From the IMG/VR virus record IMGVR_UViG_3300008262_000017, positions 28,406 through 92,405 of that record: 64,000 nt of DNA. One strand, 5' to 3'. The notes beneath the pieces were generated by a model. It had not been told where the DNA came from, ran no database searches, and worked only from the letters and a program-made list of their open reading frames with translations. Within the stretch, counting starts at the first letter, position 1, and every line of letters starts with the position of its first letter. This document shows, piece by piece, positions 1-64,000 of the stretch. The position numbers and the translations under genes were made by a program. The stretch is from a virus.

Positions 1-967
1 AAACGTAACTGGTTACACTTAATATATTAAAGGTACACATAAAAGTTACAGGCCTTGCTGTTTTTCTAATAAACAGATCTAAGTTCTTTTCCCATAATTC
101 TAAATCAAGACCTGTACGTAGATACTCAGCACGTTTACCCCAAGTGTCCATACTTGAAAAAACTTTAAATTCTTTTATCTTATTGTTAGATAATAAATCA
201 TTTACATTGTCAGCTAACTTTTCAACCATTGCTGTTTTTACACCAAGGTTACTATTAATATTAAGTTCTAAATGAGGTTTAGGTTCTTCACGAAGTGTGT
301 CAAATAATCTCCAAGTACTTTTATGCATTAACGGTTCTCCGCCGGTGATGCGAAGAATGTTTAATGTCTTAGACATTTCTGGCCACCATTTCCACCAAGC
401 TTCAATCCACGGATTATCTTCTTCTTGTTGAACTTTGAACCATTCAATACTGTTGCCGTGATTTTTTACTTTAGGGTAAGGACCATGCTGTTTGATTTCG
501 CTGTAGTAACTACTAGAGTGTTTAGGATGACAATAACCGCACTTAAAGTTACATTCGTTACTAAAACTAATTTCAATGTAGTCTGGATTTACATTAAGAT
601 CCCATCTGTTTGATGTTATTTCGTCTACCATTTCAGGTCGATACAATGCTGCATTACGAATGTGCCTATCACTGATATGATCACCACCTAAGTTTTCCAC
701 ATTCCAACAGTACTGACAACCTTTTGGTTTTTCTCCTACTAGCATTTCAGCACGTTCTTTTTTCTTTTGAATAGTGTTGTGCAATGCGCTGGGATTAGTT
801 TTTAATTCAATTAACGGAATATCATGAGGTGCAGGATGATAGCAACTGTGCGTTTGTCCCATGTGCATATACATAGTTACATGATGCCATTTAGCCAAAC
901 AAAATGTAGGACTAATTTCATTTGTTATTTCTATAACTTTTCTAATTTTGTCTGTTTCTCGACTCAT
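1..967 (-). CDS. Radical SAM enzyme, first of two paralogs (partial, C-terminus beyond window)
   Basis: I read this gene directly from the minus strand; it runs off the left edge after 322 codons. The radical SAM CX3CX2C motif is at about residues C139, C143 and C146 and binds a 4Fe-4S cluster that cleaves SAM. A TGGEP motif follows, as is usual for SAM binding. The N-terminal part has further conserved cysteines (C42, and CQYCW at 84-88) that match those in the neighbouring gene. The start ATG overlaps the upstream gene's stop as ATGA, which implies translational coupling. It is clearly paralogous to the 444-aa gene beside it. Related twitch/SPASM-type radical SAM proteins are known in marine phages, but the substrate cannot be told from sequence. 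Modification of a sugar or peptide is an inference from the glycosyltransferase neighbours. Confidence 0.85.
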   Translation of the reverse strand, partial: MSRETDKIRKVIEITNEISPTFCLAKWHHVTMYMHMGQTHSCYHPAPHDIPLIELKTNPSALHNTIQKKKERAEMLVGEKPKGCQYCWNVENLGGDHISDRHIRNAALYRPEMVDEITSNRWDLNVNPDYIEISFSNECNFKCGYCHPKHSSSYYSEIKQHGPYPKVKNHGNSIEWFKVQQEEDNPWIEAWWKWWPEMSKTLNILRITGGEPLMHKSTWRLFDTLREEPKPHLELNINSNLGVKTAMVEKLADNVNDLLSNNKIKEFKVFSSMDTWGKRAEYLRTGLDLELWEKNLDLFIRKTARPVTFMCTFNILSVTSYV

Positions 968-2298
968 AGCTGTTTACATTTTTGCAAAAATTCATTCATT
1001 TCAGGGAATGTATTTTGAAAACTTGTGCCTCTCCTTTTATCATGTTCTATAACAAATGCTGCAAAATCTTTTTGGTCTTGTATTTTAGATTGATTGTTTT
1101 TTACATGATTTTCAAATAATTTATAAATTCTTTCAAATCTATGAATTTCATGATCAAAAAACTCTCCAGACTTTATGTAGCTTAATTGATTATCAAAGTA
1201 TTTAATAAAAGATTGATCCAGGATGAATATATTTTGATGAGGAGGCCATCTAAGATAAGAGATATCTAAACTTAGATTTTTCTTGTTATGCTGGCTTCTT
1301 AAATCTATCCAATCTTTTAAGAAATCTAAGTAACTTGTAACGCTTAATGCATTGTACGTTGACATTACAGTGAGCTTACCATTTGGTACTTCTTTTAAAA
1401 ATTTATTACAATTTTCTTTCCACTCTTGATAATTAAGTCCAAATCTAATATATTCTGCGTTAGCACCGTGTGCCTCTGCACTAGTGTAAAGTTTAAAAGA
1501 TTTTATTAAATTATTTTCTTGAATGAATTTTATCTTATCAATAAACTGATTAAAAATTTTAGAGGGTACACCTAAGTTACTATTAATATTAAGTTCTAAA
1601 TTTGGTCTAGGATTTTGTATAATGTAGTCTAAAACTTTAAATGTGTTTTTAGTTAACAAAGGTTCGCCGCCAGTGATACGTAAAACTTCTAAACTAGGAT
1701 ATAGTGTAGGCCACCATTCCCAAAAAGCTTCAACATAAGGATTGTACTCAGATTCTGATACTGGCAATTTGTCCTGACTCTTTAACCATTCTAAATTGTT
1801 AAAATTTGTACTGGTAGGATAAGCGCCATGTTGTTTAATTTCTTCAGTCCATTTTGAACTTGCTTCAGGACTGCAATAGCTGCATTTAAAATTACAAGTG
1901 TTGCTGAAACTGACTTCTAAATAACTAGGATTATGATTTCCTAAAGGATTTGCAACAATAGAATCAATATGATTGATAGCCCAACTGTCTACACTTTTCA
2001 TTATACGATCGCTGTACACATCTAAGGAGGTATCTTCAACCTTCCAGCAGTAATCGCATTCAGCTGGTCTAATGCCATCAATCATTGCTAATTGCTGTTG
2101 CTTTTTAAAAGATGTATTATGCAATGCACTTACATTTACAGCAATTTCATTTAGAGGAATTTTATGAGCTACAGGATGATGACAACTATGAGTTTGACCA
2201 GTTGCTAAATGTATTGTTACTTGCTTCCATTTAGCAACACAGAAACTAGGACTAATAAAGTTTAGTTTGTTTCTAAACTCATTAATTTTATCTTTCAT
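964..2298 (-). CDS. Radical SAM enzyme, second paralog (444 aa)
   Basis: This is a complete radical SAM protein. The cluster-binding CX3CX2C motif is C135, C139 and C142, and TGGEP is at 209-213. The N-terminal extension carries C39 and the CDYCW motif at 81-85, shared with the adjacent partial paralog. The extra cysteines might bind a second cluster, but that is inference. Start and stop both lie in ATGA overlaps with its neighbours (4 nt each), so it sits inside one translationally coupled operon. The family typically activates SAM to a 5'-deoxyadenosyl radical; the substrate is unknown. Context of three GT-A-like enzymes suggests glycan or precursor modification in the infected cell. Confidence 0.88.
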   Translation of the reverse strand: MKDKINEFRNKLNFISPSFCVAKWKQVTIHLATGQTHSCHHPVAHKIPLNEIAVNVSALHNTSFKKQQQLAMIDGIRPAECDYCWKVEDTSLDVYSDRIMKSVDSWAINHIDSIVANPLGNHNPSYLEVSFSNTCNFKCSYCSPEASSKWTEEIKQHGAYPTSTNFNNLEWLKSQDKLPVSESEYNPYVEAFWEWWPTLYPSLEVLRITGGEPLLTKNTFKVLDYIIQNPRPNLELNINSNLGVPSKIFNQFIDKIKFIQENNLIKSFKLYTSAEAHGANAEYIRFGLNYQEWKENCNKFLKEVPNGKLTVMSTYNALSVTSYLDFLKDWIDLRSQHNKKNLSLDISYLRWPPHQNIFILDQSFIKYFDNQLSYIKSGEFFDHEIHRFERIYKLFENHVKNNQSKIQDQKDFAAFVIEHDKRRGTSFQNTFPEMNEFLQKCKQL

Positions 2299-3185
2299 CT
2301 TTTTAGAATTCTATCCGTGTTGGTATAAACTCTTTTAAAAAATTTAGAACCTTCCTTGTCAATATTTGATATTTCTAAATCTAATTCAGTTTTAAGCTGA
2401 CTGCTTAACCAGACACTGTAGTCATCAGGATCTGTTTTATCTTCATGTTTTTCTTTCCAATAATTTGTAAGATAGTCAAAATCTCTAACATTAGCATAAT
2501 CCCAATCTGTACAGTTTGTCATATAGCAGCCTTCTCTGGCTCCTAGCATACTCCAGATACCGTTCTCTACATCAGCACCAACGTTACACCATATTAACAA
2601 ACGTTGATAATTTTGCCACCAAACACGTTTGATATCATCAGCTTTAGCGCCTTCGTTTAAACTCATTTTTACGCCTTCACGAAATCCTGCACGCCATGCT
2701 TGAAATGGAGTTGCGTTTGTAAAACTCTCACTGTAGTTTTCGTTAAACTGATAATATCTGTTATCAAAACAAAACTCAACTAGTCCTTTATGATCATTAG
2801 GATCTGAGTTTTCGTGAGTCTTCATTTCATTAACAAATTTTCGAGTCCATAACTTGAGGCCGCCATTTCCATACATTAGATGATTGACGTGTACTTTGCC
2901 GCACCAACTGAATACATGATTTTCAGTCAGTCCTAGTTCTTCTAAGTCTATTTCGACTTGAAAAAACTTAGGGTCAACAATATTGTCTGCGTCAACTGTA
3001 ACAAAATATTCAGTTTCGCTTTTTGCAGCACAGGCTTTATGTGCCGCATCACTGCCTTTAACTCCGTGAACACGTTTAGCCCACGGTACTTTTTTTACCA
3101 AGTCTGCATAATTTTTTTCTGCATTAGGCTCATCATAACTTAAAAATACAATATCTTGATCAACAACTTTAATCTTACTGGACAT
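2295..3185 (-). CDS. GT-A-like glycosyltransferase (296 aa)
   Basis: The protein resembles a nucleotide-sugar glycosyltransferase of the GT-A fold: an N-terminal alpha/beta segment ends in the acidic DAD motif at residues 65-67 (in TVDADNIVDP), which normally binds the metal and the sugar nucleotide. The rest is rich in Trp and Tyr and not recognisable to me. I start it at the ATG at 3185 because AAGGA lies five bases upstream; an in-frame start five codons earlier has no such site. The start overlaps the preceding gene by 11 nt and the stop overlaps the radical SAM gene by 4 nt. The acceptor is unknown. Confidence 0.65.
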   Translation of the reverse strand: MSSKIKVVDQDIVFLSYDEPNAEKNYADLVKKVPWAKRVHGVKGSDAAHKACAAKSETEYFVTVDADNIVDPKFFQVEIDLEELGLTENHVFSWCGKVHVNHLMYGNGGLKLWTRKFVNEMKTHENSDPNDHKGLVEFCFDNRYYQFNENYSESFTNATPFQAWRAGFREGVKMSLNEGAKADDIKRVWWQNYQRLLIWCNVGADVENGIWSMLGAREGCYMTNCTDWDYANVRDFDYLTNYWKEKHEDKTDPDDYSVWLSSQLKTELDLEISNIDKEGSKFFKRVYTNTDRILKR

Positions 3186-3765
3186 ATTTTTCCTTAACAC
3201 AATAGTCTCTAAACTTTTTAATAGTATACACTGAAATATTTGAAAAATCTAGTTCCATATTAGAAGTAAACTCGAACGATACTGGTCCGTTAATCAAGTC
3301 AGTTGCACTTGCTATATATTCTGCTATCAAAAAACACGGGTTGTCTTTTTTACAAATATAAAAAGGAACGGTAGATACAATAGTTAATCTATCTGTTGCT
3401 TGAGACGTTGTAGTTGCAATCCAAACTTTTTCTTGTATGTTATATTCAAAAATTACATCACAATTTGTTAAATCTTTTTTTGGAATTTCATACAGAATAT
3501 AATCAGTTTTTATAAGATCTTCTTGTTCCTCTGTGTCTGAAATAAGTCCTGCACTAATATTAAAGAAATAGTCAATTTTGTATTTTGTACAATCTTTAAT
3601 GCCTCGAATAAAATTTGGAATTAAATGTATGCTAATTTCAAAATTATTTAAACTTTCATCTTTAACATTACTAGCCAAATAAACTTTACCGTCATTATCA
3701 TAATGTACAAAAAAACTTTTTACTTCATAGGCTTCTATGAAAGGTTTAACTATATCTTCTTGCAT
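3175..3765 (-). CDS. Unknown protein in the glycosyltransferase/radical SAM operon (196 aa)
   Basis: I do not recognise this protein. It has no signal peptide or membrane segment and looks like a soluble alpha/beta protein with many aromatic residues. It overlaps both neighbours (20 nt upstream, 11 nt downstream), so it is almost certainly translated as part of the operon. I prefer the ATG at 3765, which has AGAAAG five bases upstream; a GTG two codons earlier would sit too close to that site. Its position between two glycosyltransferase-like genes suggests a partner role, which is inference only. Confidence 0.6.
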   Translation of the reverse strand: MQEDIVKPFIEAYEVKSFFVHYDNDGKVYLASNVKDESLNNFEISIHLIPNFIRGIKDCTKYKIDYFFNISAGLISDTEEQEDLIKTDYILYEIPKKDLTNCDVIFEYNIQEKVWIATTTSQATDRLTIVSTVPFYICKKDNPCFLIAEYIASATDLINGPVSFEFTSNMELDFSNISVYTIKKFRDYCVKEKYVQ

Positions 3766-4579
3766 AAGCACTTTCTAATTTTTTAATAAAATTTTCAGTT
3801 AAGAAACCTTCTTCTACATAATGCAACAATCCAGATTGTTGAAAATTTCCCACTTTTAAATTTAATTCATCATCTAAAAAACTGTTCAATACATTTGTCC
3901 ATTTAGATGGAATATTTTTCCATCCTTGCACACCTGGTTTCATATGAATAAAAGAAGGAATTCCTCCTTTATCTACATGTGTACCCATAAATCTAAGAGC
4001 TAACGCGGCGCTAAGATCAATGCTACAAAAAGATTGGGCATGATTTTTTAAATGAATTCTATAAAATTTTTGCCAATGTACTACAATAATTTCAAGCCAT
4101 TTGAAAAATTCATAAGCAGTATTTACTTTTCTAAAATAAAATGCTCCTGTGTAAATATTATCTAATCCGTTACGTGTGAATGATTTTCTGTAATAATTGC
4201 TGTTAACAACATTACCTCTATAATCACGAACATGAGTAGTAAAACATAAATCTTTGTTTTCGAAATAATCCCACCAATGGTCATTACTTTCTAATAACAA
4301 CATATCAACATCATATACAATATTTTCTTCAAATGGAGTTGCATAGATTATCTTCCATCTGTTTTCAATTTTCCATTGAGTAGATGCAGCTGAATCTTTC
4401 CATGGAATCGGAACTATGTGATCAAATACATATCTGTATTTTTCTGGAACTGAGTCGTTAGTAATAAGACAAGTTTTGTTTTCTTGATTATGTATTTTAA
4501 TAGACAACGCTAGTGCATAGGCTTGCTCAACATAATCTACGTCAGAATTTTGCGCTAAAAATACATGACCTTTACTCAT
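3746..4579 (-). CDS. GT8-like glycosyltransferase (277 aa)
   Basis: The protein has the layout of GT-A glycosyltransferases that use a nucleotide sugar: an N-terminal segment for a rearranged nucleotide-binding fold, then a DVD metal-binding motif at residues 90-92 in VYDVDMLLL, and late His residues (GLLHYVE near the C-terminus) of the sort that complete metal binding in GT8. It resembles the next gene upstream, 4572-5402, in length, DVD context and overall pattern, so the two are probably diverged paralogs. The start ATG overlaps the stop of that gene by 8 nt (ATGAGTAA), the same arrangement as at the next junction up. The sugar and acceptor are unknown. Confidence 0.7.
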   Translation of the reverse strand: MSKGHVFLAQNSDVDYVEQAYALALSIKIHNQENKTCLITNDSVPEKYRYVFDHIVPIPWKDSAASTQWKIENRWKIIYATPFEENIVYDVDMLLLESNDHWWDYFENKDLCFTTHVRDYRGNVVNSNYYRKSFTRNGLDNIYTGAFYFRKVNTAYEFFKWLEIIVVHWQKFYRIHLKNHAQSFCSIDLSAALALRFMGTHVDKGGIPSFIHMKPGVQGWKNIPSKWTNVLNSFLDDELNLKVGNFQQSGLLHYVEEGFLTENFIKKLESAYARRYS

Positions 4580-5402
4580 TATCTAACATCCTTATTAAAC
4601 TATATTTGTTCATTACGTGAATGTCATTGTTAGAAAATTTCAAAGGCAGATAATCACTTTCTTTATTTTCATTTTCAACTAAAAAATAAAAATCTCTATC
4701 TTTTATCTTAACTAAAATATCTCTATCTAAAGTATAAAATAATTTGCCTGGCAAACGTTTTGCAAATTCTCCAGACGAATATCCGTTCATAATATGAATT
4801 GCAATACTAAAAGCAAAATCATTTCTAAAACTTGAACTATTAAGATGAAATAAAAATTTGTAATATTGCCAATGCTGTTTAATATGAGATACTAAAGAAA
4901 AAAACTGAGCTGTTTCTTCAGTCTTTTTAAAAAAGAACACAGTAGCCCAGTAAAATGGAATAGAATAATCACTTAAATGTGTAAATTCACTTACGTCTTT
5001 TCTTTGGCCTATATCATAAAATTTATTATATATTAAAAAGTCATAAGGTTGATTCCAACAATAAGAAAGAACATTAGAGTTTATTACATAATCAACATCT
5101 ATTACAAGAGTCTCATCGTACGGGGACAAATCAAAACTATCATTTCTGTGAGAATTTTTCCAATGAGTTTTAGATATTTTGGCGCCGTCGTGAAATCTTT
5201 TAAGATGATATTTCTCATTTTCAATAATTATGATGTTATCAAATAACAATTTATCATTTATTAACAAAGATGATTCTTCATCTGTAACTACAGACACTGG
5301 CACTTGTAAAAATTTATGTACTCTTTTAGCAGTATCTTCAGCTAGCTTTATATAATTAATTTCAGAATTATTTAAAGCAAATAACAACACACCTTTAGTC
5401 AT
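4572..5402 (-). CDS. GT8-like glycosyltransferase, paralog of the neighbouring gene (276 aa)
   Basis: This has a GT-A-like layout with a DVD motif at residues 102-104 (LVIDVDYVINS) after an N-terminal nucleotide-binding-like half. It starts MTKG, close to the MSKG of its downstream neighbour, and the two share the position of the DVD motif and the aromatic segments after it. I chose the ATG at 5402, which overlaps the stop of the 118-aa gene by 8 nt (ATGACTAA); an in-frame TTG three codons earlier is possible but less likely. No transmembrane helix is seen, so it probably acts in the cytoplasm. The substrate is unknown. Confidence 0.68.
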   Translation of the reverse strand: MTKGVLLFALNNSEINYIKLAEDTAKRVHKFLQVPVSVVTDEESSLLINDKLLFDNIIIIENEKYHLKRFHDGAKISKTHWKNSHRNDSFDLSPYDETLVIDVDYVINSNVLSYCWNQPYDFLIYNKFYDIGQRKDVSEFTHLSDYSIPFYWATVFFFKKTEETAQFFSLVSHIKQHWQYYKFLFHLNSSSFRNDFAFSIAIHIMNGYSSGEFAKRLPGKLFYTLDRDILVKIKDRDFYFLVENENKESDYLPLKFSNNDIHVMNKYSLIRMLDNE

Positions 5403-5751
5403 AAAGATCAATCAAACTTTCTATTTTACGCTGTTTGATTAATGAACTATGCTTGTTGTAATAAGCATTAGCTGATTCAAAATAAACTGAAACTACCTTA
5501 TCAAAAAAAGTTTTGAGATTTTCTATATTGACAGGGGTATTGTTATCATCTACTAAAACTACATTTTCTGTATAACCAATATCTAATAAAGTTTTAGAAA
5601 AATTAATCAATTCTTTCGAAGACGTAAAAGTTCCTCCATTTTCGTAATAGAGAAGACTTTGTAAAAATTCTTCATTTAAAATATTTTTTTGGCTAACCAA
5701 CGTAGCCATATAATTGGCATTATCAAATGCCTTTTGAACTCTTTCGTCCAC
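5395..5751 (-). CDS. Unknown first gene of the glycosyltransferase/radical SAM operon (118 aa, GTG start)
   Basis: I do not recognise this small, mostly helical protein. It opens the operon and begins with GTG; the Shine-Dalgarno sequence TTAGGAG (5764-5758) lies six bases upstream. That same SD is the 3' arm of a terminator-like hairpin, and the U-run of the terminator is the spacer between SD and start codon, so its expression should depend on where transcription begins (see the regulatory entries). It overlaps the next gene by 8 nt. Aromatic-rich C-terminal half, no signal peptide. Confidence 0.7.
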   Translation of the reverse strand: MDERVQKAFDNANYMATLVSQKNILNEEFLQSLLYYENGGTFTSSKELINFSKTLLDIGYTENVVLVDDNNTPVNIENLKTFFDKVVSVYFESANAYYNKHSSLIKQRKIESLIDLYD

Positions 5752-5796
5752 AAAAAACTCCTAAGTTAATAGTACTATACTATTTTATCTTAGGAG
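5752..5796 (-). terminator. Intrinsic terminator hairpin whose 3' arm is also a ribosome-binding site
   Basis: On the minus strand CTCCTAAG (5796-5789) pairs perfectly with CTTAGGAG (5765-5758). An inner 7-bp stem AATAGTA/TACTATT (5784-5778 with 5774-5768) surrounds a 3-nt loop. Six U residues (5757-5752) follow directly. This is a good rho-independent terminator for the late tail block ending at 5821. Its 3' arm is the SD of the GTG gene at 5751. Confidence 0.8.
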
Positions 5797-5802
5797 TGTC
5801 AA
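5774..5802 (-). promoter_or_regulatory. Host sigma-70 type promoter inside the terminator hairpin
   Basis: On the minus strand TTGACA (5802-5797) is followed after exactly 17 nt by TATAGT (5779-5774). The -35 hexamer is perfect and the -10 matches 5 of 6. The spacer holds the 5' arm of the terminator, and the -10 falls in the loop region, so the expected start (about 5767) lies in or beside the 3' arm. It should drive the glycosyltransferase/radical SAM operon early in infection. Confidence 0.75.
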
Positions 5803-5820
5803 TGATTTAGGTAAAACTGG

Positions 5821-6882
5821 TTATAGAGCAGTTGCAACGCCTGTAGGTGCTGGAACATCAACGTTTCCGCCAGTACCAGATGGTCTTGTGCATCGAACTA
5901 GACTAGTTAACGTACCTGTTACTTCTTCGTCAACGGCGCTGCCGATACCAGTTTGATCGCCTGCGTCGTCATCTCTGAATGTAATTACAAACTCTAATGT
6001 GCTAGCAGTTGGTCTACGCACTTTAATAATGTAGTCGTTTTCTACATACTTGTTATTAGGTGTTGTAGGACCAGTTGTTCTAAATATTTGTGTGTAGTTA
6101 GTTGATCCAGTAACAAGCTGAAAAAATCCAGTTGTAGTAGCAGTACCAGGAAGTGTACTATCAGCTGTTGGACCAGTTCCGCCTTCAGTAGAAGTAGCAG
6201 TATTAGTATTTCCGCCGCCTAAAGATTGTGTGTTGTTAGCACCAAAATAAATTTGTTGGAACTGATTTAGTAAATCTTTCCACATAGCATTTTTAGTTCC
6301 AGCTGCTGGAGGATCAATAGTAGGTACAAAGGTACCAGAAATTTGAATATAACCACCAGTATTAAAGAAATAAGTTGCATGATCTGCAGGAGTAACAGTA
6401 AACGCACCTCCATTTTGTGTATAACCGTTAAATGTAAGAGTTACTGTATGACTGATAACGTCTGTAGCTCCTCCCCAGTTTGCAGTTCTTTGGGTAGAAG
6501 TGATAGCTACGTTAGGAGTTAACTGAGCAGCATTATGCTGATTTTTATTAGTATTAATAAAGTTTGAAAAATTAGTATACTGAGTTAAAATTGCATCACT
6601 AATAACAGTAGAAGATCCAATTGTTTGTAAGTAAGGAGGATTAACATTAACAATAGCTAATACGTCTTCCACTGCAGGTGTATTATTTGTTTGGTGTATG
6701 TATGCTCTTATCATGTCAGTTCTTACACTATTCCATTGTGTAGATGAAACAACAGTGTTAGGTTGAGCTGGGGCACTATTTAAAAATTGCCCGTATCCTG
6801 TAGGGTTTGCACCTAAAACTAAACTGGTTGTTGCTTGCAAATTATTATATGCAGCTGAGGTAATGCTATCGCCTTTTGACAT
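5821..6882 (-). CDS. Virion structural / fibre-associated protein, unknown (353 aa)
   Basis: This is the last gene of the leftward tail block. The protein is rich in Thr, Asn, Gly and Ser with beta-strand-like segments, which is typical of fibre or adhesin-type virion proteins; the N-terminal 130 residues look more helical. I cannot name a family. A strong SD (AAGGAGG) precedes the ATG. It follows the three paralogous fibre proteins by 12 nt, and the terminator hairpin lies just downstream. A role as an adhesin or fibre accessory is inferred from position and composition. Confidence 0.6.
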   Translation of the reverse strand: MSKGDSITSAAYNNLQATTSLVLGANPTGYGQFLNSAPAQPNTVVSSTQWNSVRTDMIRAYIHQTNNTPAVEDVLAIVNVNPPYLQTIGSSTVISDAILTQYTNFSNFINTNKNQHNAAQLTPNVAITSTQRTANWGGATDVISHTVTLTFNGYTQNGGAFTVTPADHATYFFNTGGYIQISGTFVPTIDPPAAGTKNAMWKDLLNQFQQIYFGANNTQSLGGGNTNTATSTEGGTGPTADSTLPGTATTTGFFQLVTGSTNYTQIFRTTGPTTPNNKYVENDYIIKVRRPTASTLEFVITFRDDDAGDQTGIGSAVDEEVTGTLTSLVRCTRPSGTGGNVDVPAPTGVATAL

Positions 6883-6894
6883 ATTACATCCTCC

Positions 6895-8565
6895 TTATAG
6901 TATAATTGATTCTACTAGCTTAACACCAGGGTCGTCATTAGTTTCTAATGCAATAGCAAATGTATCAGGGAAAGTTCCTGCTCTAATAGGCATGTTTCTT
7001 AAAATAGATGCTGCTTCTGCGGCGCAACCGTTATCGGCTGCAATAAGCTTATCACCTTTATTAACCGGTCCTGTTACTTTAACTGGAACTCGGCCTTTAA
7101 GAGCAATATATGTTCCTCCAACTAATCCACTGTTCATCATGTATGCAGGGTTCTGAGACACTGCACCAAATGCTCTATCTCCTGCTGAACAAGCAGTTAC
7201 TTCAGCGTCGCCGCCTACTACAACCACTGTACCAACTTCATACTCTTGGTCTGCTAAATATTTTTCCGCCAAGTCGGCGAATAGTGCTGATGTTGCGATT
7301 CCCACGAAATAATTTCCTTTCACTGATCCTGGAGTAATTGTTATACCCCCTACAACTTCTTCAGAAGTTGTTCTAGCTACAATAGCTCCGGAAGCAACTG
7401 TTTCAGTTGCTACCCTATAACTTGTTCCTACAAGAAGATTATTAGCATTAGTAGCTGTAGTAGCTGTAGTTGCTGTAGTAGCAGTTCCAGATATACTAAC
7501 ATTATATGTTCCACTTAATCTACCAGTAGGTACTGTTCCAGTAGAAAGTTCAGATGCATTTAACGATGTTAAATTAGTGCCTGCGCCGTAAAATTGGGCA
7601 GCATATACATTTTTAAATTGTTCTCCGGACGATCCTAGATCAGTTGTATTATTTACACCCGGAAGAACATGAGCACCTTGTAATTTAATAGGAGTATTAG
7701 CTTGAGTTTGAAATTTTAATGTATTTGATGTTATTGTTCTAATTAAAGGAGTAATACCATCACTGTCTATCTTTACTTCTAAATCAGCACCATCACCTAC
7801 AGTGTAGCCAAAATCTGAAAAACGAACTATTTCTTCAAAAGCTAGACTTCCAGCAGATTTTAAATAAAAGTCTTCCCAAGACAATAGTTGTCCAGATTCA
7901 CCAACTAAGCCTCTTGCTGAACTAACTGTTCCCCAAAAAACATCATTTAACGTTACATCTGTAATGCCTTCGTCATTGTTTGTATTAGCAAGTGTAATAC
8001 CTTTTTTAATTCTTCCAAAGCCTGTAATAGGTGTTTGATTTCCTAATACAAAAGTTTCAGAAGATATAACAAATGCAACTACACCATTAACAAATGCCTT
8101 AATTATTCCCCTAGTTGCGCCAGTTGTATCAATAGCCGAATCTGATACCATTTCAGTAGTACCTAATCCTGGAACACCTTGAGGTCCTATTAGGATAAAT
8201 GTAGATCCATTCCATGCATAAAGTTGTTCGTTGTTGTCGTCCCACCACAAGTCACCTATGGATAAACCAGAAGGAGCTGCACTAGCTACTTGGGCGCCTC
8301 CGGCTGTTTTCCATTGCAATGTTGCAGAGTCGTAATATTTTAGTTTTCTAACACTGGTATCGTACCAAATTTGACCGCTAATTGGTCTCGGAGGAGGATT
8401 AATTCCTGCAAAGTTTTCTAGGATATGTACAAAATTTTCATTTTGTGTTTCACCGTAACCAGCATAATTTTTACCTATTAGACGAATGTCTAATGAGTTG
8501 TCGATCGTGCCATCCTCAACTGTAATTGTTCTCGATCCGCTGTATGTATCGACGCTATAAGCCAT
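6895..8565 (-). CDS. Tail fibre-like protein, paralog C (556 aa)
   Basis: The N-terminal ~130 residues are a domain shared with the two genes upstream, marked by IGKNYAGYGE, ENFVHILENFA and GQIWYD, followed by a second GDLWWDD element. The middle is Thr/Ala/Gly-rich beta structure (a TATTATTATNANN tract). The C-terminal ~100 residues have the AFGAVSQNPAYMMNS and KGRVPVKVTGPV pattern seen at the ends of many phage fibre proteins. I start at the ATG at 8565, which has AGGA just upstream, rather than a TTG five codons earlier. It has its own late promoter. Confidence 0.75.
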   Translation of the reverse strand: MAYSVDTYSGSRTITVEDGTIDNSLDIRLIGKNYAGYGETQNENFVHILENFAGINPPPRPISGQIWYDTSVRKLKYYDSATLQWKTAGGAQVASAAPSGLSIGDLWWDDNNEQLYAWNGSTFILIGPQGVPGLGTTEMVSDSAIDTTGATRGIIKAFVNGVVAFVISSETFVLGNQTPITGFGRIKKGITLANTNNDEGITDVTLNDVFWGTVSSARGLVGESGQLLSWEDFYLKSAGSLAFEEIVRFSDFGYTVGDGADLEVKIDSDGITPLIRTITSNTLKFQTQANTPIKLQGAHVLPGVNNTTDLGSSGEQFKNVYAAQFYGAGTNLTSLNASELSTGTVPTGRLSGTYNVSISGTATTATTATTATNANNLLVGTSYRVATETVASGAIVARTTSEEVVGGITITPGSVKGNYFVGIATSALFADLAEKYLADQEYEVGTVVVVGGDAEVTACSAGDRAFGAVSQNPAYMMNSGLVGGTYIALKGRVPVKVTGPVNKGDKLIAADNGCAAEAASILRNMPIRAGTFPDTFAIALETNDDPGVKLVESIIL

Positions 8566-8588
8566 AAATCCTGTCTCCAATCTATATA

Positions 8589-8596
8589 TATTTATT
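8589..8596 (-). promoter_or_regulatory. T4-type late promoter AATAAATA
   Basis: AATAAATA on the minus strand matches 7 of 8 bases of the T4 late consensus TATAAATA. It lies in the 35-nt gap between two fibre genes, with an expected start near 8583, just ahead of the GGAG/AGGA ribosome site for the ATG at 8565. Confidence 0.6.
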
Positions 8597-8600
8597 CTAA

Positions 8601-11291
8601 TTAGTGTAGATCAACCCATGTGCCAGGAGTTACGTATGCTTGAATTTTTCCTGCATCTGTATTATAAACAAGCTCTCCATAATTTAGAGAAGATAAAATC
8701 CTAGCAGCTAATCCAGCATTCGTATAATTAGGAAGTCTAAAACTAGCACCATTTATGTTAGATCCTGTTTGATTAACTACAGAAATGTCACCATATAGAT
8801 AAGTTGATGTTCTATTTCCAGGAGCTGTACCTGGAACAACTTGAACTGCATATTGATTTTGTACTCCTGAGTCATCAAAAACACTCATTAAAATACCAAA
8901 TTTTCCTGATCTTATTTTTATATCATTTAATGTAGAAGCTAATGTTAGACCAGCAGGTGCTGTAACAGATGCACCACTAACTGGACCAAAATGTGTTCCT
9001 GTTGTATTGCCTGATAAATTTGCATTAATTGCACTACTAACTGTTAATCCGGTTAAAGTGCCTAGACTAGTTATGTTAGTTTGAGCTGGCGATAAAACAA
9101 ATCCTGTTAAGTCTCCTGTAACATTACCAGTTACATCACCATTTAAATCACCAGACACATTACCTACAAACAATGCTGTGGGGGAAGTTGTATCTAAAAT
9201 TACATTATTCGATGATGACGAAATTACATTACCTTTAAGATTAGCAAGTAGTTCATTTGGAATAACTTGCTGTTCAGAATACTTCCAACCCTGTGAAGAG
9301 TTTGTGTAAACTAGTCCAAAAGCTGTATTCTTATCATTTACTAAAAGATCTTCGTCAAGACTTACAATGTTGTCCATCTTAATTGTAAAAACTAAATCGT
9401 TTGCAGGACTTAGACCACCTAATTCTGTTCCAAGAACTTTAATTATATCGTTATTTCTATACCCTAATCCGTGATTAACTATTTCAATATTAATTGACCC
9501 TGAAGTATAAGTTCCTGTAGAAAGCACATTTACATTAAGTAACAGTCCTGAGCCTGTAGACGGTCCTAAGTTTACTGTAGAAATATTTGCATAGCTTCCA
9601 GTAGCATCAGCTGTTCCTGCTAAAGAACTAAGATCAATTCTTCTAAATCTAATAATGTTTAATTCAGATCCAGGTAAATCAAACGTACCATCAAAGTCAA
9701 TAAATCTAATTATATCCCCAGCAATAGGCACTTCAGGAAGTACTATATTAATAGTACCCGAAGCTGTACTTGCAAAAATTCTTTGTCCAGCTTCTGCCAG
9801 ATAATTGTTTTCGGCAACTTCTGCCCAAGGTTCGCCTATTAGTCCATCGACATAGCCTTTTGTTGCTGCATCAGTCGAAAACGCTGGAAAATAAATGTTA
9901 GTAATTCTACTGTTAGAAACATCGATAACACCTATGCCTGCTGGATTAATTATCAAACTTCCAGAAGAAGTACTAATAGTATTTCCATTAATATTAACGT
10001 TGTCAACTTGAAGGTCAACTAGTGTTCCCAGTTGTGTTAAACCTTGAGCTGATGTAATAGTATTTTTTATTGCAGTTTCAGAAATTAAATCTACACCGCC
10101 AACTTTTATTGAAGTTCCGCTAGGAATATTAATACCTTCACTAAAATTCCAATTATCAGTAGATTCATTCCATAAAATAGTATGATCTGTTGTTCCTTTA
10201 AGTACAAGACCGCCCCCGTTTGCAGTGGCATCTGAAGGTGTAGCAGTTGATGCAAGAATAATTTGCTTATCATCAATAGATAATGTTGTGCTATTAATTG
10301 TTGTAGTTGCACCGTTAACTGTTAAGTTACCAGAAATTAAAACGTTACCGTTAACGTCTAATGCTGCTTGAGGATCTCCATTAAAAATTCCCACTCTATT
10401 AGTAGCAGATTTAACAGTTAATGCTTCATAAAAAATATTATTTGCACGAGTTGTAATTTTAAAATCTTGATCGTTTTTATTACTTCTAATTTCAAAATAA
10501 GATTGTTGAGGCGATGGTAATGTTACTACCTTTATTTCATTTTCTTGATTAACACCTAACTTTAAAGGAGTAGGATTTAATATGCTTAATATACCGCTAG
10601 TTGCATTGTTTCCATTTTTAATTAAAAAGTTATCAGCAGTTTGAGATTGTCCTAAACTATTAATTAAAGATTCTGCTCCTCTTGCTATGGCATTAACTCT
10701 GATGGTAGAAAAATCAGCAGAATTAAATCCAGGTTTAATTGTTGCTTGTGAATATTCAGACAATCCTGAAGGAGTAAATTCTGGATGACTACTGTAGTAA
10801 CCTAATAGCTCGCCTCCTGATCGTACTTCATCAACTAGTTTAATATTACCAAAGCTGTCAGACAGTTTTACAGGAAACATTCCTGATCTTCCGTCGCTTC
10901 TTCTCCAAGCAGGTCCTACTAAAACAGTTTCTAATCCATCATTAAAGTAAAATTGATTCTGCTCGTTGTCAATCCAAAAATCACCTTGACCTAGTGTTAA
11001 TGGTTGTGTAGGAGAAACTATAGGGCCGCTGGCAACTCTAAACCCGTTTCCGTCATATACTTTTAATCTACTATCAGTTAAATCAAACCATAATTGTCCG
11101 CTAATTGGATTATTAGGTTCTGTTGTGCTAGCAAAATTTTCTAAAAGCTTAACAAAATTTTCGTTAATGTATTCGCCATAGCCAGTGACGTTTTTTCCAA
11201 TAAGCGTTAGATCAGTTGCTGCTTGATCTATTTCGCTATCAAGAATTTCTTTTAATAAGCTACCATCAGTTTTGTTAATCTTATAGGTCAT
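8601..11291 (-). CDS. Tail fibre-like protein, paralog B (896 aa)
   Basis: The N-terminal domain is the one shared by the three adjacent fibre genes (LIGKNVTGYGE, ENFVKLLENFA, GQLWFD). The central part holds beta-rich modules: a GNLTVNGATTTINS-type segment near residues 320-400 that also occurs in the plus-strand gene at 54137, an ATKGYVDGLIGE motif common in phage fibres, and a GLGY segment near 620. The C-terminus ends in short Asp/Gly/Tyr-rich strands. The ATG overlaps the upstream stop as ATGA. It probably projects from the baseplate and contacts the host; the receptor is unknown. Confidence 0.75.
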   Translation of the reverse strand: MTYKINKTDGSLLKEILDSEIDQAATDLTLIGKNVTGYGEYINENFVKLLENFASTTEPNNPISGQLWFDLTDSRLKVYDGNGFRVASGPIVSPTQPLTLGQGDFWIDNEQNQFYFNDGLETVLVGPAWRRSDGRSGMFPVKLSDSFGNIKLVDEVRSGGELLGYYSSHPEFTPSGLSEYSQATIKPGFNSADFSTIRVNAIARGAESLINSLGQSQTADNFLIKNGNNATSGILSILNPTPLKLGVNQENEIKVVTLPSPQQSYFEIRSNKNDQDFKITTRANNIFYEALTVKSATNRVGIFNGDPQAALDVNGNVLISGNLTVNGATTTINSTTLSIDDKQIILASTATPSDATANGGGLVLKGTTDHTILWNESTDNWNFSEGINIPSGTSIKVGGVDLISETAIKNTITSAQGLTQLGTLVDLQVDNVNINGNTISTSSGSLIINPAGIGVIDVSNSRITNIYFPAFSTDAATKGYVDGLIGEPWAEVAENNYLAEAGQRIFASTASGTINIVLPEVPIAGDIIRFIDFDGTFDLPGSELNIIRFRRIDLSSLAGTADATGSYANISTVNLGPSTGSGLLLNVNVLSTGTYTSGSINIEIVNHGLGYRNNDIIKVLGTELGGLSPANDLVFTIKMDNIVSLDEDLLVNDKNTAFGLVYTNSSQGWKYSEQQVIPNELLANLKGNVISSSSNNVILDTTSPTALFVGNVSGDLNGDVTGNVTGDLTGFVLSPAQTNITSLGTLTGLTVSSAINANLSGNTTGTHFGPVSGASVTAPAGLTLASTLNDIKIRSGKFGILMSVFDDSGVQNQYAVQVVPGTAPGNRTSTYLYGDISVVNQTGSNINGASFRLPNYTNAGLAARILSSLNYGELVYNTDAGKIQAYVTPGTWVDLH

Positions 11292-13672
11292 TCTTGTATC
11301 CTACCGGTATAGATAATATAATTTATTGTTTGATAAGGGTTAACAATATCAAATGGTTGTCCTAGAGGTGAAGCTGTATCTATACCTCCGGAGTTCTTTA
11401 AGAAGTGTCCTGCATTCGAAGTGAAATACAAGTTAGTTTCTATTACATTAGGTTCTGGAACAGGTCCAGTAGCATTTGCAACTGCATAATATTGGTTTCC
11501 AGTACTGTCTTTTAGATCGTGCTGGTGTTCTGGAAGTTGGCTTGTTGTTAGCGTGTGTCTACTTGTTCCTCCAACATTGCCAATAGTTGTTGCATTTGGA
11601 ACTCTAGGAGGAGTAGGCGTGCCGCCTCCAGCGTCTATAACACCAACAGAACTTAATATTAAATTACTTGCTGCAAGTAACGGTGCTTGAGGAGAACAGG
11701 ATACAATTATTTCTGTTTGTCCTGTTGGAACGCCAAAACTGTCTAAAATAGGAATTACCGAGTTAATAACTGCTGCACTAAGACTTACATTTAAGCCTGT
11801 GCCTATTAGCGGTCTACCAATTTGGAAAGGGCCGTTAGTTGTTAAAGAATCAGTAACTACAAATCTTGCAGTAATGGCGCCGTCAGCTACTTCGTTTCTA
11901 GTAACACTTGTTGCTAAAATTTCTTTGTTAATAGAATTACTATTATCCATGTTTTCTCTACCTAGAGGAAAACGTCCTCTCAAATCAGGAAGAGCAAAAG
12001 TTTGAAATCCTTGAAGCAAAGTTTCATTTTTATACTTAAATCCAATAACTGAAAACAATCTAAAATAAACATTTCTACTTTGTTCGCTACCGTCGCATAG
12101 TAAGTATCCTGGAGGAAGTTCTTCTCCTGCAAAAGGCATAATACTACCTACAGGAACTACACCTATACCTTTTAATATTACTGATCTAGTAACTTTGTTA
12201 AAAGAAGTGTTTCCAGGTCTTGATAATAAGAACAAATCATTTTCGTTAATATCTGTAACTGCTGTTTTATTTGTAACAAATGACGGACTAATTTCTGTAG
12301 TTAATACTACTGAACTTGTACCATTAAAACTAACAGCATTGTTTGTTGTAACATCTCCTGTTATACTAAAATTAACTGAAGATGACAATTGACTTGCGGA
12401 CCCTGACAGTGTTCCAAAAAATTGCCCGCTAAAAGAATCAGCAGTGATTGTGTCTACAAAAATATTTTTAGAATATATATTGTTAAATCTCTTAGTAGGA
12501 GATCCAATAGCTGTTAAGTTTGTAAATTTAGGTAATAGGTCTGAGTTAACTGTTACTATTCCGCCAACGTTAAAATTTTCTCCAACGTTAAGAGTTTTTG
12601 CTACACCTACGCCTCCACTAAAAATAGCAGATCCTACAGATGTACTTCCTGTGTTACTTACATCATCAGCAGTATTTGTAATCCTTAATATGCCCGAAGA
12701 AGAAATATTTCCTTCTACGTCTAAAGTTGCACTTGGGTTTTTATTAATACCTACTTTTTTGTCACCAGTAACTGTAACAACATCATTAAAAACGTTAGTA
12801 CCAGATTCAGTAGTTTTTAAAACAATAACTGATCCTGGTGTCTTTTGATGAATAACTGTTCCTACGATACTTGAAGAAATAGAAGTTTCTAAACTAGGGC
12901 CAACGTTTAATCCTGTTGCACTTCTAATGTTTAGTGTATTGTTTGTTGTACTAACTACATCGCTACGCAAGAAATTAGATGCAGAGATTATAGTGTTTCC
13001 AATTACTAAAGATTCAGCCTTTTCACTAGTTCCCCAAAATTTATTTTTATTAACTCCTGATAAATCAAAATCTTCATTAGATAATGTAATACCTCGTTTA
13101 ATAGATTCAAATCCTGCCAGTGTAGATTTAGGAGTAAATTCGTCTTTACTAAAAACTGCAACACGTTTATCTTCAATAAACATTGTCATTACAAGTTTTT
13201 GTAAGTTAGTAGCCCTGTCAGTAATTTCTTCAACTTTTAAACCTGTCGAACTTGCTTGGTTAAACTGAGGACCTACTAGTAGCCATTGAGCACCTGTCCA
13301 TAGATAAAGTTGTTGGTTAGCAGAGTCTGACCATAAATCTCCAATAACTACACCTTCTGAAGGTCTAGTACTACTTTTGTAAATATTTCCTGCAGGAATC
13401 CAATTTTTACTTTTATCTAAGACTTTTAATTGAGGATTAGTTGCATTTGTGTCATACCAAAGTTGCCCTGGAACAGATTTTTCTCTAGACGGAGCACTGT
13501 TGTTTGCAAAATTTTCTAGAAGGTGTAAAAAATTTTCTCCAATTACTTGAGCATATCCAGGATAATTTTTTCCTACAAAAGTAAGACTTGTTTGAGTGTT
13601 AAGATCTTGGTCTGCTATTGTTATACCGTTAGGATTAGCTACTTGATCTGTAAAATTAATCTTATAAGCCAT
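11288..13672 (-). CDS. Tail fibre / collar-domain protein, paralog A (794 aa)
   Basis: It begins with the domain common to the three tandem fibre genes (FVGKNYPGYA, ENFLHLLENFA, GQLWYD). The C-terminal third contains a phage tail collar domain: PVGSIMPFAGEELPPGYLLCDG near residue 520 followed by FALPDLRGRFPLGRE, a well-known pattern in short and long tail fibre tips. A low-complexity beta-rich shaft lies between. It follows the 203-aa gene with almost no gap. It is the only paralog with the collar domain, so the three share an attachment end but carry different distal ends. Confidence 0.8.
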   Translation of the reverse strand: MAYKINFTDQVANPNGITIADQDLNTQTSLTFVGKNYPGYAQVIGENFLHLLENFANNSAPSREKSVPGQLWYDTNATNPQLKVLDKSKNWIPAGNIYKSSTRPSEGVVIGDLWSDSANQQLYLWTGAQWLLVGPQFNQASSTGLKVEEITDRATNLQKLVMTMFIEDKRVAVFSKDEFTPKSTLAGFESIKRGITLSNEDFDLSGVNKNKFWGTSEKAESLVIGNTIISASNFLRSDVVSTTNNTLNIRSATGLNVGPSLETSISSSIVGTVIHQKTPGSVIVLKTTESGTNVFNDVVTVTGDKKVGINKNPSATLDVEGNISSSGILRITNTADDVSNTGSTSVGSAIFSGGVGVAKTLNVGENFNVGGIVTVNSDLLPKFTNLTAIGSPTKRFNNIYSKNIFVDTITADSFSGQFFGTLSGSASQLSSSVNFSITGDVTTNNAVSFNGTSSVVLTTEISPSFVTNKTAVTDINENDLFLLSRPGNTSFNKVTRSVILKGIGVVPVGSIMPFAGEELPPGYLLCDGSEQSRNVYFRLFSVIGFKYKNETLLQGFQTFALPDLRGRFPLGRENMDNSNSINKEILATSVTRNEVADGAITARFVVTDSLTTNGPFQIGRPLIGTGLNVSLSAAVINSVIPILDSFGVPTGQTEIIVSCSPQAPLLAASNLILSSVGVIDAGGGTPTPPRVPNATTIGNVGGTSRHTLTTSQLPEHQHDLKDSTGNQYYAVANATGPVPEPNVIETNLYFTSNAGHFLKNSGGIDTASPLGQPFDIVNPYQTINYIIYTGRIQE

Positions 13673-13674
13673 TG

Positions 13675-14286
13675 TTATGCAACCTCACTTAGACCTGTTA
13701 AGCTTTGAATTCTAACAGTGTAATCAATCTGGATCAATCTGTTTAAACTTTTTTGTACAGGATGAAAAATAACATGAGTTAGCAGTCTACCTTCGCCGCT
13801 AGGGCTGTAAGACACTAAACCTAGTTCATCAAAAACATAAGCACTGTTATTATCACTAGTGTTATCAAAAGCTTCTTGACCGCTTGGCTCGCCGTAGTCT
13901 AATAGGCAAGTAACAAATACATCAGTATAATTTGTACCTGTCAAATGGCGAATCTCTATACGGTTTCTAGTAGGATCTAAATTTCCAGAACTTCGATCAT
14001 TGACTATTTTTCTATAAGTTTCATTATACAAACTAGCATTAGTTCCTGTACTGTTTGGCGTAAGGTAAGTAATGATACCTGTTGGATCTACGTTAGTTCC
14101 TCCATTACCAAAGGCCATAGCATTTATAAATCCCTGCCCAGAGTCTGCAATACTTTCTGCAAGAGCAATACTCATATTTTCGTAATGGATGGCGTTTCGT
14201 TTATTAATATAAACTTCGGCAGATTCAGGGTCCCATATTTTAATGTGGCCCTCAACATGAATTCCTGATAGATCTTTACCTTGCAT
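13675..14286 (-). CDS. Virion structural protein, probable baseplate/fibre connector (203 aa)
   Basis: The protein is a mixed alpha/beta protein with no membrane segment (DLSGIHVEGHIKIWD at the N-terminus, HVIFHPVQKSLNR and IDYTVRIQS near the end). I believe similar proteins occur in the tail modules of marine T4-like phages but I cannot name the T4 equivalent with confidence; a wedge protein such as gp8 is one possibility. It lies between the giant structural protein and the fibre paralogs, which fits a connector role. A late promoter stands 24 nt before its ATG. Confidence 0.55.
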   Translation of the reverse strand: MQGKDLSGIHVEGHIKIWDPESAEVYINKRNAIHYENMSIALAESIADSGQGFINAMAFGNGGTNVDPTGIITYLTPNSTGTNASLYNETYRKIVNDRSSGNLDPTRNRIEIRHLTGTNYTDVFVTCLLDYGEPSGQEAFDNTSDNNSAYVFDELGLVSYSPSGEGRLLTHVIFHPVQKSLNRLIQIDYTVRIQSLTGLSEVA

Positions 14287-14309
14287 AATGGTCTCTTTTT
14301 GATTTTATG

Positions 14310-14317
14310 TATTTATT
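14310..14317 (-). promoter_or_regulatory. T4-type late promoter AATAAATA
   Basis: GAATAAATAC on the minus strand is identical in core to the site before the 556-aa fibre gene. It sits in the 61-nt gap after the giant gene; the predicted start is near 14304, upstream of an AAGAGA ribosome site and the ATG at 14286. Confidence 0.6.
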
Positions 14318-14347
14318 CTTTGAATAAACTGAGTAGTTAACATATAT

Positions 14348-17300
14348 TTAGCTCCTTACAGTTGCAGCTGGCCAAACAGTTTTTACTGCTTTAACAAATT
14401 TAGCAACGGCGTTTTCTGAATTTGCTAAACGCTTTCCTAGGTCATTCCATACCTTTCCTTGTTTCTTAATTACTACAACTAATGTTCCTAGTTGTGGCGT
14501 ATCTCTTAGTTGTACAAAACCTGAAGAATAAGTAAATTCAGGAGCACGAACGACATCTCCTTCTGGACTATAAGGATAATTTGTATTAGCGTATATAGTA
14601 TATTGGTTCTTTTTCAGTCTATAACCTCCTACAAAAACTTCTATACTATCTGTAGGACGAGTGTTAACAAAATCAACTATCATTTTTCCGTTTACATAAA
14701 CTTGATCTTGTACTAAACTTCCATTAAGTCTCTTTTCGTCACTTCTAGCAATCAAATATTCATCCTTATAAGGAATAGTTTCACTAGGTCCAATATTTTG
14801 AATTAAAGTGCCTACAGAATGTTGAGTAGGAATTCCTGTTCCTAATGTTCCTCTACGAAGTTGACTTAGTATGTTTCCGTCCTTACTAAAGTATTCAATT
14901 CTTTCTCCATTAATTTCAATAACTCCTGGTTTATTTTCAGAAGGATTAGGAATGTCTAGTGTATTAGAATCTAAAACAATAATATCCCTATCTCTTTGAG
15001 ATAAAGGTTGAGCTAGTGCGGTTGTCTTATCCATGTTTAATCGCTTGTAATGTGTGCGATTCATTATGTCTTTAAACTGCATAAATCCAAACTGATCTTC
15101 AACAACAGTATTTGTAAAGGCAATAATTTGAACTTTATCTTCTTCTGCAACATAAGTGTTTAGTATAACAGTTTGTTTGTCTTCTGCTAATTCGTAATCT
15201 ACTTTGTGAGATAATAATAATCCGTTCTTTATTACCCAAACAAAGTCACCGCTAGAAACAGTAGAGTTAAGTTTAAATACTCCTCCTAATTTTGCGTTAT
15301 ATTCAAAATATTCAGGACTTGCAAGATCTAATATAGGAATTGGACTAAATGTATCAACTGTTCTCTGAATATCTAAAGTATTATGATTATAAAAACTTAA
15401 AATTTCAAACTTAGTGTTTGACTCATATTCTTTATTAAAAGTAATAGTTTTAGTTAAACTATCTATAGAATAATCTGCAAAAGATGTAACACCTATAATT
15501 AAATTGCCATTTTCAACGTATCTAGAAGGAACTAACGATACTTCGACTCCGTTTAAATCTTGTTGAAGTACAAATGATGCTGAAAGTCCTACACCTGTTC
15601 CAGATCCGCCTTCGAGGATAAATGGAGCAGTAGGAAAATCAACATATAATCCAGGATCAATCAAATCAGCACGTAATATTGATCCTCCCCCTATAACAGA
15701 TGACACTAAGAAAGTTGCAATTCTATCGTAGGATATTCCTCCTACTAGTTCAATAATGTCTCCTTCTACATAACCTGATCCTCCTTCAAGAACAAAGTTA
15801 TTAATGTCAATACCATATAAAGGAACAGAGTAATTTAAGTTAACATTAAAATCTGATCCAACACTTAGTTGTTCTCCATTTAAGTATACTACTAAATTAT
15901 CTACGTTAACTTCAGTTGCTTGATACTTACTGTCTTCGAGAGCGTAAGTTAGTTGCAGGTTCTTTATTGTAAAATAATTGTAACTTGGAGAAGAAAGTAT
16001 TTCATTTTCTGTTTTAACTAAAACATTTGCTTCAAATGGTAAATCAACACCGATAGTATTTGTTAAACTATAAGTTGCTGTTCCTTCTTGATAATCAATA
16101 ATTTGAGATTTAATAATACTTGCAGTTTGAGAAATATCAGCAGAATCTATTATAAAGTTAATAACAGCTCCAGCCGGAGGTGCTTCAGGAAACTGGATAC
16201 CAAGTCTAGACCTCCATGTTTGTCCTTCTAAATCTGTGTAATTTGAATCTGTACTAAAGATAGTAAACGGTACAACTTCTCCGTTTACTAGCACAGTTGC
16301 ATTAACACTAGGTAGCCAAGGAGAACGAGTAATGTATTCAGTTGTTTCTCCATCTGAAATATAATAATCTAAGTCTAAAATATTTTCAGCGTTAAAGCTA
16401 ACGCTTATAATAGAAACTTCTAATCCTGCCGGAGGAGTGACTTCAAGAATAACTTTATTATTTTGATAATCAATAGTGTAATCGTCTTCAAATATTAAAA
16501 TTTGATCAGCTAATTTTACAATAACAGAGTTACTATTTGGAAAGTATTGCCCAATAACAAATTCATTAGTTAGACCATTAGTCAAATGAGTTTTAAACAG
16601 TATGTTAGGACATCCGCCAGTCGGTCTTGAATAAACTTTAATGGCCAATGTATCCATAACTTGCCCTGGCACTACTTCTTCAGGTGCATGACTAGTCATT
16701 GCTGTAACAAATCCGTCACCGTCTAAAGTAATATCATCGGGTGCAAATCCAGTAGCAGTATTATATGCTAGGTTGCCTCCAGACAGTTTAGTGTCATAGT
16801 CGTCATCTCTAGGATTGATAGATCCGTCACTTTCAATTTTTCGAATGATGATTCTATCGCCGTAATCTTCGTTATCTATTACATAAGTTTGTAAATTGAG
16901 AGATTGAGGTAATACTAAAATATCAATTTCGCCGTCGCCGACAAAAGAAATCATAGATGCATCATTATTGTAAACTCTCCATTTTCCAGAAGTTAACCCT
17001 TCAAGGAAAGAGGACTGAGATACGTGTGAAACTAAACAGACATACTTTTTATCAGAACCAATAACTGATCCTTTGACATAGTTAGTGTTAGGAGTCCAAC
17101 TACCTAAAGAAGTTACACCAAATGCTGAGTCATCAATTTTTATAGGATCTTCGTGTTTTAAAGTTACATTATTAAATCTAGCAATATAAACATTTAAGAT
17201 TTGATTTTTTTCAGGAACATAAGGAAGACTAATTTGATAAGATGGAGTTCCTGTTGCATCTATAATGAAATCGTCAAAATCTGGAGCGGTAGTGTCCCAT

Positions 17301-20300
17301 ACCTCTGAGAACCAAGGAAGACTGTCCCATCCAAAAGATGCTTCAAACCCTAGTCCTGTAACAGCTACTCCGCCATAATCAACTCCTGTCATTAGTTGAC
17401 TTAGATCTTTTCCTAACTGACCTGTTGTAGGTTTATAATAAAAATTAATTCTATCTGTTGCAGCTAGATGATTAAAGTTTTTATGATACTCAATTATTAT
17501 CTCGCTGCCTTTAACAGGAGGCTCTGCAAATGTTAAAAGTCCAGAATACTCTGTAACACTTCCATTAAATGTAGAAACCGTGGTTAACTTATATTCATTT
17601 TTTAATACTTCTGCACCGTTAAGATATACAAGATAACTATCAGTGCTGATGTTAGGGCTCCATATTAGAGGAAACTGTGTCTTAGATCCAGACGCTGTAA
17701 AAGTTTCAGATACTTCTAAATTTGTAATTTGATAAGACTTTGAAATTCTATCAAATTTAATTGTTGTACCAGTTGTTCTTGCAAGAGAATCTCCTATTAT
17801 TGCCACAGCTCTTGCCGGAGTACCTCCTAGGCCAAGTCCTCCTTTTATAATAACATTAGGAGCCTTAGTCCATCTAGAACCAGCTTTGATTAAATCAATT
17901 CTGTTTACTTTACCGTTTGCAATATAAGCTTTTGCAAGTGTCGGAGTTCCTCCGGACAATTGATCTCCTACTATTTCTACTGTTGGATTTAAAATGTATC
18001 CGTTTCCTGGATCAACTATTTTTACACTTATTACTTTAAATCCTAGAGTGTCTGCCCAATTTTTCCATGGGTATTGATTTATTTCAGCAAAACTTGTAAC
18101 TACTTCTGTTCCTTGAACATAGACTGTTAAAGGAGATACTGAATAATCTTGATTAATTACTGGCAACAAATCAAAATCAGTTACAACAGTTTTAGTAGGG
18201 TCTAACGCATCATAACTACTTACAAACTCCCTAATTTTAGTTCTGTACGGTTTAACTTCTTTTATGTACTCTTCAAAATTTTCAAGGTTGTCGTTTTTAT
18301 AAGTTATTTTCTGTGTAAGTTCTCCAACATTATGTTGACTCTTAACAAAGCTAGTTTTAAACACCCAGTCAACTAATAGTTGCTCGCTTAGAACATACTT
18401 AACGCTTGCAAAGAAAAGTTTTAGATATTCAACTCTATACTGATCTATTAAGATGTCATCTCTAATAGATTCTAATATAATTTTAAGTTCCGTAACTGGG
18501 TAATTATCGTATAGGTTAGCATCTAACAGTAGATTATCATAGGTAGTTAACGGACTATAAATTGAACTTAAAAATTCAACAGTTCCGTTTTGTCTAGCAA
18601 TGACTTCGTAATTTTCTGTATAATCAATTGTAACCTTATCATTAAATTTTCTTAATAACATCCATCCGCCTGAACCAATGTTATTAATTTTAACAACACT
18701 TCCTACACGAACATCAGTTACTACTAGCTGATGAGTATTTTCAAAAATTTTATCAATTTTTGTAAACTGATTAAATCCTTCTTTATACCAGTCGATATAT
18801 TTCCAATACTTAGTAACATTGTAAGCTTGAGATTTTACTCTTTCCCATACATTGCTTTCTAAATTCCATTCGTAAATAGTCCAACTTTCTAATGCAAAAG
18901 TATCAGACGTGACTAACACTGACAGCGACCTAATGTCTAACACAGTATCGCTATCATAGCCTTCACCGCCGTTGATAATTTCTACTTTAATTACTTGGCC
19001 TAAAGCATTTACTACAGTTTTAATAACTGCACCCATGCCGTTGCCGCTAATTTTTAAATCTGGACCAAACCAAGCAATAGGATCTAACGTTTGGTTGTCG
19101 TATTGATAAGGCCTAAAGTTAGCATATCCGTTTCCTGAAGAAACTATTGTTACATCAATAATTTTACCGTTACTTACAACCGGATTAAAAATAGGTTTTA
19201 CAAAATTCTTTGTAGGAACAAATCGCAATTCTTCTTCTATATCTATATTTCTATCCCACTCTCCAGACACGGTTGTCGGAGCTACTTCAGCTTGTAATAA
19301 GTTTGAAAAATTATACGTATCAGCAATTAAGATATCTTTAAGTACTGTGTTAGTTCTTTCAACTAATTGTTTTAATGCTTCAATTCTGTTAATAAACATG
19401 CCTTGACGCGGTCTAAATTCAATACCGTATCTATTTTTAAAAGGCAACTTTAGATCTGGTACAAGTCTGCCAGCATCATCTTTTCCAATTAGACTATGGA
19501 ACCACTTGTTTTCAATTGCAGATGGAATAACAGTGTTTTTGTTTAAACTTAATAACTTCCATTGACTATGGAAGTTAGTTCTGTTATCAGTAATCCAATA
19601 CTGAACATTTAACGCAACATTGTTATCTTCAAGATACTTGTCAACGTTCACTAAACTTAGACAATTAGCACTGTTAAAAACAACGCAAGGATATCCATAA
19701 GAAATCGGATCTGCTATTAGCCTAGATACATTAGATGCGCTAACAGTTCTACCTTCTACATTAGGTACAGTTTTTTTATTTTTTACCCAATAGTAATATG
19801 TGCTTTTTACTTTTTGACTAATATTATCAAAATAAGTTTTTACACTATAGACGTTATTTCCGTACCTTGGTGCTCCGCTAATGCCTCTAGTAAATCCTTC
19901 TTCTGTGTCTGAAAGTGCAGACCATGCTGTTGGCAACAAATCAGTTTCAACCCATTCATAAATGTCAATGCTAGCAGTATCATACAGTTTATTCCAATTA
20001 GAAGATTTGTATAAAGAATCACCTGAGTGATTATCATAAAACCTTGCTCTTGATAGATCCCACCATAACATTCCGACATGTTCAGCAGTCCAATTTAAAC
20101 CTTCATCAACATTGACTCCTGTTCCAGTTGAATAAATTGCAGGGTCATAATATGTTTTAAATTTTATTTCTTGATCTGCTGCACCTGGAAGTTTTCCTTG
20201 TTGTGTATCAACTACATCAAGATATGTAATTAACTCGTTTGTTTTTTTGTTGTAAAGATATGCCTTCTTAATTTTAGAAACATCAATGTCTAATGATTGT

Positions 20301-23300
20301 TCTGCTGTTTTAATCCAAGACGTTTTATTGTTTGGTTTAGTGTAAGAAATAACTTTTCCGGATTGAGCAATACCAGCATCAGGTCTATTAATTGCTGATA
20401 TTAATATTGTGTTATTACCAACTGCAATATCGTATCCATACCTGTCAAACTTAGTTCCTTTGTTAAGTAAGGATTCTCCATATAAGAATTTTTCGTTGTA
20501 TCTATCGTAAATATCAACTACAGATGCATCGGTATTTAAATCTTCAAAAGTACAACTGTCTTTATCAAACGTAGTTGTTGATTTATCAAATGTTGTTTGT
20601 TGAGAAGAATCTCTATTAAAAGAAAATATAGCTAGAGTTCGATCGTTGTTTATAAACTCTACTCTTGTGCCAAACTTTTCGTTAACTTCGCCTGCTCTAG
20701 TATTAATAATTTGTAAGAGCTGATATGCAGTTCCTATTCTCTTATAAACAATGACCGCTCCTACATCTACTTTATTTCTAACGTTGATTAAATCAGCGCC
20801 TACTGCAATGTATTGACCGTTATCAGATATAGAAATGCTCTTTCCAAAGTTTTCGTAATCTGATGCAGAAGGATTGTATACTATCTGTTGATCTAACACA
20901 AAAGGCAAGATTGATAGAGGATCATCTTTATAAACAAATACTTTGTTAAGCTTAGGGGCAGTTATTGCTAAGATAGCAGCAGTGCCATTAACTTGTGAAA
21001 GTGCAAGGTCAGTTCCAAACTCGTCAGCTAACTCTCCAGATCTCTCTGCATATAAAAACCAATCATTGTCGAGAGTAATCTCTTCACCTGTGCCATCAAC
21101 AACATATTGATGTTTGTAAATGTAGACTGTTGCATTAGAAGAATCGTATACTGACAAGAAGTAAGTAGCTGCTGATCCTCCGTATAGATCTGCAACTTTG
21201 ACAAAATCAAAGTTAGATCCAAATCCACTGTTGCCTTGATTAATTTCTAAAACTTTAGAATATTTTCTATTGGTTTCTCTCTTATATAGATAAAAGAATC
21301 CTGCTTCAGGTGCCGAAATAACAAGCCACTGACCGTCTTTTGAAAACTTAGTAACGTCTCCGAACGAATTAAAAGATGCAGAATTTTTTCTATAGAAGGA
21401 ACCTGTTACTCTCCAAACAGGATTGGTATTGCTTTTTTCAAATATAGTAACAACTGCTTTTGAATTATCGCCAGGTGCAATTTCAGAAGTTACTGCACAA
21501 GTATTGCCGTCTGCTGTCATTGACAAAGCTTTGCCAAAAGTTAAGCCAGGTGCCGGTGTTGGATTTTGAATATCTGTTTTAGAATAAACTCTATTATTTT
21601 TAAATATTCCCCACAGACCATTTCCTGAACTGTCTACCCACACTGTTTCATTTGGTTTAATCTTATAATCTAAATTATCATTGACACTGTCTATATTATC
21701 AAATACAACTGATTTTAAATAGAATGATATTATAGGTTTAGTAGTCTTTGGTGCACCTTCAAAAAGTTGCACATCAATCAATGCATTTCTAATCTTAATA
21801 ATTTTACAAAATGCAGAAATATTTGGAGCACTTTCTATTCTAAGATAAGTGCCAACTATTACATCAGGAATTTTATCGCAAACTAGTGTAGTAACTTTAT
21901 CGTGTTGAATTTCAAGAATTTTAAAATTAGTCTTTGTAATTCTATAGACGTTCCAATCTGCTCCTTCAAACGCTGTTTGAATATATTTTCCTTCAATATA
22001 TTTTAAAGCGTCTACGCTTGTCAACGAATCTAAATTGTCTACACTTATAAGGATATCTTCTTTTCTAACATTTCCTGGAGTTCTTAAAAATCTTTTAGGA
22101 GCAACAGTTGGCCATAGATCTGCTTTATAATCTATAGGTTTTATATAGATATCAGCTTCAGTTTGTCTATAAACAAAATCGTTAACTTTAGGATCAATCC
22201 TATCTACAAATTCGATAGGCTGAGGATTAATTTTAAATTGTTTTTCTTCTAAAACTATTTCAATTTCATTAAAACTGTCAACTGCTCCGTATTCTCCTAC
22301 ACGGAACGCCCATTCTTCGTCAAATACTAAACTTTCTTTATCAGCAGCACTTAGCACATCGAATAGTTTATTAAAAACATTTTGAGTTCCTTTTTCTGCA
22401 ATCATGCCTTGATAAAACTTATACTGACTTACATCATTATTAATAATGTTTTCAAGGTACTGACGTTTTTGGTAACCAATTAAATGCTGTGCAACTTTTT
22501 GTTGTTCAACATCAAAATTATCAGTGTCTAAGTCATAAAAATCTGTAAACTGTTCTGCTTTATAGTCCCAGTTAGGTAGTAGTTTTGATTCTAGTTTATT
22601 TTCTAGTAAAAACCAATCAGCATAATCAAAAGTTTCTACTCCTGGTAGGAAAGATCTTGCACTGAAATAGAATTCTTTATATTTTACAATATCTCCTAGA
22701 TTGTAATCAGTCCAAGGTTCCCAACTGTTAATTTTTAGTTGATCATAGATAAATCCAGGTGTTTCAAAACTTCCGCTCCATTGACTTGTTACGTAACCTA
22801 AAATTTTTAATTTATCTTGCCTATAGCCTGTTTCTTTATCGTAAATTGTATCATTAAACATTGTTGTGTTATCAAATACTACAACATGTTCTTTTTGTAC
22901 AAGATGAAGAACTGCACAATAGATACCTGCAGATGTGCCGGCAGTAGGAGCAAGACTAAATTCTCCTTCAGATCTAAATACATCTATTAGTTCAGGTTCT
23001 AATTTTTTACCATCTAATTTAAAAATGTTATAATCGTAAAAAGAATCTATAACACTGTCAACAACTGCTATATTAGATTTAAACGTTAATTTATTTGCTG
23101 CCGGGCTTAAACTAATAGTAGATCCAATAGCCCAATTTTGACTTGTCCAAGTTAAAAATTCTTTAGTACTGGTAATCCAATTAGCAACAACTGAAAGATT
23201 ATTATTGTATTCTTCAAATACAAATCCTTCAGATTTTAAAAATTCTCCGTATCCTTGTAAGAAGTCTGCTACTTCTTGTATAGATCCCAATACTGTGTTG

Positions 23301-26300
23301 TAAGCAATCTTAATTGGATTATTGTAATCCCAACCTTTTCTAACAATTACAGTTTTACCTCCTACCAGCGGTAAGTTTGGTAGCTTAACATACAAGTTGT
23401 TATCAAACGAGTTTCCGCTAGTATGCGATACTCTTACTCTATAATATGTGTCTGCATATTTTATTACTTTGCCTGCAACATAATACTGATCAGATGCCCA
23501 GTTAGCATAAATTTCGCTTATGCCACCCACTGTGATTTCTTTTCCGCTTAGGGTGTATGGATAAACTGTAAAGTATTGATCGTTATAATTGTAACCTTTT
23601 ATTTCAAATCCAGTTTCTACTCTTGTTACAATTACACCGCTATAGACTAGCTTCTTAACAGCACTAGAAACATTTAAATTGATATTGTAATTTTCTTCAG
23701 GAACAAATACTCCACTTGTTGCGCTAGGACTTTTACTGTCTAATAGGACTCTATATTTTTGTTTACTAGTAAATGCTCCTAAGCGAGAAGACAGCTTATT
23801 GGTTATGTTTAGCAAATCTTGTTTGAAGTTATTAACTTTAGACAAATTGTTACCAGCAATATAATCAAATATGTAATTAATTAAACCTGAAGTATACACC
23901 CTAGTAGAAGTATTATCTGTAGAAATTGTAGGTGTTTTTAAATCGCTGAGTCTAAGTCTTAGGCCTGTATCAGCATATACAAGTTGTCCATTAATATCTC
24001 TTACAATTCTACTTCTATCTAAACACTTGGCTAGTACATCTGCTGGAGACATTAATAACAGTGTCTTAATTACTGCAAAAGGATAGTAGCTAGATTTTCT
24101 CCAAGCAGATTCTATAGGTGCAATATCTCCAAATTTAAAAGCATCGCTTGCTGGATCAGTTACAATGCCAATGACAAATCTTTCTTCTAAAGGAGTACTT
24201 AACTTTCCTTGTTCATCAACTGGAAATCTATTTTCTAATATTGAACGTTCAAATTTTTTATTTCTTCTAACAGGAACACCAGGTTCTCTTATAGTACCTG
24301 TTTTTAAATCTCCCCACAATACTAAATTATCTTTTGTATAAGGAGCCGGACCATATGTTTGTGTCCACCATGAAGGTTCTACACTAAAACCTAAACACTC
24401 CCAAGGGTGTGTATGAGGTCTAGCAGTGTCTAGCATCCATGTATAGATACCTCTCCATGAGTGAGGCGTATCTGTATTGTTAGGAGCATATGAGCCAGAT
24501 AAGTTATATGTAAATGCATTTAAACTATCAAAGTTGATATTTTTTGTAAAATCTAAACCAACTAACTGTAACCATTTAAAGAAAGAAGTTGAAAGAATTT
24601 CGTTGTATTCATTTATAGAATAAGCAGTTGATCTTTCATACCCGGGAATATAATCATAAATGTCAAAAATTTCAGAATTATAATTTACTTTAATGTTGTT
24701 AAAAATTCTTTTTTCTAATTCTAATATTAAATCATCTCTGTAATCATTAAACGCAACAGTTATGCTGCCGTCGTGACCTTGTATTACTTTTGTAGGAGTA
24801 ACATACGTGTCGTCTATATAAATCTTAGGTTCGTATTTTGGAAATAGACCCAATTTAGTTGGCGTAGGGGGACAAAAGCATCCATCAGTAGTAACATACT
24901 CTACTGCTTCAATACTATCATTTTCTTGTAAATCTATTAAAATTTCAAAAAATTCTGTATCTCCAAAAATATAATCTCTTCCTTCAATTAGCTGTGTATC
25001 ATTAAGATAGATATGCACCGCCTTGTTTGTCAAAGTGCTAAGATTAAAAATATTGCTTAAAGGATATGTTTTTATTCTACTGTCTAACACTGTGTAATTG
25101 ATTATGTTAGATCCGGAATATGCCACCATGTCAGACAAATAATAAGGATTAGTTTTAGGTTTATCCTTGTTCATTAATTCTAAAATTACATCAACATGAT
25201 CCCTAGTTGTTCCGCCAAAACTACTATCTGTTGCAGCTAAAATAAAAGATCTTTTAAATTTATTATAATCGTCCTTAGCTTTGTCAAGAGCTTTGATAAT
25301 ATTAGCTTCTTTAGAACCAAGGAAATACGAAGGTAAATTTAAAGAGCCGGAATGTTGAACAAATTTAGTTCCAAAGTGAGATACATTTCCTAAATCTTTT
25401 AAGTTACTTGTGCCAGGAAAAGATCCAACAAATTCATCAATGTTATCAATAATTGAATTAACATGGTCAACAACTTGACCTAAAGTAAATGTGTCAAGGT
25501 TATTGTTTAAAGGGTTGTTTTGAAGATTTATAGGAAATTCATAGTGCCCGTTATTGTTCTTTGACTGTTTAGCAAAACACTTTAATACAACGATGTCAGT
25601 TTCAGCAACAGGAGAAATTAATTCAACAAATTTATATGTAACGCCTGTTCCAATAGTGTAATCAAGTTTGTTTAATTTCTTTCCGTTAATATAAACTCTA
25701 ACTGACAAATCTTCTAAGTTAGTTTTGTCATTGAATACATCAACATTAAAAGTGTTAGATACTTTACCTGTATACGTTCTAATAACTGGCTGATAATCAG
25801 TTACTTTAGATTTGACCCAGCCGTTAACAAAAGAATATCTTTCTAAGTCTTCAGAAACTTTTAAAAATCCAGTATCATTGTTTTTATAAAATACTGCATC
25901 TTTTACTTTATACGCAAAGTTATCTTTTAAAAGATAAAAATCAAAAACAATGTCACCTATGTTATTAATGTTTTGATATGATAACGGAAATCCTAATTCA
26001 TTATCAACTACTCCGCTCGAAGATTCTTTATATCCAAAAAGTTTGTTTCCCTTAAAGCTTGATCCGTCATACTTAGAAGGGTCAGAAAATGACACTCCGG
26101 CGTTATCAAATAAATCAAATAATGGAGTTTGATTAACAGATGTTTTGATTTGACCTAGGACCCATTTAGATCCGTTGAACCAATATGTCTGTCCCTTATT
26201 TCCTATTAAGTTATTTTCTAACGGCTCAATTTGACCAAATCGTATAGCTGCGTTTTCTCCTATTTGAGGAATTAAATCAGATTCTTCAGTTAGTTGAATT

Positions 26301-28114
26301 TGTCTTCTTTTTCCAGAATATACTTCTAAAGAATGTGTACCAGAAACAAGTCCTAAGATTTCTGCTTGTCTAGTTAACTTAGGATCTTTAAAAAGTGCAA
26401 TAGTTAATTGGTCTATTACTTGAACCCAATAGATGCTTCTATTAGTAAGTCCGGGAATAAGATCAAATTTATTTTTTAAATAAGTTACTTGACTTCCTGT
26501 AGATAAACCGTGCTCAGAAGTAAAAGCAATTGTACTTCTTGTTAGATCTACACTTGTTTCAGGATTAAAATTTAATAATCTTCCTGGAACAACAACATTT
26601 ATAAAGTTAACTTTGTATGTGTTGTTCTTAACAAGGATATCTGTATCAGCATTAAAAATAATTCTCATGCCGTCTGCTAGATCAACTCCATCAACGTTGT
26701 AACCTAAACTACCTTCAACTGTACTAAAAGCATCAGTTGTAAAATTATCAATTAAGTCAACTGTTTTTTTAGCAACTGTACCAAAATTATAAAGTTTTAA
26801 TCCAGAATTAAATTCAATAATTGGTCGGATAGCTCTTGCCTTTTGATCAAATTCTGGAATAGAACTGTTTACTTCTGCACTGACTTTAATAACATCAGTA
26901 TGGAACCATCTATTATATTTGCTCCATGGGTTACCATCTACGCTAGAACGATTAATAGTTACATAGTCTTTATTATTAGGCCATGAACCTATTTCACTAA
27001 ACGGAACTTGGTCAAAAGGAATGTCATCGAATAATAAGGTAGATTCTTTTGCATACGTAGATCTTATTTCTAATTCTTTTTCAGAAATAAGTTTAATAGA
27101 TGAACCAACACCTTCAACGTACCAAAATCCATTTTCGTATTGTTCAGGAACTACTTTTCCAATAAAGTTTAATTTCATTCCGTTGCTTAGTGCCACACTG
27201 CCTATAGGGGTATTAGGAATAGAATATGTTTTCTTTCCTAATACTTCAGCAGAAATATCGATGAAAGTATTTTCTTCAATATCTAAAATATGAAAAACTC
27301 CGCCTGTATCAATAGCAGCTTCACTAACATAAAACAATACATCAGGAGCATTTAAGGGAACTTCAAATGTTAATTTTCCAACTTCTGTTCCGTTTCCGTC
27401 AACACCTTGATTATATCTATCAAGTGCTCCTTCTGATCTTTCTGTTTTAATGCTAAAAGGATGGCCTTGAGCATCTAAATCAAGTATATAAGTTTGTCCT
27501 CTAAAAAGAGTAATAGTTGGATTTCTAACTAATCCTTCAACAGGGCCTTCTGGATTAAAAAGAAATGCCACGTTGTCAACTTCGTCGACTGTTGTTACAG
27601 AGTATGTACTAACTATTTCTTGTTGTTGCCCAGCAACATTAATCGGTGTTGGTCCGAATGGCAACCAGTAATATTGTTGGAAATTAGATAATTTATCCCA
27701 ATTAATATGAGGGTTCCAGCTATAAAATTCTTGTTTGTTTAATCTACTGTGATTTTTAACATTTCCATCAAACACTTCTACATGATTGATGTGATCTATG
27801 TAATCTTTATAAAAAACAGTATTGCCAAGATAGTCTTTAATAACTGCCGCTGGCTCTAGTTGATAGTCTTGTCTAGATTTATCCGCTGCATCTAAGAATA
27901 CATCAGTAGATTTATTTGTTTTAGAATATTGGCGGCCAACGTATCCATTTATTTTTTTAACAGTACCAGGCTGAATTAATTGATCTAATGTAGCTTGTAA
28001 AAATTTTTTGTTACTACTAGTTCTATAAAATCTTGGCAGTAAACTAGAAGACTCTCTTTTATTATTTGAACCAGTTGGTAGACTTGGTTCATTTTGGTCT
28101 TTATCGTATGCCAT
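14348..28114 (-). CDS. Giant virion structural protein with FG-GAP-like propeller (4588 aa)
   Basis: One uninterrupted frame of 13.8 kb, about a fifth of the window. The N-terminus (LLPRFYRTSSNKKFLQATLD) matches my recollection of very large structural proteins in marine T4-like phages, some annotated VrlC-like. Residues about 2170-2595 contain repeated FG...S.DG...VGA...VYKR elements typical of integrin-type FG-GAP beta-propellers. GxGY...P.V.I-type beta modules occur near 2995, 3371 and 4113. The remaining sequence alternates beta-rich segments. The start codon overlaps the gp6 stop (TAATG), with GGAGAAG upstream, so it is coupled to the baseplate wedge gene. It sits where T4 has gp7-gp10, so a baseplate-peripheral or fibre-bearing role is likely but inferred. 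Confidence 0.75.
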   Translation of the reverse strand: MAYDKDQNEPSLPTGSNNKRESSSLLPRFYRTSSNKKFLQATLDQLIQPGTVKKINGYVGRQYSKTNKSTDVFLDAADKSRQDYQLEPAAVIKDYLGNTVFYKDYIDHINHVEVFDGNVKNHSRLNKQEFYSWNPHINWDKLSNFQQYYWLPFGPTPINVAGQQQEIVSTYSVTTVDEVDNVAFLFNPEGPVEGLVRNPTITLFRGQTYILDLDAQGHPFSIKTERSEGALDRYNQGVDGNGTEVGKLTFEVPLNAPDVLFYVSEAAIDTGGVFHILDIEENTFIDISAEVLGKKTYSIPNTPIGSVALSNGMKLNFIGKVVPEQYENGFWYVEGVGSSIKLISEKELEIRSTYAKESTLLFDDIPFDQVPFSEIGSWPNNKDYVTINRSSVDGNPWSKYNRWFHTDVIKVSAEVNSSIPEFDQKARAIRPIIEFNSGLKLYNFGTVAKKTVDLIDNFTTDAFSTVEGSLGYNVDGVDLADGMRIIFNADTDILVKNNTYKVNFINVVVPGRLLNFNPETSVDLTRSTIAFTSEHGLSTGSQVTYLKNKFDLIPGLTNRSIYWVQVIDQLTIALFKDPKLTRQAEILGLVSGTHSLEVYSGKRRQIQLTEESDLIPQIGENAAIRFGQIEPLENNLIGNKGQTYWFNGSKWVLGQIKTSVNQTPLFDLFDNAGVSFSDPSKYDGSSFKGNKLFGYKESSSGVVDNELGFPLSYQNINNIGDIVFDFYLLKDNFAYKVKDAVFYKNNDTGFLKVSEDLERYSFVNGWVKSKVTDYQPVIRTYTGKVSNTFNVDVFNDKTNLEDLSVRVYINGKKLNKLDYTIGTGVTYKFVELISPVAETDIVVLKCFAKQSKNNNGHYEFPINLQNNPLNNNLDTFTLGQVVDHVNSIIDNIDEFVGSFPGTSNLKDLGNVSHFGTKFVQHSGSLNLPSYFLGSKEANIIKALDKAKDDYNKFKRSFILAATDSSFGGTTRDHVDVILELMNKDKPKTNPYYLSDMVAYSGSNIINYTVLDSRIKTYPLSNIFNLSTLTNKAVHIYLNDTQLIEGRDYIFGDTEFFEILIDLQENDSIEAVEYVTTDGCFCPPTPTKLGLFPKYEPKIYIDDTYVTPTKVIQGHDGSITVAFNDYRDDLILELEKRIFNNIKVNYNSEIFDIYDYIPGYERSTAYSINEYNEILSTSFFKWLQLVGLDFTKNINFDSLNAFTYNLSGSYAPNNTDTPHSWRGIYTWMLDTARPHTHPWECLGFSVEPSWWTQTYGPAPYTKDNLVLWGDLKTGTIREPGVPVRRNKKFERSILENRFPVDEQGKLSTPLEERFVIGIVTDPASDAFKFGDIAPIESAWRKSSYYPFAVIKTLLLMSPADVLAKCLDRSRIVRDINGQLVYADTGLRLRLSDLKTPTISTDNTSTRVYTSGLINYIFDYIAGNNLSKVNNFKQDLLNITNKLSSRLGAFTSKQKYRVLLDSKSPSATSGVFVPEENYNINLNVSSAVKKLVYSGVIVTRVETGFEIKGYNYNDQYFTVYPYTLSGKEITVGGISEIYANWASDQYYVAGKVIKYADTYYRVRVSHTSGNSFDNNLYVKLPNLPLVGGKTVIVRKGWDYNNPIKIAYNTVLGSIQEVADFLQGYGEFLKSEGFVFEEYNNNLSVVANWITSTKEFLTWTSQNWAIGSTISLSPAANKLTFKSNIAVVDSVIDSFYDYNIFKLDGKKLEPELIDVFRSEGEFSLAPTAGTSAGIYCAVLHLVQKEHVVVFDNTTMFNDTIYDKETGYRQDKLKILGYVTSQWSGSFETPGFIYDQLKINSWEPWTDYNLGDIVKYKEFYFSARSFLPGVETFDYADWFLLENKLESKLLPNWDYKAEQFTDFYDLDTDNFDVEQQKVAQHLIGYQKRQYLENIINNDVSQYKFYQGMIAEKGTQNVFNKLFDVLSAADKESLVFDEEWAFRVGEYGAVDSFNEIEIVLEEKQFKINPQPIEFVDRIDPKVNDFVYRQTEADIYIKPIDYKADLWPTVAPKRFLRTPGNVRKEDILISVDNLDSLTSVDALKYIEGKYIQTAFEGADWNVYRITKTNFKILEIQHDKVTTLVCDKIPDVIVGTYLRIESAPNISAFCKIIKIRNALIDVQLFEGAPKTTKPIISFYLKSVVFDNIDSVNDNLDYKIKPNETVWVDSSGNGLWGIFKNNRVYSKTDIQNPTPAPGLTFGKALSMTADGNTCAVTSEIAPGDNSKAVVTIFEKSNTNPVWRVTGSFYRKNSASFNSFGDVTKFSKDGQWLVISAPEAGFFYLYKRETNRKYSKVLEINQGNSGFGSNFDFVKVADLYGGSAATYFLSVYDSSNATVYIYKHQYVVDGTGEEITLDNDWFLYAERSGELADEFGTDLALSQVNGTAAILAITAPKLNKVFVYKDDPLSILPFVLDQQIVYNPSASDYENFGKSISISDNGQYIAVGADLINVRNKVDVGAVIVYKRIGTAYQLLQIINTRAGEVNEKFGTRVEFINNDRTLAIFSFNRDSSQQTTFDKSTTTFDKDSCTFEDLNTDASVVDIYDRYNEKFLYGESLLNKGTKFDRYGYDIAVGNNTILISAINRPDAGIAQSGKVISYTKPNNKTSWIKTAEQSLDIDVSKIKKAYLYNKKTNELITYLDVVDTQQGKLPGAADQEIKFKTYYDPAIYSTGTGVNVDEGLNWTAEHVGMLWWDLSRARFYDNHSGDSLYKSSNWNKLYDTASIDIYEWVETDLLPTAWSALSDTEEGFTRGISGAPRYGNNVYSVKTYFDNISQKVKSTYYYWVKNKKTVPNVEGRTVSASNVSRLIADPISYGYPCVVFNSANCLSLVNVDKYLEDNNVALNVQYWITDNRTNFHSQWKLLSLNKNTVIPSAIENKWFHSLIGKDDAGRLVPDLKLPFKNRYGIEFRPRQGMFINRIEALKQLVERTNTVLKDILIADTYNFSNLLQAEVAPTTVSGEWDRNIDIEEELRFVPTKNFVKPIFNPVVSNGKIIDVTIVSSGNGYANFRPYQYDNQTLDPIAWFGPDLKISGNGMGAVIKTVVNALGQVIKVEIINGGEGYDSDTVLDIRSLSVLVTSDTFALESWTIYEWNLESNVWERVKSQAYNVTKYWKYIDWYKEGFNQFTKIDKIFENTHQLVVTDVRVGSVVKINNIGSGGWMLLRKFNDKVTIDYTENYEVIARQNGTVEFLSSIYSPLTTYDNLLLDANLYDNYPVTELKIILESIRDDILIDQYRVEYLKLFFASVKYVLSEQLLVDWVFKTSFVKSQHNVGELTQKITYKNDNLENFEEYIKEVKPYRTKIREFVSSYDALDPTKTVVTDFDLLPVINQDYSVSPLTVYVQGTEVVTSFAEINQYPWKNWADTLGFKVISVKIVDPGNGYILNPTVEIVGDQLSGGTPTLAKAYIANGKVNRIDLIKAGSRWTKAPNVIIKGGLGLGGTPARAVAIIGDSLARTTGTTIKFDRISKSYQITNLEVSETFTASGSKTQFPLIWSPNISTDSYLVYLNGAEVLKNEYKLTTVSTFNGSVTEYSGLLTFAEPPVKGSEIIIEYHKNFNHLAATDRINFYYKPTTGQLGKDLSQLMTGVDYGGVAVTGLGFEASFGWDSLPWFSEVWDTTAPDFDDFIIDATGTPSYQISLPYVPEKNQILNVYIARFNNVTLKHEDPIKIDDSAFGVTSLGSWTPNTNYVKGSVIGSDKKYVCLVSHVSQSSFLEGLTSGKWRVYNNDASMISFVGDGEIDILVLPQSLNLQTYVIDNEDYGDRIIIRKIESDGSINPRDDDYDTKLSGGNLAYNTATGFAPDDITLDGDGFVTAMTSHAPEEVVPGQVMDTLAIKVYSRPTGGCPNILFKTHLTNGLTNEFVIGQYFPNSNSVIVKLADQILIFEDDYTIDYQNNKVILEVTPPAGLEVSIISVSFNAENILDLDYYISDGETTEYITRSPWLPSVNATVLVNGEVVPFTIFSTDSNYTDLEGQTWRSRLGIQFPEAPPAGAVINFIIDSADISQTASIIKSQIIDYQEGTATYSLTNTIGVDLPFEANVLVKTENEILSSPSYNYFTIKNLQLTYALEDSKYQATEVNVDNLVVYLNGEQLSVGSDFNVNLNYSVPLYGIDINNFVLEGGSGYVEGDIIELVGGISYDRIATFLVSSVIGGGSILRADLIDPGLYVDFPTAPFILEGGSGTGVGLSASFVLQQDLNGVEVSLVPSRYVENGNLIIGVTSFADYSIDSLTKTITFNKEYESNTKFEILSFYNHNTLDIQRTVDTFSPIPILDLASPEYFEYNAKLGGVFKLNSTVSSGDFVWVIKNGLLLSHKVDYELAEDKQTVILNTYVAEEDKVQIIAFTNTVVEDQFGFMQFKDIMNRTHYKRLNMDKTTALAQPLSQRDRDIIVLDSNTLDIPNPSENKPGVIEINGERIEYFSKDGNILSQLRRGTLGTGIPTQHSVGTLIQNIGPSETIPYKDEYLIARSDEKRLNGSLVQDQVYVNGKMIVDFVNTRPTDSIEVFVGGYRLKKNQYTIYANTNYPYSPEGDVVRAPEFTYSSGFVQLRDTPQLGTLVVVIKKQGKVWNDLGKRLANSENAVAKFVKAVKTVWPAATVRS

Positions 28115-31100
28115 TAACTTCTCCTGATACTATTAACATTTTGTGAATTTAAGATTTGTGCAGTGTTATCAATAGCGCCTGCACTATTAATCTTTGTAGC
28201 TGTAATTGCAGAAATAATTTCTATATCATCAATGCCTGCACCGTTAATAAAGATTTGATCTTTTTCTAAACGAATTTCAAATAAACTTCCAAACTTTAAA
28301 TTATTTTGTTTTGGTACTATAACAAAATTAACAATGTTCGGCGACAGTTGTTTCATTACATAAGCTGACAGTTCGCTAAAATAAAAATTATCTCCAAACT
28401 CCCAATTTTCTAAATTAAAAAATTCTGTTATAGCAGATAACACTTTAGATTTAACATCATTGTCACTTATAACTACTTCTGAATTTTTTATAACTTTAAA
28501 TGTTGCTTGAACATCGGTATTGGCTTTACTTCCAAACAAAACTTTATATTTTACAGGATGATAAATTATTTCATCACTTACTGTTTTAATTTTGTTTAGA
28601 TCAATAGATAGTAAGTTTGATAAATCATCTGTGCTTTGAGGCAATGGTTCTATGTTTAAAGAACCGTTAAGCCATTGCCTAAAATTAATATCATATTGTT
28701 TAGTTAATACAAATAAATCAATCAGATTAGTTAATCCAGGATCTATCCTTGATTCATAATCAGCATTATGGATATATTGGAATCTTAAATTATCTCTTCC
28801 TTGAGATACTTTGTAATCTAAAGAAGTATGTAATAATCCTGTAGTTGCATTAAACAATTTAACAGTTTTTGTATCTAAGAAATAAAAATATTGTCCGTTA
28901 GGATAATTATTTAAATTTATATCAAGCTCACTATTAAAAAATAATACTTTTCCATTATTTGACACATAGCGATAGTCTTCTTGGCCTTGACTTATTTCGT
29001 ATTTTTCTTGTATTACAAATCTAGATTCAACAGGTATGCTTTCATTGTCAGGATCAACAATTTGATTAAACAATGTTGGATCGTCTACTACTCCGTCGTC
29101 ATCTGTATCATTAAAAGTAACTTGTATTTTTTTAGTATCAACGTATCCGTCAAGTCCAACAAACTGATCAGTAATTTCCCAATCTTTATCAAAGTTAAAA
29201 GAATAGTTAGATCCAGGAATAGAATTAATGTTTAAAATTTTAATTTTATCTTTTACTGTTTGATTATTTCTCACATCATAAACTTTATCGCTTGAATCAA
29301 AGAAGAATCGAACTTGTTTATCACTTTCAAAAATAAATCTTTCTAAGCGACTTGCTACTGTATAAAACTCAGTATCTGAAGTAAACAACACAAGCCAACT
29401 AGAGTCAACATTTTGATTTGTAGCATCACCTTGTCGACCTAAGTTGAAATTATCTATAACATTCAAATTAGTTTCAGTAATAATTTTCCATGTACGAGAG
29501 TCTATATCATATCTTAGACCAAATGCTTTATTACCAAAAATTAAATCTATCATCGAAGCAATTGTAGTGCTTTCTAAGACATCTCTCCAAGCAGGAATAA
29601 TTTCAGTTAGTTTTGGAGCAAGAGTCAAAACATTGTTATATGGATCAGGAATTATGTCATTTAAAACAATAGGACCTGCACCAGTAATTAAAATACCTGT
29701 GCCTCCGTTAGTGCCGTCGCCGGCAACAGAAATAACTTTAGTCCATAAAGTAGTAGCTGCATTAGGAATAGCTTCTATTAATTTTCCATTAAGTGGAGTA
29801 ATTTTATTAGACTTATTCTTATCAAAATAATAACCTGTTGGCGCATCAAACTTAACCAATGCTCCTAGAGTAAAATATTTTAACAGTGTACTAGAAAACG
29901 TACCTACTTTTAAAATAAGGTTGTTTACATCTTGTAGATACCCAGTAACTTGATTAGTGTCAATTGTTCTGTTGTACCAATATGCGCCAATTAGCTCTGC
30001 TGGAATTTTTGCAAAGTTATTATAATAAAAGTTTCTTAAATTTTTAGAACTTAGCAAAGGAAATATTTGATTATAGATAACTGCTTCAATTTCTGTTCTA
30101 GACCTAAACTTAAATCTAAAACTGTCTTGGTAAGTTTCTTTATACAATGCTCCGTCGTCAGCAAACAAATTTGTCTTGCTGTATTTTCCTGTTGGATCTA
30201 CAAGATCAAAATAACGGCTAATGCCGCTGCTTGTTCTATTGATTGCTTTAATTTTAACAATTTCTTGATTAACGCTTAACGGACTAATGTTGTAATCTTC
30301 AGCAGTAATCATTCTATTTTGTGTATAGTATGTAGCAGGTGCTCTAGATTTTATACTAGCATTTTCTTCTGCAGGACTACTATTTGTAACAGAACTTTGT
30401 AAACTTAGACTTACTGTCAATCTTTCTTGCTGACCTAAATTGCTAGTGTAAGGAATATCAATAGTAACATTTCTAACATCTCTAGGATTAACTGTATAAC
30501 GAAGTCCGTTACTTACTCTATAATAAACACGGAATGTTCCTTGAGGTAAATTACCAAATACTCCATCACTAAAGATTAAACTAGCTTGGTCGTCAGTACG
30601 TGTTACAACTCCATAGAAATTTTTAATAGACTTGTTTAAACTATTATAGATAACGTTGTTGCCTTCAAAGTTAGGAACTTGTGTCCAATACTCTGATTCT
30701 GCTCCATTTTTATCTAGTCTATATAACCAAATATCACTGTTGTTGATGTTAACTGCATCAATGTCTACAGTTTCATCTGTACTAGGTTGTGTGATGTTAA
30801 ATCTTCCTTGAGCAACAGTACCTTGCTTAAAGTGTAGGAAGAAACCTGTGTTTCCGCTGCCGTTACCTTTGCCGTCATCTCTATATAAGAAAGCCAGCTG
30901 GTTTCCAATTTTAGGAGGTTCTTCAACTATAGCATTGCCGTTTTCAAACGCTGTAGAGACTATTTCAAAATCCATTGATCTTCCGTCAATAGTTTTATTA
31001 AACTTAAAAATAGGAAGTGCAGTAGACAACGTTTGAAATCTATATTGCTCTGTTGGAATACCTAATACAAAATCTTTATCGTCAGGATTTCCAAATTTTC

Positions 31101-31602
31101 TTAATTCAGGAAGTGCAGAGTTAATAACACGAATAAACTGATCGTACCAGTCGCTGTTGGAGGGGTCGTTCCAACCAATAACTTGGCCTGTTAGATTACG
31201 TCCGTTACTATCTAAAATATTTTCAGTAGTAGTAACTGTGTTAAATTTTAGTAGGCCGCTTGCAGGAATATTTCTTTTAACTTTGTAGCTTAATAATCGA
31301 GCTAAACGTAGTACACTTTCACGACGTTCTGCTAAATCTAAGAAGTTTTCACGAGAATTTAAATCAACTCGAAATGCAAAACTTTGTCCTAAAAAGGCAA
31401 TAAGATCAATAAGAGCCAAGTATTCGCTTGACTCAATATAATCGTTAAAATCTTCTGGATAGTTTTCTCTAATGTAGTTAATCATCACGCGGCGAAGGTT
31501 TTCAAAGTCGTAACTTTGAAAATCGGCGTTTTGAAAGCTCTGGTAAATTCTTTTCCAGTCTTCTGCTACTAGTAATCTATTTTGTCTATCGGTTGCTGAC
31601 AT
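28114..31602 (-). CDS. gp6: Baseplate wedge subunit gp6 (1162 aa)
   Basis: This is the T4 gp6 / baseplate-J-type wedge protein. The conserved N-terminal region (YDFENLRRVMINYIRENYPE, then DLIAFLGQSFAFRVDLN and ENFLDLAERRESV) is diagnostic for the family, which forms the ring of dimers holding the baseplate together. It is longer than T4 gp6 (about 660 aa), as is usual in marine relatives. gp25 lies directly upstream and the giant structural protein overlaps its stop by one base. An AATAAATA late promoter precedes it by about 20 nt. Confidence 0.92.
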   Translation of the reverse strand: MSATDRQNRLLVAEDWKRIYQSFQNADFQSYDFENLRRVMINYIRENYPEDFNDYIESSEYLALIDLIAFLGQSFAFRVDLNSRENFLDLAERRESVLRLARLLSYKVKRNIPASGLLKFNTVTTTENILDSNGRNLTGQVIGWNDPSNSDWYDQFIRVINSALPELRKFGNPDDKDFVLGIPTEQYRFQTLSTALPIFKFNKTIDGRSMDFEIVSTAFENGNAIVEEPPKIGNQLAFLYRDDGKGNGSGNTGFFLHFKQGTVAQGRFNITQPSTDETVDIDAVNINNSDIWLYRLDKNGAESEYWTQVPNFEGNNVIYNSLNKSIKNFYGVVTRTDDQASLIFSDGVFGNLPQGTFRVYYRVSNGLRYTVNPRDVRNVTIDIPYTSNLGQQERLTVSLSLQSSVTNSSPAEENASIKSRAPATYYTQNRMITAEDYNISPLSVNQEIVKIKAINRTSSGISRYFDLVDPTGKYSKTNLFADDGALYKETYQDSFRFKFRSRTEIEAVIYNQIFPLLSSKNLRNFYYNNFAKIPAELIGAYWYNRTIDTNQVTGYLQDVNNLILKVGTFSSTLLKYFTLGALVKFDAPTGYYFDKNKSNKITPLNGKLIEAIPNAATTLWTKVISVAGDGTNGGTGILITGAGPIVLNDIIPDPYNNVLTLAPKLTEIIPAWRDVLESTTIASMIDLIFGNKAFGLRYDIDSRTWKIITETNLNVIDNFNLGRQGDATNQNVDSSWLVLFTSDTEFYTVASRLERFIFESDKQVRFFFDSSDKVYDVRNNQTVKDKIKILNINSIPGSNYSFNFDKDWEITDQFVGLDGYVDTKKIQVTFNDTDDDGVVDDPTLFNQIVDPDNESIPVESRFVIQEKYEISQGQEDYRYVSNNGKVLFFNSELDINLNNYPNGQYFYFLDTKTVKLFNATTGLLHTSLDYKVSQGRDNLRFQYIHNADYESRIDPGLTNLIDLFVLTKQYDINFRQWLNGSLNIEPLPQSTDDLSNLLSIDLNKIKTVSDEIIYHPVKYKVLFGSKANTDVQATFKVIKNSEVVISDNDVKSKVLSAITEFFNLENWEFGDNFYFSELSAYVMKQLSPNIVNFVIVPKQNNLKFGSLFEIRLEKDQIFINGAGIDDIEIISAITATKINSAGAIDNTAQILNSQNVNSIRRS

Positions 31603-31623
31603 ATCTGCGTCCCATTATACAGA

Positions 31624-31631
31624 TATTTATT
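31624..31631 (-). promoter_or_regulatory. T4-type late promoter AATAAATA before gp6
   Basis: AATAAATA on the minus strand lies in the 49-nt gap between gp25 and gp6, with an expected start near 31618 and the gp6 ATG at 31602. The ribosome site in between is weak (GGGA). Confidence 0.55.
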
Positions 31632-31651
31632 GAAATTTATAATGTGAGTGT

Positions 31652-32098
31652 TTAATTGCTAACTAGGCCGTTAGCTTGGTCAAACTTAAATCTAATAGAT
31701 TCTTGTATGTTGTAGGGCAAATATGTTAACTTGCACTCTATTTGTAAACCGCTTTCATACTGTGTGATAACAACTGTATCAGAAGTAATTCTAGGATCGT
31801 AATTAATAATGGCCTCAACGTCTTCAACAATAGCTTGTTTAGATTCTTCTGTTAAAGGTTCAAAAATATAGTCCCATATAATAGTGCCAAATAAGGGATT
31901 TTCAAGTCTTTCTCCTTGACGAACATGAAAATGATTTATAAGATCTTGTTTGATTAAAGCAAAATCATACAGACTAAAACTTTTACTATCGTTGCTAACT
32001 GTGCTAAAACCTTTATATGTTTTAGACATAGGAGCATTAGGTCTTCCGCTAGGACCTTTTAATACAATCTTATCGTATAATTTTTGGCTTGCTGTCAT
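31652..32098 (-). CDS. gp25: Baseplate wedge subunit gp25 (148 aa)
   Basis: The length and the pattern RQGERLENPLFGTIIWDYIFEP at residues 60-81 identify the gp25 family, a small wedge component that interacts with gp6 and gp53 and is also conserved in type VI secretion as TssE. A LINHF helix precedes the motif. The region before residue 30 is a flexible addition. It sits between gp5 and gp6, an order typical of marine T4-like phages. The upstream gap to gp5 is 14 nt and includes an AAGG ribosome site. Confidence 0.9.
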   Translation of the reverse strand: MTASQKLYDKIVLKGPSGRPNAPMSKTYKGFSTVSNDSKSFSLYDFALIKQDLINHFHVRQGERLENPLFGTIIWDYIFEPLTEESKQAIVEDVEAIINYDPRITSDTVVITQYESGLQIECKLTYLPYNIQESIRFKFDQANGLVSN

Positions 32099-32112
32099 AA
32101 TAATATTTAACC

Positions 32113-33912
32113 TTATTCGTCGGCGCCGCTTACCTTGGCAAACGTATCTGTAGCAGTAGAATATTTAGACCAAGCTGGCGCAGGTTCACTTAGTGTTTTT
32201 GTTTCTAAGTCTGAATATGCTCCGTCAGTTTGATTCACAGTATTAGTTCTACCGTCTAAATCTCTATCAAGTTTTTCTCGTTTAAACATTTTTGGATCAA
32301 GATTCTCATGGTGAGGCCATGGCTCATGTGTAGGAACTCTACGCAATATAGAATCAATCTCAGGATTTCCTATTTCATTAGGAAGAATATTTACTTTGAG
32401 CTTTGGCGGTAAAACTGCCAACGCTGCTTCTGCAGGTGCTGCTGCACCGGCGGCACTTGCGGCGCCTGGCCCGTTCATATGAATAACTCCGGCGGATTCA
32501 ATATGACTTCCTCCAGATTTAATATTAGTAGACCCGCTTGCTGTAAAATTATTACTGCCCGTTGTTAATAAGTTAAAAGAGCCGCCTACTTTAATTTTTG
32601 TTGTTCCATTTATAGACGAATCTAAACTGCCTTTTACTAAAGATTTTGAGCTACCGTTAGTTACAGAATCCGTACTGCCTTTTGTAAGAGTTTTATAGTC
32701 GGCATCGTTTTGAATGTCAATGTTACCTACAACATGTTTTGTTAACTTTGCTCCTAGAGTTATGTTAACGTCTTGTTTAATGTGTAGATTTTGTCTGCCG
32801 TCTACTATTAAAACTTGATCTTTAGTCACTTCAGTTTGCATACTTCCGCCAACTTTAAGATTGAAGTTGCGTTTTGCTTCTAGATTAATATCTCTATCAG
32901 CTAAAACATTAAAATCTGTTTTTGTATGCATAGTGATAGAGTCTTCAGTGTAGATGTCCATTTTTCCATCACTGGTTAATTCGATCCAAGCTGTTCCTCT
33001 AGCGTTTCCAATATAGATTAAATCTTCACTGTTATGCAATAATATTTGATGTCCTGTTCTAGTACGAATACGAATTAATTCGTTATGCGGTATTTCTTTT
33101 TGACCGTCAGTTTCGCCTTGTTCAACCGCAGCATATTCTGGAGGGCCGTCAGTTGCAGTTGTTTTGCGAATAAACTTATCGTCACCGTCGTCCATTACAA
33201 AACTAGATCCGCCTAATCTGCTTACATACGCTTGATCAATAGGGCTTTCTTTTTTACCTATTTTTCCCCTTTTACCTTTTTTATCAATAGGACCAGGAGT
33301 GCTTATACCAAAAACTGCACTAGGAATTTCTCTACGAGCACTAGAAGTAGTAATGCCTCTGATATCATCTTGTAATAATCCTTGGGTATCTAGCGTGCCT
33401 TCAAACGGAGTTGCTGGTTTTTTAAATTTTGTTGGGTCTACGCTGCTGTCATTTTTAATTTTATTGTACTCAGCAACCGGCACTCTAGCTTTATCAGTTT
33501 CTTTACTTGTAGCAAAACTTGTTGCAGCATAGCCTGGCATCATAAAGTTCATATATTGATCTTGAGCACAACCTATCCAATATCCTTTTCTAGGATCTCC
33601 GTCAATAAAAATAACAACAACAATGCCGCCAATATCGGGCGGTATCATCCACATTCCATAACTTTTTTGTGTATTGTTATAATCTTCATCACCTTCATCA
33701 ATATGCCTAATACTAGTTTGTCCTGCAAACGGACTTAGATATTTTACTTGATGCAATTGACCTGTTGAGTCTGTGTCGTTGCCAGACTCGTGCATTAGTT
33801 GCACTTCTAGAGTGCCCATGTATGTAGGATCTAAATGACTTACAATTTTTGCAAGGTACGGTCCTGGACTCGGAAGCGAGTAATTCGTGCCTTTTCTTTC
33901 TTCGATAGCCAT
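32113..33912 (-). CDS. gp5: Baseplate central spike / hub gp5-like (599 aa)
   Basis: The N-terminal ~130 residues form a gp5/VgrG-type OB-fold domain (SPGPYLAKIVSHLDP, YGMWMIPPDIGGIVVVIF, GYWIGCAQDQ). From about residue 290 to 480 there are short repeats such as INLEAKRNFNLKVGG, VNITLGAK, KGSTDSVTNGSS and TKIKVGGSFNL that fit the triple-stranded beta-helix of the membrane-piercing spike. I see no lysozyme domain, unlike T4 gp5. An Ala/Pro-rich linker and a ~90-residue tail follow. The gene lies 3 nt after the 668-aa hub-like gene, which may supply the gp27-like part. Confidence 0.87.
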   Translation of the reverse strand: MAIEERKGTNYSLPSPGPYLAKIVSHLDPTYMGTLEVQLMHESGNDTDSTGQLHQVKYLSPFAGQTSIRHIDEGDEDYNNTQKSYGMWMIPPDIGGIVVVIFIDGDPRKGYWIGCAQDQYMNFMMPGYAATSFATSKETDKARVPVAEYNKIKNDSSVDPTKFKKPATPFEGTLDTQGLLQDDIRGITTSSARREIPSAVFGISTPGPIDKKGKRGKIGKKESPIDQAYVSRLGGSSFVMDDGDDKFIRKTTATDGPPEYAAVEQGETDGQKEIPHNELIRIRTRTGHQILLHNSEDLIYIGNARGTAWIELTSDGKMDIYTEDSITMHTKTDFNVLADRDINLEAKRNFNLKVGGSMQTEVTKDQVLIVDGRQNLHIKQDVNITLGAKLTKHVVGNIDIQNDADYKTLTKGSTDSVTNGSSKSLVKGSLDSSINGTTKIKVGGSFNLLTTGSNNFTASGSTNIKSGGSHIESAGVIHMNGPGAASAAGAAAPAEAALAVLPPKLKVNILPNEIGNPEIDSILRRVPTHEPWPHHENLDPKMFKREKLDRDLDGRTNTVNQTDGAYSDLETKTLSEPAPAWSKYSTATDTFAKVSGADE

Positions 33913-33915
33913 TTA

Positions 33916-35922
33916 TTAGGCTCCTTTGCTGAATTCTTGGTTTAATGGCGATTCCGTTGCAATTGGACCGCCTTCTCTATTTGTAGATTCTTGGTTTCTT
34001 CTTCTTACAAGATTTAAAGTTTGAGAAAATTTTCCTTTAGAAAAATTATTCTCTAATGTAAGAACTTGATACAATCCGCTAAATGCTTTTAATAATTCAG
34101 TACCTGATGGGAATTCGTATAGTCCATTAGGTTTTCCATTGTCAACTGGCACTCTAAAGTTTATAATGACATCAACTTCTCCGCTTTGGTAATCCATAGA
34201 GCCATCTGAATTCATATTCATGTATTCTGTTTGTTTTGCAGAATAGTTTCCAAAACCGCTGTCTGCCAAATAATAAGGATCTCCGATAATTGTTAAATCA
34301 AGTTCTAATATATCTGACTGTGATGTTACTGCTTCCATAAACTGTCTAGCTGCACGAGATTTAAAATCTTCTAAAGCGCCGCCGCCTCGATTTGCTAAAG
34401 GAGTTTTTATTCCTGTAGCAAGAAGTTTATTAGGTAATTCTACTTTAGACAAATCTTCATTCTTTAAAACAAACTCTTTAGTTGCAGGAGCAGTACCTAC
34501 TGCTGTACTAGATTGAGCACCAATAGCAGCGTCGCCGCCAGTTAAATTTCTATCAGCACTCATAGCAGTATAAAAACCTGCTTTAAATTGTAAATCAAAA
34601 TCTAGTACATCAACGTTTTTGCCAGTATAGATATAGTTGTATTCTTTTAGTGCTTGACGTTTTAGATTAGTCTTACCTTTAAGACTAGTACCAGGCGCAC
34701 TTAATTTAGATACGTGAACTTTGTAAGGTATAACCCTATATCGAATATTCTTAGGATATGTACCGGATGAGTTAACTTGATTATCTACTTGTATAACCCT
34801 TGCTTCAATTCTCCACCAATCTACCATACCGTTTTCATCAACTGTTTCAAGTGCAGCACGACCATATTCACTCATTAAAATAACTTGGTTAATAACGTTG
34901 ATGATATCACTGCCTTGTGCAAACTTAAATTCTGTTTTCTGAGGATCAATAACTGATTTACTTCTTTTAAAAGTTCCACTAGCTGCATCGTACACACTGA
35001 TTTCTTGACCAAAAGGTTGCATACCCATACGCTTAGTATCAAATCCCATACTGGCTAACGCAATTTTATTGAACCCGCCGTCTTGATCAGGAGACTCGGG
35101 AAAATCTATTGAATATGTATCTGCGGCGTTGTCATCTCCTGACTTTTGAATAATTTCTGCTGCTCTAGCATTTAAAACATTTTCAAGCGTTTTGTTTGCA
35201 TCAGGTCCTGCTGCTCCGCCTTTTAACATTTCTAAAACTGTTTTACCTACAATAGCTACATCAGTTTTAAGCTCTGCATGAACAGTTGTAAATGCTTTAT
35301 CAGTCCAAGGATATGCTTCTATTTGATAAACTGAACCAGCTGCTGTAACTTTCATATCAAGCGTTTGAATACGCATTGGAATGTATTTTGTTGTGTTAGG
35401 AATTTTTATGTTTTGTTCATTAGGAGTCTTGTGTCCATAAAATTCAATTGTTAGTAACAAAGGAACTTCTGTGTAATTGGTGTTCCCATTTTCTAAAGCT
35501 GCAATCTGCAATACTTGGAAAAGCATTCCCATACTGTAAGGTTCAGTAACTTTAAAACTTATAGAAGTTGCATTTGTATTTCCGCCTGCGGCTTTGAATC
35601 CAACAGCAGAAGCAAGACGTAAATCATCCATATAGAAATCATACTTGCCTGAAGGATTAACAGCAGTAGTATAAACTGTAGATACTCGATTATCAGGTTG
35701 TCCGCTAGCACTTCTTAAAATAATTTTTTTATCACTTAGACTTTGTTTTCTATAATCAGAACCGTTGATGTCATTGTTTGACATAACTGATAAAGTAAAG
35801 ACATAGTTATACAAAGCATAATCATGAAGAACATTAATAAATGGAGGTGATCCTGAAACAGGAGCTGCTGATTTTGGTGCTGATGATCCGGCGCCTTCGC
35901 TTGTTACTTTTGTCGTAGCCAT
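33916..35922 (-). CDS. Virion structural protein, probable baseplate hub component (668 aa)
   Basis: The N-terminus is a ~25-residue Ala/Ser/Pro-rich leader, followed by a well-folded mixed region (LYNYVFTLSVMSNNDINGSD, FYMDDLRLASAVGFKA). A middle part contains FAQGSDIINVINQVILMSEYGR and a later part INFRVPVDNG and TLNLVRRRNQE. Its place between gp53 and the gp5 spike suits a gp27-like hub partner, but I cannot show homology. It is separated from gp5 by 3 nt and from gp53 by 3 nt, so all are co-transcribed. No lytic-enzyme motif was recognised. Confidence 0.6.
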   Translation of the reverse strand: MATTKVTSEGAGSSAPKSAAPVSGSPPFINVLHDYALYNYVFTLSVMSNNDINGSDYRKQSLSDKKIILRSASGQPDNRVSTVYTTAVNPSGKYDFYMDDLRLASAVGFKAAGGNTNATSISFKVTEPYSMGMLFQVLQIAALENGNTNYTEVPLLLTIEFYGHKTPNEQNIKIPNTTKYIPMRIQTLDMKVTAAGSVYQIEAYPWTDKAFTTVHAELKTDVAIVGKTVLEMLKGGAAGPDANKTLENVLNARAAEIIQKSGDDNAADTYSIDFPESPDQDGGFNKIALASMGFDTKRMGMQPFGQEISVYDAASGTFKRSKSVIDPQKTEFKFAQGSDIINVINQVILMSEYGRAALETVDENGMVDWWRIEARVIQVDNQVNSSGTYPKNIRYRVIPYKVHVSKLSAPGTSLKGKTNLKRQALKEYNYIYTGKNVDVLDFDLQFKAGFYTAMSADRNLTGGDAAIGAQSSTAVGTAPATKEFVLKNEDLSKVELPNKLLATGIKTPLANRGGGALEDFKSRAARQFMEAVTSQSDILELDLTIIGDPYYLADSGFGNYSAKQTEYMNMNSDGSMDYQSGEVDVIINFRVPVDNGKPNGLYEFPSGTELLKAFSGLYQVLTLENNFSKGKFSQTLNLVRRRNQESTNREGGPIATESPLNQEFSKGA

Positions 35923-35925
35923 ATT

Positions 35926-36225
35926 TTATAAACCTAAAGAAGCAAATAAATTTTCTTTTCTTGGAAGGTATAATTCAACTCCTGGAACAAAGTCAAAGAT
36001 AGGATCTTTAATTCTGTCCATATTACGTTGAGCAAAAACCCACCACAACTTAGGAGTACCGTAAAGTGCCTGTGATGCAAGATCCGGCCTGTGTATAAAA
36101 GGAGTAGTAATAGTCCACCTGTCGTCATCAGGATCGGCTGCTATAGGACGAATTGCTAATAAATCAAGATAGTCTTCAGTTATTGGAGTAGTAAACCAAG
36201 GACTGGTTGAACTGTACAATGCCAT
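35926..36225 (-). CDS. gp53: Baseplate wedge subunit gp53 (99 aa)
   Basis: The conserved core YGTPKLWWVFAQRN at about residues 55-68 followed by IKDPIFDFVPGVELYLP is characteristic of gp53-type wedge proteins; the FVPGVELYLP ending resembles a LysM-like strand. It is much shorter than T4 gp53 (196 aa), as in marine relatives. Its ATG overlaps the stop of the upstream gene by one base (TAATG). gp53 joins gp6 and gp25 in the wedge, consistent with its neighbours. Confidence 0.85.
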   Translation of the reverse strand: MALYSSTSPWFTTPITEDYLDLLAIRPIAADPDDDRWTITTPFIHRPDLASQALYGTPKLWWVFAQRNMDRIKDPIFDFVPGVELYLPRKENLFASLGL

Positions 36226-36971
36226 TATACATAACCTCCAGTTTTAACATAGCCGCCACTAACAAATTTTGTTAAGCTAAATTGTCTAGCTGCTTCTCTA
36301 CTATAAACAGGTTGTAGTTGCAAAGTTAATGTGCTTTTTGTAGGAACTCTAGAAGTTTTAGCACTACCTAACAGTCCTCCTATAGCACTGCCTACTGCAC
36401 CTCCAAGTGCTCCTGCAACTGATCCTAACACACTATCATCAGCAGGAATATAATCTGCATCTGAAGGTAGATCCATGCTAAAACTTTTTACTACCACAGG
36501 AAGATTATTAAATACATGCTCTCCATATGCATTGAATTTTAATATGGGAGGAGGATTGCCGGCATCTGCATCTGTTCCTGCAAACATTTTTGTAGCAGAT
36601 CTTAAAAAATGCAGAGTCGCAACCCAATAAAGTGCTTGCTGTCCGTCTTCAACGTTGAAAGGACCTGACACTGTAATAGTATCTGCTCTAGAGTTTTCAT
36701 AAGCAATAAATTGATAGTTTTGGTGAGTTACTGCAACATCACTATAGTTTGCTGTATGACTTAATTGAATAGTAGGAGTATAGGGAAATATCAATCCGCC
36801 AACGTCTCTCAAAGGTTTTAGAACTGTGCTATCATTAAATCCTTTAATATCAGGAATGCTAAGTCTAACACGCCAGTCTTTTGATGAGTCCGATGGGCCA
36901 AAAATTGCAGCGATTCCTCCAGAAATCAAACTAGCTGGGTTAAGGGATGGCAATTCAATTTTGGGTAGCAT
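36225..36971 (-). CDS. Baseplate tail-tube cap, gp48/gp54-like (248 aa)
   Basis: A beta-rich central region (SRADTITVSGPF, YWVATLHFLRSATKMF, PPPILKFNAYGEHVFNNLPVVVK) and a C-terminal TLTLQLQPVYSRE strand follow the order seen in T4 gp48/gp54 caps, where a WxLTPR-like helix region is followed by VxNPxVWM and a final TLEI strand. A Gly/Ala-rich hydrophobic stretch (residues about 185-207) interrupts it. I start at the ATG at 36971, which has GGAGAT seven bases upstream; a start seven codons earlier lacks one. It heads the leftward tail block. gp48 versus gp54 cannot be decided here. Confidence 0.55.
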   Translation of the reverse strand: MLPKIELPSLNPASLISGGIAAIFGPSDSSKDWRVRLSIPDIKGFNDSTVLKPLRDVGGLIFPYTPTIQLSHTANYSDVAVTHQNYQFIAYENSRADTITVSGPFNVEDGQQALYWVATLHFLRSATKMFAGTDADAGNPPPILKFNAYGEHVFNNLPVVVKSFSMDLPSDADYIPADDSVLGSVAGALGGAVGSAIGGLLGSAKTSRVPTKSTLTLQLQPVYSREAARQFSLTKFVSGGYVKTGGYV

Positions 36972-36992
36972 TATATATCTCCATTTATCCAT

Positions 36993-37000
36993 TATTTAGT
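36993..37000 (-). promoter_or_regulatory. Weak late-promoter-like site ACTAAATA
   Basis: ACTAAATA on the minus strand matches 6 of 8 bases of the T4 late consensus and stands 22 nt before the first gene of the leftward tail block, where a late promoter is expected. It abuts the -35 of the rightward early promoter. The match is weak. Confidence 0.3.
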
Positions 37001-37028
37001 TGACAAAATAAACTGCATATATTATAAT
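37000..37028 (+). promoter_or_regulatory. Perfect host sigma-70 promoter before gp55
   Basis: TTGACA (37000-37005), exactly 17 nt, then TATAAT (37023-37028): both hexamers match the bacterial consensus completely. It stands 22 nt before the gp55 ATG, with TGGAG as ribosome site. It should be read by unmodified host RNA polymerase and serve as an early promoter for gp55, gp47, gp46 and the following genes. Confidence 0.85.
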
Positions 37029-37049
37029 GCGCTAACCCCTTGGAGTAAT

Positions 37050-37871
37050 ATGAAAGTTAACTATTTAAATAACAAAGATCTACTAGAAGAAATTCACAAA
37101 AGCAAAAACACATTCTGTTCGTTTAACGATCCGTCTTATCACCAATATGATATTATCTTGCCCAATGTTGATAAAATCAACATTAGAACTATTGCAGAAG
37201 CTAAAAGAAATAAAGCCAAGCGATTAGGGGATCAAGAATATGCAAGACGTAAAGCTGCCGGCGAAAAAGTTAAGCAAGCAGAGTGCGAAGTAGATTATAA
37301 AAAAATCACAAAACAAGAACTAGTGTTTAGAATCATGACATTCGATCATATTCCGCTAAATGGCACTAGAAAAAAGAATCCCAAAAGTGTAGCTGATCAT
37401 AGAGATAAAGTAAATTTTCCTCCATTCCAACATTTTAAGTTTAACGATCAAGATATTTTAGAATGTGTTGGAAAAAGTCACTGGAAGGGTCCGTTAGATA
37501 CTGGTAAATTTAATAAAGATCACGGACAGATTACAAATACACTAGCACGGATGTATATCAAACTGTGCGAGCGTTATGCTACTAGGGGTAACGTTAGAGG
37601 TTACACTTACAACGACGAAATGAAGGGGCAGGCTATTTTACAACTTGCCCAAATTGGTCTACAGTTTGACGAGTCAAAGTCTAATAATCCGTTTGCTTAC
37701 TTTACAGCCGCTGTAACTAATAGCTTTGTTCGTATTATTAACTTGGAAAAACGCAATCAAAACATTCGAGATGATCTGCTTGAAATTAATGGTATGAATC
37801 CTAGCTACACTAGAACTAGCGACGGCGATCATGCTAACGCTATGAAAAGATTTGATGCCGAAACCGAGTGA
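37050..37871 (+). CDS. gp55: Late-transcription sigma factor gp55 (273 aa)
   Basis: The C-terminal half matches T4 gp55, the phage sigma that directs host RNA polymerase to TATAAATA-type late promoters: MKGQAILQLAQIGLQFDES at 191-209, then NNPFAYFTAAVTNSFVRIIN at 212-231 and EKRNQN, equivalent to sigma region 2, which contacts the polymerase clamp and the -10 element. The protein is longer than T4 gp55 (185 aa); residues 1-120 form a basic, coiled-coil-like extension (AKRNKAKRLGDQEYARRKAA). It starts behind a perfect sigma-70 promoter, fitting an early or middle switch gene, and the late sites annotated here are its likely targets. Confidence 0.92.
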   Translation: MKVNYLNNKDLLEEIHKSKNTFCSFNDPSYHQYDIILPNVDKINIRTIAEAKRNKAKRLGDQEYARRKAAGEKVKQAECEVDYKKITKQELVFRIMTFDHIPLNGTRKKNPKSVADHRDKVNFPPFQHFKFNDQDILECVGKSHWKGPLDTGKFNKDHGQITNTLARMYIKLCERYATRGNVRGYTYNDEMKGQAILQLAQIGLQFDESKSNNPFAYFTAAVTNSFVRIINLEKRNQNIRDDLLEINGMNPSYTRTSDGDHANAMKRFDAETE

Positions 37872-37896
37872 CTTTCAGTTTACAATACGTTATACT
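37868..37896 (+). promoter_or_regulatory. Possible sigma-70 promoter before gp47
   Basis: GTGACT (37868-37873), 17 nt, TATACT (37891-37896). The -10 matches 5 of 6 and the -35 only 4 of 6. It overlaps the end of gp55 and lies 20 nt before the TTG start of gp47, so it could add transcription of the recombination genes. Confidence 0.4.
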
Positions 37897-37916
37897 GTGT
37901 CAGTAAGGATATTATC

Positions 37917-38930
37917 TTGAGTAATTTATTTAAAAAAACAGCCTGTTTTACTGACATTCATTTCGGATTGAAGTCAAACAGTCAAGTACACAACCAAGAC
38001 TGCAACGATTTTGTAGATTGGTACATTGCAGAAGCCAAGAAAGAAGGGTGCGATACAGGCATCTTTCTTGGCGACTGGCATCACAACCGCAACAGTTTGA
38101 ACATTACTACAATGGATCACAGCTTGAGGGCTTTGGAAAAATTAGGTGCTGCCTTTGATCAGTTCTTTTTCTTTCCTGGCAATCATGATTTGTACTACAA
38201 AGACAAACGTGATATTCACTCAGTAGAGTTTGGCAAGTATATTCCCGGCGTTACTATTGTACACAAGCCTATGACAATAGGTGATGTTACTATGTGCCCA
38301 TGGTTAGTAGGCGATGAGTGGAAAACTATCGGCAAGAAAGGTGGCAAATATATATTTGGTCACTTTGAACTGCCCAGCTTCTTTATGAATGCCATGGTGC
38401 AAATGCCGGATCATGGTGAAATTCAATTAGACAGCTTTAAAGGTTACGAACTAGGCTTTAGCGGACACTTTCACAAACGTCAAGTTAAACAGAACATGCA
38501 CTACATTGGCAATGCATTTCCCCATAACTATGCAGATGCATGGGATGATGACCGCGGCATGATGATATTAGAATGGGGCAAACAACCTGTTTACAAAACT
38601 TGGCTAGATGCTCCTAAGTTTAGAACTGTAAAGCTCAGCAAGTTGATCGACGAAGCTGATGATTTATTGTTGAGTAAGATGCATCTTCGTGTAGGACTTG
38701 ACATTGATATCAGTTACGAAGAAGCTAGCTTTATCAAAGAAAAGTTTATTGCCGACTACGACATTAGAGAACTTACACTGATTCCTGAAAAGAAAGAAGT
38801 TGAGATCAATACTACTATTGATATTCAAACTTTTGAATCAGTAGATCAAATTGTATCCAATCAATTGGTCAATATTGAAAGCGACACTTACGATAACAAA
38901 GTGTTGTTGAGCATTTATAACAGCCTATGA
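37917..38930 (+). CDS. gp47: Recombination nuclease subunit gp47, Mre11-like (337 aa)
   Basis: This is a calcineurin-like phosphoesterase with all expected metal motifs: D13-x-H15 (FTDIHFG), GDWHH at 52-56, GNHD at 88-91, GHFE near 148 and GHFHK at 183-187. With gp46 it makes the Mre11/Rad50-type complex that resects DNA ends for recombination-dependent replication. It uses a TTG start; TAAGGA lies 9 nt upstream and no better ATG is near. Its stop overlaps the gp46 start by 4 nt, so the two subunits are coupled. The length is like T4 gp47 (339 aa). Confidence 0.95.
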   Translation: MSNLFKKTACFTDIHFGLKSNSQVHNQDCNDFVDWYIAEAKKEGCDTGIFLGDWHHNRNSLNITTMDHSLRALEKLGAAFDQFFFFPGNHDLYYKDKRDIHSVEFGKYIPGVTIVHKPMTIGDVTMCPWLVGDEWKTIGKKGGKYIFGHFELPSFFMNAMVQMPDHGEIQLDSFKGYELGFSGHFHKRQVKQNMHYIGNAFPHNYADAWDDDRGMMILEWGKQPVYKTWLDAPKFRTVKLSKLIDEADDLLLSKMHLRVGLDIDISYEEASFIKEKFIADYDIRELTLIPEKKEVEINTTIDIQTFESVDQIVSNQLVNIESDTYDNKVLLSIYNSL

Positions 38931-40708
38931 CTATAAAAATTAAAGAATTAACCGTTAAGAACTTTATGAGCGTGGGTAATCAAACCCAGGCTGTGGACTT
39001 TTGTAAAGAAAACTTAACATTAGTGTTAGGTGAAAACTTAGATCAAGGCGGAGATGACAGCGGCAGTCGCAACGGTACAGGTAAAACAACTATTGTCAAT
39101 GCCTTAAGCTTTGCATTGTTTGGCACTGCACTGACTAACATTAAAAAAGACAACCTTATTAATAAAATTAACAATAAGGGCATGTTGGTTACACTGAGTT
39201 TTGACAAAGACGGCAACAAATATAAGATCGAACGTGGTCGTAAGCCCACTGTTATGAAGTTTTATGTCAATGATCAAGAACAAGCTGCCAACGACAACGA
39301 TGACAGTCAAGGTGACATGCGTGAAACGCAAAAGGATATTCACGAATTGTTGGGCATGACACATGATATGTTCAAACATATTGTAGCCTTGAACACTTAT
39401 ACTGAACCGTTCTTGAGCATGAAAGCCAATGAACAGAGAGAAATCATTGAGCAGTTGTTGGGCATTACCTTGCTAAGTGAGAAAGCCGAAGCTCTCAAAG
39501 AACGAGTTAGAGAAACTAAAGAAGCAATCATACAAGAAACTTCAAACATCGAAGCAACTAAACGTAGCAATGACAAAATTCAAATCAGTATCGACAGTTT
39601 GATTACAAGGCAACGTGCTTGGAACAAACAACGAGATCTAGATTTAGAAAAGATTGCCGGCAGTATTGCAGAATTACAACAAGTTGACATTGAAAAAGAA
39701 TTAGAGCAACATGCTAAACTAAAAACATACGACGAGTTGGCTGCAAGAATTAAAAGTCTAAGCAAAGAAAAAGCAACTCTTGAAAATGCACTAGGGCAAG
39801 CTGATAGGTCTGTTGCAAAATATCAAAAAGAAGTTGAACAGCTTAAAGATAACAAGTGTCCTGCTTGTGAACAAGACTTGCACGATCACAAACACGACGA
39901 ATTAAAAGCTCGTGCTGACAAAAATTTAGAAGAATCAGGCGTATATCTTTCTAAAGTCACTCATGACTTGAGTAAAGTTGTAGGCGAGTTAGATAAAATA
40001 GGCGACATTAACGGACGCCCAAAGGTATATTATGAAACTCTCGAGGAAGCTCTACGGCATCAAAACAATTTGGCTACGCTTGAAAGTGCGTTGGTGGCTA
40101 AGGCGGGCGAACAGGATCCTTACCAAGAACAAATTGAAGAACTCCAACAAACTGCACTCCAAGATGTAAACTGGGATGCTGTTAATAATTTGAACACACT
40201 CAAAGACCATCAAGAGTTTTTGTTAAAATTGTTGACAAACAAAGACAGTTTTATTCGTAAAAAGATTATTGATCAGAACTTAGCTTACTTAAACAACAGG
40301 CTAACTTATTATCTTGACAAGATGGGCTTGCCTCATACTGTTACATTCTTAAACGACTTAACTGTTGAGATTATGCAGTTAGGTCAAGACTTAGACTTTG
40401 ACAACTTGTCACGTGGTGAACGCAACAGATTGATTTTAGGATTGAGCTGGGCATTCCGTGATGTATGGGAAAGTTTATATCAAAGTATCAACTTGTTGTT
40501 CATTGACGAATTAATCGACAACGGTTTAGATGCTAACGGTGTTGAAAATGCACTGAGTGTACTTAAGAAGATGGGCAGAGAACGCAAGAAAAACATTTAT
40601 CTAATCAGTCACAAGGATGAATTGATTGGGCGTGTTAACAATGTTCTCAAAGTTATTAAAGAAAATGGTTTTACCAGCTACGCTAATGATCTTGAAATTG
40701 AAGAATGA
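38927..40708 (+). CDS. gp46: Recombination ATPase subunit gp46, Rad50-like (593 aa)
   Basis: This is an SMC/Rad50-type ATPase. Walker A (GSRNGTGKTT) is at about 46-55, a zinc hook CPAC at 311-314 lies midway in a long coiled coil, the ABC signature (NLSRGERNRL) is near 493 and Walker B (LLFIDELID) near 523, followed by the H-loop LISHKDE. It is the partner of gp47 and slightly longer than T4 gp46 (560 aa). Its start and stop are both in 4-nt overlaps with neighbours, so gp47, gp46 and the 82-aa gene are translated as a set. Confidence 0.95.
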   Translation: MTIKIKELTVKNFMSVGNQTQAVDFCKENLTLVLGENLDQGGDDSGSRNGTGKTTIVNALSFALFGTALTNIKKDNLINKINNKGMLVTLSFDKDGNKYKIERGRKPTVMKFYVNDQEQAANDNDDSQGDMRETQKDIHELLGMTHDMFKHIVALNTYTEPFLSMKANEQREIIEQLLGITLLSEKAEALKERVRETKEAIIQETSNIEATKRSNDKIQISIDSLITRQRAWNKQRDLDLEKIAGSIAELQQVDIEKELEQHAKLKTYDELAARIKSLSKEKATLENALGQADRSVAKYQKEVEQLKDNKCPACEQDLHDHKHDELKARADKNLEESGVYLSKVTHDLSKVVGELDKIGDINGRPKVYYETLEEALRHQNNLATLESALVAKAGEQDPYQEQIEELQQTALQDVNWDAVNNLNTLKDHQEFLLKLLTNKDSFIRKKIIDQNLAYLNNRLTYYLDKMGLPHTVTFLNDLTVEIMQLGQDLDFDNLSRGERNRLILGLSWAFRDVWESLYQSINLLFIDELIDNGLDANGVENALSVLKKMGRERKKNIYLISHKDELIGRVNNVLKVIKENGFTSYANDLEIEE

Positions 40709-40953
40709 GTACAAACGATAACCATCGTCAACTATTACAACTAGTTCACGAATACGTCAAGTTGAATCTTAGTTTAGAACTTAAACCTACACTAGACAAA
40801 ACTATTGAAGTTCGAAAAGTTCTTTCGGACATTAGACGTTGTGCTTCTACACGCCGTGAAGAAGTAATGGAAGTACAACGAGAAAGACGAGCATACTTAG
40901 ACACATTAAAAGGCAACTCAGATTTAACAGAGGCACAAGACCAAGACGACTAA
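40705..40953 (+). CDS. Small protein after gp46, unknown (82 aa)
   Basis: A short, charged, helical protein (LVHEYVKLNLSLELKPTLDK, then EEVMEVQRERRAYLDTLK). I do not recognise it. Its ATG overlaps the gp46 stop as ATGA, so it is coupled to the recombination complex and is likely genuine. The Asp-rich end (AQDQDD) is disordered. A role linked to gp46/47 is inferred only from this coupling. Confidence 0.65.
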   Translation: MSTNDNHRQLLQLVHEYVKLNLSLELKPTLDKTIEVRKVLSDIRRCASTRREEVMEVQRERRAYLDTLKGNSDLTEAQDQDD

Positions 40954-40961
40954 CTAAGTGC

Positions 40962-41399
40962 ATGTCATGGTATTATCAAAACGCAATAGTTGAAACTCTT
41001 CCAGAAGAATGTATAGGTTTCGTCTATTGTATCACTAATAACATCACTGGTCGCAAATATATAGGCAAAAAATTAGCTAAATTCTCTAAAACCACTTATA
41101 AAACAGTAAAACTCAAAAACGGCAACAAGAAGAAAAAGAAGATTCGTTCTAAAATTGATTCTGATTGGCGTGAATACTATGGCTCAAGCGATCATTTAAC
41201 AAAAGATATAGAAACTCTAGGCGCAGACAATTTCACAAGAGAAATACTTTACTACTGCAACTCAAAGGCTGAATGCTCTTACATAGAGGCAAGAGAACAA
41301 TTTACAAGACGTGTTCTCGAAAGTGACGACTACTACAACGGACACATAGCTGTTCGTGTACACGGAAGTCATATCAAAGGCAAACAATTAAACGGTTAA
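40962..41399 (+). CDS. GIY-YIG endonuclease (145 aa)
   Basis: The signature is plain: a GFVYCIT strand at 19-25 with Y22, then YIGKK at 33-37, ten residues later, as in GIY-YIG nucleases. R70 (DWREYYGSS) and a glutamate in the IEAREQF segment (about 108-114) complete the likely catalytic set. A Lys-rich insertion (residues 50-62) would bind DNA. There is no obvious second DNA-binding domain of the kind found in homing enzymes such as I-TevI, and no interrupted gene around it, so a stand-alone repair, resolution or host-DNA-cutting nuclease is as likely as a homing enzyme. It ends the early operon. Confidence 0.85.
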   Translation: MSWYYQNAIVETLPEECIGFVYCITNNITGRKYIGKKLAKFSKTTYKTVKLKNGNKKKKKIRSKIDSDWREYYGSSDHLTKDIETLGADNFTREILYYCNSKAECSYIEAREQFTRRVLESDDYYNGHIAVRVHGSHIKGKQLNG

Positions 41400-41760
41400 A
41401 GCTCGCACAGGCTAATTTCGTGTGCCCAGCATTCAGACAACGGGTTTAACTACACCGGGACGGAAATCTCTTGCCGTTAAGAGTACTCAGCAACTATCCT
41501 TAACAGGACGACGACTAGATATGCCTTCATAGAACTAGTTTTGCTGTTTGAAGATCTTTAATTTAATAAGGCTAATGATGGGGAACTAACCATAACCCCA
41601 CGCTTTGCAAATGTGATAGTGTACATTTGCAAGCCGCCGTTGTAACAAGACAGAATGAGCAGGTACCGGACAACCGCCTGCGATACAATAATTCTAACAC
41701 TATGTGACTGTGCTACTCAGATAATGCAGTTTTTTCTTAGCCCGCTAGGGCTAAGTGTGA
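41400..41760 (+). ncRNA. Candidate structured non-coding RNA
   Basis: The only gap longer than 300 nt (41400-41914) has no credible gene but is visibly richer in GC than its surroundings and full of local stems: GCACA/TGTGC (41405-41425), CTCTT/AAGAG, GACTAG with CTAGTT, GGGG/CCCC (about 41580-41599), TTGCAAATG/CATTTGCAA (41605-41632), GCAGG/CCTGC enclosing CGG-acaa-CCG (41659-41681), and a perfect 8-bp CTTAGCCC/GGGCTAAG hairpin (41736-41755). No tag peptide, RNase P core or complete group I core could be fitted. The strand is inferred from the flanking genes. A degraded gene or a cis-acting packaging or replication site remains possible. Confidence 0.4.
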
Positions 41761-41914
41761 CCGCTTAATCTAGATAATACTTAATTCACTGCTTCGCTAT
41801 CGCTACGCAGCTTCTTTTAAAACATCGTTTAAAAAAAAAATTAGTTCGAGCTGACAAGCGAAGAACTGGATGTACGAAGTACATCTCTAATAAATAACAT
41901 ACATTGGAAGACCT
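41761..41914. other. Intergenic leader with hairpin and A-tract
   Basis: The rest of the gap holds imperfect repeats of CTTCGCT/AGCGAAG type (41790s with 41858-41864), a TTTTAAA/TTTAAAA stem beside ten A residues (41831-41840), and a 7-bp GATGTAC/GTACATC hairpin with a GAA loop (41869-41885) directly before the late promoter at 41889. None has a U-tail on the plus strand, so none is a convincing intrinsic terminator. Confidence 0.4.
41889..41896 (+). promoter_or_regulatory. T4-type late promoter AATAAATA
   Basis: AATAAATA lies 18 nt before the ATG of the 339-aa gene, with the expected start near 41902 and TTGGAAG as the ribosome site. It marks the switch from the early operon to late transcription on the same strand. 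Confidence 0.6.
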
Positions 41915-42934
41915 ATGAAAGTAAGTGAAATTATCTTAGAAGCACCTCAAACTGGAACAAATGCCTTTTCACAGATGGCTGGTCAGTTAGGTGGCGGAAC
42001 ATCTAGTACAGGTGGTACAACTAAATCTACCTCTACTGGACAAACACATAAATCAAACCCTAATAATCCTAACAATGCTTCTCCTAAGAAGCCTGGATCT
42101 ACTAAGAAAACTGGCACTAAACTTAGTGCTGGACCTAAAGGTTTAGTTTCTAATGCAGGAGGAAAATCAACTTCTGTTAGTCCTAAAGATGCACTTAAAA
42201 CGGCTGCTCCTGATAAGGTTGCTGTAGCAGAAAAAGTATCTGGAGGAAAGTGGGAAAAGTTTAAAGCTACTAAACCTTTTAAGATGTTTGGATTAAAAAC
42301 TTTAGGGCCATTTCTTATTTGGTTAGACGACATGTCTAGTATTAACGAATTGTGGGATGCTGGAGCGTTTAATGATCACGGTGATAAAGCCGGAGAAGTT
42401 GTCCAACAGTTAAGAACTTACTATACTCAACTATTAATCACTAGAATGGGAACAATGTGGGTTGTATGGGGATCAGCTAGTTTTGTTACAGGTATGGCTG
42501 TTAGAGCTCTCGTAGCACTGATTCCTGGTCTAGGATGGCTGGCTAACTTAGCTGCGGTAGTAGCGCAAGGTGCGGTATACTTATTATTAAACAGTGAAGT
42601 TGTTCAAAAATATTTAACTTTTACTATATTAGAAAATCTAGCACCTGACTGGATGAGCAATTCAGCGTATGGTATTGCTAGAGTGTTTGGCGGAGTTGGC
42701 GGCTTAATAGGACCTTATATAACTAAACTAAAAGATAAATTTGCAAAAGAAGCCCCTGAAGTTGCAAAAGCTGTTCCTGGAGCAGCTGCCAATGTAGCAA
42801 AAGACGCAGCAAATGCTGTAAAAAATACAGGATCTACTGTTGCTAAAGACGGTGCAACCGCTGTAAAAAATATAGGATCTGCCCCAGCAGCCGAACCGTT
42901 AGGCGCTATGTCTGACCTAGCTAAAGATCTTTAA
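41915..42934 (+). CDS. Putative virion protein with two membrane segments and a cleavable leader (339 aa)
   Basis: I do not recognise a family. The protein begins MKVSEIILEA, where ILE followed by A fits the (L/I)xE cleavage rule of T4-type prohead protease gp21, so the first nine residues could be a propeptide. Residues 10-100 are Thr/Ser/Pro/Lys-rich and disordered. Two hydrophobic helices lie at about 180-202 and 206-226, with WLDD and DWMSNSAYG segments around them, and the tail is an Ala/Lys-rich helix (VAKDAANAVKN repeats). Packaged, protease-processed and membrane-active features fit an ejected internal protein, an inference. A late promoter precedes it, and its stop TAA shares the TTAA with the facing gene. 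Confidence 0.6.
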   Translation: MKVSEIILEAPQTGTNAFSQMAGQLGGGTSSTGGTTKSTSTGQTHKSNPNNPNNASPKKPGSTKKTGTKLSAGPKGLVSNAGGKSTSVSPKDALKTAAPDKVAVAEKVSGGKWEKFKATKPFKMFGLKTLGPFLIWLDDMSSINELWDAGAFNDHGDKAGEVVQQLRTYYTQLLITRMGTMWVVWGSASFVTGMAVRALVALIPGLGWLANLAAVVAQGAVYLLLNSEVVQKYLTFTILENLAPDWMSNSAYGIARVFGGVGGLIGPYITKLKDKFAKEAPEVAKAVPGAAANVAKDAANAVKNTGSTVAKDGATAVKNIGSAPAAEPLGAMSDLAKDL

Positions 42935-43146
42935 ATCAATGCTAGTCTAGAAGCTTTAGTAGCTTCTATATTATCTTTAATAATATTATTGATAATAGTT
43001 CTATCTTCATACGAGTACACATGAAACAACTCATAGCTGGTTACGCCGCCTCGCATGTACCAGCTAATCCTAAAGATTTCATCTTTTAGTTGCTTTGCTT
43101 CTCCGTCGATTTGTTTGATATATTGTTCGATATCAGAGTTCGACAT
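42931..43146 (-). CDS. Small protein downstream of gp26, possibly gp51-like (71 aa)
   Basis: A short helical protein with the segment EIFRISWYMRGGVTSYELFH followed by YSYEDR. I recall similar small proteins beside gp26 in marine T4-like phages; an equivalent of T4 gp51, which assists hub assembly, is suggested only by position. It follows gp26 by 11 nt and overlaps the facing 339-aa gene by 4 nt at the stop codons. The ribosome site is weak, so it may depend on gp26 translation. Confidence 0.6.
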   Translation of the reverse strand: MSNSDIEQYIKQIDGEAKQLKDEIFRISWYMRGGVTSYELFHVYSYEDRTIINNIIKDNIEATKASRLALI

Positions 43147-43157
43147 ACTCTGAATCT

Positions 43158-43982
43158 TTAGACGAAAAAATTTGATTGATCCAATGTAACTGAAACTTTT
43201 TCGCTATGCTCACAACTGCCGCATTTGATATCTTGTTCAGGAATAGACCATGTTTCTTTATTCTTTTCAAGTTGGTCTTTGATTATTTTGTAAACTGAAC
43301 TGTCGGCATTTTTCAACCATTCTTTAATTTGTTCTTTATCAGTAACAGTAGACTCCGGAGTCTGAACATGTTCAATACTGGTCATAAACAAGTTAACCTG
43401 TATATCAGCTAGACGTCGATATACTTCATTTAAGTTTTCATTCTTTTGATCTTCTGGCAAATCATTAGTTTGGTAAAGCATACGTTGTAGTTTAAAATTT
43501 TCTAATGACACTTCACTAGATTCTTTATAGCTCAACGGGCGTAGTTTTACAGTAATTTCGTCGCTAATTTTTACTTTAGATACAAACTCAATATTACTAA
43601 AATATTCTATTAAAGTTTGTAGTGGAATATCAAAATTGTTTTCTTCTCCGCAGGCTGTACAGTTATGTACGATGCTCATATGATCGCCAAATGTTGCTAT
43701 TCTTATAGCAATTAACACAGCATCAACATCAATGTTAGGCATTTCTTTAGCATCAGCAATAAACGGACAGCAACTTTCGATTACTTTTGTAGATGCTTCT
43801 CCGGTAAAAAGTGCATCAGGAGTTTTAAAAATAATCTCATCCATGCCAGTCATGCCAAAAATTGGCACATTATTATAGTCTCCCTTTAATGCACCTGGTG
43901 GGTAGTGTAGACCTTTACTAGGCAATTGAATAAAGATTTTAGGTTGTCTAAAATACTTTGTTAGTGGGTTAGATTGACTCAT
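43158..43982 (-). CDS. gp26: Baseplate hub protein gp26-like (274 aa)
   Basis: The N-terminal IFIQLPSKGLHYP and later MTGMDEIIFKTPDALF patterns, with CTACGEEN (near 110) and CGSC (near 260), fit the T4 gp26 baseplate hub family. The two CxxC pairs could bind one zinc ion; that is inference. T4 gp26 is 208 aa. I start at the ATG at 43982; an upstream in-frame start would extend through the late promoter and into the opposing gene. A perfect TATAAATA late promoter stands 26 nt before it. Its place next to the tape-measure-like gene suits a hub component. Confidence 0.75.
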   Translation of the reverse strand: MSQSNPLTKYFRQPKIFIQLPSKGLHYPPGALKGDYNNVPIFGMTGMDEIIFKTPDALFTGEASTKVIESCCPFIADAKEMPNIDVDAVLIAIRIATFGDHMSIVHNCTACGEENNFDIPLQTLIEYFSNIEFVSKVKISDEITVKLRPLSYKESSEVSLENFKLQRMLYQTNDLPEDQKNENLNEVYRRLADIQVNLFMTSIEHVQTPESTVTDKEQIKEWLKNADSSVYKIIKDQLEKNKETWSIPEQDIKCGSCEHSEKVSVTLDQSNFFV

Positions 43983-43993
43983 GGTTTTTGTCC

Positions 43994-44001
43994 GATAAAT
44001 A
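43994..44001 (+). promoter_or_regulatory. T4-type late promoter GATAAATA, rightward
   Basis: GATAAATA (7 of 8) lies 39 nt before the tape-measure-like ATG; expected start near 44007. It is back to back with the leftward TATAAATA at 44008-44015. Confidence 0.65.
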
Positions 44002-44007
44002 TATGAG

Positions 44008-44015
44008 TATTTATA
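44008..44015 (-). promoter_or_regulatory. Perfect T4 late promoter TATAAATA, leftward
   Basis: TATAAATA on the minus strand is an exact copy of the T4 late consensus. The expected start (about 44002) is 20 nt upstream of the gp26 ATG at 43982. Confidence 0.75.
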
Positions 44016-44040
44016 TACGCATTTTTCCAGGTAAAAAAAT

Positions 44041-47000
44041 ATGGCACTAGACACAAAAGACCAAATAATAATGCGAGATGCATTTTATGATGCACTTGAC
44101 AAATGGAGCGGCAAAAAAGGCGGCAGCCTCGGCGGTGGTGGCGGTGGTGGTGGAGGTGGCGGTGTTGATGCAAAAGCATCATTAGCTGGAAAAGCATTTG
44201 AAAATGTATCAAATGCAATTAAAGGTACTGCCGGTGCAGCTCTTGATTTTAGCGGAAGATTAGCTAAAGGTGGTGTTAGCGTAACAGATGCTACAAAAAT
44301 ATTAGGAAACAATCTTGAAAGAGCAGGCGGCGCAGGCGGAAACTTAGTTAGTTCAATAGGAAAAACAGTAAACGCTTTTGGAGACATTATCAACTATGTT
44401 GAAGAAGGCGTAGATGTTTTTAGAGAATTAAGTAAAACTGGAGCAACTTTTAACAACAGCGTAGTTGATATGCGAGCAGCCGCAGCAGGTAGCAGGCTAA
44501 CTATGCAAGAGTTTGGGAATATTATTAAAGATAATAATACCAGTTTTTTATCTCTAGGACATGAAGGAGAAAAAGGTGCAAAGGCATTTGCAAAACTCAG
44601 CAAAGGGTTCTTTGACAGCGGATTTGGAGACAAACTAACTCAGTTAGGCTATTCAAGTGAAGATTTGAATAAGTTAATGGCCATACAAATGACCAACATG
44701 TCAGCTAGAGAACTTAAAGAAAAAGGTGGAGCAGAAGCACAATATGCATCAACTGCCAAGCTAGCTGAAGAAATGGACTTGATGGCCAAGATAACTGGTA
44801 AAAGCCGTAAAGAACAAGAAGAAACACTAGCTAAAGCTAAAGCTAGTGGACAAGTACAAGCTGCTATTCAGCTTGAACAAATGAACGGTAATGCCAAAGC
44901 AGGTGAAGCATTTGATGCTGTAGCAACTTCTACTAGCGGAAAGTTTGGAGAACTAGTTCAGCAAATGGTATCATCTGGTCGTCCGTTAACAGAAGAAGGC
45001 AGAAAATATATGGGTATGCTTTCTCAAGACACACAGAAAGCTATTCAAGAAGCTAGAGATGCTTACAAGCGAGGTGACGTAGAAGGTGCAAGAGAAGCTG
45101 CCAAACGTGCTCAAGCATTAGAGTCTGCTGAAGCTGCTACAAATAAAAGTAGATTAGCGTTAGCTGCACAAGGTGTCAAAGGATTTGAAGAATCTACACA
45201 AGAAGGTATAAGATACGGGAAATTGTTAGCAGAAAAAGCTAAAGAACTTGGTACAAATATAACTGATCCAAAAGCCATTGAAGCTGCAAGAAAGGCTTTA
45301 GAAACTGAAGCAAAGAAAGAACAGGCAGCTCGCTCAGGAGAAACTGCTAGTGTAATTGAAGCACAAAATCGTATTAAAGATATGGGCAGTGCTATTCAAG
45401 AAAGTATTATTGTTCCTTTAAAAGACGAAGCAAACAAAAAAGCACTTAATGATTTTTATAAAACTCTTGCAGATTTAAATCAAAGCAAAGCTAAAGGCGG
45501 AACAGCAACAAGCGACAAAGGATTTGCTGGAGATGTTAGCAAAGGACTTGATACTGTTAAAGCGGAATTAACAAAAGCTATAAGCAGAGTAACCAGTGAA
45601 ACAGGTCCAGACCAAAAATTTAGTAGTGATGCAGCTAAAGCAACAAACCAAACACAATTAGATGCGCTTAAGAAAGCAGTTTCTGAATCCTCCAGAAAAG
45701 ATGTTAGTAAAGCTGAAGGAGAAGAAATAAAATCATTGGCAAAATCTTTAAAAGGAGTTGATGGCGAAGTTATATCTAAGCGTATCGCAGACATTGCAGA
45801 AAAATCTGGAAAAACACAAGAACAAGTTATTAAAGAAGCAGTAAACAAACCTGGAGGTATTGGAAATTTAAACAAACAAATAGGTGAAGATCCTGCTGCT
45901 AAAAAAATTACAGAGCTATCTGCAGAAGCTACCAAAAGAGAAGCAGATGCTAAAACTGGAACAAAAATTGCACAAGAAAAAGGAAGAGATACTTCTGGAA
46001 CTGGTGCGGAAGCAATAACTAAAGGACTTAAATCAGGATTAGAGACTTTAGGCTCATTGACAACTGGAACTATTGACTTGTTTAAAGTTGAAGGTGATTT
46101 AAAGATAGAAGGCGTTAACATTAATAAACGTGCTACAGGTGGTTTTATTGGCAAACCTGAAGTAAGTTTAATCGGTGAAGAAGGTCCTGAATGGGTTCTC
46201 AATAAAGAACAAATGGCTGCTACATTAGAAGGCGCTGCTAATAGAGGTATGGAACAAATGGGCAAACTATTGCCTCCTCCTGAAGAAGGTTCTAAATCTT
46301 CATTTGCAGAAAGTATGGCAGAGTCTGTTAGAAAAGGAATGGAAACTGTGGGAGTACGAGGAAATCCTACAGGCGGTGCCGACGGCCTTGATCTAAGCAG
46401 TATTTCTAAAGAAATTTCTACAACTATTAGTAGTGTATCTGGAGGCAATGCTACCACTACTAGAAGTGTACAAAATGAAGAAAGTTTAGCAGCTTCTAAA
46501 GAACTTGCGGCAGTAAAAGAACAATATGCTGCCGAACGTGAAGCACTATTACAAAAAACTAAAGAACAGTTAGGACCCAATGCTGGCTCTAGGCAGATCC
46601 GCAACGCAATGCGAGAAGGGGACGAAGGTAAAGCACTAGAAGAAAAGTATTCAGCAATACGAGCTTCGTTAGAGAAGAAGATAGAAGATGGTATCAAATG
46701 GGAAACAACTGAAAAACTAAATGCTACCGAAGAGACTAAAAAAATATTAGATGAAGAATTAAACATTCTAAAACTACATGGAATGGAAAAACTTGCTATA
46801 ACAGAGTTTAACGAAGAAGAAATTGCTAAACTTCTTGAAGAAAGCAGTTCTGATCTAAATGATTTCTATGTAGATATGAACGGAGATTTGCAAAAATGGG
46901 CAGAAGACTCTACTAAAACATTAGAGCAAAAACAACAAGAAGCACAAACCCAATTAAATGATCTAAAAGGTGAACCTACTAAAAATGTAGTAGGAGGATT

Positions 47001-47313
47001 GAATTTTGAAGATATGTTCAAGCCCGTTAGAACCAGCGCCCAGGGCATGATGGAAAAATTTGGCAAAGAGAATGAACAGAAAAAAATTGCTGAACAAAAG
47101 GCTTCTGGAAAACCCGAAACTAAAGATCCTAAAAAAGAAGGCGAAACTAAAGACATAGTTACTAAAAGTAACAAAGCTGCTACTCTAGATGATGTAGTAT
47201 CTAGTTTAGATCGATTAAATAAGCATATGGGACAATTATTGTCACAGAACGAAGATATAGGTAAGAAACAAATTAGAGCTACAAAAGCTACTAGTAACAG
47301 TGTTCAACCTTAA
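44041..47313 (+). CDS. Tail tape-measure-like protein (1090 aa)
   Basis: The protein is long, Ala/Lys/Glu-rich and mostly helical, as expected of a tape measure that sets tail length and is threaded through the tube. Around residues 699-719 it has the GGFIGKPEVSLIGEEGPEWVL pattern common near the C-terminal part of tape measures. A run of eleven glycines follows a Lys/Gly stretch at residues 27-41. The C-terminal 250 residues contain more coiled coils. It lies between gp26 and the portal gene; T4 gp29 is 590 aa, so this one is nearly twice as long. A late promoter precedes it. Confidence 0.7.
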   Translation: MALDTKDQIIMRDAFYDALDKWSGKKGGSLGGGGGGGGGGGVDAKASLAGKAFENVSNAIKGTAGAALDFSGRLAKGGVSVTDATKILGNNLERAGGAGGNLVSSIGKTVNAFGDIINYVEEGVDVFRELSKTGATFNNSVVDMRAAAAGSRLTMQEFGNIIKDNNTSFLSLGHEGEKGAKAFAKLSKGFFDSGFGDKLTQLGYSSEDLNKLMAIQMTNMSARELKEKGGAEAQYASTAKLAEEMDLMAKITGKSRKEQEETLAKAKASGQVQAAIQLEQMNGNAKAGEAFDAVATSTSGKFGELVQQMVSSGRPLTEEGRKYMGMLSQDTQKAIQEARDAYKRGDVEGAREAAKRAQALESAEAATNKSRLALAAQGVKGFEESTQEGIRYGKLLAEKAKELGTNITDPKAIEAARKALETEAKKEQAARSGETASVIEAQNRIKDMGSAIQESIIVPLKDEANKKALNDFYKTLADLNQSKAKGGTATSDKGFAGDVSKGLDTVKAELTKAISRVTSETGPDQKFSSDAAKATNQTQLDALKKAVSESSRKDVSKAEGEEIKSLAKSLKGVDGEVISKRIADIAEKSGKTQEQVIKEAVNKPGGIGNLNKQIGEDPAAKKITELSAEATKREADAKTGTKIAQEKGRDTSGTGAEAITKGLKSGLETLGSLTTGTIDLFKVEGDLKIEGVNINKRATGGFIGKPEVSLIGEEGPEWVLNKEQMAATLEGAANRGMEQMGKLLPPPEEGSKSSFAESMAESVRKGMETVGVRGNPTGGADGLDLSSISKEISTTISSVSGGNATTTRSVQNEESLAASKELAAVKEQYAAEREALLQKTKEQLGPNAGSRQIRNAMREGDEGKALEEKYSAIRASLEKKIEDGIKWETTEKLNATEETKKILDEELNILKLHGMEKLAITEFNEEEIAKLLEESSSDLNDFYVDMNGDLQKWAEDSTKTLEQKQQEAQTQLNDLKGEPTKNVVGGLNFEDMFKPVRTSAQGMMEKFGKENEQKKIAEQKASGKPETKDPKKEGETKDIVTKSNKAATLDDVVSSLDRLNKHMGQLLSQNEDIGKKQIRATKATSNSVQP

Positions 47314-47324
47314 AGGCAAAATCA

Positions 47325-49070
47325 ATGAGTTGGAAAAAATATTTCACACCAGTTAATGTAGACAATAATCCGTCTGCTTCTGGTCCCTTATCCGGTACCA
47401 GTAGGCCTGGACCAGCACGAAAAAACTATAGCAGTTTCTTACCTGATGTCTACACTGGAGCTCCAAACCGTATTGAAAGATATAATCAATACGACACTAT
47501 GGATATGGACAGTGAAGTTAATGCTGCCTTAGATATTTTAGCTGAGTTTTCTAGCCAAAAAAATAAAGAAAACTACACTCCGTTTGCTTTGCATTTTAAA
47601 AGCAAAGCTACAAATAGTGAAGTTAGTATTCTAAGAGAATACTTGCAACAATGGACAAAGCTACAAAAATTTGAAACAAGAATTTTTAGAATAGTTCGCA
47701 ATGTATTCAAATACGGTGATTGTTTCTTTGTTAGAGATCCAGAAACTTACAAATGGTTTTACATCGATCCTAGTAAAATTGTTAAGATTATTGTAAACGA
47801 AAGTGACGGTAAACAACCTGAACAATATGTTATTCGTGATTTAAATCCAAACTTTATGGATCTAGTTACTACTACAATTCAACCTAGCAATTTAAACACA
47901 AACAACAGAGGCACTAACTATGCTGGACCTAATGCCAGCGGAGCAGCGAGAGGCATGACTGGAAGTTATCCTCAAGGCGGAACAGTAGGAACTAGATTTG
48001 ATCTACAACAAAATGAACTAGCAATTGATGCAAAACATGTAATTCATCTAAGTCTAAGCGAAGGTCTTGACAACAACTATCCTTTTGGTAACAGCTTATT
48101 AGAAAACATTTTTAAAGTGTTTAAACAAAAAGAATTGCTTGAAGATGCTATCTTAATCTATCGTATACAACGTGCTCCAGAAAGACGTATTTTCTATATT
48201 GACGTAGGTAACATGCCAAGTCACTTGGCTATGGGATTTGTTGAACGTGTTAAAAATGAAATACATCAACGACGTATTCCTAGTTCAACTGGCGGAGGCC
48301 AAAATGTTATCGACTCAGCTTACAATCCTTTAAGCATTAACGAAGATTATTTCTTCCCAACAACTGCTGAAGGTCGTGGTTCTAAAGTAGAAACTTTACC
48401 GGGCGGTACTAACTTGGGTGAAATTGATGATTTAAAATATTTTACCAACAAGTTGTTCCGCGGTTTAAGAATCCCAAGTAGCTATCTGCCAACTGGTGCA
48501 GATGATGGTCAAGCTTCATATAATGACGGTCGCGTCGGCACAGCATATATTCAAGAACTGCGTTTTAACAATTACTGTATGCGTTTACAAAGTTTAATGC
48601 AAGACGAATTTGATCAAGAATTTAAATTATATCTACACGATAGAGGTGTAAACATTGATTCAAGTCTTTTTGATTTACAGTTTCAACCTCCTCAAAACTT
48701 TGCTTCATATCGTCAAGCAGAGCTTGATAACCAACGTATCAACACATACGGTACTATCAGTCAGCAAACTTATATCTCAAAGCGTTTTGCATTGAAGCGT
48801 TACTTAGGACTAAGCGAAGAAGAAGTTGCAGAAAACGAACGCCTATGGGCAGAAGAGAACGGCAAAGGACATCCTGCTGTTACTGATGCCAGCGGAGAAC
48901 TTCGTGGAGTTGGTGTAAGTCAAAGTGGATTAGAAGCTGATACCGAAGCTATGACAGACACAGAAGCTCCTCCAGGAATGGAAGTACCAGGAGCTGAAGG
49001 AGCCGCAGGATCACCAGTACCTCCTGCAGGAGCCGCAGCTCAACCTGCAGGTACACCGCCAGCAGCATAA
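47325..49070 (+). CDS. gp20: Portal vertex protein gp20 (581 aa)
   Basis: This is the T4-type portal: the N-terminal motif SSFLPDVYTGAPNRIERYNQ and YDTMDMDSEVNAALDILAEF, then IYRIQRAPERRIFYIDVGN near 280 and YFTNKLFRGLRIPSSYLP near 375 are highly conserved in gp20, the marker gene used in marine surveys. It forms the dodecamer through which DNA is packaged. T4 gp20 is 524 aa; here a Pro/Ala-rich tail (residues 540-581) is added. It begins 11 nt after the tape-measure-like gene and heads the capsid set. Confidence 0.95.
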   Translation: MSWKKYFTPVNVDNNPSASGPLSGTSRPGPARKNYSSFLPDVYTGAPNRIERYNQYDTMDMDSEVNAALDILAEFSSQKNKENYTPFALHFKSKATNSEVSILREYLQQWTKLQKFETRIFRIVRNVFKYGDCFFVRDPETYKWFYIDPSKIVKIIVNESDGKQPEQYVIRDLNPNFMDLVTTTIQPSNLNTNNRGTNYAGPNASGAARGMTGSYPQGGTVGTRFDLQQNELAIDAKHVIHLSLSEGLDNNYPFGNSLLENIFKVFKQKELLEDAILIYRIQRAPERRIFYIDVGNMPSHLAMGFVERVKNEIHQRRIPSSTGGGQNVIDSAYNPLSINEDYFFPTTAEGRGSKVETLPGGTNLGEIDDLKYFTNKLFRGLRIPSSYLPTGADDGQASYNDGRVGTAYIQELRFNNYCMRLQSLMQDEFDQEFKLYLHDRGVNIDSSLFDLQFQPPQNFASYRQAELDNQRINTYGTISQQTYISKRFALKRYLGLSEEEVAENERLWAEENGKGHPAVTDASGELRGVGVSQSGLEADTEAMTDTEAPPGMEVPGAEGAAGSPVPPAGAAAQPAGTPPAA

Positions 49071-49078
49071 ATAAAGTT

Positions 49079-49321
49079 ATGATACTTAGAGAGCTTTTTT
49101 ATATTGATCAAGATACCAAAATGGTATCTAACGACTTGCGTTATGACGGCAGTAATGATCGACTTATGCCTTTAAAAAGAAAAGACACTAGAAAAACTCG
49201 GTTAACTTTAAAACAAATTAACGAACTTAGAAAAGCCTCTGAGCAACACATTCTTGAACAAGAAAAAGAATTGGAATTTATAGAACAGATGTACAAAGCA
49301 CCTGAAGCACCTCCTGCTTAA
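49079..49321 (+). CDS. Small conserved-looking protein between portal and core genes (80 aa)
   Basis: A charged protein with a helical middle (LTLKQINELRKASEQHILEQEKELEFIEQMY) and a short Pro-rich end. I cannot name it. It starts 8 nt after the portal stop, without a strong ribosome site, so coupling to gp20 is likely. Its place suits a prohead core component; T4 has the small core gene 67 (80 aa) here, but this one is not acidic, and the next gene fits that role better. Confidence 0.6.
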   Translation: MILRELFYIDQDTKMVSNDLRYDGSNDRLMPLKRKDTRKTRLTLKQINELRKASEQHILEQEKELEFIEQMYKAPEAPPA

Positions 49322-49358
49322 ATAAAATCCTTAAAAAAACACCATTTTTAATACCATT

Positions 49359-49376
49359 TTTACATATATATGTAAA
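49359..49376. promoter_or_regulatory. Perfect 18-bp palindrome before the core genes
   Basis: TTTACATATATATGTAAA (49359-49376) is a perfect 18-nt palindrome in the gap 49322-49413. A 10-nt direct repeat ACCATTTTTA (49341-49350 and 49353-49362) leads into it. It overlaps a late-promoter-like TGTAAATA. It may be an operator or a stem; neither can be shown here. Confidence 0.45.
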
Positions 49377-49378
49377 TA
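49371..49378 (+). promoter_or_regulatory. Late-promoter-like TGTAAATA before the capsid core genes
   Basis: TGTAAATA matches 7 of 8 bases of the late consensus and lies 36 nt before the acidic core protein gene, with an expected start near 49384 and AAAGGAG as ribosome site. Confidence 0.5.
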
Positions 49379-49413
49379 TACTAGACAGCCTTGCACATAT
49401 AAAGGAGAAACAT

Positions 49414-50313
49414 ATGACTGATCGAAGCAAGTTCGAGCAGATGCTCGAATATCTAATTTCCGAAGAACAGGAAAAAGCAAAAGAAATTTTTCACCAACTA
49501 GTGGTTGAAAAATCTCGCGAAATTTATGAAACAATCTTAGCTGAAGATTTTAACGAAGCTGAAGACGAAGAAGTCGAAGAAGGAATGGAAGTTACCTTCC
49601 GTGAAACTGACGACGAAATGGACATGGGCGAAGCCGATGACGAAATGGACATGATGGGCGGAGAAGACGATGGCGACATCGGCGGCGACGCAACAGATGA
49701 CTTCATGGGAGACATTGAAGGCGGCGACGAAGAAGGTATGGACGGCGCAGAAGGTGAAGGCGATATTGAAGATCGCGTTATGGACCTAGAAGACGCACTT
49801 GACGACCTACGTGCAGAATTTGAACAAATGATGGGCGACGAAGGCGGCGAAGAAGCTGACGACGAAATGGGCGCAGACGACGAAATGGGTGCCGATGACG
49901 AAGAAGGTGAAGAAGACGAAGAAGAAATCAAAGACAGCTTTGATGTAAGTGACAACTTCATGCGCGAGTACATTGAAAAAGTAACTGGCGGTCACGGCGC
50001 AGAAAAGAAAAGCAGCGGCGACAACGGCGACAATGTCCGTAGTCCAGTAGCTGGTAAGAACGATATGGGCGGTACAACTGCCAACATCGCAAAAGGTGGT
50101 GAAGCTGGCGGTAAAGGCGTACAAAGCGGTTTACTAAAGCCAAACACTACAGAAGAAAATTTCGGCAACATTAACGTTCCAGGCGGCAATGCTGGTAAGA
50201 CAGCATTCAAGAAGAAAGAGCCAGGACACGGTGCTGAAAGAAAAGGCAGTGGAGATATGGGCGACAAGAGTGCACAGAGTCCACTAAATGGCGCTCCTAA
50301 AAGAGCAAAGTAA
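49414..50313 (+). CDS. Acidic prohead core protein, gp67-like (299 aa)
   Basis: The first ~45 residues are helical (LEYLISEEQEKAKEIFHQLV and SREIYETILAEDF), followed by about 130 residues dominated by Asp, Glu, Gly and Met (DDEMDMG, DDEMGAD repeats), then a Gly/Lys-rich tail with repeated GHGAEKKSSGDNGDN-like units. A helical start plus an acidic body resembles T4 gp67, a prohead core protein cleaved during maturation, although T4 gp67 has only 80 aa. The AAAGGAGAAACAT ribosome site is one of four near-identical ones in this capsid/fibre region. The assignment rests on composition and location. Confidence 0.6.
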   Translation: MTDRSKFEQMLEYLISEEQEKAKEIFHQLVVEKSREIYETILAEDFNEAEDEEVEEGMEVTFRETDDEMDMGEADDEMDMMGGEDDGDIGGDATDDFMGDIEGGDEEGMDGAEGEGDIEDRVMDLEDALDDLRAEFEQMMGDEGGEEADDEMGADDEMGADDEEGEEDEEEIKDSFDVSDNFMREYIEKVTGGHGAEKKSSGDNGDNVRSPVAGKNDMGGTTANIAKGGEAGGKGVQSGLLKPNTTEENFGNINVPGGNAGKTAFKKKEPGHGAERKGSGDMGDKSAQSPLNGAPKRAK

Positions 50314-50325
50314 GCAGGTATATAG

Positions 50326-50955
50326 ATGAGCAATTATCTTCGTGAAAACCTGAGTTTTGATCAAGCAAGAATGGTCGTTGAGTCCGACGGCCAAGACGGC
50401 AAAAACCTTTACATGAAAGGTATTTGCATTCAAGGTGGCGTTAGGAATCAAAATCAGCGTGTTTATCCTGTTAATGAAATCGGCAGGGCTGTCAAGACCC
50501 TGAACGACCAAGTGACTGGTGGATACTCAGTTTTAGGCGAAGTTGATCATCCAGATGACCTAAGAATCAACCTTGATCGTGTGAGCCATATGATCACAGA
50601 AATGTGGATGGATGGCCCTAACGGTTATGGAAAATTAAAAATCCTTCCTACTCCAATGGGACAACTTGTTAAAGCAATGTTAGAAAGCGGAGTAAAGTTA
50701 GGAGTTAGTTCACGCGGATCCGGAAACGTCAAAGAAGACGGTTCCGGTGAAGTAAGTGATTTTGAGATTATTACAGTTGATGTAGTAGCTCAACCAAGTG
50801 CTCCAGGGGCATATCCTACACCGATCTATGAACACCTTATGAATAATAAGGGAGGTTATAGTAGCCTTCGTATAGCGAAGGAAGTGCAGGGAGATCCTAA
50901 GGCGCAAAAATACCTAAAAGAAAGCCTATTGAAAATAATAGGCGGACTCCAATAA
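50326..50955 (+). CDS. gp21: Prohead core protease gp21 (209 aa)
   Basis: The residues expected for the T4-type prohead serine protease are present: catalytic His in GEVDHPDD (H75) and the serine segment GVSSRGSG (S128/S129). RVYPVNEI and a FEIITVDVVAQPSAP segment are also conserved in the family. The enzyme matures the head by cutting at (L/I)xE sites in gp22, gp23 and others and destroys itself. T4 gp21 is 212 aa, so the length is the same. It sits 12 nt after the acidic core gene and before scaffold and capsid, as in T4. Confidence 0.93.
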   Translation: MSNYLRENLSFDQARMVVESDGQDGKNLYMKGICIQGGVRNQNQRVYPVNEIGRAVKTLNDQVTGGYSVLGEVDHPDDLRINLDRVSHMITEMWMDGPNGYGKLKILPTPMGQLVKAMLESGVKLGVSSRGSGNVKEDGSGEVSDFEIITVDVVAQPSAPGAYPTPIYEHLMNNKGGYSSLRIAKEVQGDPKAQKYLKESLLKIIGGLQ

Positions 50956-50968
50956 AGAGGAGAAACAC

Positions 50969-52057
50969 ATGTTGGAAGCATTAAAATCTCTGTTTGAAAA
51001 CAATGTAGTTTCTGAAGATGTTAGAGCAGAAATTGAGAACGCTTGGGAAAAACGAATCGTAGAGAATCGTGAACAAGTAACTCAACAACTAAGAGAAGAA
51101 TTCGCACAACGCTACGAACATGACAAGTCGCTCATGGTCGAAGCTGTTGATCGTATGTTGGGTGACCAACTACGCGAAGAAATCGCTCAATTCGTAGAAG
51201 ATCGTAAACAACTAGCCGAAGCTAAAGCTAAGGTTATGGTTAAAGCTAAAAAAGATGCACAGACAATGAAGGAATTCATTGTACGTCAACTAGCTACTGA
51301 AGTTAAAGATCTACACGAAGACCAAAAACAAATGGCAGAAAAGTTCATCACACTTGAACAATTTGTCGTTGAAGCACTAGCACAAGAAATTGCAGAGTTC
51401 CACACAGATAAACAAGAAATTGCAGAAACAAAAGTACGTTTAGTTCGTGAAGGACGTGAAGCCTTTGGTAAAGTCAAAGAACAATTCATTAAACGTGCAG
51501 CAGGTTTAGTAGAATCAGCAGTAGAACAAACTCTTACCAAAGAGATTGGTCAACTAAAAGAAGATATTGAAGCAGCTCGTCGCAACGACTTCGGTCGCAA
51601 GTTATTCGAAGCTTTTGCTAACGAATACCAAACTAGCTATCTAAGTGAAAGATCAGAAACAAGTAAATTGCTCAAAGTCATAGACTTGAAAGAGTTAGAA
51701 GTAGCCCAAGCTAAACATGCTGTAGTAGAGGCAAAACAACTCGCAGAAAGCAAAGAACAACAAATTAAGGCACTCGTGGAGAGTAGAGAACGTCAAGAAG
51801 TTATGAGTGAGTTATTAGCTCCTCTAGCACGTGATCAGAAAGTGATCATGACAGAACTTCTAGAAAGCGTTCAAACTCCAAAGCTACGCAATAGTTTTGA
51901 AAAATACTTGCCAGCTGTAGTAGCAGGCAAATCCACACAAACTCGTAAGGCACTAGTAGAGGCAAAAGAAGTAACAGGAAATAAAATTCCTAACAGCATA
52001 AGTAGTAGCGAAAACGATTCTAACATCATCGATATTAGACGTCTAGCTGGATTATAA
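50969..52057 (+). CDS. gp22: Prohead scaffold protein gp22 (362 aa)
   Basis: A highly charged, almost wholly helical protein with repeating heptads (EEIAQFVEDRKQLAEAKAKV and similar units around 65-185), between the prohead protease and the major capsid gene, as gp22 is in T4. It builds the internal core on which the capsid forms and is then degraded. T4 gp22 is 269 aa; this is longer. A strong AGAGGAGAAACAC ribosome site precedes the ATG. The C-terminus (NIIDIRRLAGL) is a likely capsid-contact segment, by analogy only. Confidence 0.88.
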   Translation: MLEALKSLFENNVVSEDVRAEIENAWEKRIVENREQVTQQLREEFAQRYEHDKSLMVEAVDRMLGDQLREEIAQFVEDRKQLAEAKAKVMVKAKKDAQTMKEFIVRQLATEVKDLHEDQKQMAEKFITLEQFVVEALAQEIAEFHTDKQEIAETKVRLVREGREAFGKVKEQFIKRAAGLVESAVEQTLTKEIGQLKEDIEAARRNDFGRKLFEAFANEYQTSYLSERSETSKLLKVIDLKELEVAQAKHAVVEAKQLAESKEQQIKALVESRERQEVMSELLAPLARDQKVIMTELLESVQTPKLRNSFEKYLPAVVAGKSTQTRKALVEAKEVTGNKIPNSISSSENDSNIIDIRRLAGL

Positions 52058-52072
52058 TTCAAGGAGAAATAA

Positions 52073-53245
52073 ATGTCAGAACTACTCACTGGCCGTTGGA
52101 ACGAGACCAAGGAAGCCCTATTAGAAGGCCTACAAGGCACCCGTAAATCCACAATGGCTGTAACATTAGAAAATACACGCAAGTATCTTGCAGAAAGTGC
52201 TACAGCCGGCGCTACTTCTGCTGGTAACGTTGCAACTTTAAACCGCGTTATTCTACCGGTAATTCGTCGTGTAATGCCGACAGTTATCGCTAACGAACTA
52301 GTTGGTGTTCAACCGCTAACTGGTCCAGTAGGCCAAATTCACACTCTACGTGTCCGCTATAGCGATACAAGCTCTGGCGCTGGCGTTGTAGCTGGTGAAG
52401 AAGCATTCAGCCCATTCAAGATCGCTGAAGCTTATTCTGGTAACCAAAACAGTGGCAATCCTAAAGCAGCTAACACAGCCGCTCTAGAAGGCACTGCTGG
52501 TAACAGAATGAGCATTCAAATCTTGAAGCAAACTGTTGAAGCCAAGACCCGCAAGCTATCCGCTCGTTGGACATTCGAAGCTGCACAGGATGCACAAGCT
52601 CAGCAAGGTATTGATATCGAAGCTGAAATCATGGCTGCTCTAGCACAAGAAATTACTGCTGAAATCGACCAAGAGGTTCTAGGATCTCTAAGCGTATTAG
52701 CAGGCGCAGCAACACAGACTTATGACCAGTCTGCTGTTTCAGGTACTGCTACATTTGTTGGTGACGAACACGCTGCTTTAGCTGTTCAGATCAATCGTGT
52801 TGCTAACTTGATCGCTCAACGTACACGTCGTGGCGCAGGTAACTGGGCAGTTGTTTCCCCAACAGCTCTAACTATCCTACAAAGTGCTACAACAAGTGCG
52901 TTTGCTCGTACAACAGAAGGCACATTCGAAGCTCCAACAAACACTAAGTTCGTTGGTACATTGAACAATGCAATGAAGATCTATGTAAACACATATGCAA
53001 CATCTGATGATGTTCTTATTGGTTACAAAGGCGGCAGCGAGTCTGACGCAGCAGCATTCTACTGCCCATACGTTCCATTGATGAGCAGCGGTGTTGTATT
53101 AGATCCATCTACATTTGAACCAGTCGTATCATTCATGACACGTTATGGTTATGTAGAATTGACAAACACAGCGTCCTCTCTAGGTAACGCTGCTGACTAC
53201 TTAGGCAAAGTTGCTATTGCAACTGCTAAAGTTAAGTTTAGCTAA
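52073..53245 (+). CDS. gp23: Major capsid protein gp23 (390 aa)
   Basis: The core (LPVIRRVMPTVIANELVGVQPLTGPVG from about 60, a WTFEAAQD segment near 180, and the C-terminal FMTRYGYVELTN) is unmistakable gp23, the hexamer-forming shell protein with a HK97 fold. It is shorter than T4 gp23 (521 aa), as in marine relatives. A likely gp21 cut site is LAE followed by S at residues 39-42, giving a short propeptide against 65 residues in T4. Its codons are less AT-rich than those of its neighbours, fitting a highly expressed gene. An AAGGAGAAATAA ribosome site precedes it and a strong terminator follows. Confidence 0.96.
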   Translation: MSELLTGRWNETKEALLEGLQGTRKSTMAVTLENTRKYLAESATAGATSAGNVATLNRVILPVIRRVMPTVIANELVGVQPLTGPVGQIHTLRVRYSDTSSGAGVVAGEEAFSPFKIAEAYSGNQNSGNPKAANTAALEGTAGNRMSIQILKQTVEAKTRKLSARWTFEAAQDAQAQQGIDIEAEIMAALAQEITAEIDQEVLGSLSVLAGAATQTYDQSAVSGTATFVGDEHAALAVQINRVANLIAQRTRRGAGNWAVVSPTALTILQSATTSAFARTTEGTFEAPTNTKFVGTLNNAMKIYVNTYATSDDVLIGYKGGSESDAAAFYCPYVPLMSSGVVLDPSTFEPVVSFMTRYGYVELTNTASSLGNAADYLGKVAIATAKVKFS

Positions 53246-53274
53246 TCAACATACCGAAAGGTTGTTAATTACTC

Positions 53275-53302
53275 AAAGGGCTCTTCGGAGCCCTTTTTCT
53301 TT
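53275..53302 (+). terminator. Intrinsic terminator after gp23
   Basis: GGGCTC-TTCG-GAGCCC (53278-53293) is a perfect stem with a stable UUCG-type tetraloop, flanked by AAA and TTT that extend the stem, and followed by TTTTTCTTT. It ends the capsid transcript 33 nt after the gp23 stop. Confidence 0.92.
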
Positions 53303-53306
53303 ATCT

Positions 53307-53314
53307 GATAAATA
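53307..53314 (+). promoter_or_regulatory. T4-type late promoter GATAAATA after the capsid terminator
   Basis: GATAAATA lies 9 nt after the terminator U-run and 85 nt before the next ATG. The long leader (about 53320-53398) contains two short stems, ATCGC/GCGAT (53331-53345) and GCAGT/ACTGC (53351-53365). Confidence 0.6.
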
Positions 53315-53398
53315 CATTGTCTAAAATGAAATCGCGCAAAGCGATGTTATGCAGTAACCCACTGCGTAGACCTAGAACGTCACTTAAAGGAGAAACAA

Positions 53399-54118
53399 AT
53401 GGGACGTCCATTACATAAAAAATATTTTGGTAACCGTAACACAGGTTCCACAAGCACAGAAGCTGATAATGGTATCGGCGGACAAGGCGTAGCAAGCGTA
53501 ACAATTGGTGGAGTATGGGCAGGATTCACAGCTCTTACGACTACAGTTACATTTACTGCACCAGACTTGCCAGGCGGCGTATTAGCAACAGGTACAGCAG
53601 TTATTGACGGCGGTGGCGCAGTTACTGGTGTTCTTATGACAGAAAACGGTTCTGGTTATACATCAGCACCTACAGTGACTATTGCTGACAGCGACGGCGG
53701 CGCAGAAACAACAGGCACAGCAACAGCAGTATTAACTGTTGATACTGGTGGTGTACCAGGCAGCACAACTAATCAAGAAAATGCTATCACAATGACTGGT
53801 CGTATTGTTGCAGGTGCAACTGTAGCACTTGATGTTATTAAACAAACTGGCTCACGTCGTTATCTAGCAACTGATGGTACAAACATTGGAGTTGTTGAAT
53901 TAGTAGGCGATGCAGTTGACGCAGCCGGCGAAGCAAACATTATTGCTACTGACAGTGCAAGCGGAACATATTATGTTACTAAAATAACTGCACATAGAGC
54001 ATTAGTTGTTCCAGGCACTGGTACACAATTTCCGTTAGTTGGCGGAAATCCTCAATCTATACCATGGGTACTAGATACTGCTGTTCTAAATACATCTGTT
54101 AAGATTTCTAATGCTTAA
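53399..54118 (+). CDS. Virion structural protein with a GSGY-type beta module (239 aa)
   Basis: The protein is beta-rich and Gly/Thr-rich. Residues about 25-115 carry the pattern ...VTGVLMTENGSGYTSAPTV..., the GxGY...P.V.I module also seen in the giant and 2108-aa proteins. The C-terminal part (QTGSRRYLATDGTNIGVVELVG, then AHRALVVPGTGTQF) looks like a second small domain I cannot name. It follows gp23, and its own late promoter and strong AAAGGAGAAACAA ribosome site suggest high expression, consistent with a decoration or neck protein. That role is inference. Confidence 0.6.
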   Translation: MGRPLHKKYFGNRNTGSTSTEADNGIGGQGVASVTIGGVWAGFTALTTTVTFTAPDLPGGVLATGTAVIDGGGAVTGVLMTENGSGYTSAPTVTIADSDGGAETTGTATAVLTVDTGGVPGSTTNQENAITMTGRIVAGATVALDVIKQTGSRRYLATDGTNIGVVELVGDAVDAAGEANIIATDSASGTYYVTKITAHRALVVPGTGTQFPLVGGNPQSIPWVLDTAVLNTSVKISNA

Positions 54119-54136
54119 TAGTTAAGGAAATAGATA

Positions 54137-55309
54137 ATGTCAAAAATAGTTAGAGTTCAGAACGGAGATTATAAGATTGTAGTAGGAGCACAAAATGCTC
54201 CGGGTACTATCTATCTTGATACTAATCCTAATTCTGATAGAAATTTTTCTCAAGGAGAAGTAATTGTTACTGGAGATTTAACAGTCTTAGGTAAAAGCAC
54301 AATTATTCAATCTGAAACTTTAGCTATTACAGATAATATTATCTATCTTAATCAAGGAGAAACCGGAGACGGTGTAAGTACGCTTGGCACTACATCCGGT
54401 TTCCAAGTTGATAGAGGAAATTTAATTGACGTTTCTGTACTATGGGAAGAATCATCTGATTCTTTTAAATTTGTAGATGCTAACGATCAGTTTGTTCCAA
54501 TATCAACAAATAAAATTGTAACTCGCGGCGGAGATTTAAATTTAATTGCTAGCGGAAACGGAATTATTACAGTTACCGGAACAGTTGATTACGAAACAAA
54601 AGTTATTGACTATGCTAAACTAGCAACAGATTTTACAATTTTATTTGTTGAAAGAATTTCAAGTGTTGCACAAGTATATGTTTCTGAAAATCATTTATTA
54701 GTAGCAGGAGATGTTGTTGATATAACTTGCGGTAGTAATACAACATTTAACGGAACATTTATTCAAGTATTAGATGTTCCAACTCCTACGTCATTTACCT
54801 ATGCCAATATAGGATTGGATGTAGCAGTAGAACCTGCAAACGGAACTGTTCGTTTGAATCCTATTATTGATGATGATATTATTCCAAACATTCGAGCAGT
54901 TGCTGATTATACCAACTTCTTATTGCAAGCGGTTGCTATTAACAAAATTCAAGAAAACGATACCAAAGTACAAACTCGAGATTTAAGTACTTCTGGAGTA
55001 AGCGAAATAGTTTTTGATGTAGACGGTTCTCAAAGAGCAGTTATCAACAACAGTGGTTTAAATGTAGATAATATTAATATAAGAAACAACGCAATTACAA
55101 ACTTTTCAAATGACAATTTGTTAATCAACAGCGTTCTAAATATTGCAAATAGAACAGGAACACCAACTACTCCTATTGGTTATGTAAAAGTTTTTTCTAG
55201 AAACACTCCGGGCACTGGCGGTACTGGATTGTATTTTACAAATACTATTGGAACTACAGACGAGTTGATTAGTAAAACAAAAGCGTTACTTTACTCATTA
55301 ATATTATAA
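54137..55309 (+). CDS. Fibre-like structural protein (390 aa)
   Basis: The N-terminal 100 residues contain a GDLTVLGKSTIIQSETLAIT segment and a SVLWEESSDSFKF element that also occur, in the same order, in the middle of the minus-strand 896-aa fibre protein (GNLTVNGATTTINS, ILWNESTDNWNF). The rest is beta-rich. It lies in the rightward fibre set, 18 nt after the 239-aa gene with an AAGGA ribosome site. A fibre or head-appendage role is likely; the host contact is unknown. Confidence 0.65.
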   Translation: MSKIVRVQNGDYKIVVGAQNAPGTIYLDTNPNSDRNFSQGEVIVTGDLTVLGKSTIIQSETLAITDNIIYLNQGETGDGVSTLGTTSGFQVDRGNLIDVSVLWEESSDSFKFVDANDQFVPISTNKIVTRGGDLNLIASGNGIITVTGTVDYETKVIDYAKLATDFTILFVERISSVAQVYVSENHLLVAGDVVDITCGSNTTFNGTFIQVLDVPTPTSFTYANIGLDVAVEPANGTVRLNPIIDDDIIPNIRAVADYTNFLLQAVAINKIQENDTKVQTRDLSTSGVSEIVFDVDGSQRAVINNSGLNVDNINIRNNAITNFSNDNLLINSVLNIANRTGTPTTPIGYVKVFSRNTPGTGGTGLYFTNTIGTTDELISKTKALLYSLIL

Positions 55310-55318
55310 GGATAAAAA

Positions 55319-55654
55319 ATGGCAATTTTAAGTACAACATTAACTAATACACCGATAGCTATTAGTCCTAATTTAAGTACAGACGCGGCTGTAACTGTAA
55401 TGCTTTTTTGTAATTTAAACAGTCCAGATCCGTTGGATCCTACAGCAGGAAAACAATTTATTGACATATATGCTGTTGCAAGTGGTAGCACTCCAACAAA
55501 TTTAAATAAAATTGCAAATCAAATTCCTATAGATGCCGGAGACACTTTTACTTTTAGTACTGAACGATTAGTGTTAGGACCAAATGATATCATTCATGCT
55601 TCAGCATCTGCACTAAATTCAGTTAGTGTTACAATTAGCTATGTAGTGATCTAA
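55319..55654 (+). CDS. Small beta-rich structural protein, unknown (111 aa)
   Basis: A compact beta-sandwich-like protein (NTPIAISPNLSTDAAVTVML, FIDIYAVASGS, DTFTFSTERLVLGPNDIIHA, SVSVTISYVVI). The alternation of strands resembles small Ig-like or knob domains that sit between or on fibres; I cannot name a family. It lies 9 nt after the 390-aa gene and 4 nt before the 2108-aa gene, so it is co-expressed with fibres and may be their accessory. Confidence 0.6.
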   Translation: MAILSTTLTNTPIAISPNLSTDAAVTVMLFCNLNSPDPLDPTAGKQFIDIYAVASGSTPTNLNKIANQIPIDAGDTFTFSTERLVLGPNDIIHASASALNSVSVTISYVVI

Positions 55655-55658
55655 AAAT

Positions 55659-58600
55659 ATGAAATACCTTCGCAGACAAAATTTAAACGTAAACAATGTT
55701 TTAGACAACACCGTTTTACAAGGTGCCGACGGAAACATTGAATTAAATCCAACCCAAAAAGTTACTATCAACGGTGACTTAAATTTTGGTCCTGGATTTG
55801 CTATACCTGGGACCGAAGTTACAAATGTAATGTATGTAACATTAGACGGTGACGATAATAACGATGGGTTCGGTGAAGGACCTAATCAAGCTAAAAGAAC
55901 ATTAAAATCAGCGTTAGAAGCTGCTGAACAAGACACTACTATTTTTGTTCGTAGCGGAGAATACTACGAAGATAATCCTTTAAGAGTTCCTCCAAAAGTT
56001 AGTATTATTGGAGACAATTTAAGAAATGTTATCATTCGTCCATTAAATGGTCCAAAATCTGCCAACGTAACATTTGTTGAAAAAACTGATGAAATTGTTA
56101 CAATAACAACAGAATCGCCTCACGGACTAGTTGTAGGAGATCGATTAAGAGTTAGAGTGCAATTAGGATCAATTATAAATGCAACTAGTATAATTCCAGG
56201 AAACAGATATAGAGTTTTAACAGTAGGAGATACTGATTTTGTTGCAATAGGATCTAAAGCAAATCAAATTGGAGACATTTTTAAAGCAACTGATGTTGGT
56301 ACTGGAACTGGAACAGTACAGTGGGTTGAAGTAGACGATGACGATGTAAACATATTAGAAGTTCCGTCAACAACAACAATAACATATCGACAAGTAGGAA
56401 GTGATGTTGTAGGTATATCAGCTGTAGGAAAGATAAAATGGGCTCCTGATTTATTTTTAGTAAACAGTAGAGTCTATCTAGCTAACATGGTTTTTAAAGG
56501 ACTAGCAGCACCAGCTTACTGTTTAAACATTGACGATGACGCGATAGTTGACACAAGTCCTTATATTCAAAATTGTAGTAATATCAATGGGCCTTGGTTA
56601 AAGAACGGTGAAGAGTGGTTACCGTTTCAAACTACACAGCCGGATCTTAATGGAAATCCTATTAAAGGACCAAGGCCTTTAGTAGATAATGAAGTAGATC
56701 CTACGCAATTAGCAGTTTACGGTATCGATACTGAAGGTGCAGGCGGCGGCATGTTGATTGACGGCGATCGTTATAGTAGCGAAAGTCCGATCAAATCTAT
56801 GGTTGCAGATGCGTTCACTCAAGTAGCACAAGGAGCTATCGGATTCCATATTACCAACTTTGGTTATATGCAGTTGGTTTCATGTTTTTCAGTATTTTGT
56901 AAAAAAGGATTCTATACAACTAGAGGCGGATATCTATCAATAAGTAACTCTGTTATTGACTTTGGTGACGAAGGATTTGTTGCAGACGGTTACTATCCTG
57001 ACCCTTATGGTTCAGGATTAGTAACACAAGATTATTATGGAAGTGTAATTTCAACTACAGTAAGTTTTGCAGGCTCTGGCTATACTGGAATTCCTACGGT
57101 CTATATTGAGCCTCCTACTTCACCAGGTGGAATTCAAGCTGAAGCAACTGCAAGTATTGATCCTATACTAGGAATTGTTAATGCTATTAATATAGAAAAT
57201 GAAGGAAGCGGATACGATTTTACTCCTGCGTTAACTATATCAGGAGGCGGCGCATCTCAAAATGCTACTGGTTTTGCAAATTTAAGAAAAAATGAATCTA
57301 TTGTAGTTTCGCAATTATCTAATAAGCCACAAGTTGGTAGTGTAATGTTTTTAGAAAATGATCCTATTGCATACTATGTAACACAAGTTACTGAAGATAA
57401 TTTTACTTTTAAATACGATCAACAAAAATGCCGAAGAGATGTTGGAATAATTTTAGATGCAGCGTTAGCTGACGCAGTGCTTAATTCTAATTACAGAAGT
57501 ACAAGTGCCGGTCTATCTTACTTAAGAAGTTATTCTAGTAAAGTTACAAGTGCTCAAAAAGCACAAACTATAGCAGGTATAAACGAAGCTAAGGCACAAG
57601 CATTAGCCTTGATAACCGACCCTGCATCTCTTGTAAGTATAGCAGCCGGATTTAATATTGTAACTTCTATAATTGAATTTGGTTCCTCAGTAGCTCCAAC
57701 AATTGTTAATTTAGATCCTGTAACAAACGAACCTGGATATACCGAAGCATCAAAAATTTTACTTGCAAACAAACAATTTATTGAAGATGAAATTATATCT
57801 TGGATTAACAGCAATACTAATTTTTCTTACAACGAAGCTAAATGTAAAAGAGACGTTGAATTAATTATCAAAGCAGTGTTAAGCGACATTGTATTTGGTT
57901 CAAATTATCAAACAATAACAGCAGGACTAGCTTATTTAAGAAGTTATTCTTCAGTAGTAATAGCAAGCCAGAAGGCACAGACTGTCGCAGGATTATTAAA
58001 AGCAAGAGATATTGCTATTAGTTTAATAACAGATGTATCTGTCATTAGTGATATTACTCAACGTTTTCAAATAATTGTTGATTTAATCAACAACGGCAAT
58101 CCTGGATCTGCCCCTTCTACAATAATGCCTATACCTGCAGGTGCAGACTTAGGCTATGTTAATGCATCTCAACAATTAACTGTTAACAAATCATTTATTG
58201 TTGAAGAACTTATTAGTTATATCAATGATAATTTATCACCTTTGGCTATTCCTGGATATAATGAAACAACATGCAGAAGAGATGCTGGATATTTAATTGA
58301 TGCTATTAAATTTGATTTACTCTACGGTGGAAACAGTGCAACTGTAACAGCCGCAAATTCGTATATAAACGGAGCAGCCAATGTAGTAGGAAGTCAATTA
58401 CCAGAACATGCTGATGTTTACGGACACCTAAAAGATTTTATTGATAACATTATTTTAGCTGATACAGCCGGTTGGACTAAATCTGTCAGTAATACTGCAA
58501 CACAAAATACTAGTTCAGCTGGAGGGGGTTCAGGATTCTCAGCTTCTAAAGCTCAAGACCTTGTACAAATAATTATCGATGTTATTGATTCAAGTGTTGT

Positions 58601-61600
58601 CTTCAATGGATTACTTGTAGAACCAACTTATACATTGGGACAAAATTATACTTTTAAAAATGATGATAGGCTACTTATATTAGAAGATATAGAATTAATC
58701 AAATATAATACTATTCAATTTTTAAACTCTACCTATGGTAATTTTAGTTATGAAGAATCTACATGTAGAAGAGATATCAGATATATTGTAGACGCAATGT
58801 GCTATGATTTACTCTATGGCGGTAACAGTCAAACAGTAAATGCAGCATTATCGTATAAAGATGGTAGTGTAATTAGCGGAGAAATTGAAGAAACAAAAGC
58901 TGCATACGAATATTGGCAATCAATTATAGGAAAGATTTTAAAGAATCAAGTTGTTGATACAACTATAACTGGTCAAGTAACTAACTTACCAATAGGTTCC
59001 CCAATAGATCCAGAATTTCCAAGCAACTCTGCAGAAAATCTTTTACAAATAATTATAGATGTACTTGATAATGGTACAGGTTATATTCCTGTAAACCCAA
59101 TTCAACCAACTTATACAAATGGTGTTGCTAGCTTGTTAGTAGAAAGAAATAACATTCTTGCTGAAACACTAGCTATTCAAGAAAGTGTTATTGATTTTCT
59201 AAATACAACATACGGTGGATCATCGAGGGTGTTTACATTTCCTCGAGTTCTGTCAGTAGAAAGCGGAGTAGAACCTAGATTTCATAATGTAAGTACAATT
59301 AGTACAGCAAGTACAGCTTTAGAATATGTAGGATCTGGTGTAACATATAACGCACTTCCATTCTTTGGCGGTGAACCAATACCTAAAAAAGAACGTGTTG
59401 AAAGAAATTACGGTAGATGCTTTACGGTTTCTAGCGATCAAATAGGTAACTATCGAGTCGGTGAATTCTTTAAGATTAATGCCCTAAGCGGAGAAATAGA
59501 TTTATTTGCAGATCAACTAAACTTGTCTGGTATTTCAAGTCTTGGTCCATTTATTAGAGATGGTGTTCCTGTTGGTGTAGCAATAAGAGAAGTTAGCAAC
59601 AATGCAAACTTAATTTCTTCTACTGGAAGTGCGGATCCTAATACAGTTCCTACACAACCAGCAGTTCAAACTTATGTTGAAAATAGATATCTAAACAAAG
59701 TTGCTACAGGAGCTCAAACAGTAGAAAGTGATGTTGCGTTTATTAGGGATGTTGAAATTCGCGGAGCTGATTTAAACACTGATCAACTAACATTTAATTT
59801 ATTAAACACTACAGCAACAACTGTTAATGCGTTTGGCGATGCTACTACTATTGTAATTGGAGACTCTACTGGTACATTAACTATCAACAACAGCCAAGTT
59901 GTTTTAAACAGTACAACCTCTTTACAAATACCTGTAGGTGATAATAGTCAAAGACCAAGTCCTACCGCAGTAGGACAAATTAGATACAATAGCGAAACTT
60001 CTTCTTTTGAAGGATTTGGTCCAGGTGGATCATGGCGTAGTTTAGGCGGAGTTCGATCAGTTGATGGATTAACAGAAATTACTCCAGAATCTGCACCAGG
60101 TGCTAGCGATGACATTTTAAGATTTTATGTTGCTGATGTTGACAACGTTACAAGTAAATTAGTTGTAACATTAGACAACGAAAGTTTAATTATATTAAAT
60201 GACACTCAATCAACAGACAAAGACACTGGTGCATTGATTGTTGAAGGAGGCGTTGGTATTGAGAAAAACTTAAATGTTGGTGCAAATTTAACAGTTGATG
60301 TAGACGCTACAGTTACTGGGGATCTAGCAGTCAATGGAGGTGATCTTACTACTACTGCTGCAACATTTAATTTAATTGATGCTAATGCAACTACTGTAAA
60401 TTTTGGCGGTGATGCTACTGCTGTTAACATAGGCGCACCAACCGGGACTACCAGTGTTAAAAATAATCTTGAAATTCAAGGTACATCTTTAACTACTACG
60501 CAAACAACGTTTAATTTATTAGACACTACTACTACAACTGTAAATTTTGCAGGCGCAGGAACAGCAATTCATATTGGTTCTCCTGTCGGAACTACTACTA
60601 TAAAAAATAATTTAGAAGTAGACATTAACACTACTTTAGGTTTAGACACTGACAGTTTAAATATTATTAACGGTAAACTTACTGTAAACTTAAAAGATAA
60701 TGTAGCTGATATTTTTACAGTTAGGCAAGGTACTAACAACTATATTAAAATCAACACTGATGATAGTTTAGAAGTTATTACTTTTGGTGTATTGCCTAGA
60801 TACGAATTTTTAAATACTACTGATACAACTAGCATAACAGTAGCAAGCACAACATTTGCTGGCGGTGTTGGTATTGCTAAAAAGTTATTTGTAGGAACTG
60901 ATCTAAACGTTGCAAGTAATGCTACAATTGGCGATGCTGTAACTAATAGTCATTCGATAACAGGATCTGTATCAGTTACAGTTGCAGACGATACCTTAGC
61001 AGCATTTCAAATTAAAGAAAATTCTCTAGCATATTTTACAGTATCAACTACTAATAGCAGTGAAAATATTACATTTGAATCTACTCCTCAAATTAAGATT
61101 AATAATGTTACTGACAGCACTGACAAAGATACTGGAGCATTAGTTGTTGAAGGCGGAGTTGGAATTGAGAAAAACTTAAATGTTGGCGCAAATTTAACAG
61201 TTGATGTAGATGCTACAGTTACTGGAGATTTGGCAGTAAATGGCGGTGATTTAACTACTACTGCTACAACATTTAATTTAATTGATGCTAATGCAACTAC
61301 TGTAAATTTTGCAGGAGCAGCAACTACAATTGACATAGGTGCTAGTACCGGCACATTAACTATTAATAATACACAAGTTATTTTTAATAGCACAGATAGT
61401 ATTCAACTTCCTGTAGGTAATGTTGCACAAAGAGACTTAACACCAGTTCCTGGCCAAATTAGATACAATAGTGAACTTAGCAGTTTTGAAGGTTATGGTC
61501 CAGGAAATAACTGGGGAAGTTTGGGCGGAGTCAAAGATGTTGACGGAAATACATATATTATTCCTGAAACTGCACCTGCTGCTAACGAAAACATTTTATA

Positions 61601-61985
61601 TTTTTATAATAACGCAACGCAAACGTTAACTCTTGCTGAAACTCTATTTGATCTTAAAGTAGGAGTTGATGCTGTTATTAATAGTACTACTGCATCTACT
61701 ACTAAAACTACAGGAGCATTGGTTGTAGTTGGAGGAGTTGGAATAGGCGGAACAGTTAATGCCAATGAACTAACATTAACTACAGACTTAGAAGTTCAAT
61801 ATGGCGGCACCGGCCAAAGCACATTTACAGAAAACGGTGTTATCTATGGCAACAACGCCAGCGGTTTATTAGTAACCGCAGAAAGCAATCCTGGCTCAAA
61901 TGCAACAACAAGCTACGGCATATTAACTACAGATATAAATAATGTACCAGTCTGGACAGATGTCATAGACGGTGGTAGTTATTAA
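55659..61985 (+). CDS. Large tail fibre-like protein with beta-helix and repeats (2108 aa)
   Basis: An N-terminal beta-helix-like region (MYVTLDGDDNNDG near 60, then VRSGEYYEDNPLRVPPKVSI) resembles pectate-lyase-type folds common in phage fibres. GSGY modules follow near 475 and 515. Residues about 590-1180 hold four copies of a helical module starting C-x-R-D (TGC/TGT at about 57428, 57843, 58272 and 58765). The C-terminal 700 residues are beta repeats including a long internal duplication (60215-60420 with 61120-61325). Two GQIRYNSE...SFEGFGPG segments flank them. A hydrolase function is not shown; no catalytic residues were identified. Confidence 0.75.
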   Translation: MKYLRRQNLNVNNVLDNTVLQGADGNIELNPTQKVTINGDLNFGPGFAIPGTEVTNVMYVTLDGDDNNDGFGEGPNQAKRTLKSALEAAEQDTTIFVRSGEYYEDNPLRVPPKVSIIGDNLRNVIIRPLNGPKSANVTFVEKTDEIVTITTESPHGLVVGDRLRVRVQLGSIINATSIIPGNRYRVLTVGDTDFVAIGSKANQIGDIFKATDVGTGTGTVQWVEVDDDDVNILEVPSTTTITYRQVGSDVVGISAVGKIKWAPDLFLVNSRVYLANMVFKGLAAPAYCLNIDDDAIVDTSPYIQNCSNINGPWLKNGEEWLPFQTTQPDLNGNPIKGPRPLVDNEVDPTQLAVYGIDTEGAGGGMLIDGDRYSSESPIKSMVADAFTQVAQGAIGFHITNFGYMQLVSCFSVFCKKGFYTTRGGYLSISNSVIDFGDEGFVADGYYPDPYGSGLVTQDYYGSVISTTVSFAGSGYTGIPTVYIEPPTSPGGIQAEATASIDPILGIVNAINIENEGSGYDFTPALTISGGGASQNATGFANLRKNESIVVSQLSNKPQVGSVMFLENDPIAYYVTQVTEDNFTFKYDQQKCRRDVGIILDAALADAVLNSNYRSTSAGLSYLRSYSSKVTSAQKAQTIAGINEAKAQALALITDPASLVSIAAGFNIVTSIIEFGSSVAPTIVNLDPVTNEPGYTEASKILLANKQFIEDEIISWINSNTNFSYNEAKCKRDVELIIKAVLSDIVFGSNYQTITAGLAYLRSYSSVVIASQKAQTVAGLLKARDIAISLITDVSVISDITQRFQIIVDLINNGNPGSAPSTIMPIPAGADLGYVNASQQLTVNKSFIVEELISYINDNLSPLAIPGYNETTCRRDAGYLIDAIKFDLLYGGNSATVTAANSYINGAANVVGSQLPEHADVYGHLKDFIDNIILADTAGWTKSVSNTATQNTSSAGGGSGFSASKAQDLVQIIIDVIDSSVVFNGLLVEPTYTLGQNYTFKNDDRLLILEDIELIKYNTIQFLNSTYGNFSYEESTCRRDIRYIVDAMCYDLLYGGNSQTVNAALSYKDGSVISGEIEETKAAYEYWQSIIGKILKNQVVDTTITGQVTNLPIGSPIDPEFPSNSAENLLQIIIDVLDNGTGYIPVNPIQPTYTNGVASLLVERNNILAETLAIQESVIDFLNTTYGGSSRVFTFPRVLSVESGVEPRFHNVSTISTASTALEYVGSGVTYNALPFFGGEPIPKKERVERNYGRCFTVSSDQIGNYRVGEFFKINALSGEIDLFADQLNLSGISSLGPFIRDGVPVGVAIREVSNNANLISSTGSADPNTVPTQPAVQTYVENRYLNKVATGAQTVESDVAFIRDVEIRGADLNTDQLTFNLLNTTATTVNAFGDATTIVIGDSTGTLTINNSQVVLNSTTSLQIPVGDNSQRPSPTAVGQIRYNSETSSFEGFGPGGSWRSLGGVRSVDGLTEITPESAPGASDDILRFYVADVDNVTSKLVVTLDNESLIILNDTQSTDKDTGALIVEGGVGIEKNLNVGANLTVDVDATVTGDLAVNGGDLTTTAATFNLIDANATTVNFGGDATAVNIGAPTGTTSVKNNLEIQGTSLTTTQTTFNLLDTTTTTVNFAGAGTAIHIGSPVGTTTIKNNLEVDINTTLGLDTDSLNIINGKLTVNLKDNVADIFTVRQGTNNYIKINTDDSLEVITFGVLPRYEFLNTTDTTSITVASTTFAGGVGIAKKLFVGTDLNVASNATIGDAVTNSHSITGSVSVTVADDTLAAFQIKENSLAYFTVSTTNSSENITFESTPQIKINNVTDSTDKDTGALVVEGGVGIEKNLNVGANLTVDVDATVTGDLAVNGGDLTTTATTFNLIDANATTVNFAGAATTIDIGASTGTLTINNTQVIFNSTDSIQLPVGNVAQRDLTPVPGQIRYNSELSSFEGYGPGNNWGSLGGVKDVDGNTYIIPETAPAANENILYFYNNATQTLTLAETLFDLKVGVDAVINSTTASTTKTTGALVVVGGVGIGGTVNANELTLTTDLEVQYGGTGQSTFTENGVIYGNNASGLLVTAESNPGSNATTSYGILTTDINNVPVWTDVIDGGSY

Positions 61986-62022
61986 GGGCGGCAAGGAAAC
62001 TTGCCCTGACCCGCAGGGCGCC
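61986..62022 (+). promoter_or_regulatory. Two-stem RNA element between fibre genes
   Basis: Immediately after the stop codon lies GGCAAG-GAAA-CTTGCC (61990-62005), a perfect 6-bp stem with a GNRA tetraloop, overlapping a possible GCCCT/AGGGC stem (62003-62007 with 62015-62019). The 72-nt gap is GC-rich in an AT-rich genome. No U-run follows, so it is not a typical terminator; an mRNA-stabilising or processing structure is possible. Confidence 0.45.
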
Positions 62023-62057
62023 AAAAGGCTTGACCCAACCCTATATAGGACAGTAGA

Positions 62058-64000
62058 ATGGCAAGTAAAATTAAACACAAACGTTCCAGTGTAGCTGGAA
62101 GAGTCCCAGTAGCCGCAGATCTAGAAGCCGGCGAACTAGCATTAAACACAAACGACGGTAAAGTTTATCTTAAAAAAGATAACGATGATATTTTAGATAT
62201 TACTTCAACTATCTTTAAAAACGATTCTAACGCAACAATATCTGACACCGGCGGTAACGGTCAATTTAATGTAACTATAGACGGAGATTCTAAATTTACA
62301 ATATCTGCTCAGCAGAATTTATTAGATCAAACAACAACAGTTGAAAATGCTAATGAAATAAGATTTAAAGAAGCCACAACTAACGGTCAAAACTATGTAG
62401 GTGTTAAAGCCCCTGAAAATTTACCAAACAGTTACACTTTAAATTTACCACAGATTAACGGAACTTTAGGTCAAACATTAAGCACTGATGGAGCTGGTAA
62501 TTTATTATGGAGTGACCCTGATTTATTTGGAGGAAACAGAATTTATGTTTCTTCAGCAAAAGGAAATGATGCAAACGACGGTATAACTGCACCTGTACAA
62601 ACTGTTAAACGTGCGTGTCAAATCGCATCAGGTTATGTTTATTCTCCAACAAATATTTTTAATGAAGAAATCTGCTCACGTGACGTAGGTTTAATTATTG
62701 ATGCATTAGGTTACGATTTAATCTATGGATCAAATTGGCAAAGTGTCAAAGCAGGATTAATGTACTATAATTCTGTTGCATCTGAAGTGTTGACAAGTCA
62801 AAAAACTCTAACACTAAATGCTTTAAATTATTTAAAAACACAAGTTGTAGATACTCAAGTAGTAAGTTCTGCAGAAGCAACTTTAATTAACGATCGAACT
62901 TTAGAAATTATTGACATTTTTAATAATGGAACCGCAGCAGCTGATGCTATAACTATGCCAAGTCCTGCAGGTGCTGTAGCAGGATACACTAATGCTAAAA
63001 ATCTTTTATTAGCAAACGTTGACTTTATTGCAGATGAAGTAATCAGTTGGGTTAATTTTCAAATTACAAACAATATTGCACCGTTTGTTGGATTTACTTA
63101 TGACTCAGTTGCTTGCCGCAGAGACGCAAGATATATTGTTTTTAGCGTAGCATATGATTTAATATATGGCGGAAACAGCCAATCAGTTGACGCAGGTTTA
63201 AAATATTTTGACGGACTAGGTGACGCAGTTACTTCTTTCATTGTAGGTCAAGAAACACAAACTGTAGCAGCGCAACAAAGAGCAAAGTTTGTAGCACAAC
63301 AAGTTGCACAAAGTTTAACAAGCTGGACAAAATATACAGCTCTAACTCAAATTACTGGTACTGCGGGAAGCACTGATGCTGCAACTCAAATTGGTGTTCT
63401 ATATGATATAATTTCAAATATTGTAACAAACGGACCTGCTGGTGCTCCAGCAATACTATTACCAAGCGAATTAGTAGATCCGCAATTAGATGCTGCAAGA
63501 ACTACGCTGTTAGCCAGCAAAGTAGAAATTCAGACTCGAGTAGTTGCGTTTGCAAGCGATTACAGACCTAACGGAGTCAAGTATGCTATTGTAGTTGCGG
63601 CAGGTGAATACTACGAAGATAATCCGATGATTATTCCTGACAACGTGTCTGTACTAGGTGACGGTTTACGTACTTGTATTATGCGACCATTGAACGCAAA
63701 CAAAGATATGTTGCGTGTAAGAACTGGTTGCTACTTTAACGAATTTACTTTTAGAGACGGTGTAGTAAATGGAGTTCCTACATATACATTTGACTATTCT
63801 GTAGCATTTGACAATGCCGCAGATAAAACAACAAGTCGAATAGGTTATGTAAACTTACCAGTATCTAAGCCAGTTATTAACGTGTCACCGTTTATTCAGA
63901 ACGTGTCTTTGATTTCATTCTTAGGCGGCAACGGTGTATTGGTAGATGGTAACTTAGTTCAAACTCCTAACCAGTCAACTGTGCCAATCGAATCTGAAAA
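62058..64000 (+). CDS. Tail fibre-like protein, paralog of the 2108-aa protein (partial, 647 codons)
   Basis: The frame is open from the ATG at 62058 to the window end. The start (VAADLEAGELALNTNDGKVYLKK) is a common phage fibre N-terminal motif. It then has IYVSSAKGNDANDG, two C-x-R-D helical modules (at about 62672 and 63114) and a beta-helix segment AAGEYYEDNPMIIPDNVSVL very like that of the preceding protein, including a following RPLN. The order of modules differs: here the helical modules lie between the two beta-helix parts. TAGGACAG precedes the ATG. The C-terminus lies beyond the window. Confidence 0.8.
   Translation, partial: MASKIKHKRSSVAGRVPVAADLEAGELALNTNDGKVYLKKDNDDILDITSTIFKNDSNATISDTGGNGQFNVTIDGDSKFTISAQQNLLDQTTTVENANEIRFKEATTNGQNYVGVKAPENLPNSYTLNLPQINGTLGQTLSTDGAGNLLWSDPDLFGGNRIYVSSAKGNDANDGITAPVQTVKRACQIASGYVYSPTNIFNEEICSRDVGLIIDALGYDLIYGSNWQSVKAGLMYYNSVASEVLTSQKTLTLNALNYLKTQVVDTQVVSSAEATLINDRTLEIIDIFNNGTAAADAITMPSPAGAVAGYTNAKNLLLANVDFIADEVISWVNFQITNNIAPFVGFTYDSVACRRDARYIVFSVAYDLIYGGNSQSVDAGLKYFDGLGDAVTSFIVGQETQTVAAQQRAKFVAQQVAQSLTSWTKYTALTQITGTAGSTDAATQIGVLYDIISNIVTNGPAGAPAILLPSELVDPQLDAARTTLLASKVEIQTRVVAFASDYRPNGVKYAIVVAAGEYYEDNPMIIPDNVSVLGDGLRTCIMRPLNANKDMLRVRTGCYFNEFTFRDGVVNGVPTYTFDYSVAFDNAADKTTSRIGYVNLPVSKPVINVSPFIQNVSLISFLGGNGVLVDGNLVQTPNQSTVPIESE

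What the first reader, a model, noticed from the sequence alone, without database searches (positions are those of the whole stretch)
5751..5802. Promoter, terminator and ribosome site folded into one 50-bp switch
Seen on the minus strand: TTGACA-17 nt-TATAGT overlaps a two-part stem followed by six U and then a GTG start. The hairpin 3' arm contains the TTAGGAG SD. Inference: transcripts coming from the late tail block carry both arms, so they terminate or hide the SD; transcripts that start at the internal promoter lack the 5' arm, cannot form the hairpin and leave the SD free. One element would thus insulate the operon from late read-through and permit only early expression.
Basis: partly seen in the sequence, partly recalled or inferred. 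Interest (0 to 1): 0.85.

Follow-up and report, generated by a model that had tools for sequence, protein, structure and literature searches.

The report
Promoter buried inside a ribosome-site-hiding hairpin
In a T4-like virus of aquatic bacteria, the promoter of a gene cassette is built into an RNA hairpin that hides the ribosome-binding site on messages read through from upstream, so that (by prediction) only messages started at that promoter can be translated; many related viruses keep this layout while their sequences diverge.

Summary
On the minus strand, TTGACA-17-TATAGT, a 9+7-bp hairpin whose 3' arm holds the Shine-Dalgarno (SD), a T6 tract and a GTG start share 52 bp; none of 300 simulated windows has such an overlap. 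The hairpin's outer 5' arm lies in the promoter spacer, upstream of the predicted start of transcription. Relatives of the 118-aa gene were found in 161 viral loci. In 73 divergent lineages the arms are complementary beyond chance (swap test z=-10; z=6 with the SD masked; other genes of the same phages z=+0.5), and the SD is hidden in 47% versus 8% of control genes. So a promoter embedded in an SD-hiding hairpin is supported by evolution, although only about half the lineages keep a strong hairpin. The terminator tract is a minority add-on (9/73 lineages, always with the hairpin). 'Early only' is not shown: some lineages carry a late-type TAAATA promoter in the same place. The trick is known from T4 e, soc, I-TevI, segB and Aeh1 mobE, with late promoters. 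This is a new variant: a sigma-70-type promoter behind structural genes, sometimes fused to a terminator. No transcript or protein data exist here.

The parts
5797..5802 (-). -35 hexamer TTGACA (its last base A5797 is also the first base of the hairpin)
   Evidence: same hexamer at the same place in many relatives
5774..5779 (-). -10 hexamer TATAGT, 17-nt spacing; lies in the inner hairpin
5789..5797 (-). outer stem, 5' arm ACTCCTAAG (anti-SD), at the start of the promoter spacer, upstream of the predicted start of transcription
   Evidence: fold; swap tests
5778..5784 (-). inner stem, 5' arm AATAGTA
   Evidence: fold
5768..5774 (-). inner stem, 3' arm TACTATT
   Evidence: fold
5767..5767 (-). 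predicted +1 of the local transcript (7 nt after the -10; inferred, not mapped)
   Evidence: inference from -10 position
5757..5765 (-). outer stem, 3' arm CTTAGGAGT containing the SD (TTAGGAG 5764-5758)
   Evidence: per-position pair types in relatives
5752..5757 (-). T6 tract (terminator-like); present in a minority of lineages
5395..5751 (-). 118-aa gene, GTG start, head of the cassette; family with no Pfam/PHROG match
964..5411 (-). downstream cassette in the window: glycosyltransferase-like genes and a radical SAM gene, all overlapping head to tail; same-strand genes continue about 13 kb beyond the window's left edge
5821..6882 (-). upstream 353-aa gene at the end of the tail/structural block; source of the presumed read-through transcripts

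Best explanation
The element tells messages apart by where they began. Messages reading in from the late structural operon carry both arms, fold the hairpin and hide the SD of the 118-aa gene; in this phage and a few relatives the U tract may also end such messages. Messages begun at the embedded sigma-70-type promoter start a few nucleotides before the SD, lack the 5' arm and leave the SD usable. The cassette genes overlap, so masking the first SD may damp the whole cassette through coupling. Shown here by computation: promoter, hairpin, their overlap and evolutionary covariation. Inferred: folding in the cell, start site, termination, timing, coupling.
For: Promoter: at least 10/12 at the fixed place in 52 of 104 distinct upstreams versus 28 of 2080 shuffles. 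Arms: in 73 lineages cognate pairing is -10.27 versus -7.61 kcal/mol (sd 0.26) for swapped partners, 0 of 20,000; control genes of the same loci z=+0.5; with the SD masked z=6.0. SD hidden (P unpaired <0.1) in 47% versus 8% of 277 control genes, p=9e-13. Flanking pairs occur as several Watson-Crick types. Median cost of opening the SD is 8.5 kcal/mol higher in the long RNA; for L002, identical to the window here, 12.0 versus 2.3. T tract only with a hairpin: 9/34 versus 0/39, p=5e-4. Fewest state changes on the gene tree: hairpin 19, T tract 7, promoter type 15.
Against: No transcript or protein data. 39 of 73 lineages lack a strong hairpin, including many with a good promoter, so the hairpin is dispensable or replaced. 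Because the predicted start of transcription lies only 2-10 nt before the SD, any 5' partner is necessarily upstream of it, so that geometry is not independent evidence. In the window's short RNA the SD is still partly paired with the coding region (P unpaired about 0.28). G-U versus A-C asymmetry, which would argue for RNA-level selection, is only a trend in a blind count (13:5, p=0.10). The gene tree rests on few columns, so counts of changes are approximate. Swap tests do not correct formally for relatedness.
Confidence: 0.7

Rival explanations
1. It is simply the intrinsic terminator of the structural operon; the SD and promoter overlap it only because the junction is compact.
For: 9-bp stem, T6 tract, position at the end of the tail block. 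L067 and L101 have terminator-like hairpins without a recognisable promoter.
Against: In most relatives with the hairpin there is no T tract (25 of 34 hairpin lineages), while pairing with the SD remains. The SD is hidden far more often here than at other genes.
Confidence: 0.12
2. The inverted repeat is a DNA operator over the promoter for a phage or host repressor.
For: The dyad covers the spacer and -10; the inner palindrome ATAGTATAGTACTAT is operator-like. The G-U/A-C test is not decisive.
Against: Arm sequences and loop lengths differ between lineages with no common half-site beyond the anti-SD/SD. In the hairpin class the 3' arm covers the SD, and the hairpin also occurs with a different promoter type.
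Confidence: 0.08
3. Only the promoter is selected; the hairpin arises by chance from short A+T-rich leaders and a pyrimidine-rich spacer.
For: Many lineages have the promoter without the hairpin.
Against: Swap tests with and without the SD, with control genes at zero signal; 0 of 300 simulated windows.
Confidence: 0.04
4. The hairpin is a processing or stability element (for example an RNase site or a 3'-end cap for the late mRNA) rather than a translation switch.
For: Stem-loops at operon junctions often act so (general knowledge); T4 RegB cuts at GGAG and is blocked by structure (PMC3014915).
Against: It does not by itself explain placement of the arm in the promoter spacer; untested here.
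Confidence: 0.06

Closest known systems
T4 gene e (lysozyme) leader and I-TevI, I-TevII, I-TevIII, segB, soc; Aeh1 mobE
   Same: Long transcripts hide the RBS in a hairpin; a promoter in or next to the 5' arm yields a short message with a free RBS (PMC2988022; PMC3014915).
   Different: There the local promoter is typically late and the long messages are early/middle. Here the local promoter is sigma-70-type and the long messages come from the structural block, with a T tract in addition. Gene family and position are unrelated.
IS10/IS50 transposase protection from outside transcription (own knowledge: transcripts entering from outside fold the terminal repeat over the RBS)
   Same: Read-through messages carry both halves of an inverted repeat and mask the RBS; the internal promoter's message lacks the outer half.
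   Different: Mobile-element end versus phage operon junction; no homology. Not confirmed from a paper held here: in the passages read it is not described.
Overlapping early and late promoters of cyanomyoviruses such as S-PM2
   Same: Genes there can have both an early (sigma-70-like) and a late (NATAAATA) promoter upstream (PMC2984593); some relatives here carry both motifs.
   Different: No RBS-masking hairpin is described in the passages read.

Membership tests
T4 e/I-TevI-type promoter-in-hairpin translational switch | RBS sequestered by a stable hairpin in upstream-initiated RNA | tested here: met
   covariation (prediction, not experiment)
T4 e/I-TevI-type promoter-in-hairpin translational switch | Local promoter placed so that its RNA lacks the 5' arm | tested here: met
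   arm 5797-5789, predicted +1 5767
T4 e/I-TevI-type promoter-in-hairpin translational switch | Local promoter is a late (TATAAATA-type) promoter | tested here: not met
   Window has TTGACA-17-TATAGT; late-type TAAATA occurs at this place only in some relatives, e.g. L028, L039, L055
T4 e/I-TevI-type promoter-in-hairpin translational switch | Masked messages are early/middle polycistronic RNAs | tested here: inconclusive
   Upstream block encodes tail/structural proteins, presumed late, which would be the reverse of T4; timing not measured
T4 e/I-TevI-type promoter-in-hairpin translational switch | Translation of long form reduced in the cell | not testable with these tools
   needs reporter or ribosome profiling
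Intrinsic (Rho-independent) terminator | Stable stem directly followed by a U tract | tested here: met
   9-bp outer stem (4 G-C pairs), T6; apical part unusually long for a terminator
Intrinsic (Rho-independent) terminator | Transcript release at the U tract | not testable with these tools
   needs in vitro transcription or 3'-end mapping
Known Rfam regulatory RNA | Match to a covariance model above gathering score | tested here: not met
   no relevant match
DNA operator | Conserved half-site sequence and spacing across relatives | tested here: not met
   only -35, -10 and the SD/anti-SD recur; arms and loop lengths vary

The most novel reading that the evidence does not exclude
A widespread module in uncultured T4-like phages fuses promoter, SD mask and sometimes terminator into about 50 bp, so that a cassette can be expressed only from its own promoter. 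Over evolution the promoter type (sigma-70 or late) changes while the mask is rebuilt around it, and the same design has arisen at other genes (for example L173 near 6546).
Probability: 0.45. Interest if true: 0.68.

Novelty: new variant of a known kind. Interest (0 to 1): 0.57.

Why it matters
It extends a classic T4 trick to sigma-70-type promoters and to protection from upstream structural-gene transcription. It gives a natural, compact insulator in which the promoter itself encodes the antidote to read-through, and a family of more than 70 natural variants (with and without hairpin, T tract or late motif) in which the contribution of each part could be measured.

Tried and rejected
Phage reference records: no DNA or protein match to the junction, to an L003 relative of the 118-aa protein or to the glycosyltransferase-like protein. 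Rfam: nothing relevant. Pfam/PHROGs for the 118-aa protein: none credible. G-U versus A-C strand asymmetry: 17:2 looked strong, but that set was chosen by RNA folding and the SD biases it; the blind recount is inconclusive. AGATAATTA as a late-promoter variant in the promoter-less relatives: not enriched in their records. Pfam sigma-70 region 3 as a probe for phage sigma factors: no match; gp55 was found by PHROGs instead. Genome-wide use of the design: 7 of 37 other promoter+SD genes in the sampled records look sequestered; on inspection I find two convincing (L173, L169), so I do not claim a general rule. PA5oct-type relatives (among the closest cultured major capsids): the paper search for a promoter map found only papers that mention PA5oct in passing, and none was read.

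Full report
1. What is there. On the minus strand, between the end of a 353-aa tail-block gene (stop at 5821) and a 118-aa gene (GTG at 5751), 52 bp hold TTGACA (5802-5797), a 17-nt spacer, TATAGT (5779-5774), a two-part hairpin (outer ACTCCTAAG/CTTAGGAGT, inner AATAGTA/TACTATT), the SD TTAGGAG inside the outer 3' arm, T6 and GTG. The RNA folds at -15.6 kcal/mol, z -3.7. The promoter is the best sigma-70-like match in the first 14 kb of the window. The complete overlap is found once in the window and never in 300 simulated windows.

2. Setting. The window is part of a 92,405-bp viral record of a T4-like phage: portal, prohead protease, major capsid, baseplate hub/tail lysozyme and a gp55-type late sigma factor at 37050-37871. 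The closest cultured major capsid proteins are those of Sinorhizobium phage Phosso and the PA5oct group, 70-74% identical. Downstream of the element, on the same strand, lies a long run of glycosyltransferase-like, radical SAM, epimerase-like and other genes; in the window they overlap head to tail, and same-strand genes continue about 13 kb into the rest of the record. Only the window's radical SAM gene has a database hit above cut-off; the other class names are my reading of the sequences and synteny.

3. Relatives. The 118-aa gene is found in 161 loci, with more in the collection. Relatives at 43-45% protein identity keep TTGACA-17-TATACT and a hairpin with different arms around the SD (L003, L005). 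Over 104 distinct upstreams, 52 have a sigma-70-like site of at least 10/12 at the fixed place versus 28 of 2080 shuffles, and 22 have a TAAATA motif. TAAATA followed by SD and start is enriched in these genomes (29 versus 4 reversed controls), in line with the S-PM2 late promoter NATAAATA (PMC2984593).

4. Is the hairpin selected? The 5' part of each upstream was paired in silico with the SD part of every other lineage. Cognate pairs are clearly stronger: -10.27 versus -7.61 (sd 0.26), 0 of 20,000 permutations, in 73 lineages less than 75% identical; the same test on other genes of the same loci gives z=+0.5. With the SD masked the excess remains (z=6.0). The SD is buried in 34 of 73 lineages against 8% of 277 control genes. 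In the hairpin class, positions flanking the SD are filled by several Watson-Crick pair types. A maximum-likelihood tree of the gene needs at least 19 changes of hairpin state, 15 of promoter type and 7 of T tract (few columns, so approximate).

5. How it would work. RNA started at the local promoter begins about 7 nt after the -10, leaving 2-10 nt before the SD, and cannot contain the 5' arm. Predicted cost of exposing the SD is 12.0 kcal/mol in the long and 2.3 in the short RNA for L002, which is identical to the window here; the median difference in 20 lineages is 8.5. Such numbers rank designs; they are not measured fold changes. The short RNA keeps some pairing of the SD with the coding region.

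6. Terminator. T tracts of five or more occur in 9 of 34 hairpin lineages and 0 of 39 others, so the combination is not random, but most hairpin lineages do without it. SD masking is therefore the likelier core function and termination an accessory in some phages, this one included.

7. Timing. Some relatives put a late-type motif by or in the hairpin's 5' arm instead (L028, L039, L082, L125; in L055 and kin the predicted hairpin covers the start codon). The shared property is origin of the message, not time. Expression data are needed.

8. Comparison with the known. T4 e, soc, I-TevI, segB and Aeh1 mobE use this logic, typically with late promoters against early read-through. The present case has sigma-70-type and late-type versions at one locus, works against transcription from a structural block, and can be fused to a terminator. 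I file it as working like the T4 switch, not as a member: the late-promoter criterion is not met in the window.

9. Elsewhere. A 275-kb relative has a near twin at another gene: TTGACA-agataatagACTCCTGC-TATACT ... GCAGGAGTTTTTT|ATG (L173), and a second in L169. The design may recur, but the survey is small.

Noticed in passing
L173 near 6546 (minus) and L169 near 15862 (minus): Same promoter/anti-SD/SD overlap at two other genes of a 275-kb relative; the L173 copy also ends in T6 directly before ATG.
   Followed up: partly
L086 10880-10908 (+), outside the window: Perfect hairpin ACAGGACC-TACG-GGTCCTGT fills the spacer of a 12/12 sigma-70-like promoter; similar spacer palindromes appear in the 275-kb relative G003.
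   Followed up: no
window 5395-5751 (-): The 118-aa protein models well (pLDDT 88): helix, small sheet, long helix. Best fold match is an uncharacterised phage protein (E 1e-6); nearest named folds are phage DUF4376 proteins, weakly (E about 2e-3). A chaperone-like role for tail fibres is a guess.
   Followed up: partly
window 36993-37050: Divergent junction: a 12/12 sigma-70-like promoter faces the gp55-type late sigma gene (+) while a late-type ACTAAATA lies on the other strand before a virion gene.
   Followed up: no
L088, L090, L105, L117 and kin, upstream of the 118-aa gene: A group of relatives lacks both promoter types but shares AGATAATTA at the same place; meaning unknown, and the motif is not enriched in the records tested.
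   Followed up: partly
window 53275-53296: Classic terminator-like hairpin AAAGGGCTCTTCGGAGCCCTTT followed by T's just after the major capsid gene.
   Followed up: no
record left of the window (L087) and window 964-5411: Long sugar-modification-like cassette (glycosyltransferase-like, radical SAM, SGNH-like and epimerase-like genes) directly behind the tail block; could modify the fibres or the host surface.
   Followed up: no

Follow-up and report, generated by a model that had tools for sequence, protein, structure and literature searches.

What occupies the 515 nt that separate the stop codon of a SegE-type gene from the next open reading frame (ORF; start at 41915) in the 64,000-nucleotide stretch of viral DNA that we analysed (hereafter the window; IMG/VR record IMGVR_UViG_3300008262_000017)? 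The gap (41400-41914) contains no gene-sized ORF, the longest encoding ~42 amino acids, and its GC content of 43-45%, against ~35-39% around it, is a real but modest increase. An original prediction, made from the letters of the window, had pointed to both properties and proposed an undescribed structured RNA at 41400-41760, ending before a late promoter. The two stems that it singled out are exactly present: a 9-bp stem TTGCAAATG/CATTTGCAA (41605-41613 with 41624-41632) and an 8-bp stem CTTAGCCC/GGGCTAAG (41736-41743 with 41748-41755). A candidate late promoter, AATAAATA, does follow at 41889-41896.

A structured RNA larger than its Rfam model

Comparative analysis gives us very high confidence that the structured RNA is real, and we assign it to a gene of ~400 nt at 41386-41784 (+), slightly longer on both sides than first proposed. 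A pattern describing the core of the Rfam family Polynucleobacter-1 (RF01718) retrieved >100 homologues from viral contigs; a second one, built on the downstream part, added many more, some too divergent for RF01718. The phage records are mostly incomplete. Eighty-one sequences were aligned (alignment A1), with conservation spanning 41386 to 41784, and a wider scan covered 141 loci.

The Rfam covariance-model search that the original prediction had suggested matched RF01718 across all 141 consensus positions, covering only 41400-41549. Because this match scores 87.9 bits, well above the gathering threshold of 37, the first 150 nt of the RNA are not undescribed. The edges of the model, however, are not those of the RNA. 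Significant covariation occurs upstream (41394:41475) and downstream (41582-41694) of it, the R1-R2 identity pairs described below likewise fall outside its boundaries, and across the 81 homologues the conserved fold reaches ~235 nt beyond the end of the match (41549) and 14 nt upstream, the latter inside the last codons of the SegE-type GIY-YIG gene. The mismatch is a fault of the extent of the RF01718 model and not of membership. The RF01718 part, the first third of the RNA, is already catalogued; no Rfam family covers either the ~235 nt at the 3' end or the ~14 nt at the 5' end, and for these the description as new stands.

RF01718 was published as a candidate motif in 2010 (Weinberg et al. 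2010, PMC2864571), where the passages on Polynucleobacter-1 grade it as probably RNA and probably cis-regulatory, and list as sources Burkholderiales and fresh water or estuary samples. Those passages give no T4-like phage home, which is where we find it. Within the literature searched, PMC2864571 was the only paper to name the accession.

Other identities were considered and rejected. In agreement with the original prediction, neither tmRNA nor RNase P fits the sequence (Rfam gave no match with E allowed to reach 5, ARAGORN no hit), and there is no Rfam or core match to a group I intron up to E 5. A decayed gene is at odds with the absence of an ORF and with compensatory changes on the + strand.

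A pseudoknotted fold supported by covariation

The structure that we scored across the 81 sequences comprises 16 helices with crossing pairs. Changes on both sides were seen at 58 of the 76 named pairs (27-39 pairs in controls with the partners slid), the proportion of paired cells was 86.5% (35-44% when slid), and the covariation score was 0.383 (slid versions ≤0.118). Against a tree-simulated null, 17 column pairs exceeded the 95th percentile of null maxima, of which 13 are Watson-Crick, 3 are identity pairs and 1 is indirect; among them are 41394:41475, which links a hairpin loop to the last SegE-type codons, and several pairs beyond the 3' end of the Rfam model. Covariation in homologues, which the original prediction had named as its check, is thus strong; it far exceeds the shuffled as well as the slid controls, and it also exceeds the tree-simulated null. 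G.U cells far outnumber A.C cells (516 vs 131), indicating that the + strand RNA is the folded strand. Folding of the window sequence alone was rejected as proof, with z -1.3 for the + strand (11/100 shuffles equally good) and z -2.4 for the other strand; since the + strand value is not significant, the case rests on comparative covariation.

Covariation shows the predicted fold to consist of two pseudoknotted domains (41386-41550 and 41565-41704) followed by a 3' tail, with at least five crossing helices (Table 1). The four inner pairs of H1 are 93-98% standard, and the 5' strand of this helix lies outside the Rfam model and within the last SegE-type codons. The RF01718 model lacks H1, the H10/H11 loop contact, H12-H15 and both of the direct repeats present here. 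The 8-bp hairpin H15 was rejected as a terminator, its T-run preceding the stem.

Table 1. Features of the RNA and its immediate surroundings (window coordinates).
Feature	Position	Strand	Evidence or remark
SegE-type GIY-YIG gene, end overlaps RNA	40962..41399	+	PF19835, E 7.1e-33
Full-length structured RNA, ~400 nt	41386..41784	+	Conserved across 81 aligned phage homologues
RF01718 Polynucleobacter-1 match, model 1-141	41400..41549	+	87.9 bits, gathering 37, E 2.3e-17
H1 5' strand, pairs with hairpin loop 41474-41478	41391..41395	+	41394:41475 above tree-simulated null
H2/H3 pseudoknot, 41400-02:41411-13 crossing 41405-09:41421-25	41400..41425	+	Covariation; H3 98% paired
Further crossing contact	41414-15 with 41548-49	+	
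H5 hairpin, loop participates in H1	41466..41484	+	Covariation
H6 (41488-92 with 41542-46) closing H7 and H8	41488..41549	+	41492:41542 is the best-covarying pair
H9 hairpin	41580..41599	+	41582:41598 above null on A1
H10 hairpin, the predicted TTGCAAATG stem	41604..41633	+	Loop 41616-41621 makes H11 loop contact
H12 pseudoknot, 41639-43 with 41670-74 in H14 loop	41639..41674	+	98.3% paired; 41641:41672 above null
H13 (41652-56 with 41691-95) around H14	41652..41695	+	41653:41694, 41654:41693, 41655:41692 above null
H14, 41659-63 with 41677-81, GGTACCGG..ACCGCC	Within H13	+	
H11 3' strand, pairs with H10 loop 41616-41621	41698..41703	+	96.6% paired; GC, AU, UA, CG types
Direct repeat R1, CTACTC-AGATAAT-G-CA; 7-mer 41719-41725	41713..41728	+	7-mer equals that of R2 in 81/81
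H15 hairpin between repeats, the predicted CTTAGCCC stem	41736..41755	+	Sequence and covariation
Direct repeat R2, TAATCT-AGATAAT-A-CT; 7-mer 41772-41778	41766..41781	+	
Candidate late promoter AATAAATA of downstream ORF, outside RNA	41889..41896	+	Sequence

Two repeats in the tail change together

The last hairpin is flanked by the direct repeats R1 and R2, in the forms ACTC-7mer and ATCT-7mer, each within one of two copies of a tail module, GUG(UG)AC - spacer - NNR-YYY - 7-mer. Ten different 7-mers occur in the alignment, and every sequence carries the same one in both repeats. By parsimony the 7-mer has changed at least 27 times on the tree, each time in both copies and never unmatched, and the rule holds with further 7-mers in the 141 loci of the wider scan. 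As a control, 9545 pairs of variable 7-column blocks were compared, and all but this one stay below an identity of 0.12 (≤0.11). The 7-mer has an identity of 1.00, as has the base just ahead of the triplet that precedes it, with 0.84 and 0.68 further out; on the other side, past one fixed G/A difference, the values are 0.79 and 0.65, so that concordance spans ~16 nt and fades at both ends. The triplets that lie between the matched parts, CTC (R1) and TCT (R2), remain unchanged throughout the 81 sequences. All the fixed differences between the repeats (C/U, U/C, C/U, G/A) are wobble-compatible transitions. To our knowledge, identity covariation (A-A to G-G to C-C) has not been described for any natural RNA, and we know of no RNA mechanism that explains or requires two identical RNA segments without a complement.

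Could the repeats be kept alike with no function, by gene conversion or by template switching at the hairpin? A palindrome between direct repeats favours template switching, and the fall in identity with distance from the 7-mer would fit such concerted evolution. We nevertheless hold it to be very unlikely: CTC and TCT, although they lie between matched parts, never homogenise, and the rule also holds in bacterial copies. Translational bypass, suggested by a UAA or UGA in one frame of the phage 7-mer, was dropped because the bacterial copies have no stops and landing would stop at once.

The RNA could alternatively be a guide with two seeds, R1 and R2 pairing with the same trans partner, be it host or phage RNA or DNA. 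The ~16-nt concordance with fading ends is what such a guide might show and, because the fixed differences are all transitions, a G or a U in a single partner could pair with either repeat. A search for such a partner returned little. Within the RNA, the 7-mer has no complement that recurs at a set position; phage genomes contain no conserved complement, and neither the window nor five phage genomes show an extended one that stands out. A strict 13-nt complement, sought in three bacterial genomes with known 7-mers, gave only R1, R2 and one chance-level site. Two different 7-mers moreover coexist in Polynucleobacter rarus and, less exactly, in the bacterial genome G063, and on this evidence we consider a guide unlikely; a partner pairing with the 7-mer alone may still be hidden among the chance occurrences of so short a sequence. 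No third copy of the repeat is conserved elsewhere in the phages. A recurrent ATCATCCAGAT site 7-9 kb away was rejected as a third copy, as it is constant while the 7-mer varies.

Each repeat might instead bind one subunit of the same protein, with a specificity that differs between lineages, and the placing of each within a module starting GUG(UG)AC is a plausible layout for a dimer. This arrangement would need at least 27 independent changes of specificity, and SegE, absent from some loci, has no residues that co-vary with the 7-mer; a protein dimer is highly improbable.

Phage loci and the genes around the RNA

The RNA is common to many lake phages, namely uncultured T4-like freshwater phages, in which gene order is near constant: gp46/gp47-type recombination genes, usually a small ORF, the SegE-type gene and then the RNA. 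The SegE-type gene is at the expected place in 71 of the 81 aligned loci and is the only constant neighbour in phages, though absent from some loci (the examined flank of L155 is without it). Searches with the 3'-domain model R1 show no such RNA behind the SegE relatives in Melnitz, ACP17, S-SRM01 and others; the model does recover divergent phage copies in L223 (E 7.7e-10) and L034 (6.7e-7) and, at E near 0.005, in L011, L210 and L006. No homologue was found by blastn among cultured phages and plasmids in collections, and a pattern scan of genome collections gave four real matches, the remainder being mostly chance. Two loci, L083 and L102, are identical over ~370 nt of the RNA and the upstream gene, and unrelated from the start of R1's module, a sharp recombination breakpoint. 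With only one clear breakpoint pair found, module swapping was rejected as the sole cause of joint change. Other RNAs were seen in passing: L179, a phage contig that also has a Polynucleobacter-1-type RNA, carries a permuted tmRNA (RF04321, 92.5 bits) and a tRNA at 3958-4257 (+), and the window has a freshwater-2 RNA (RF02980, 55.9 bits, cut-off 49.9) at 53330-53401 (+), just before the ORF at 53399.

On the 3' side of the RNA stands either a highly variable ORF or, directly, a convergent gp26-type baseplate gene. The ORF (41915-42934 in the window, with counterparts in L002, L016, L020 and L100) is hypervariable between phages, matches no Pfam family in the window, and often starts with MKIxEVIxE or similar, a start that we take to resemble the capsid-targeting leader of T4 internal proteins; its product is possibly an injected protein. 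The motif TATAAATA occurs only twice in the window (44008 (-) and 61934 (+)), against 9.8 expected by chance, and is strongly avoided outside likely late promoters.

Is the RNA, then, a cis-regulatory leader of the next gene, in the window the 339-aa ORF at 41915? PMC2864571, in its grading of the motif, marks it as probably cis-regulatory, and at many loci R2 is followed, after 100-140 nt, by the start of a variable ORF, frequently with an ATAAATA box ahead of it. The downstream side is not constant, however. At least 12 loci (for example L003, L005, L014, L060, L064, L083 and L103) have a convergent small ORF and a gp26-like gene instead, many loci have no sense gene just downstream of the RNA, and at the bacterial copies the next sense gene varies, its start 400-3400 nt away. 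The box lies no more than 160 nt past R2 in 47 of 79 loci, and an ORF with such a box seems to be served by a promoter of its own, placed after the RNA. A leader or riboswitch would be expected at a constant position ahead of a co-oriented target, and it would leave the identity of R1 and R2 unexplained; we judge a leader function to be distinctly unlikely. Because the downstream side is inconsistent, we infer an autonomous RNA.

Bacterial copies on mobile elements

Among 399 genomes sampled from the order to which P. rarus belongs, RF01718 matched five, four of them above the cut-off. The carriers are mobile elements of some Burkholderiales, Polynucleobacter itself included. The 3'-domain model R1 gives no useful E-value on these copies, and we assign them by their match to RF01718, by landmarks that come in the same order and by the R1/R2 rule, which they follow with other 7-mers. 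P. rarus has two copies of the RNA, with the 7-mers AGCGAAA (L404) and AGTAAAG (L427), and because both occur in one organism the 7-mer code belongs to the locus and not to the host.

A divergent DUF6641 gene stands on the other side of the RNA in all 8 bacterial loci examined, and a small tyrosine recombinase gene downstream in 5 of the 8, often with an AAA ATPase gene; PF00589 was confirmed for the recombinase at the L254 copy. Up to four DUF6641 genes (PF20346) are present in some Burkholderiales genomes (L403-L410, L418-L433), several with a divergent RNA copy alongside, and their loci form a mobile unit with the AAA ATPase and small tyrosine recombinase genes. Further RNA copies include at least L427 and, less exactly, L429. 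Upstream of the RNA, all 8 loci have a TAAATA box, at the near-constant distance of 26-66 nt before the RF01718 match in L403 to L410, and in L404 and L408 it reads TATAAATA. The box looks like a T4 late promoter and is a candidate for one; if it is of this type, it would hint at expression on phage infection.

The recombinase genes raise the question of whether R1 and R2 serve, at the DNA level, as sites for a site-specific recombinase, with the 7-bp core as the overlap for strand exchange. Attachment sites of tyrosine recombinases share with the repeats an identical, freely varying 7-bp core between fixed flanks, and the L083/L102 pair, whose RNAs agree fully until R1's module begins and are unrelated from there on, could be read in the same way. 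The phages, in contrast, lack a recombinase (a PF00589 protein in 0 of 22 phage records), no inverted arms surround the 7-mer, no duplicated attachment repeats are found within ~10 kb of the bacterial copies, and the repeats, ~54 nt apart inside a conserved RNA, would make no useful integration unit. Recombinase sites are for these reasons a decidedly improbable explanation.

An RNA that may read its own repeats

The explanation that we prefer, at about even chances, is an autonomous non-coding RNA of ~400 nt, the full-length form of the RF01718 motif, whose tail repeats are matched against each other. Such an RNA would most likely stand alone and act during infection rather than switch the next gene. 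Its body would serve as a scaffold holding the two repeats, and in the working step R1 would be matched against R2, in the same molecule or at its own gene, with no fixed partner reading each. That R1 is matched to R2 itself is suggested by the identity rule together with the lack of a complement and the different 7-mers within one genome, and we infer the step by exclusion. One copy of the repeat may take the place of the other, through strand exchange, for example, or by hopping over the hairpin, and the 7-mer would be a free, lineage-specific code that needs to agree only with itself. Each of three steps, strand exchange, a hop across the hairpin or direct homotypic contact, would require the copies to be identical without fixing which sequence they share. 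That the repeats act on each other through identity, by homotypic (parallel, same-base) pairing or by strand exchange or hopping, we put forward tentatively, as a possibility with the greater weight against it.

Among known systems, the RNA resembles GOLLD and ROOL, large multi-pseudoknotted non-coding RNAs of phages and mobile elements whose function is unsettled, although the window RNA has no Rfam match to either family. Both are larger, and matched repeats are not known for them. The pRNA of phi29, likewise from a phage, makes loop-loop contacts and has a short code specific to the lineage. Its codes are complementary, whereas that of R1 and R2 is identical, and with no sequence or Rfam match the comparison concerns only how the RNAs might work.

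An Rfam motif more than a decade old thus makes up about a third of an RNA that is much larger, strongly pseudoknotted and common among freshwater T4-like phages. Matched repeats predict that changing one would break the system and that changing both alike would restore it, and P. rarus, a cultured carrier, makes the rule testable. If the identity reading is true, this is a new kind of RNA covariation; if the repeat rule holds, it would point to a nucleic-acid step that reads identity of sequence, not complementarity.
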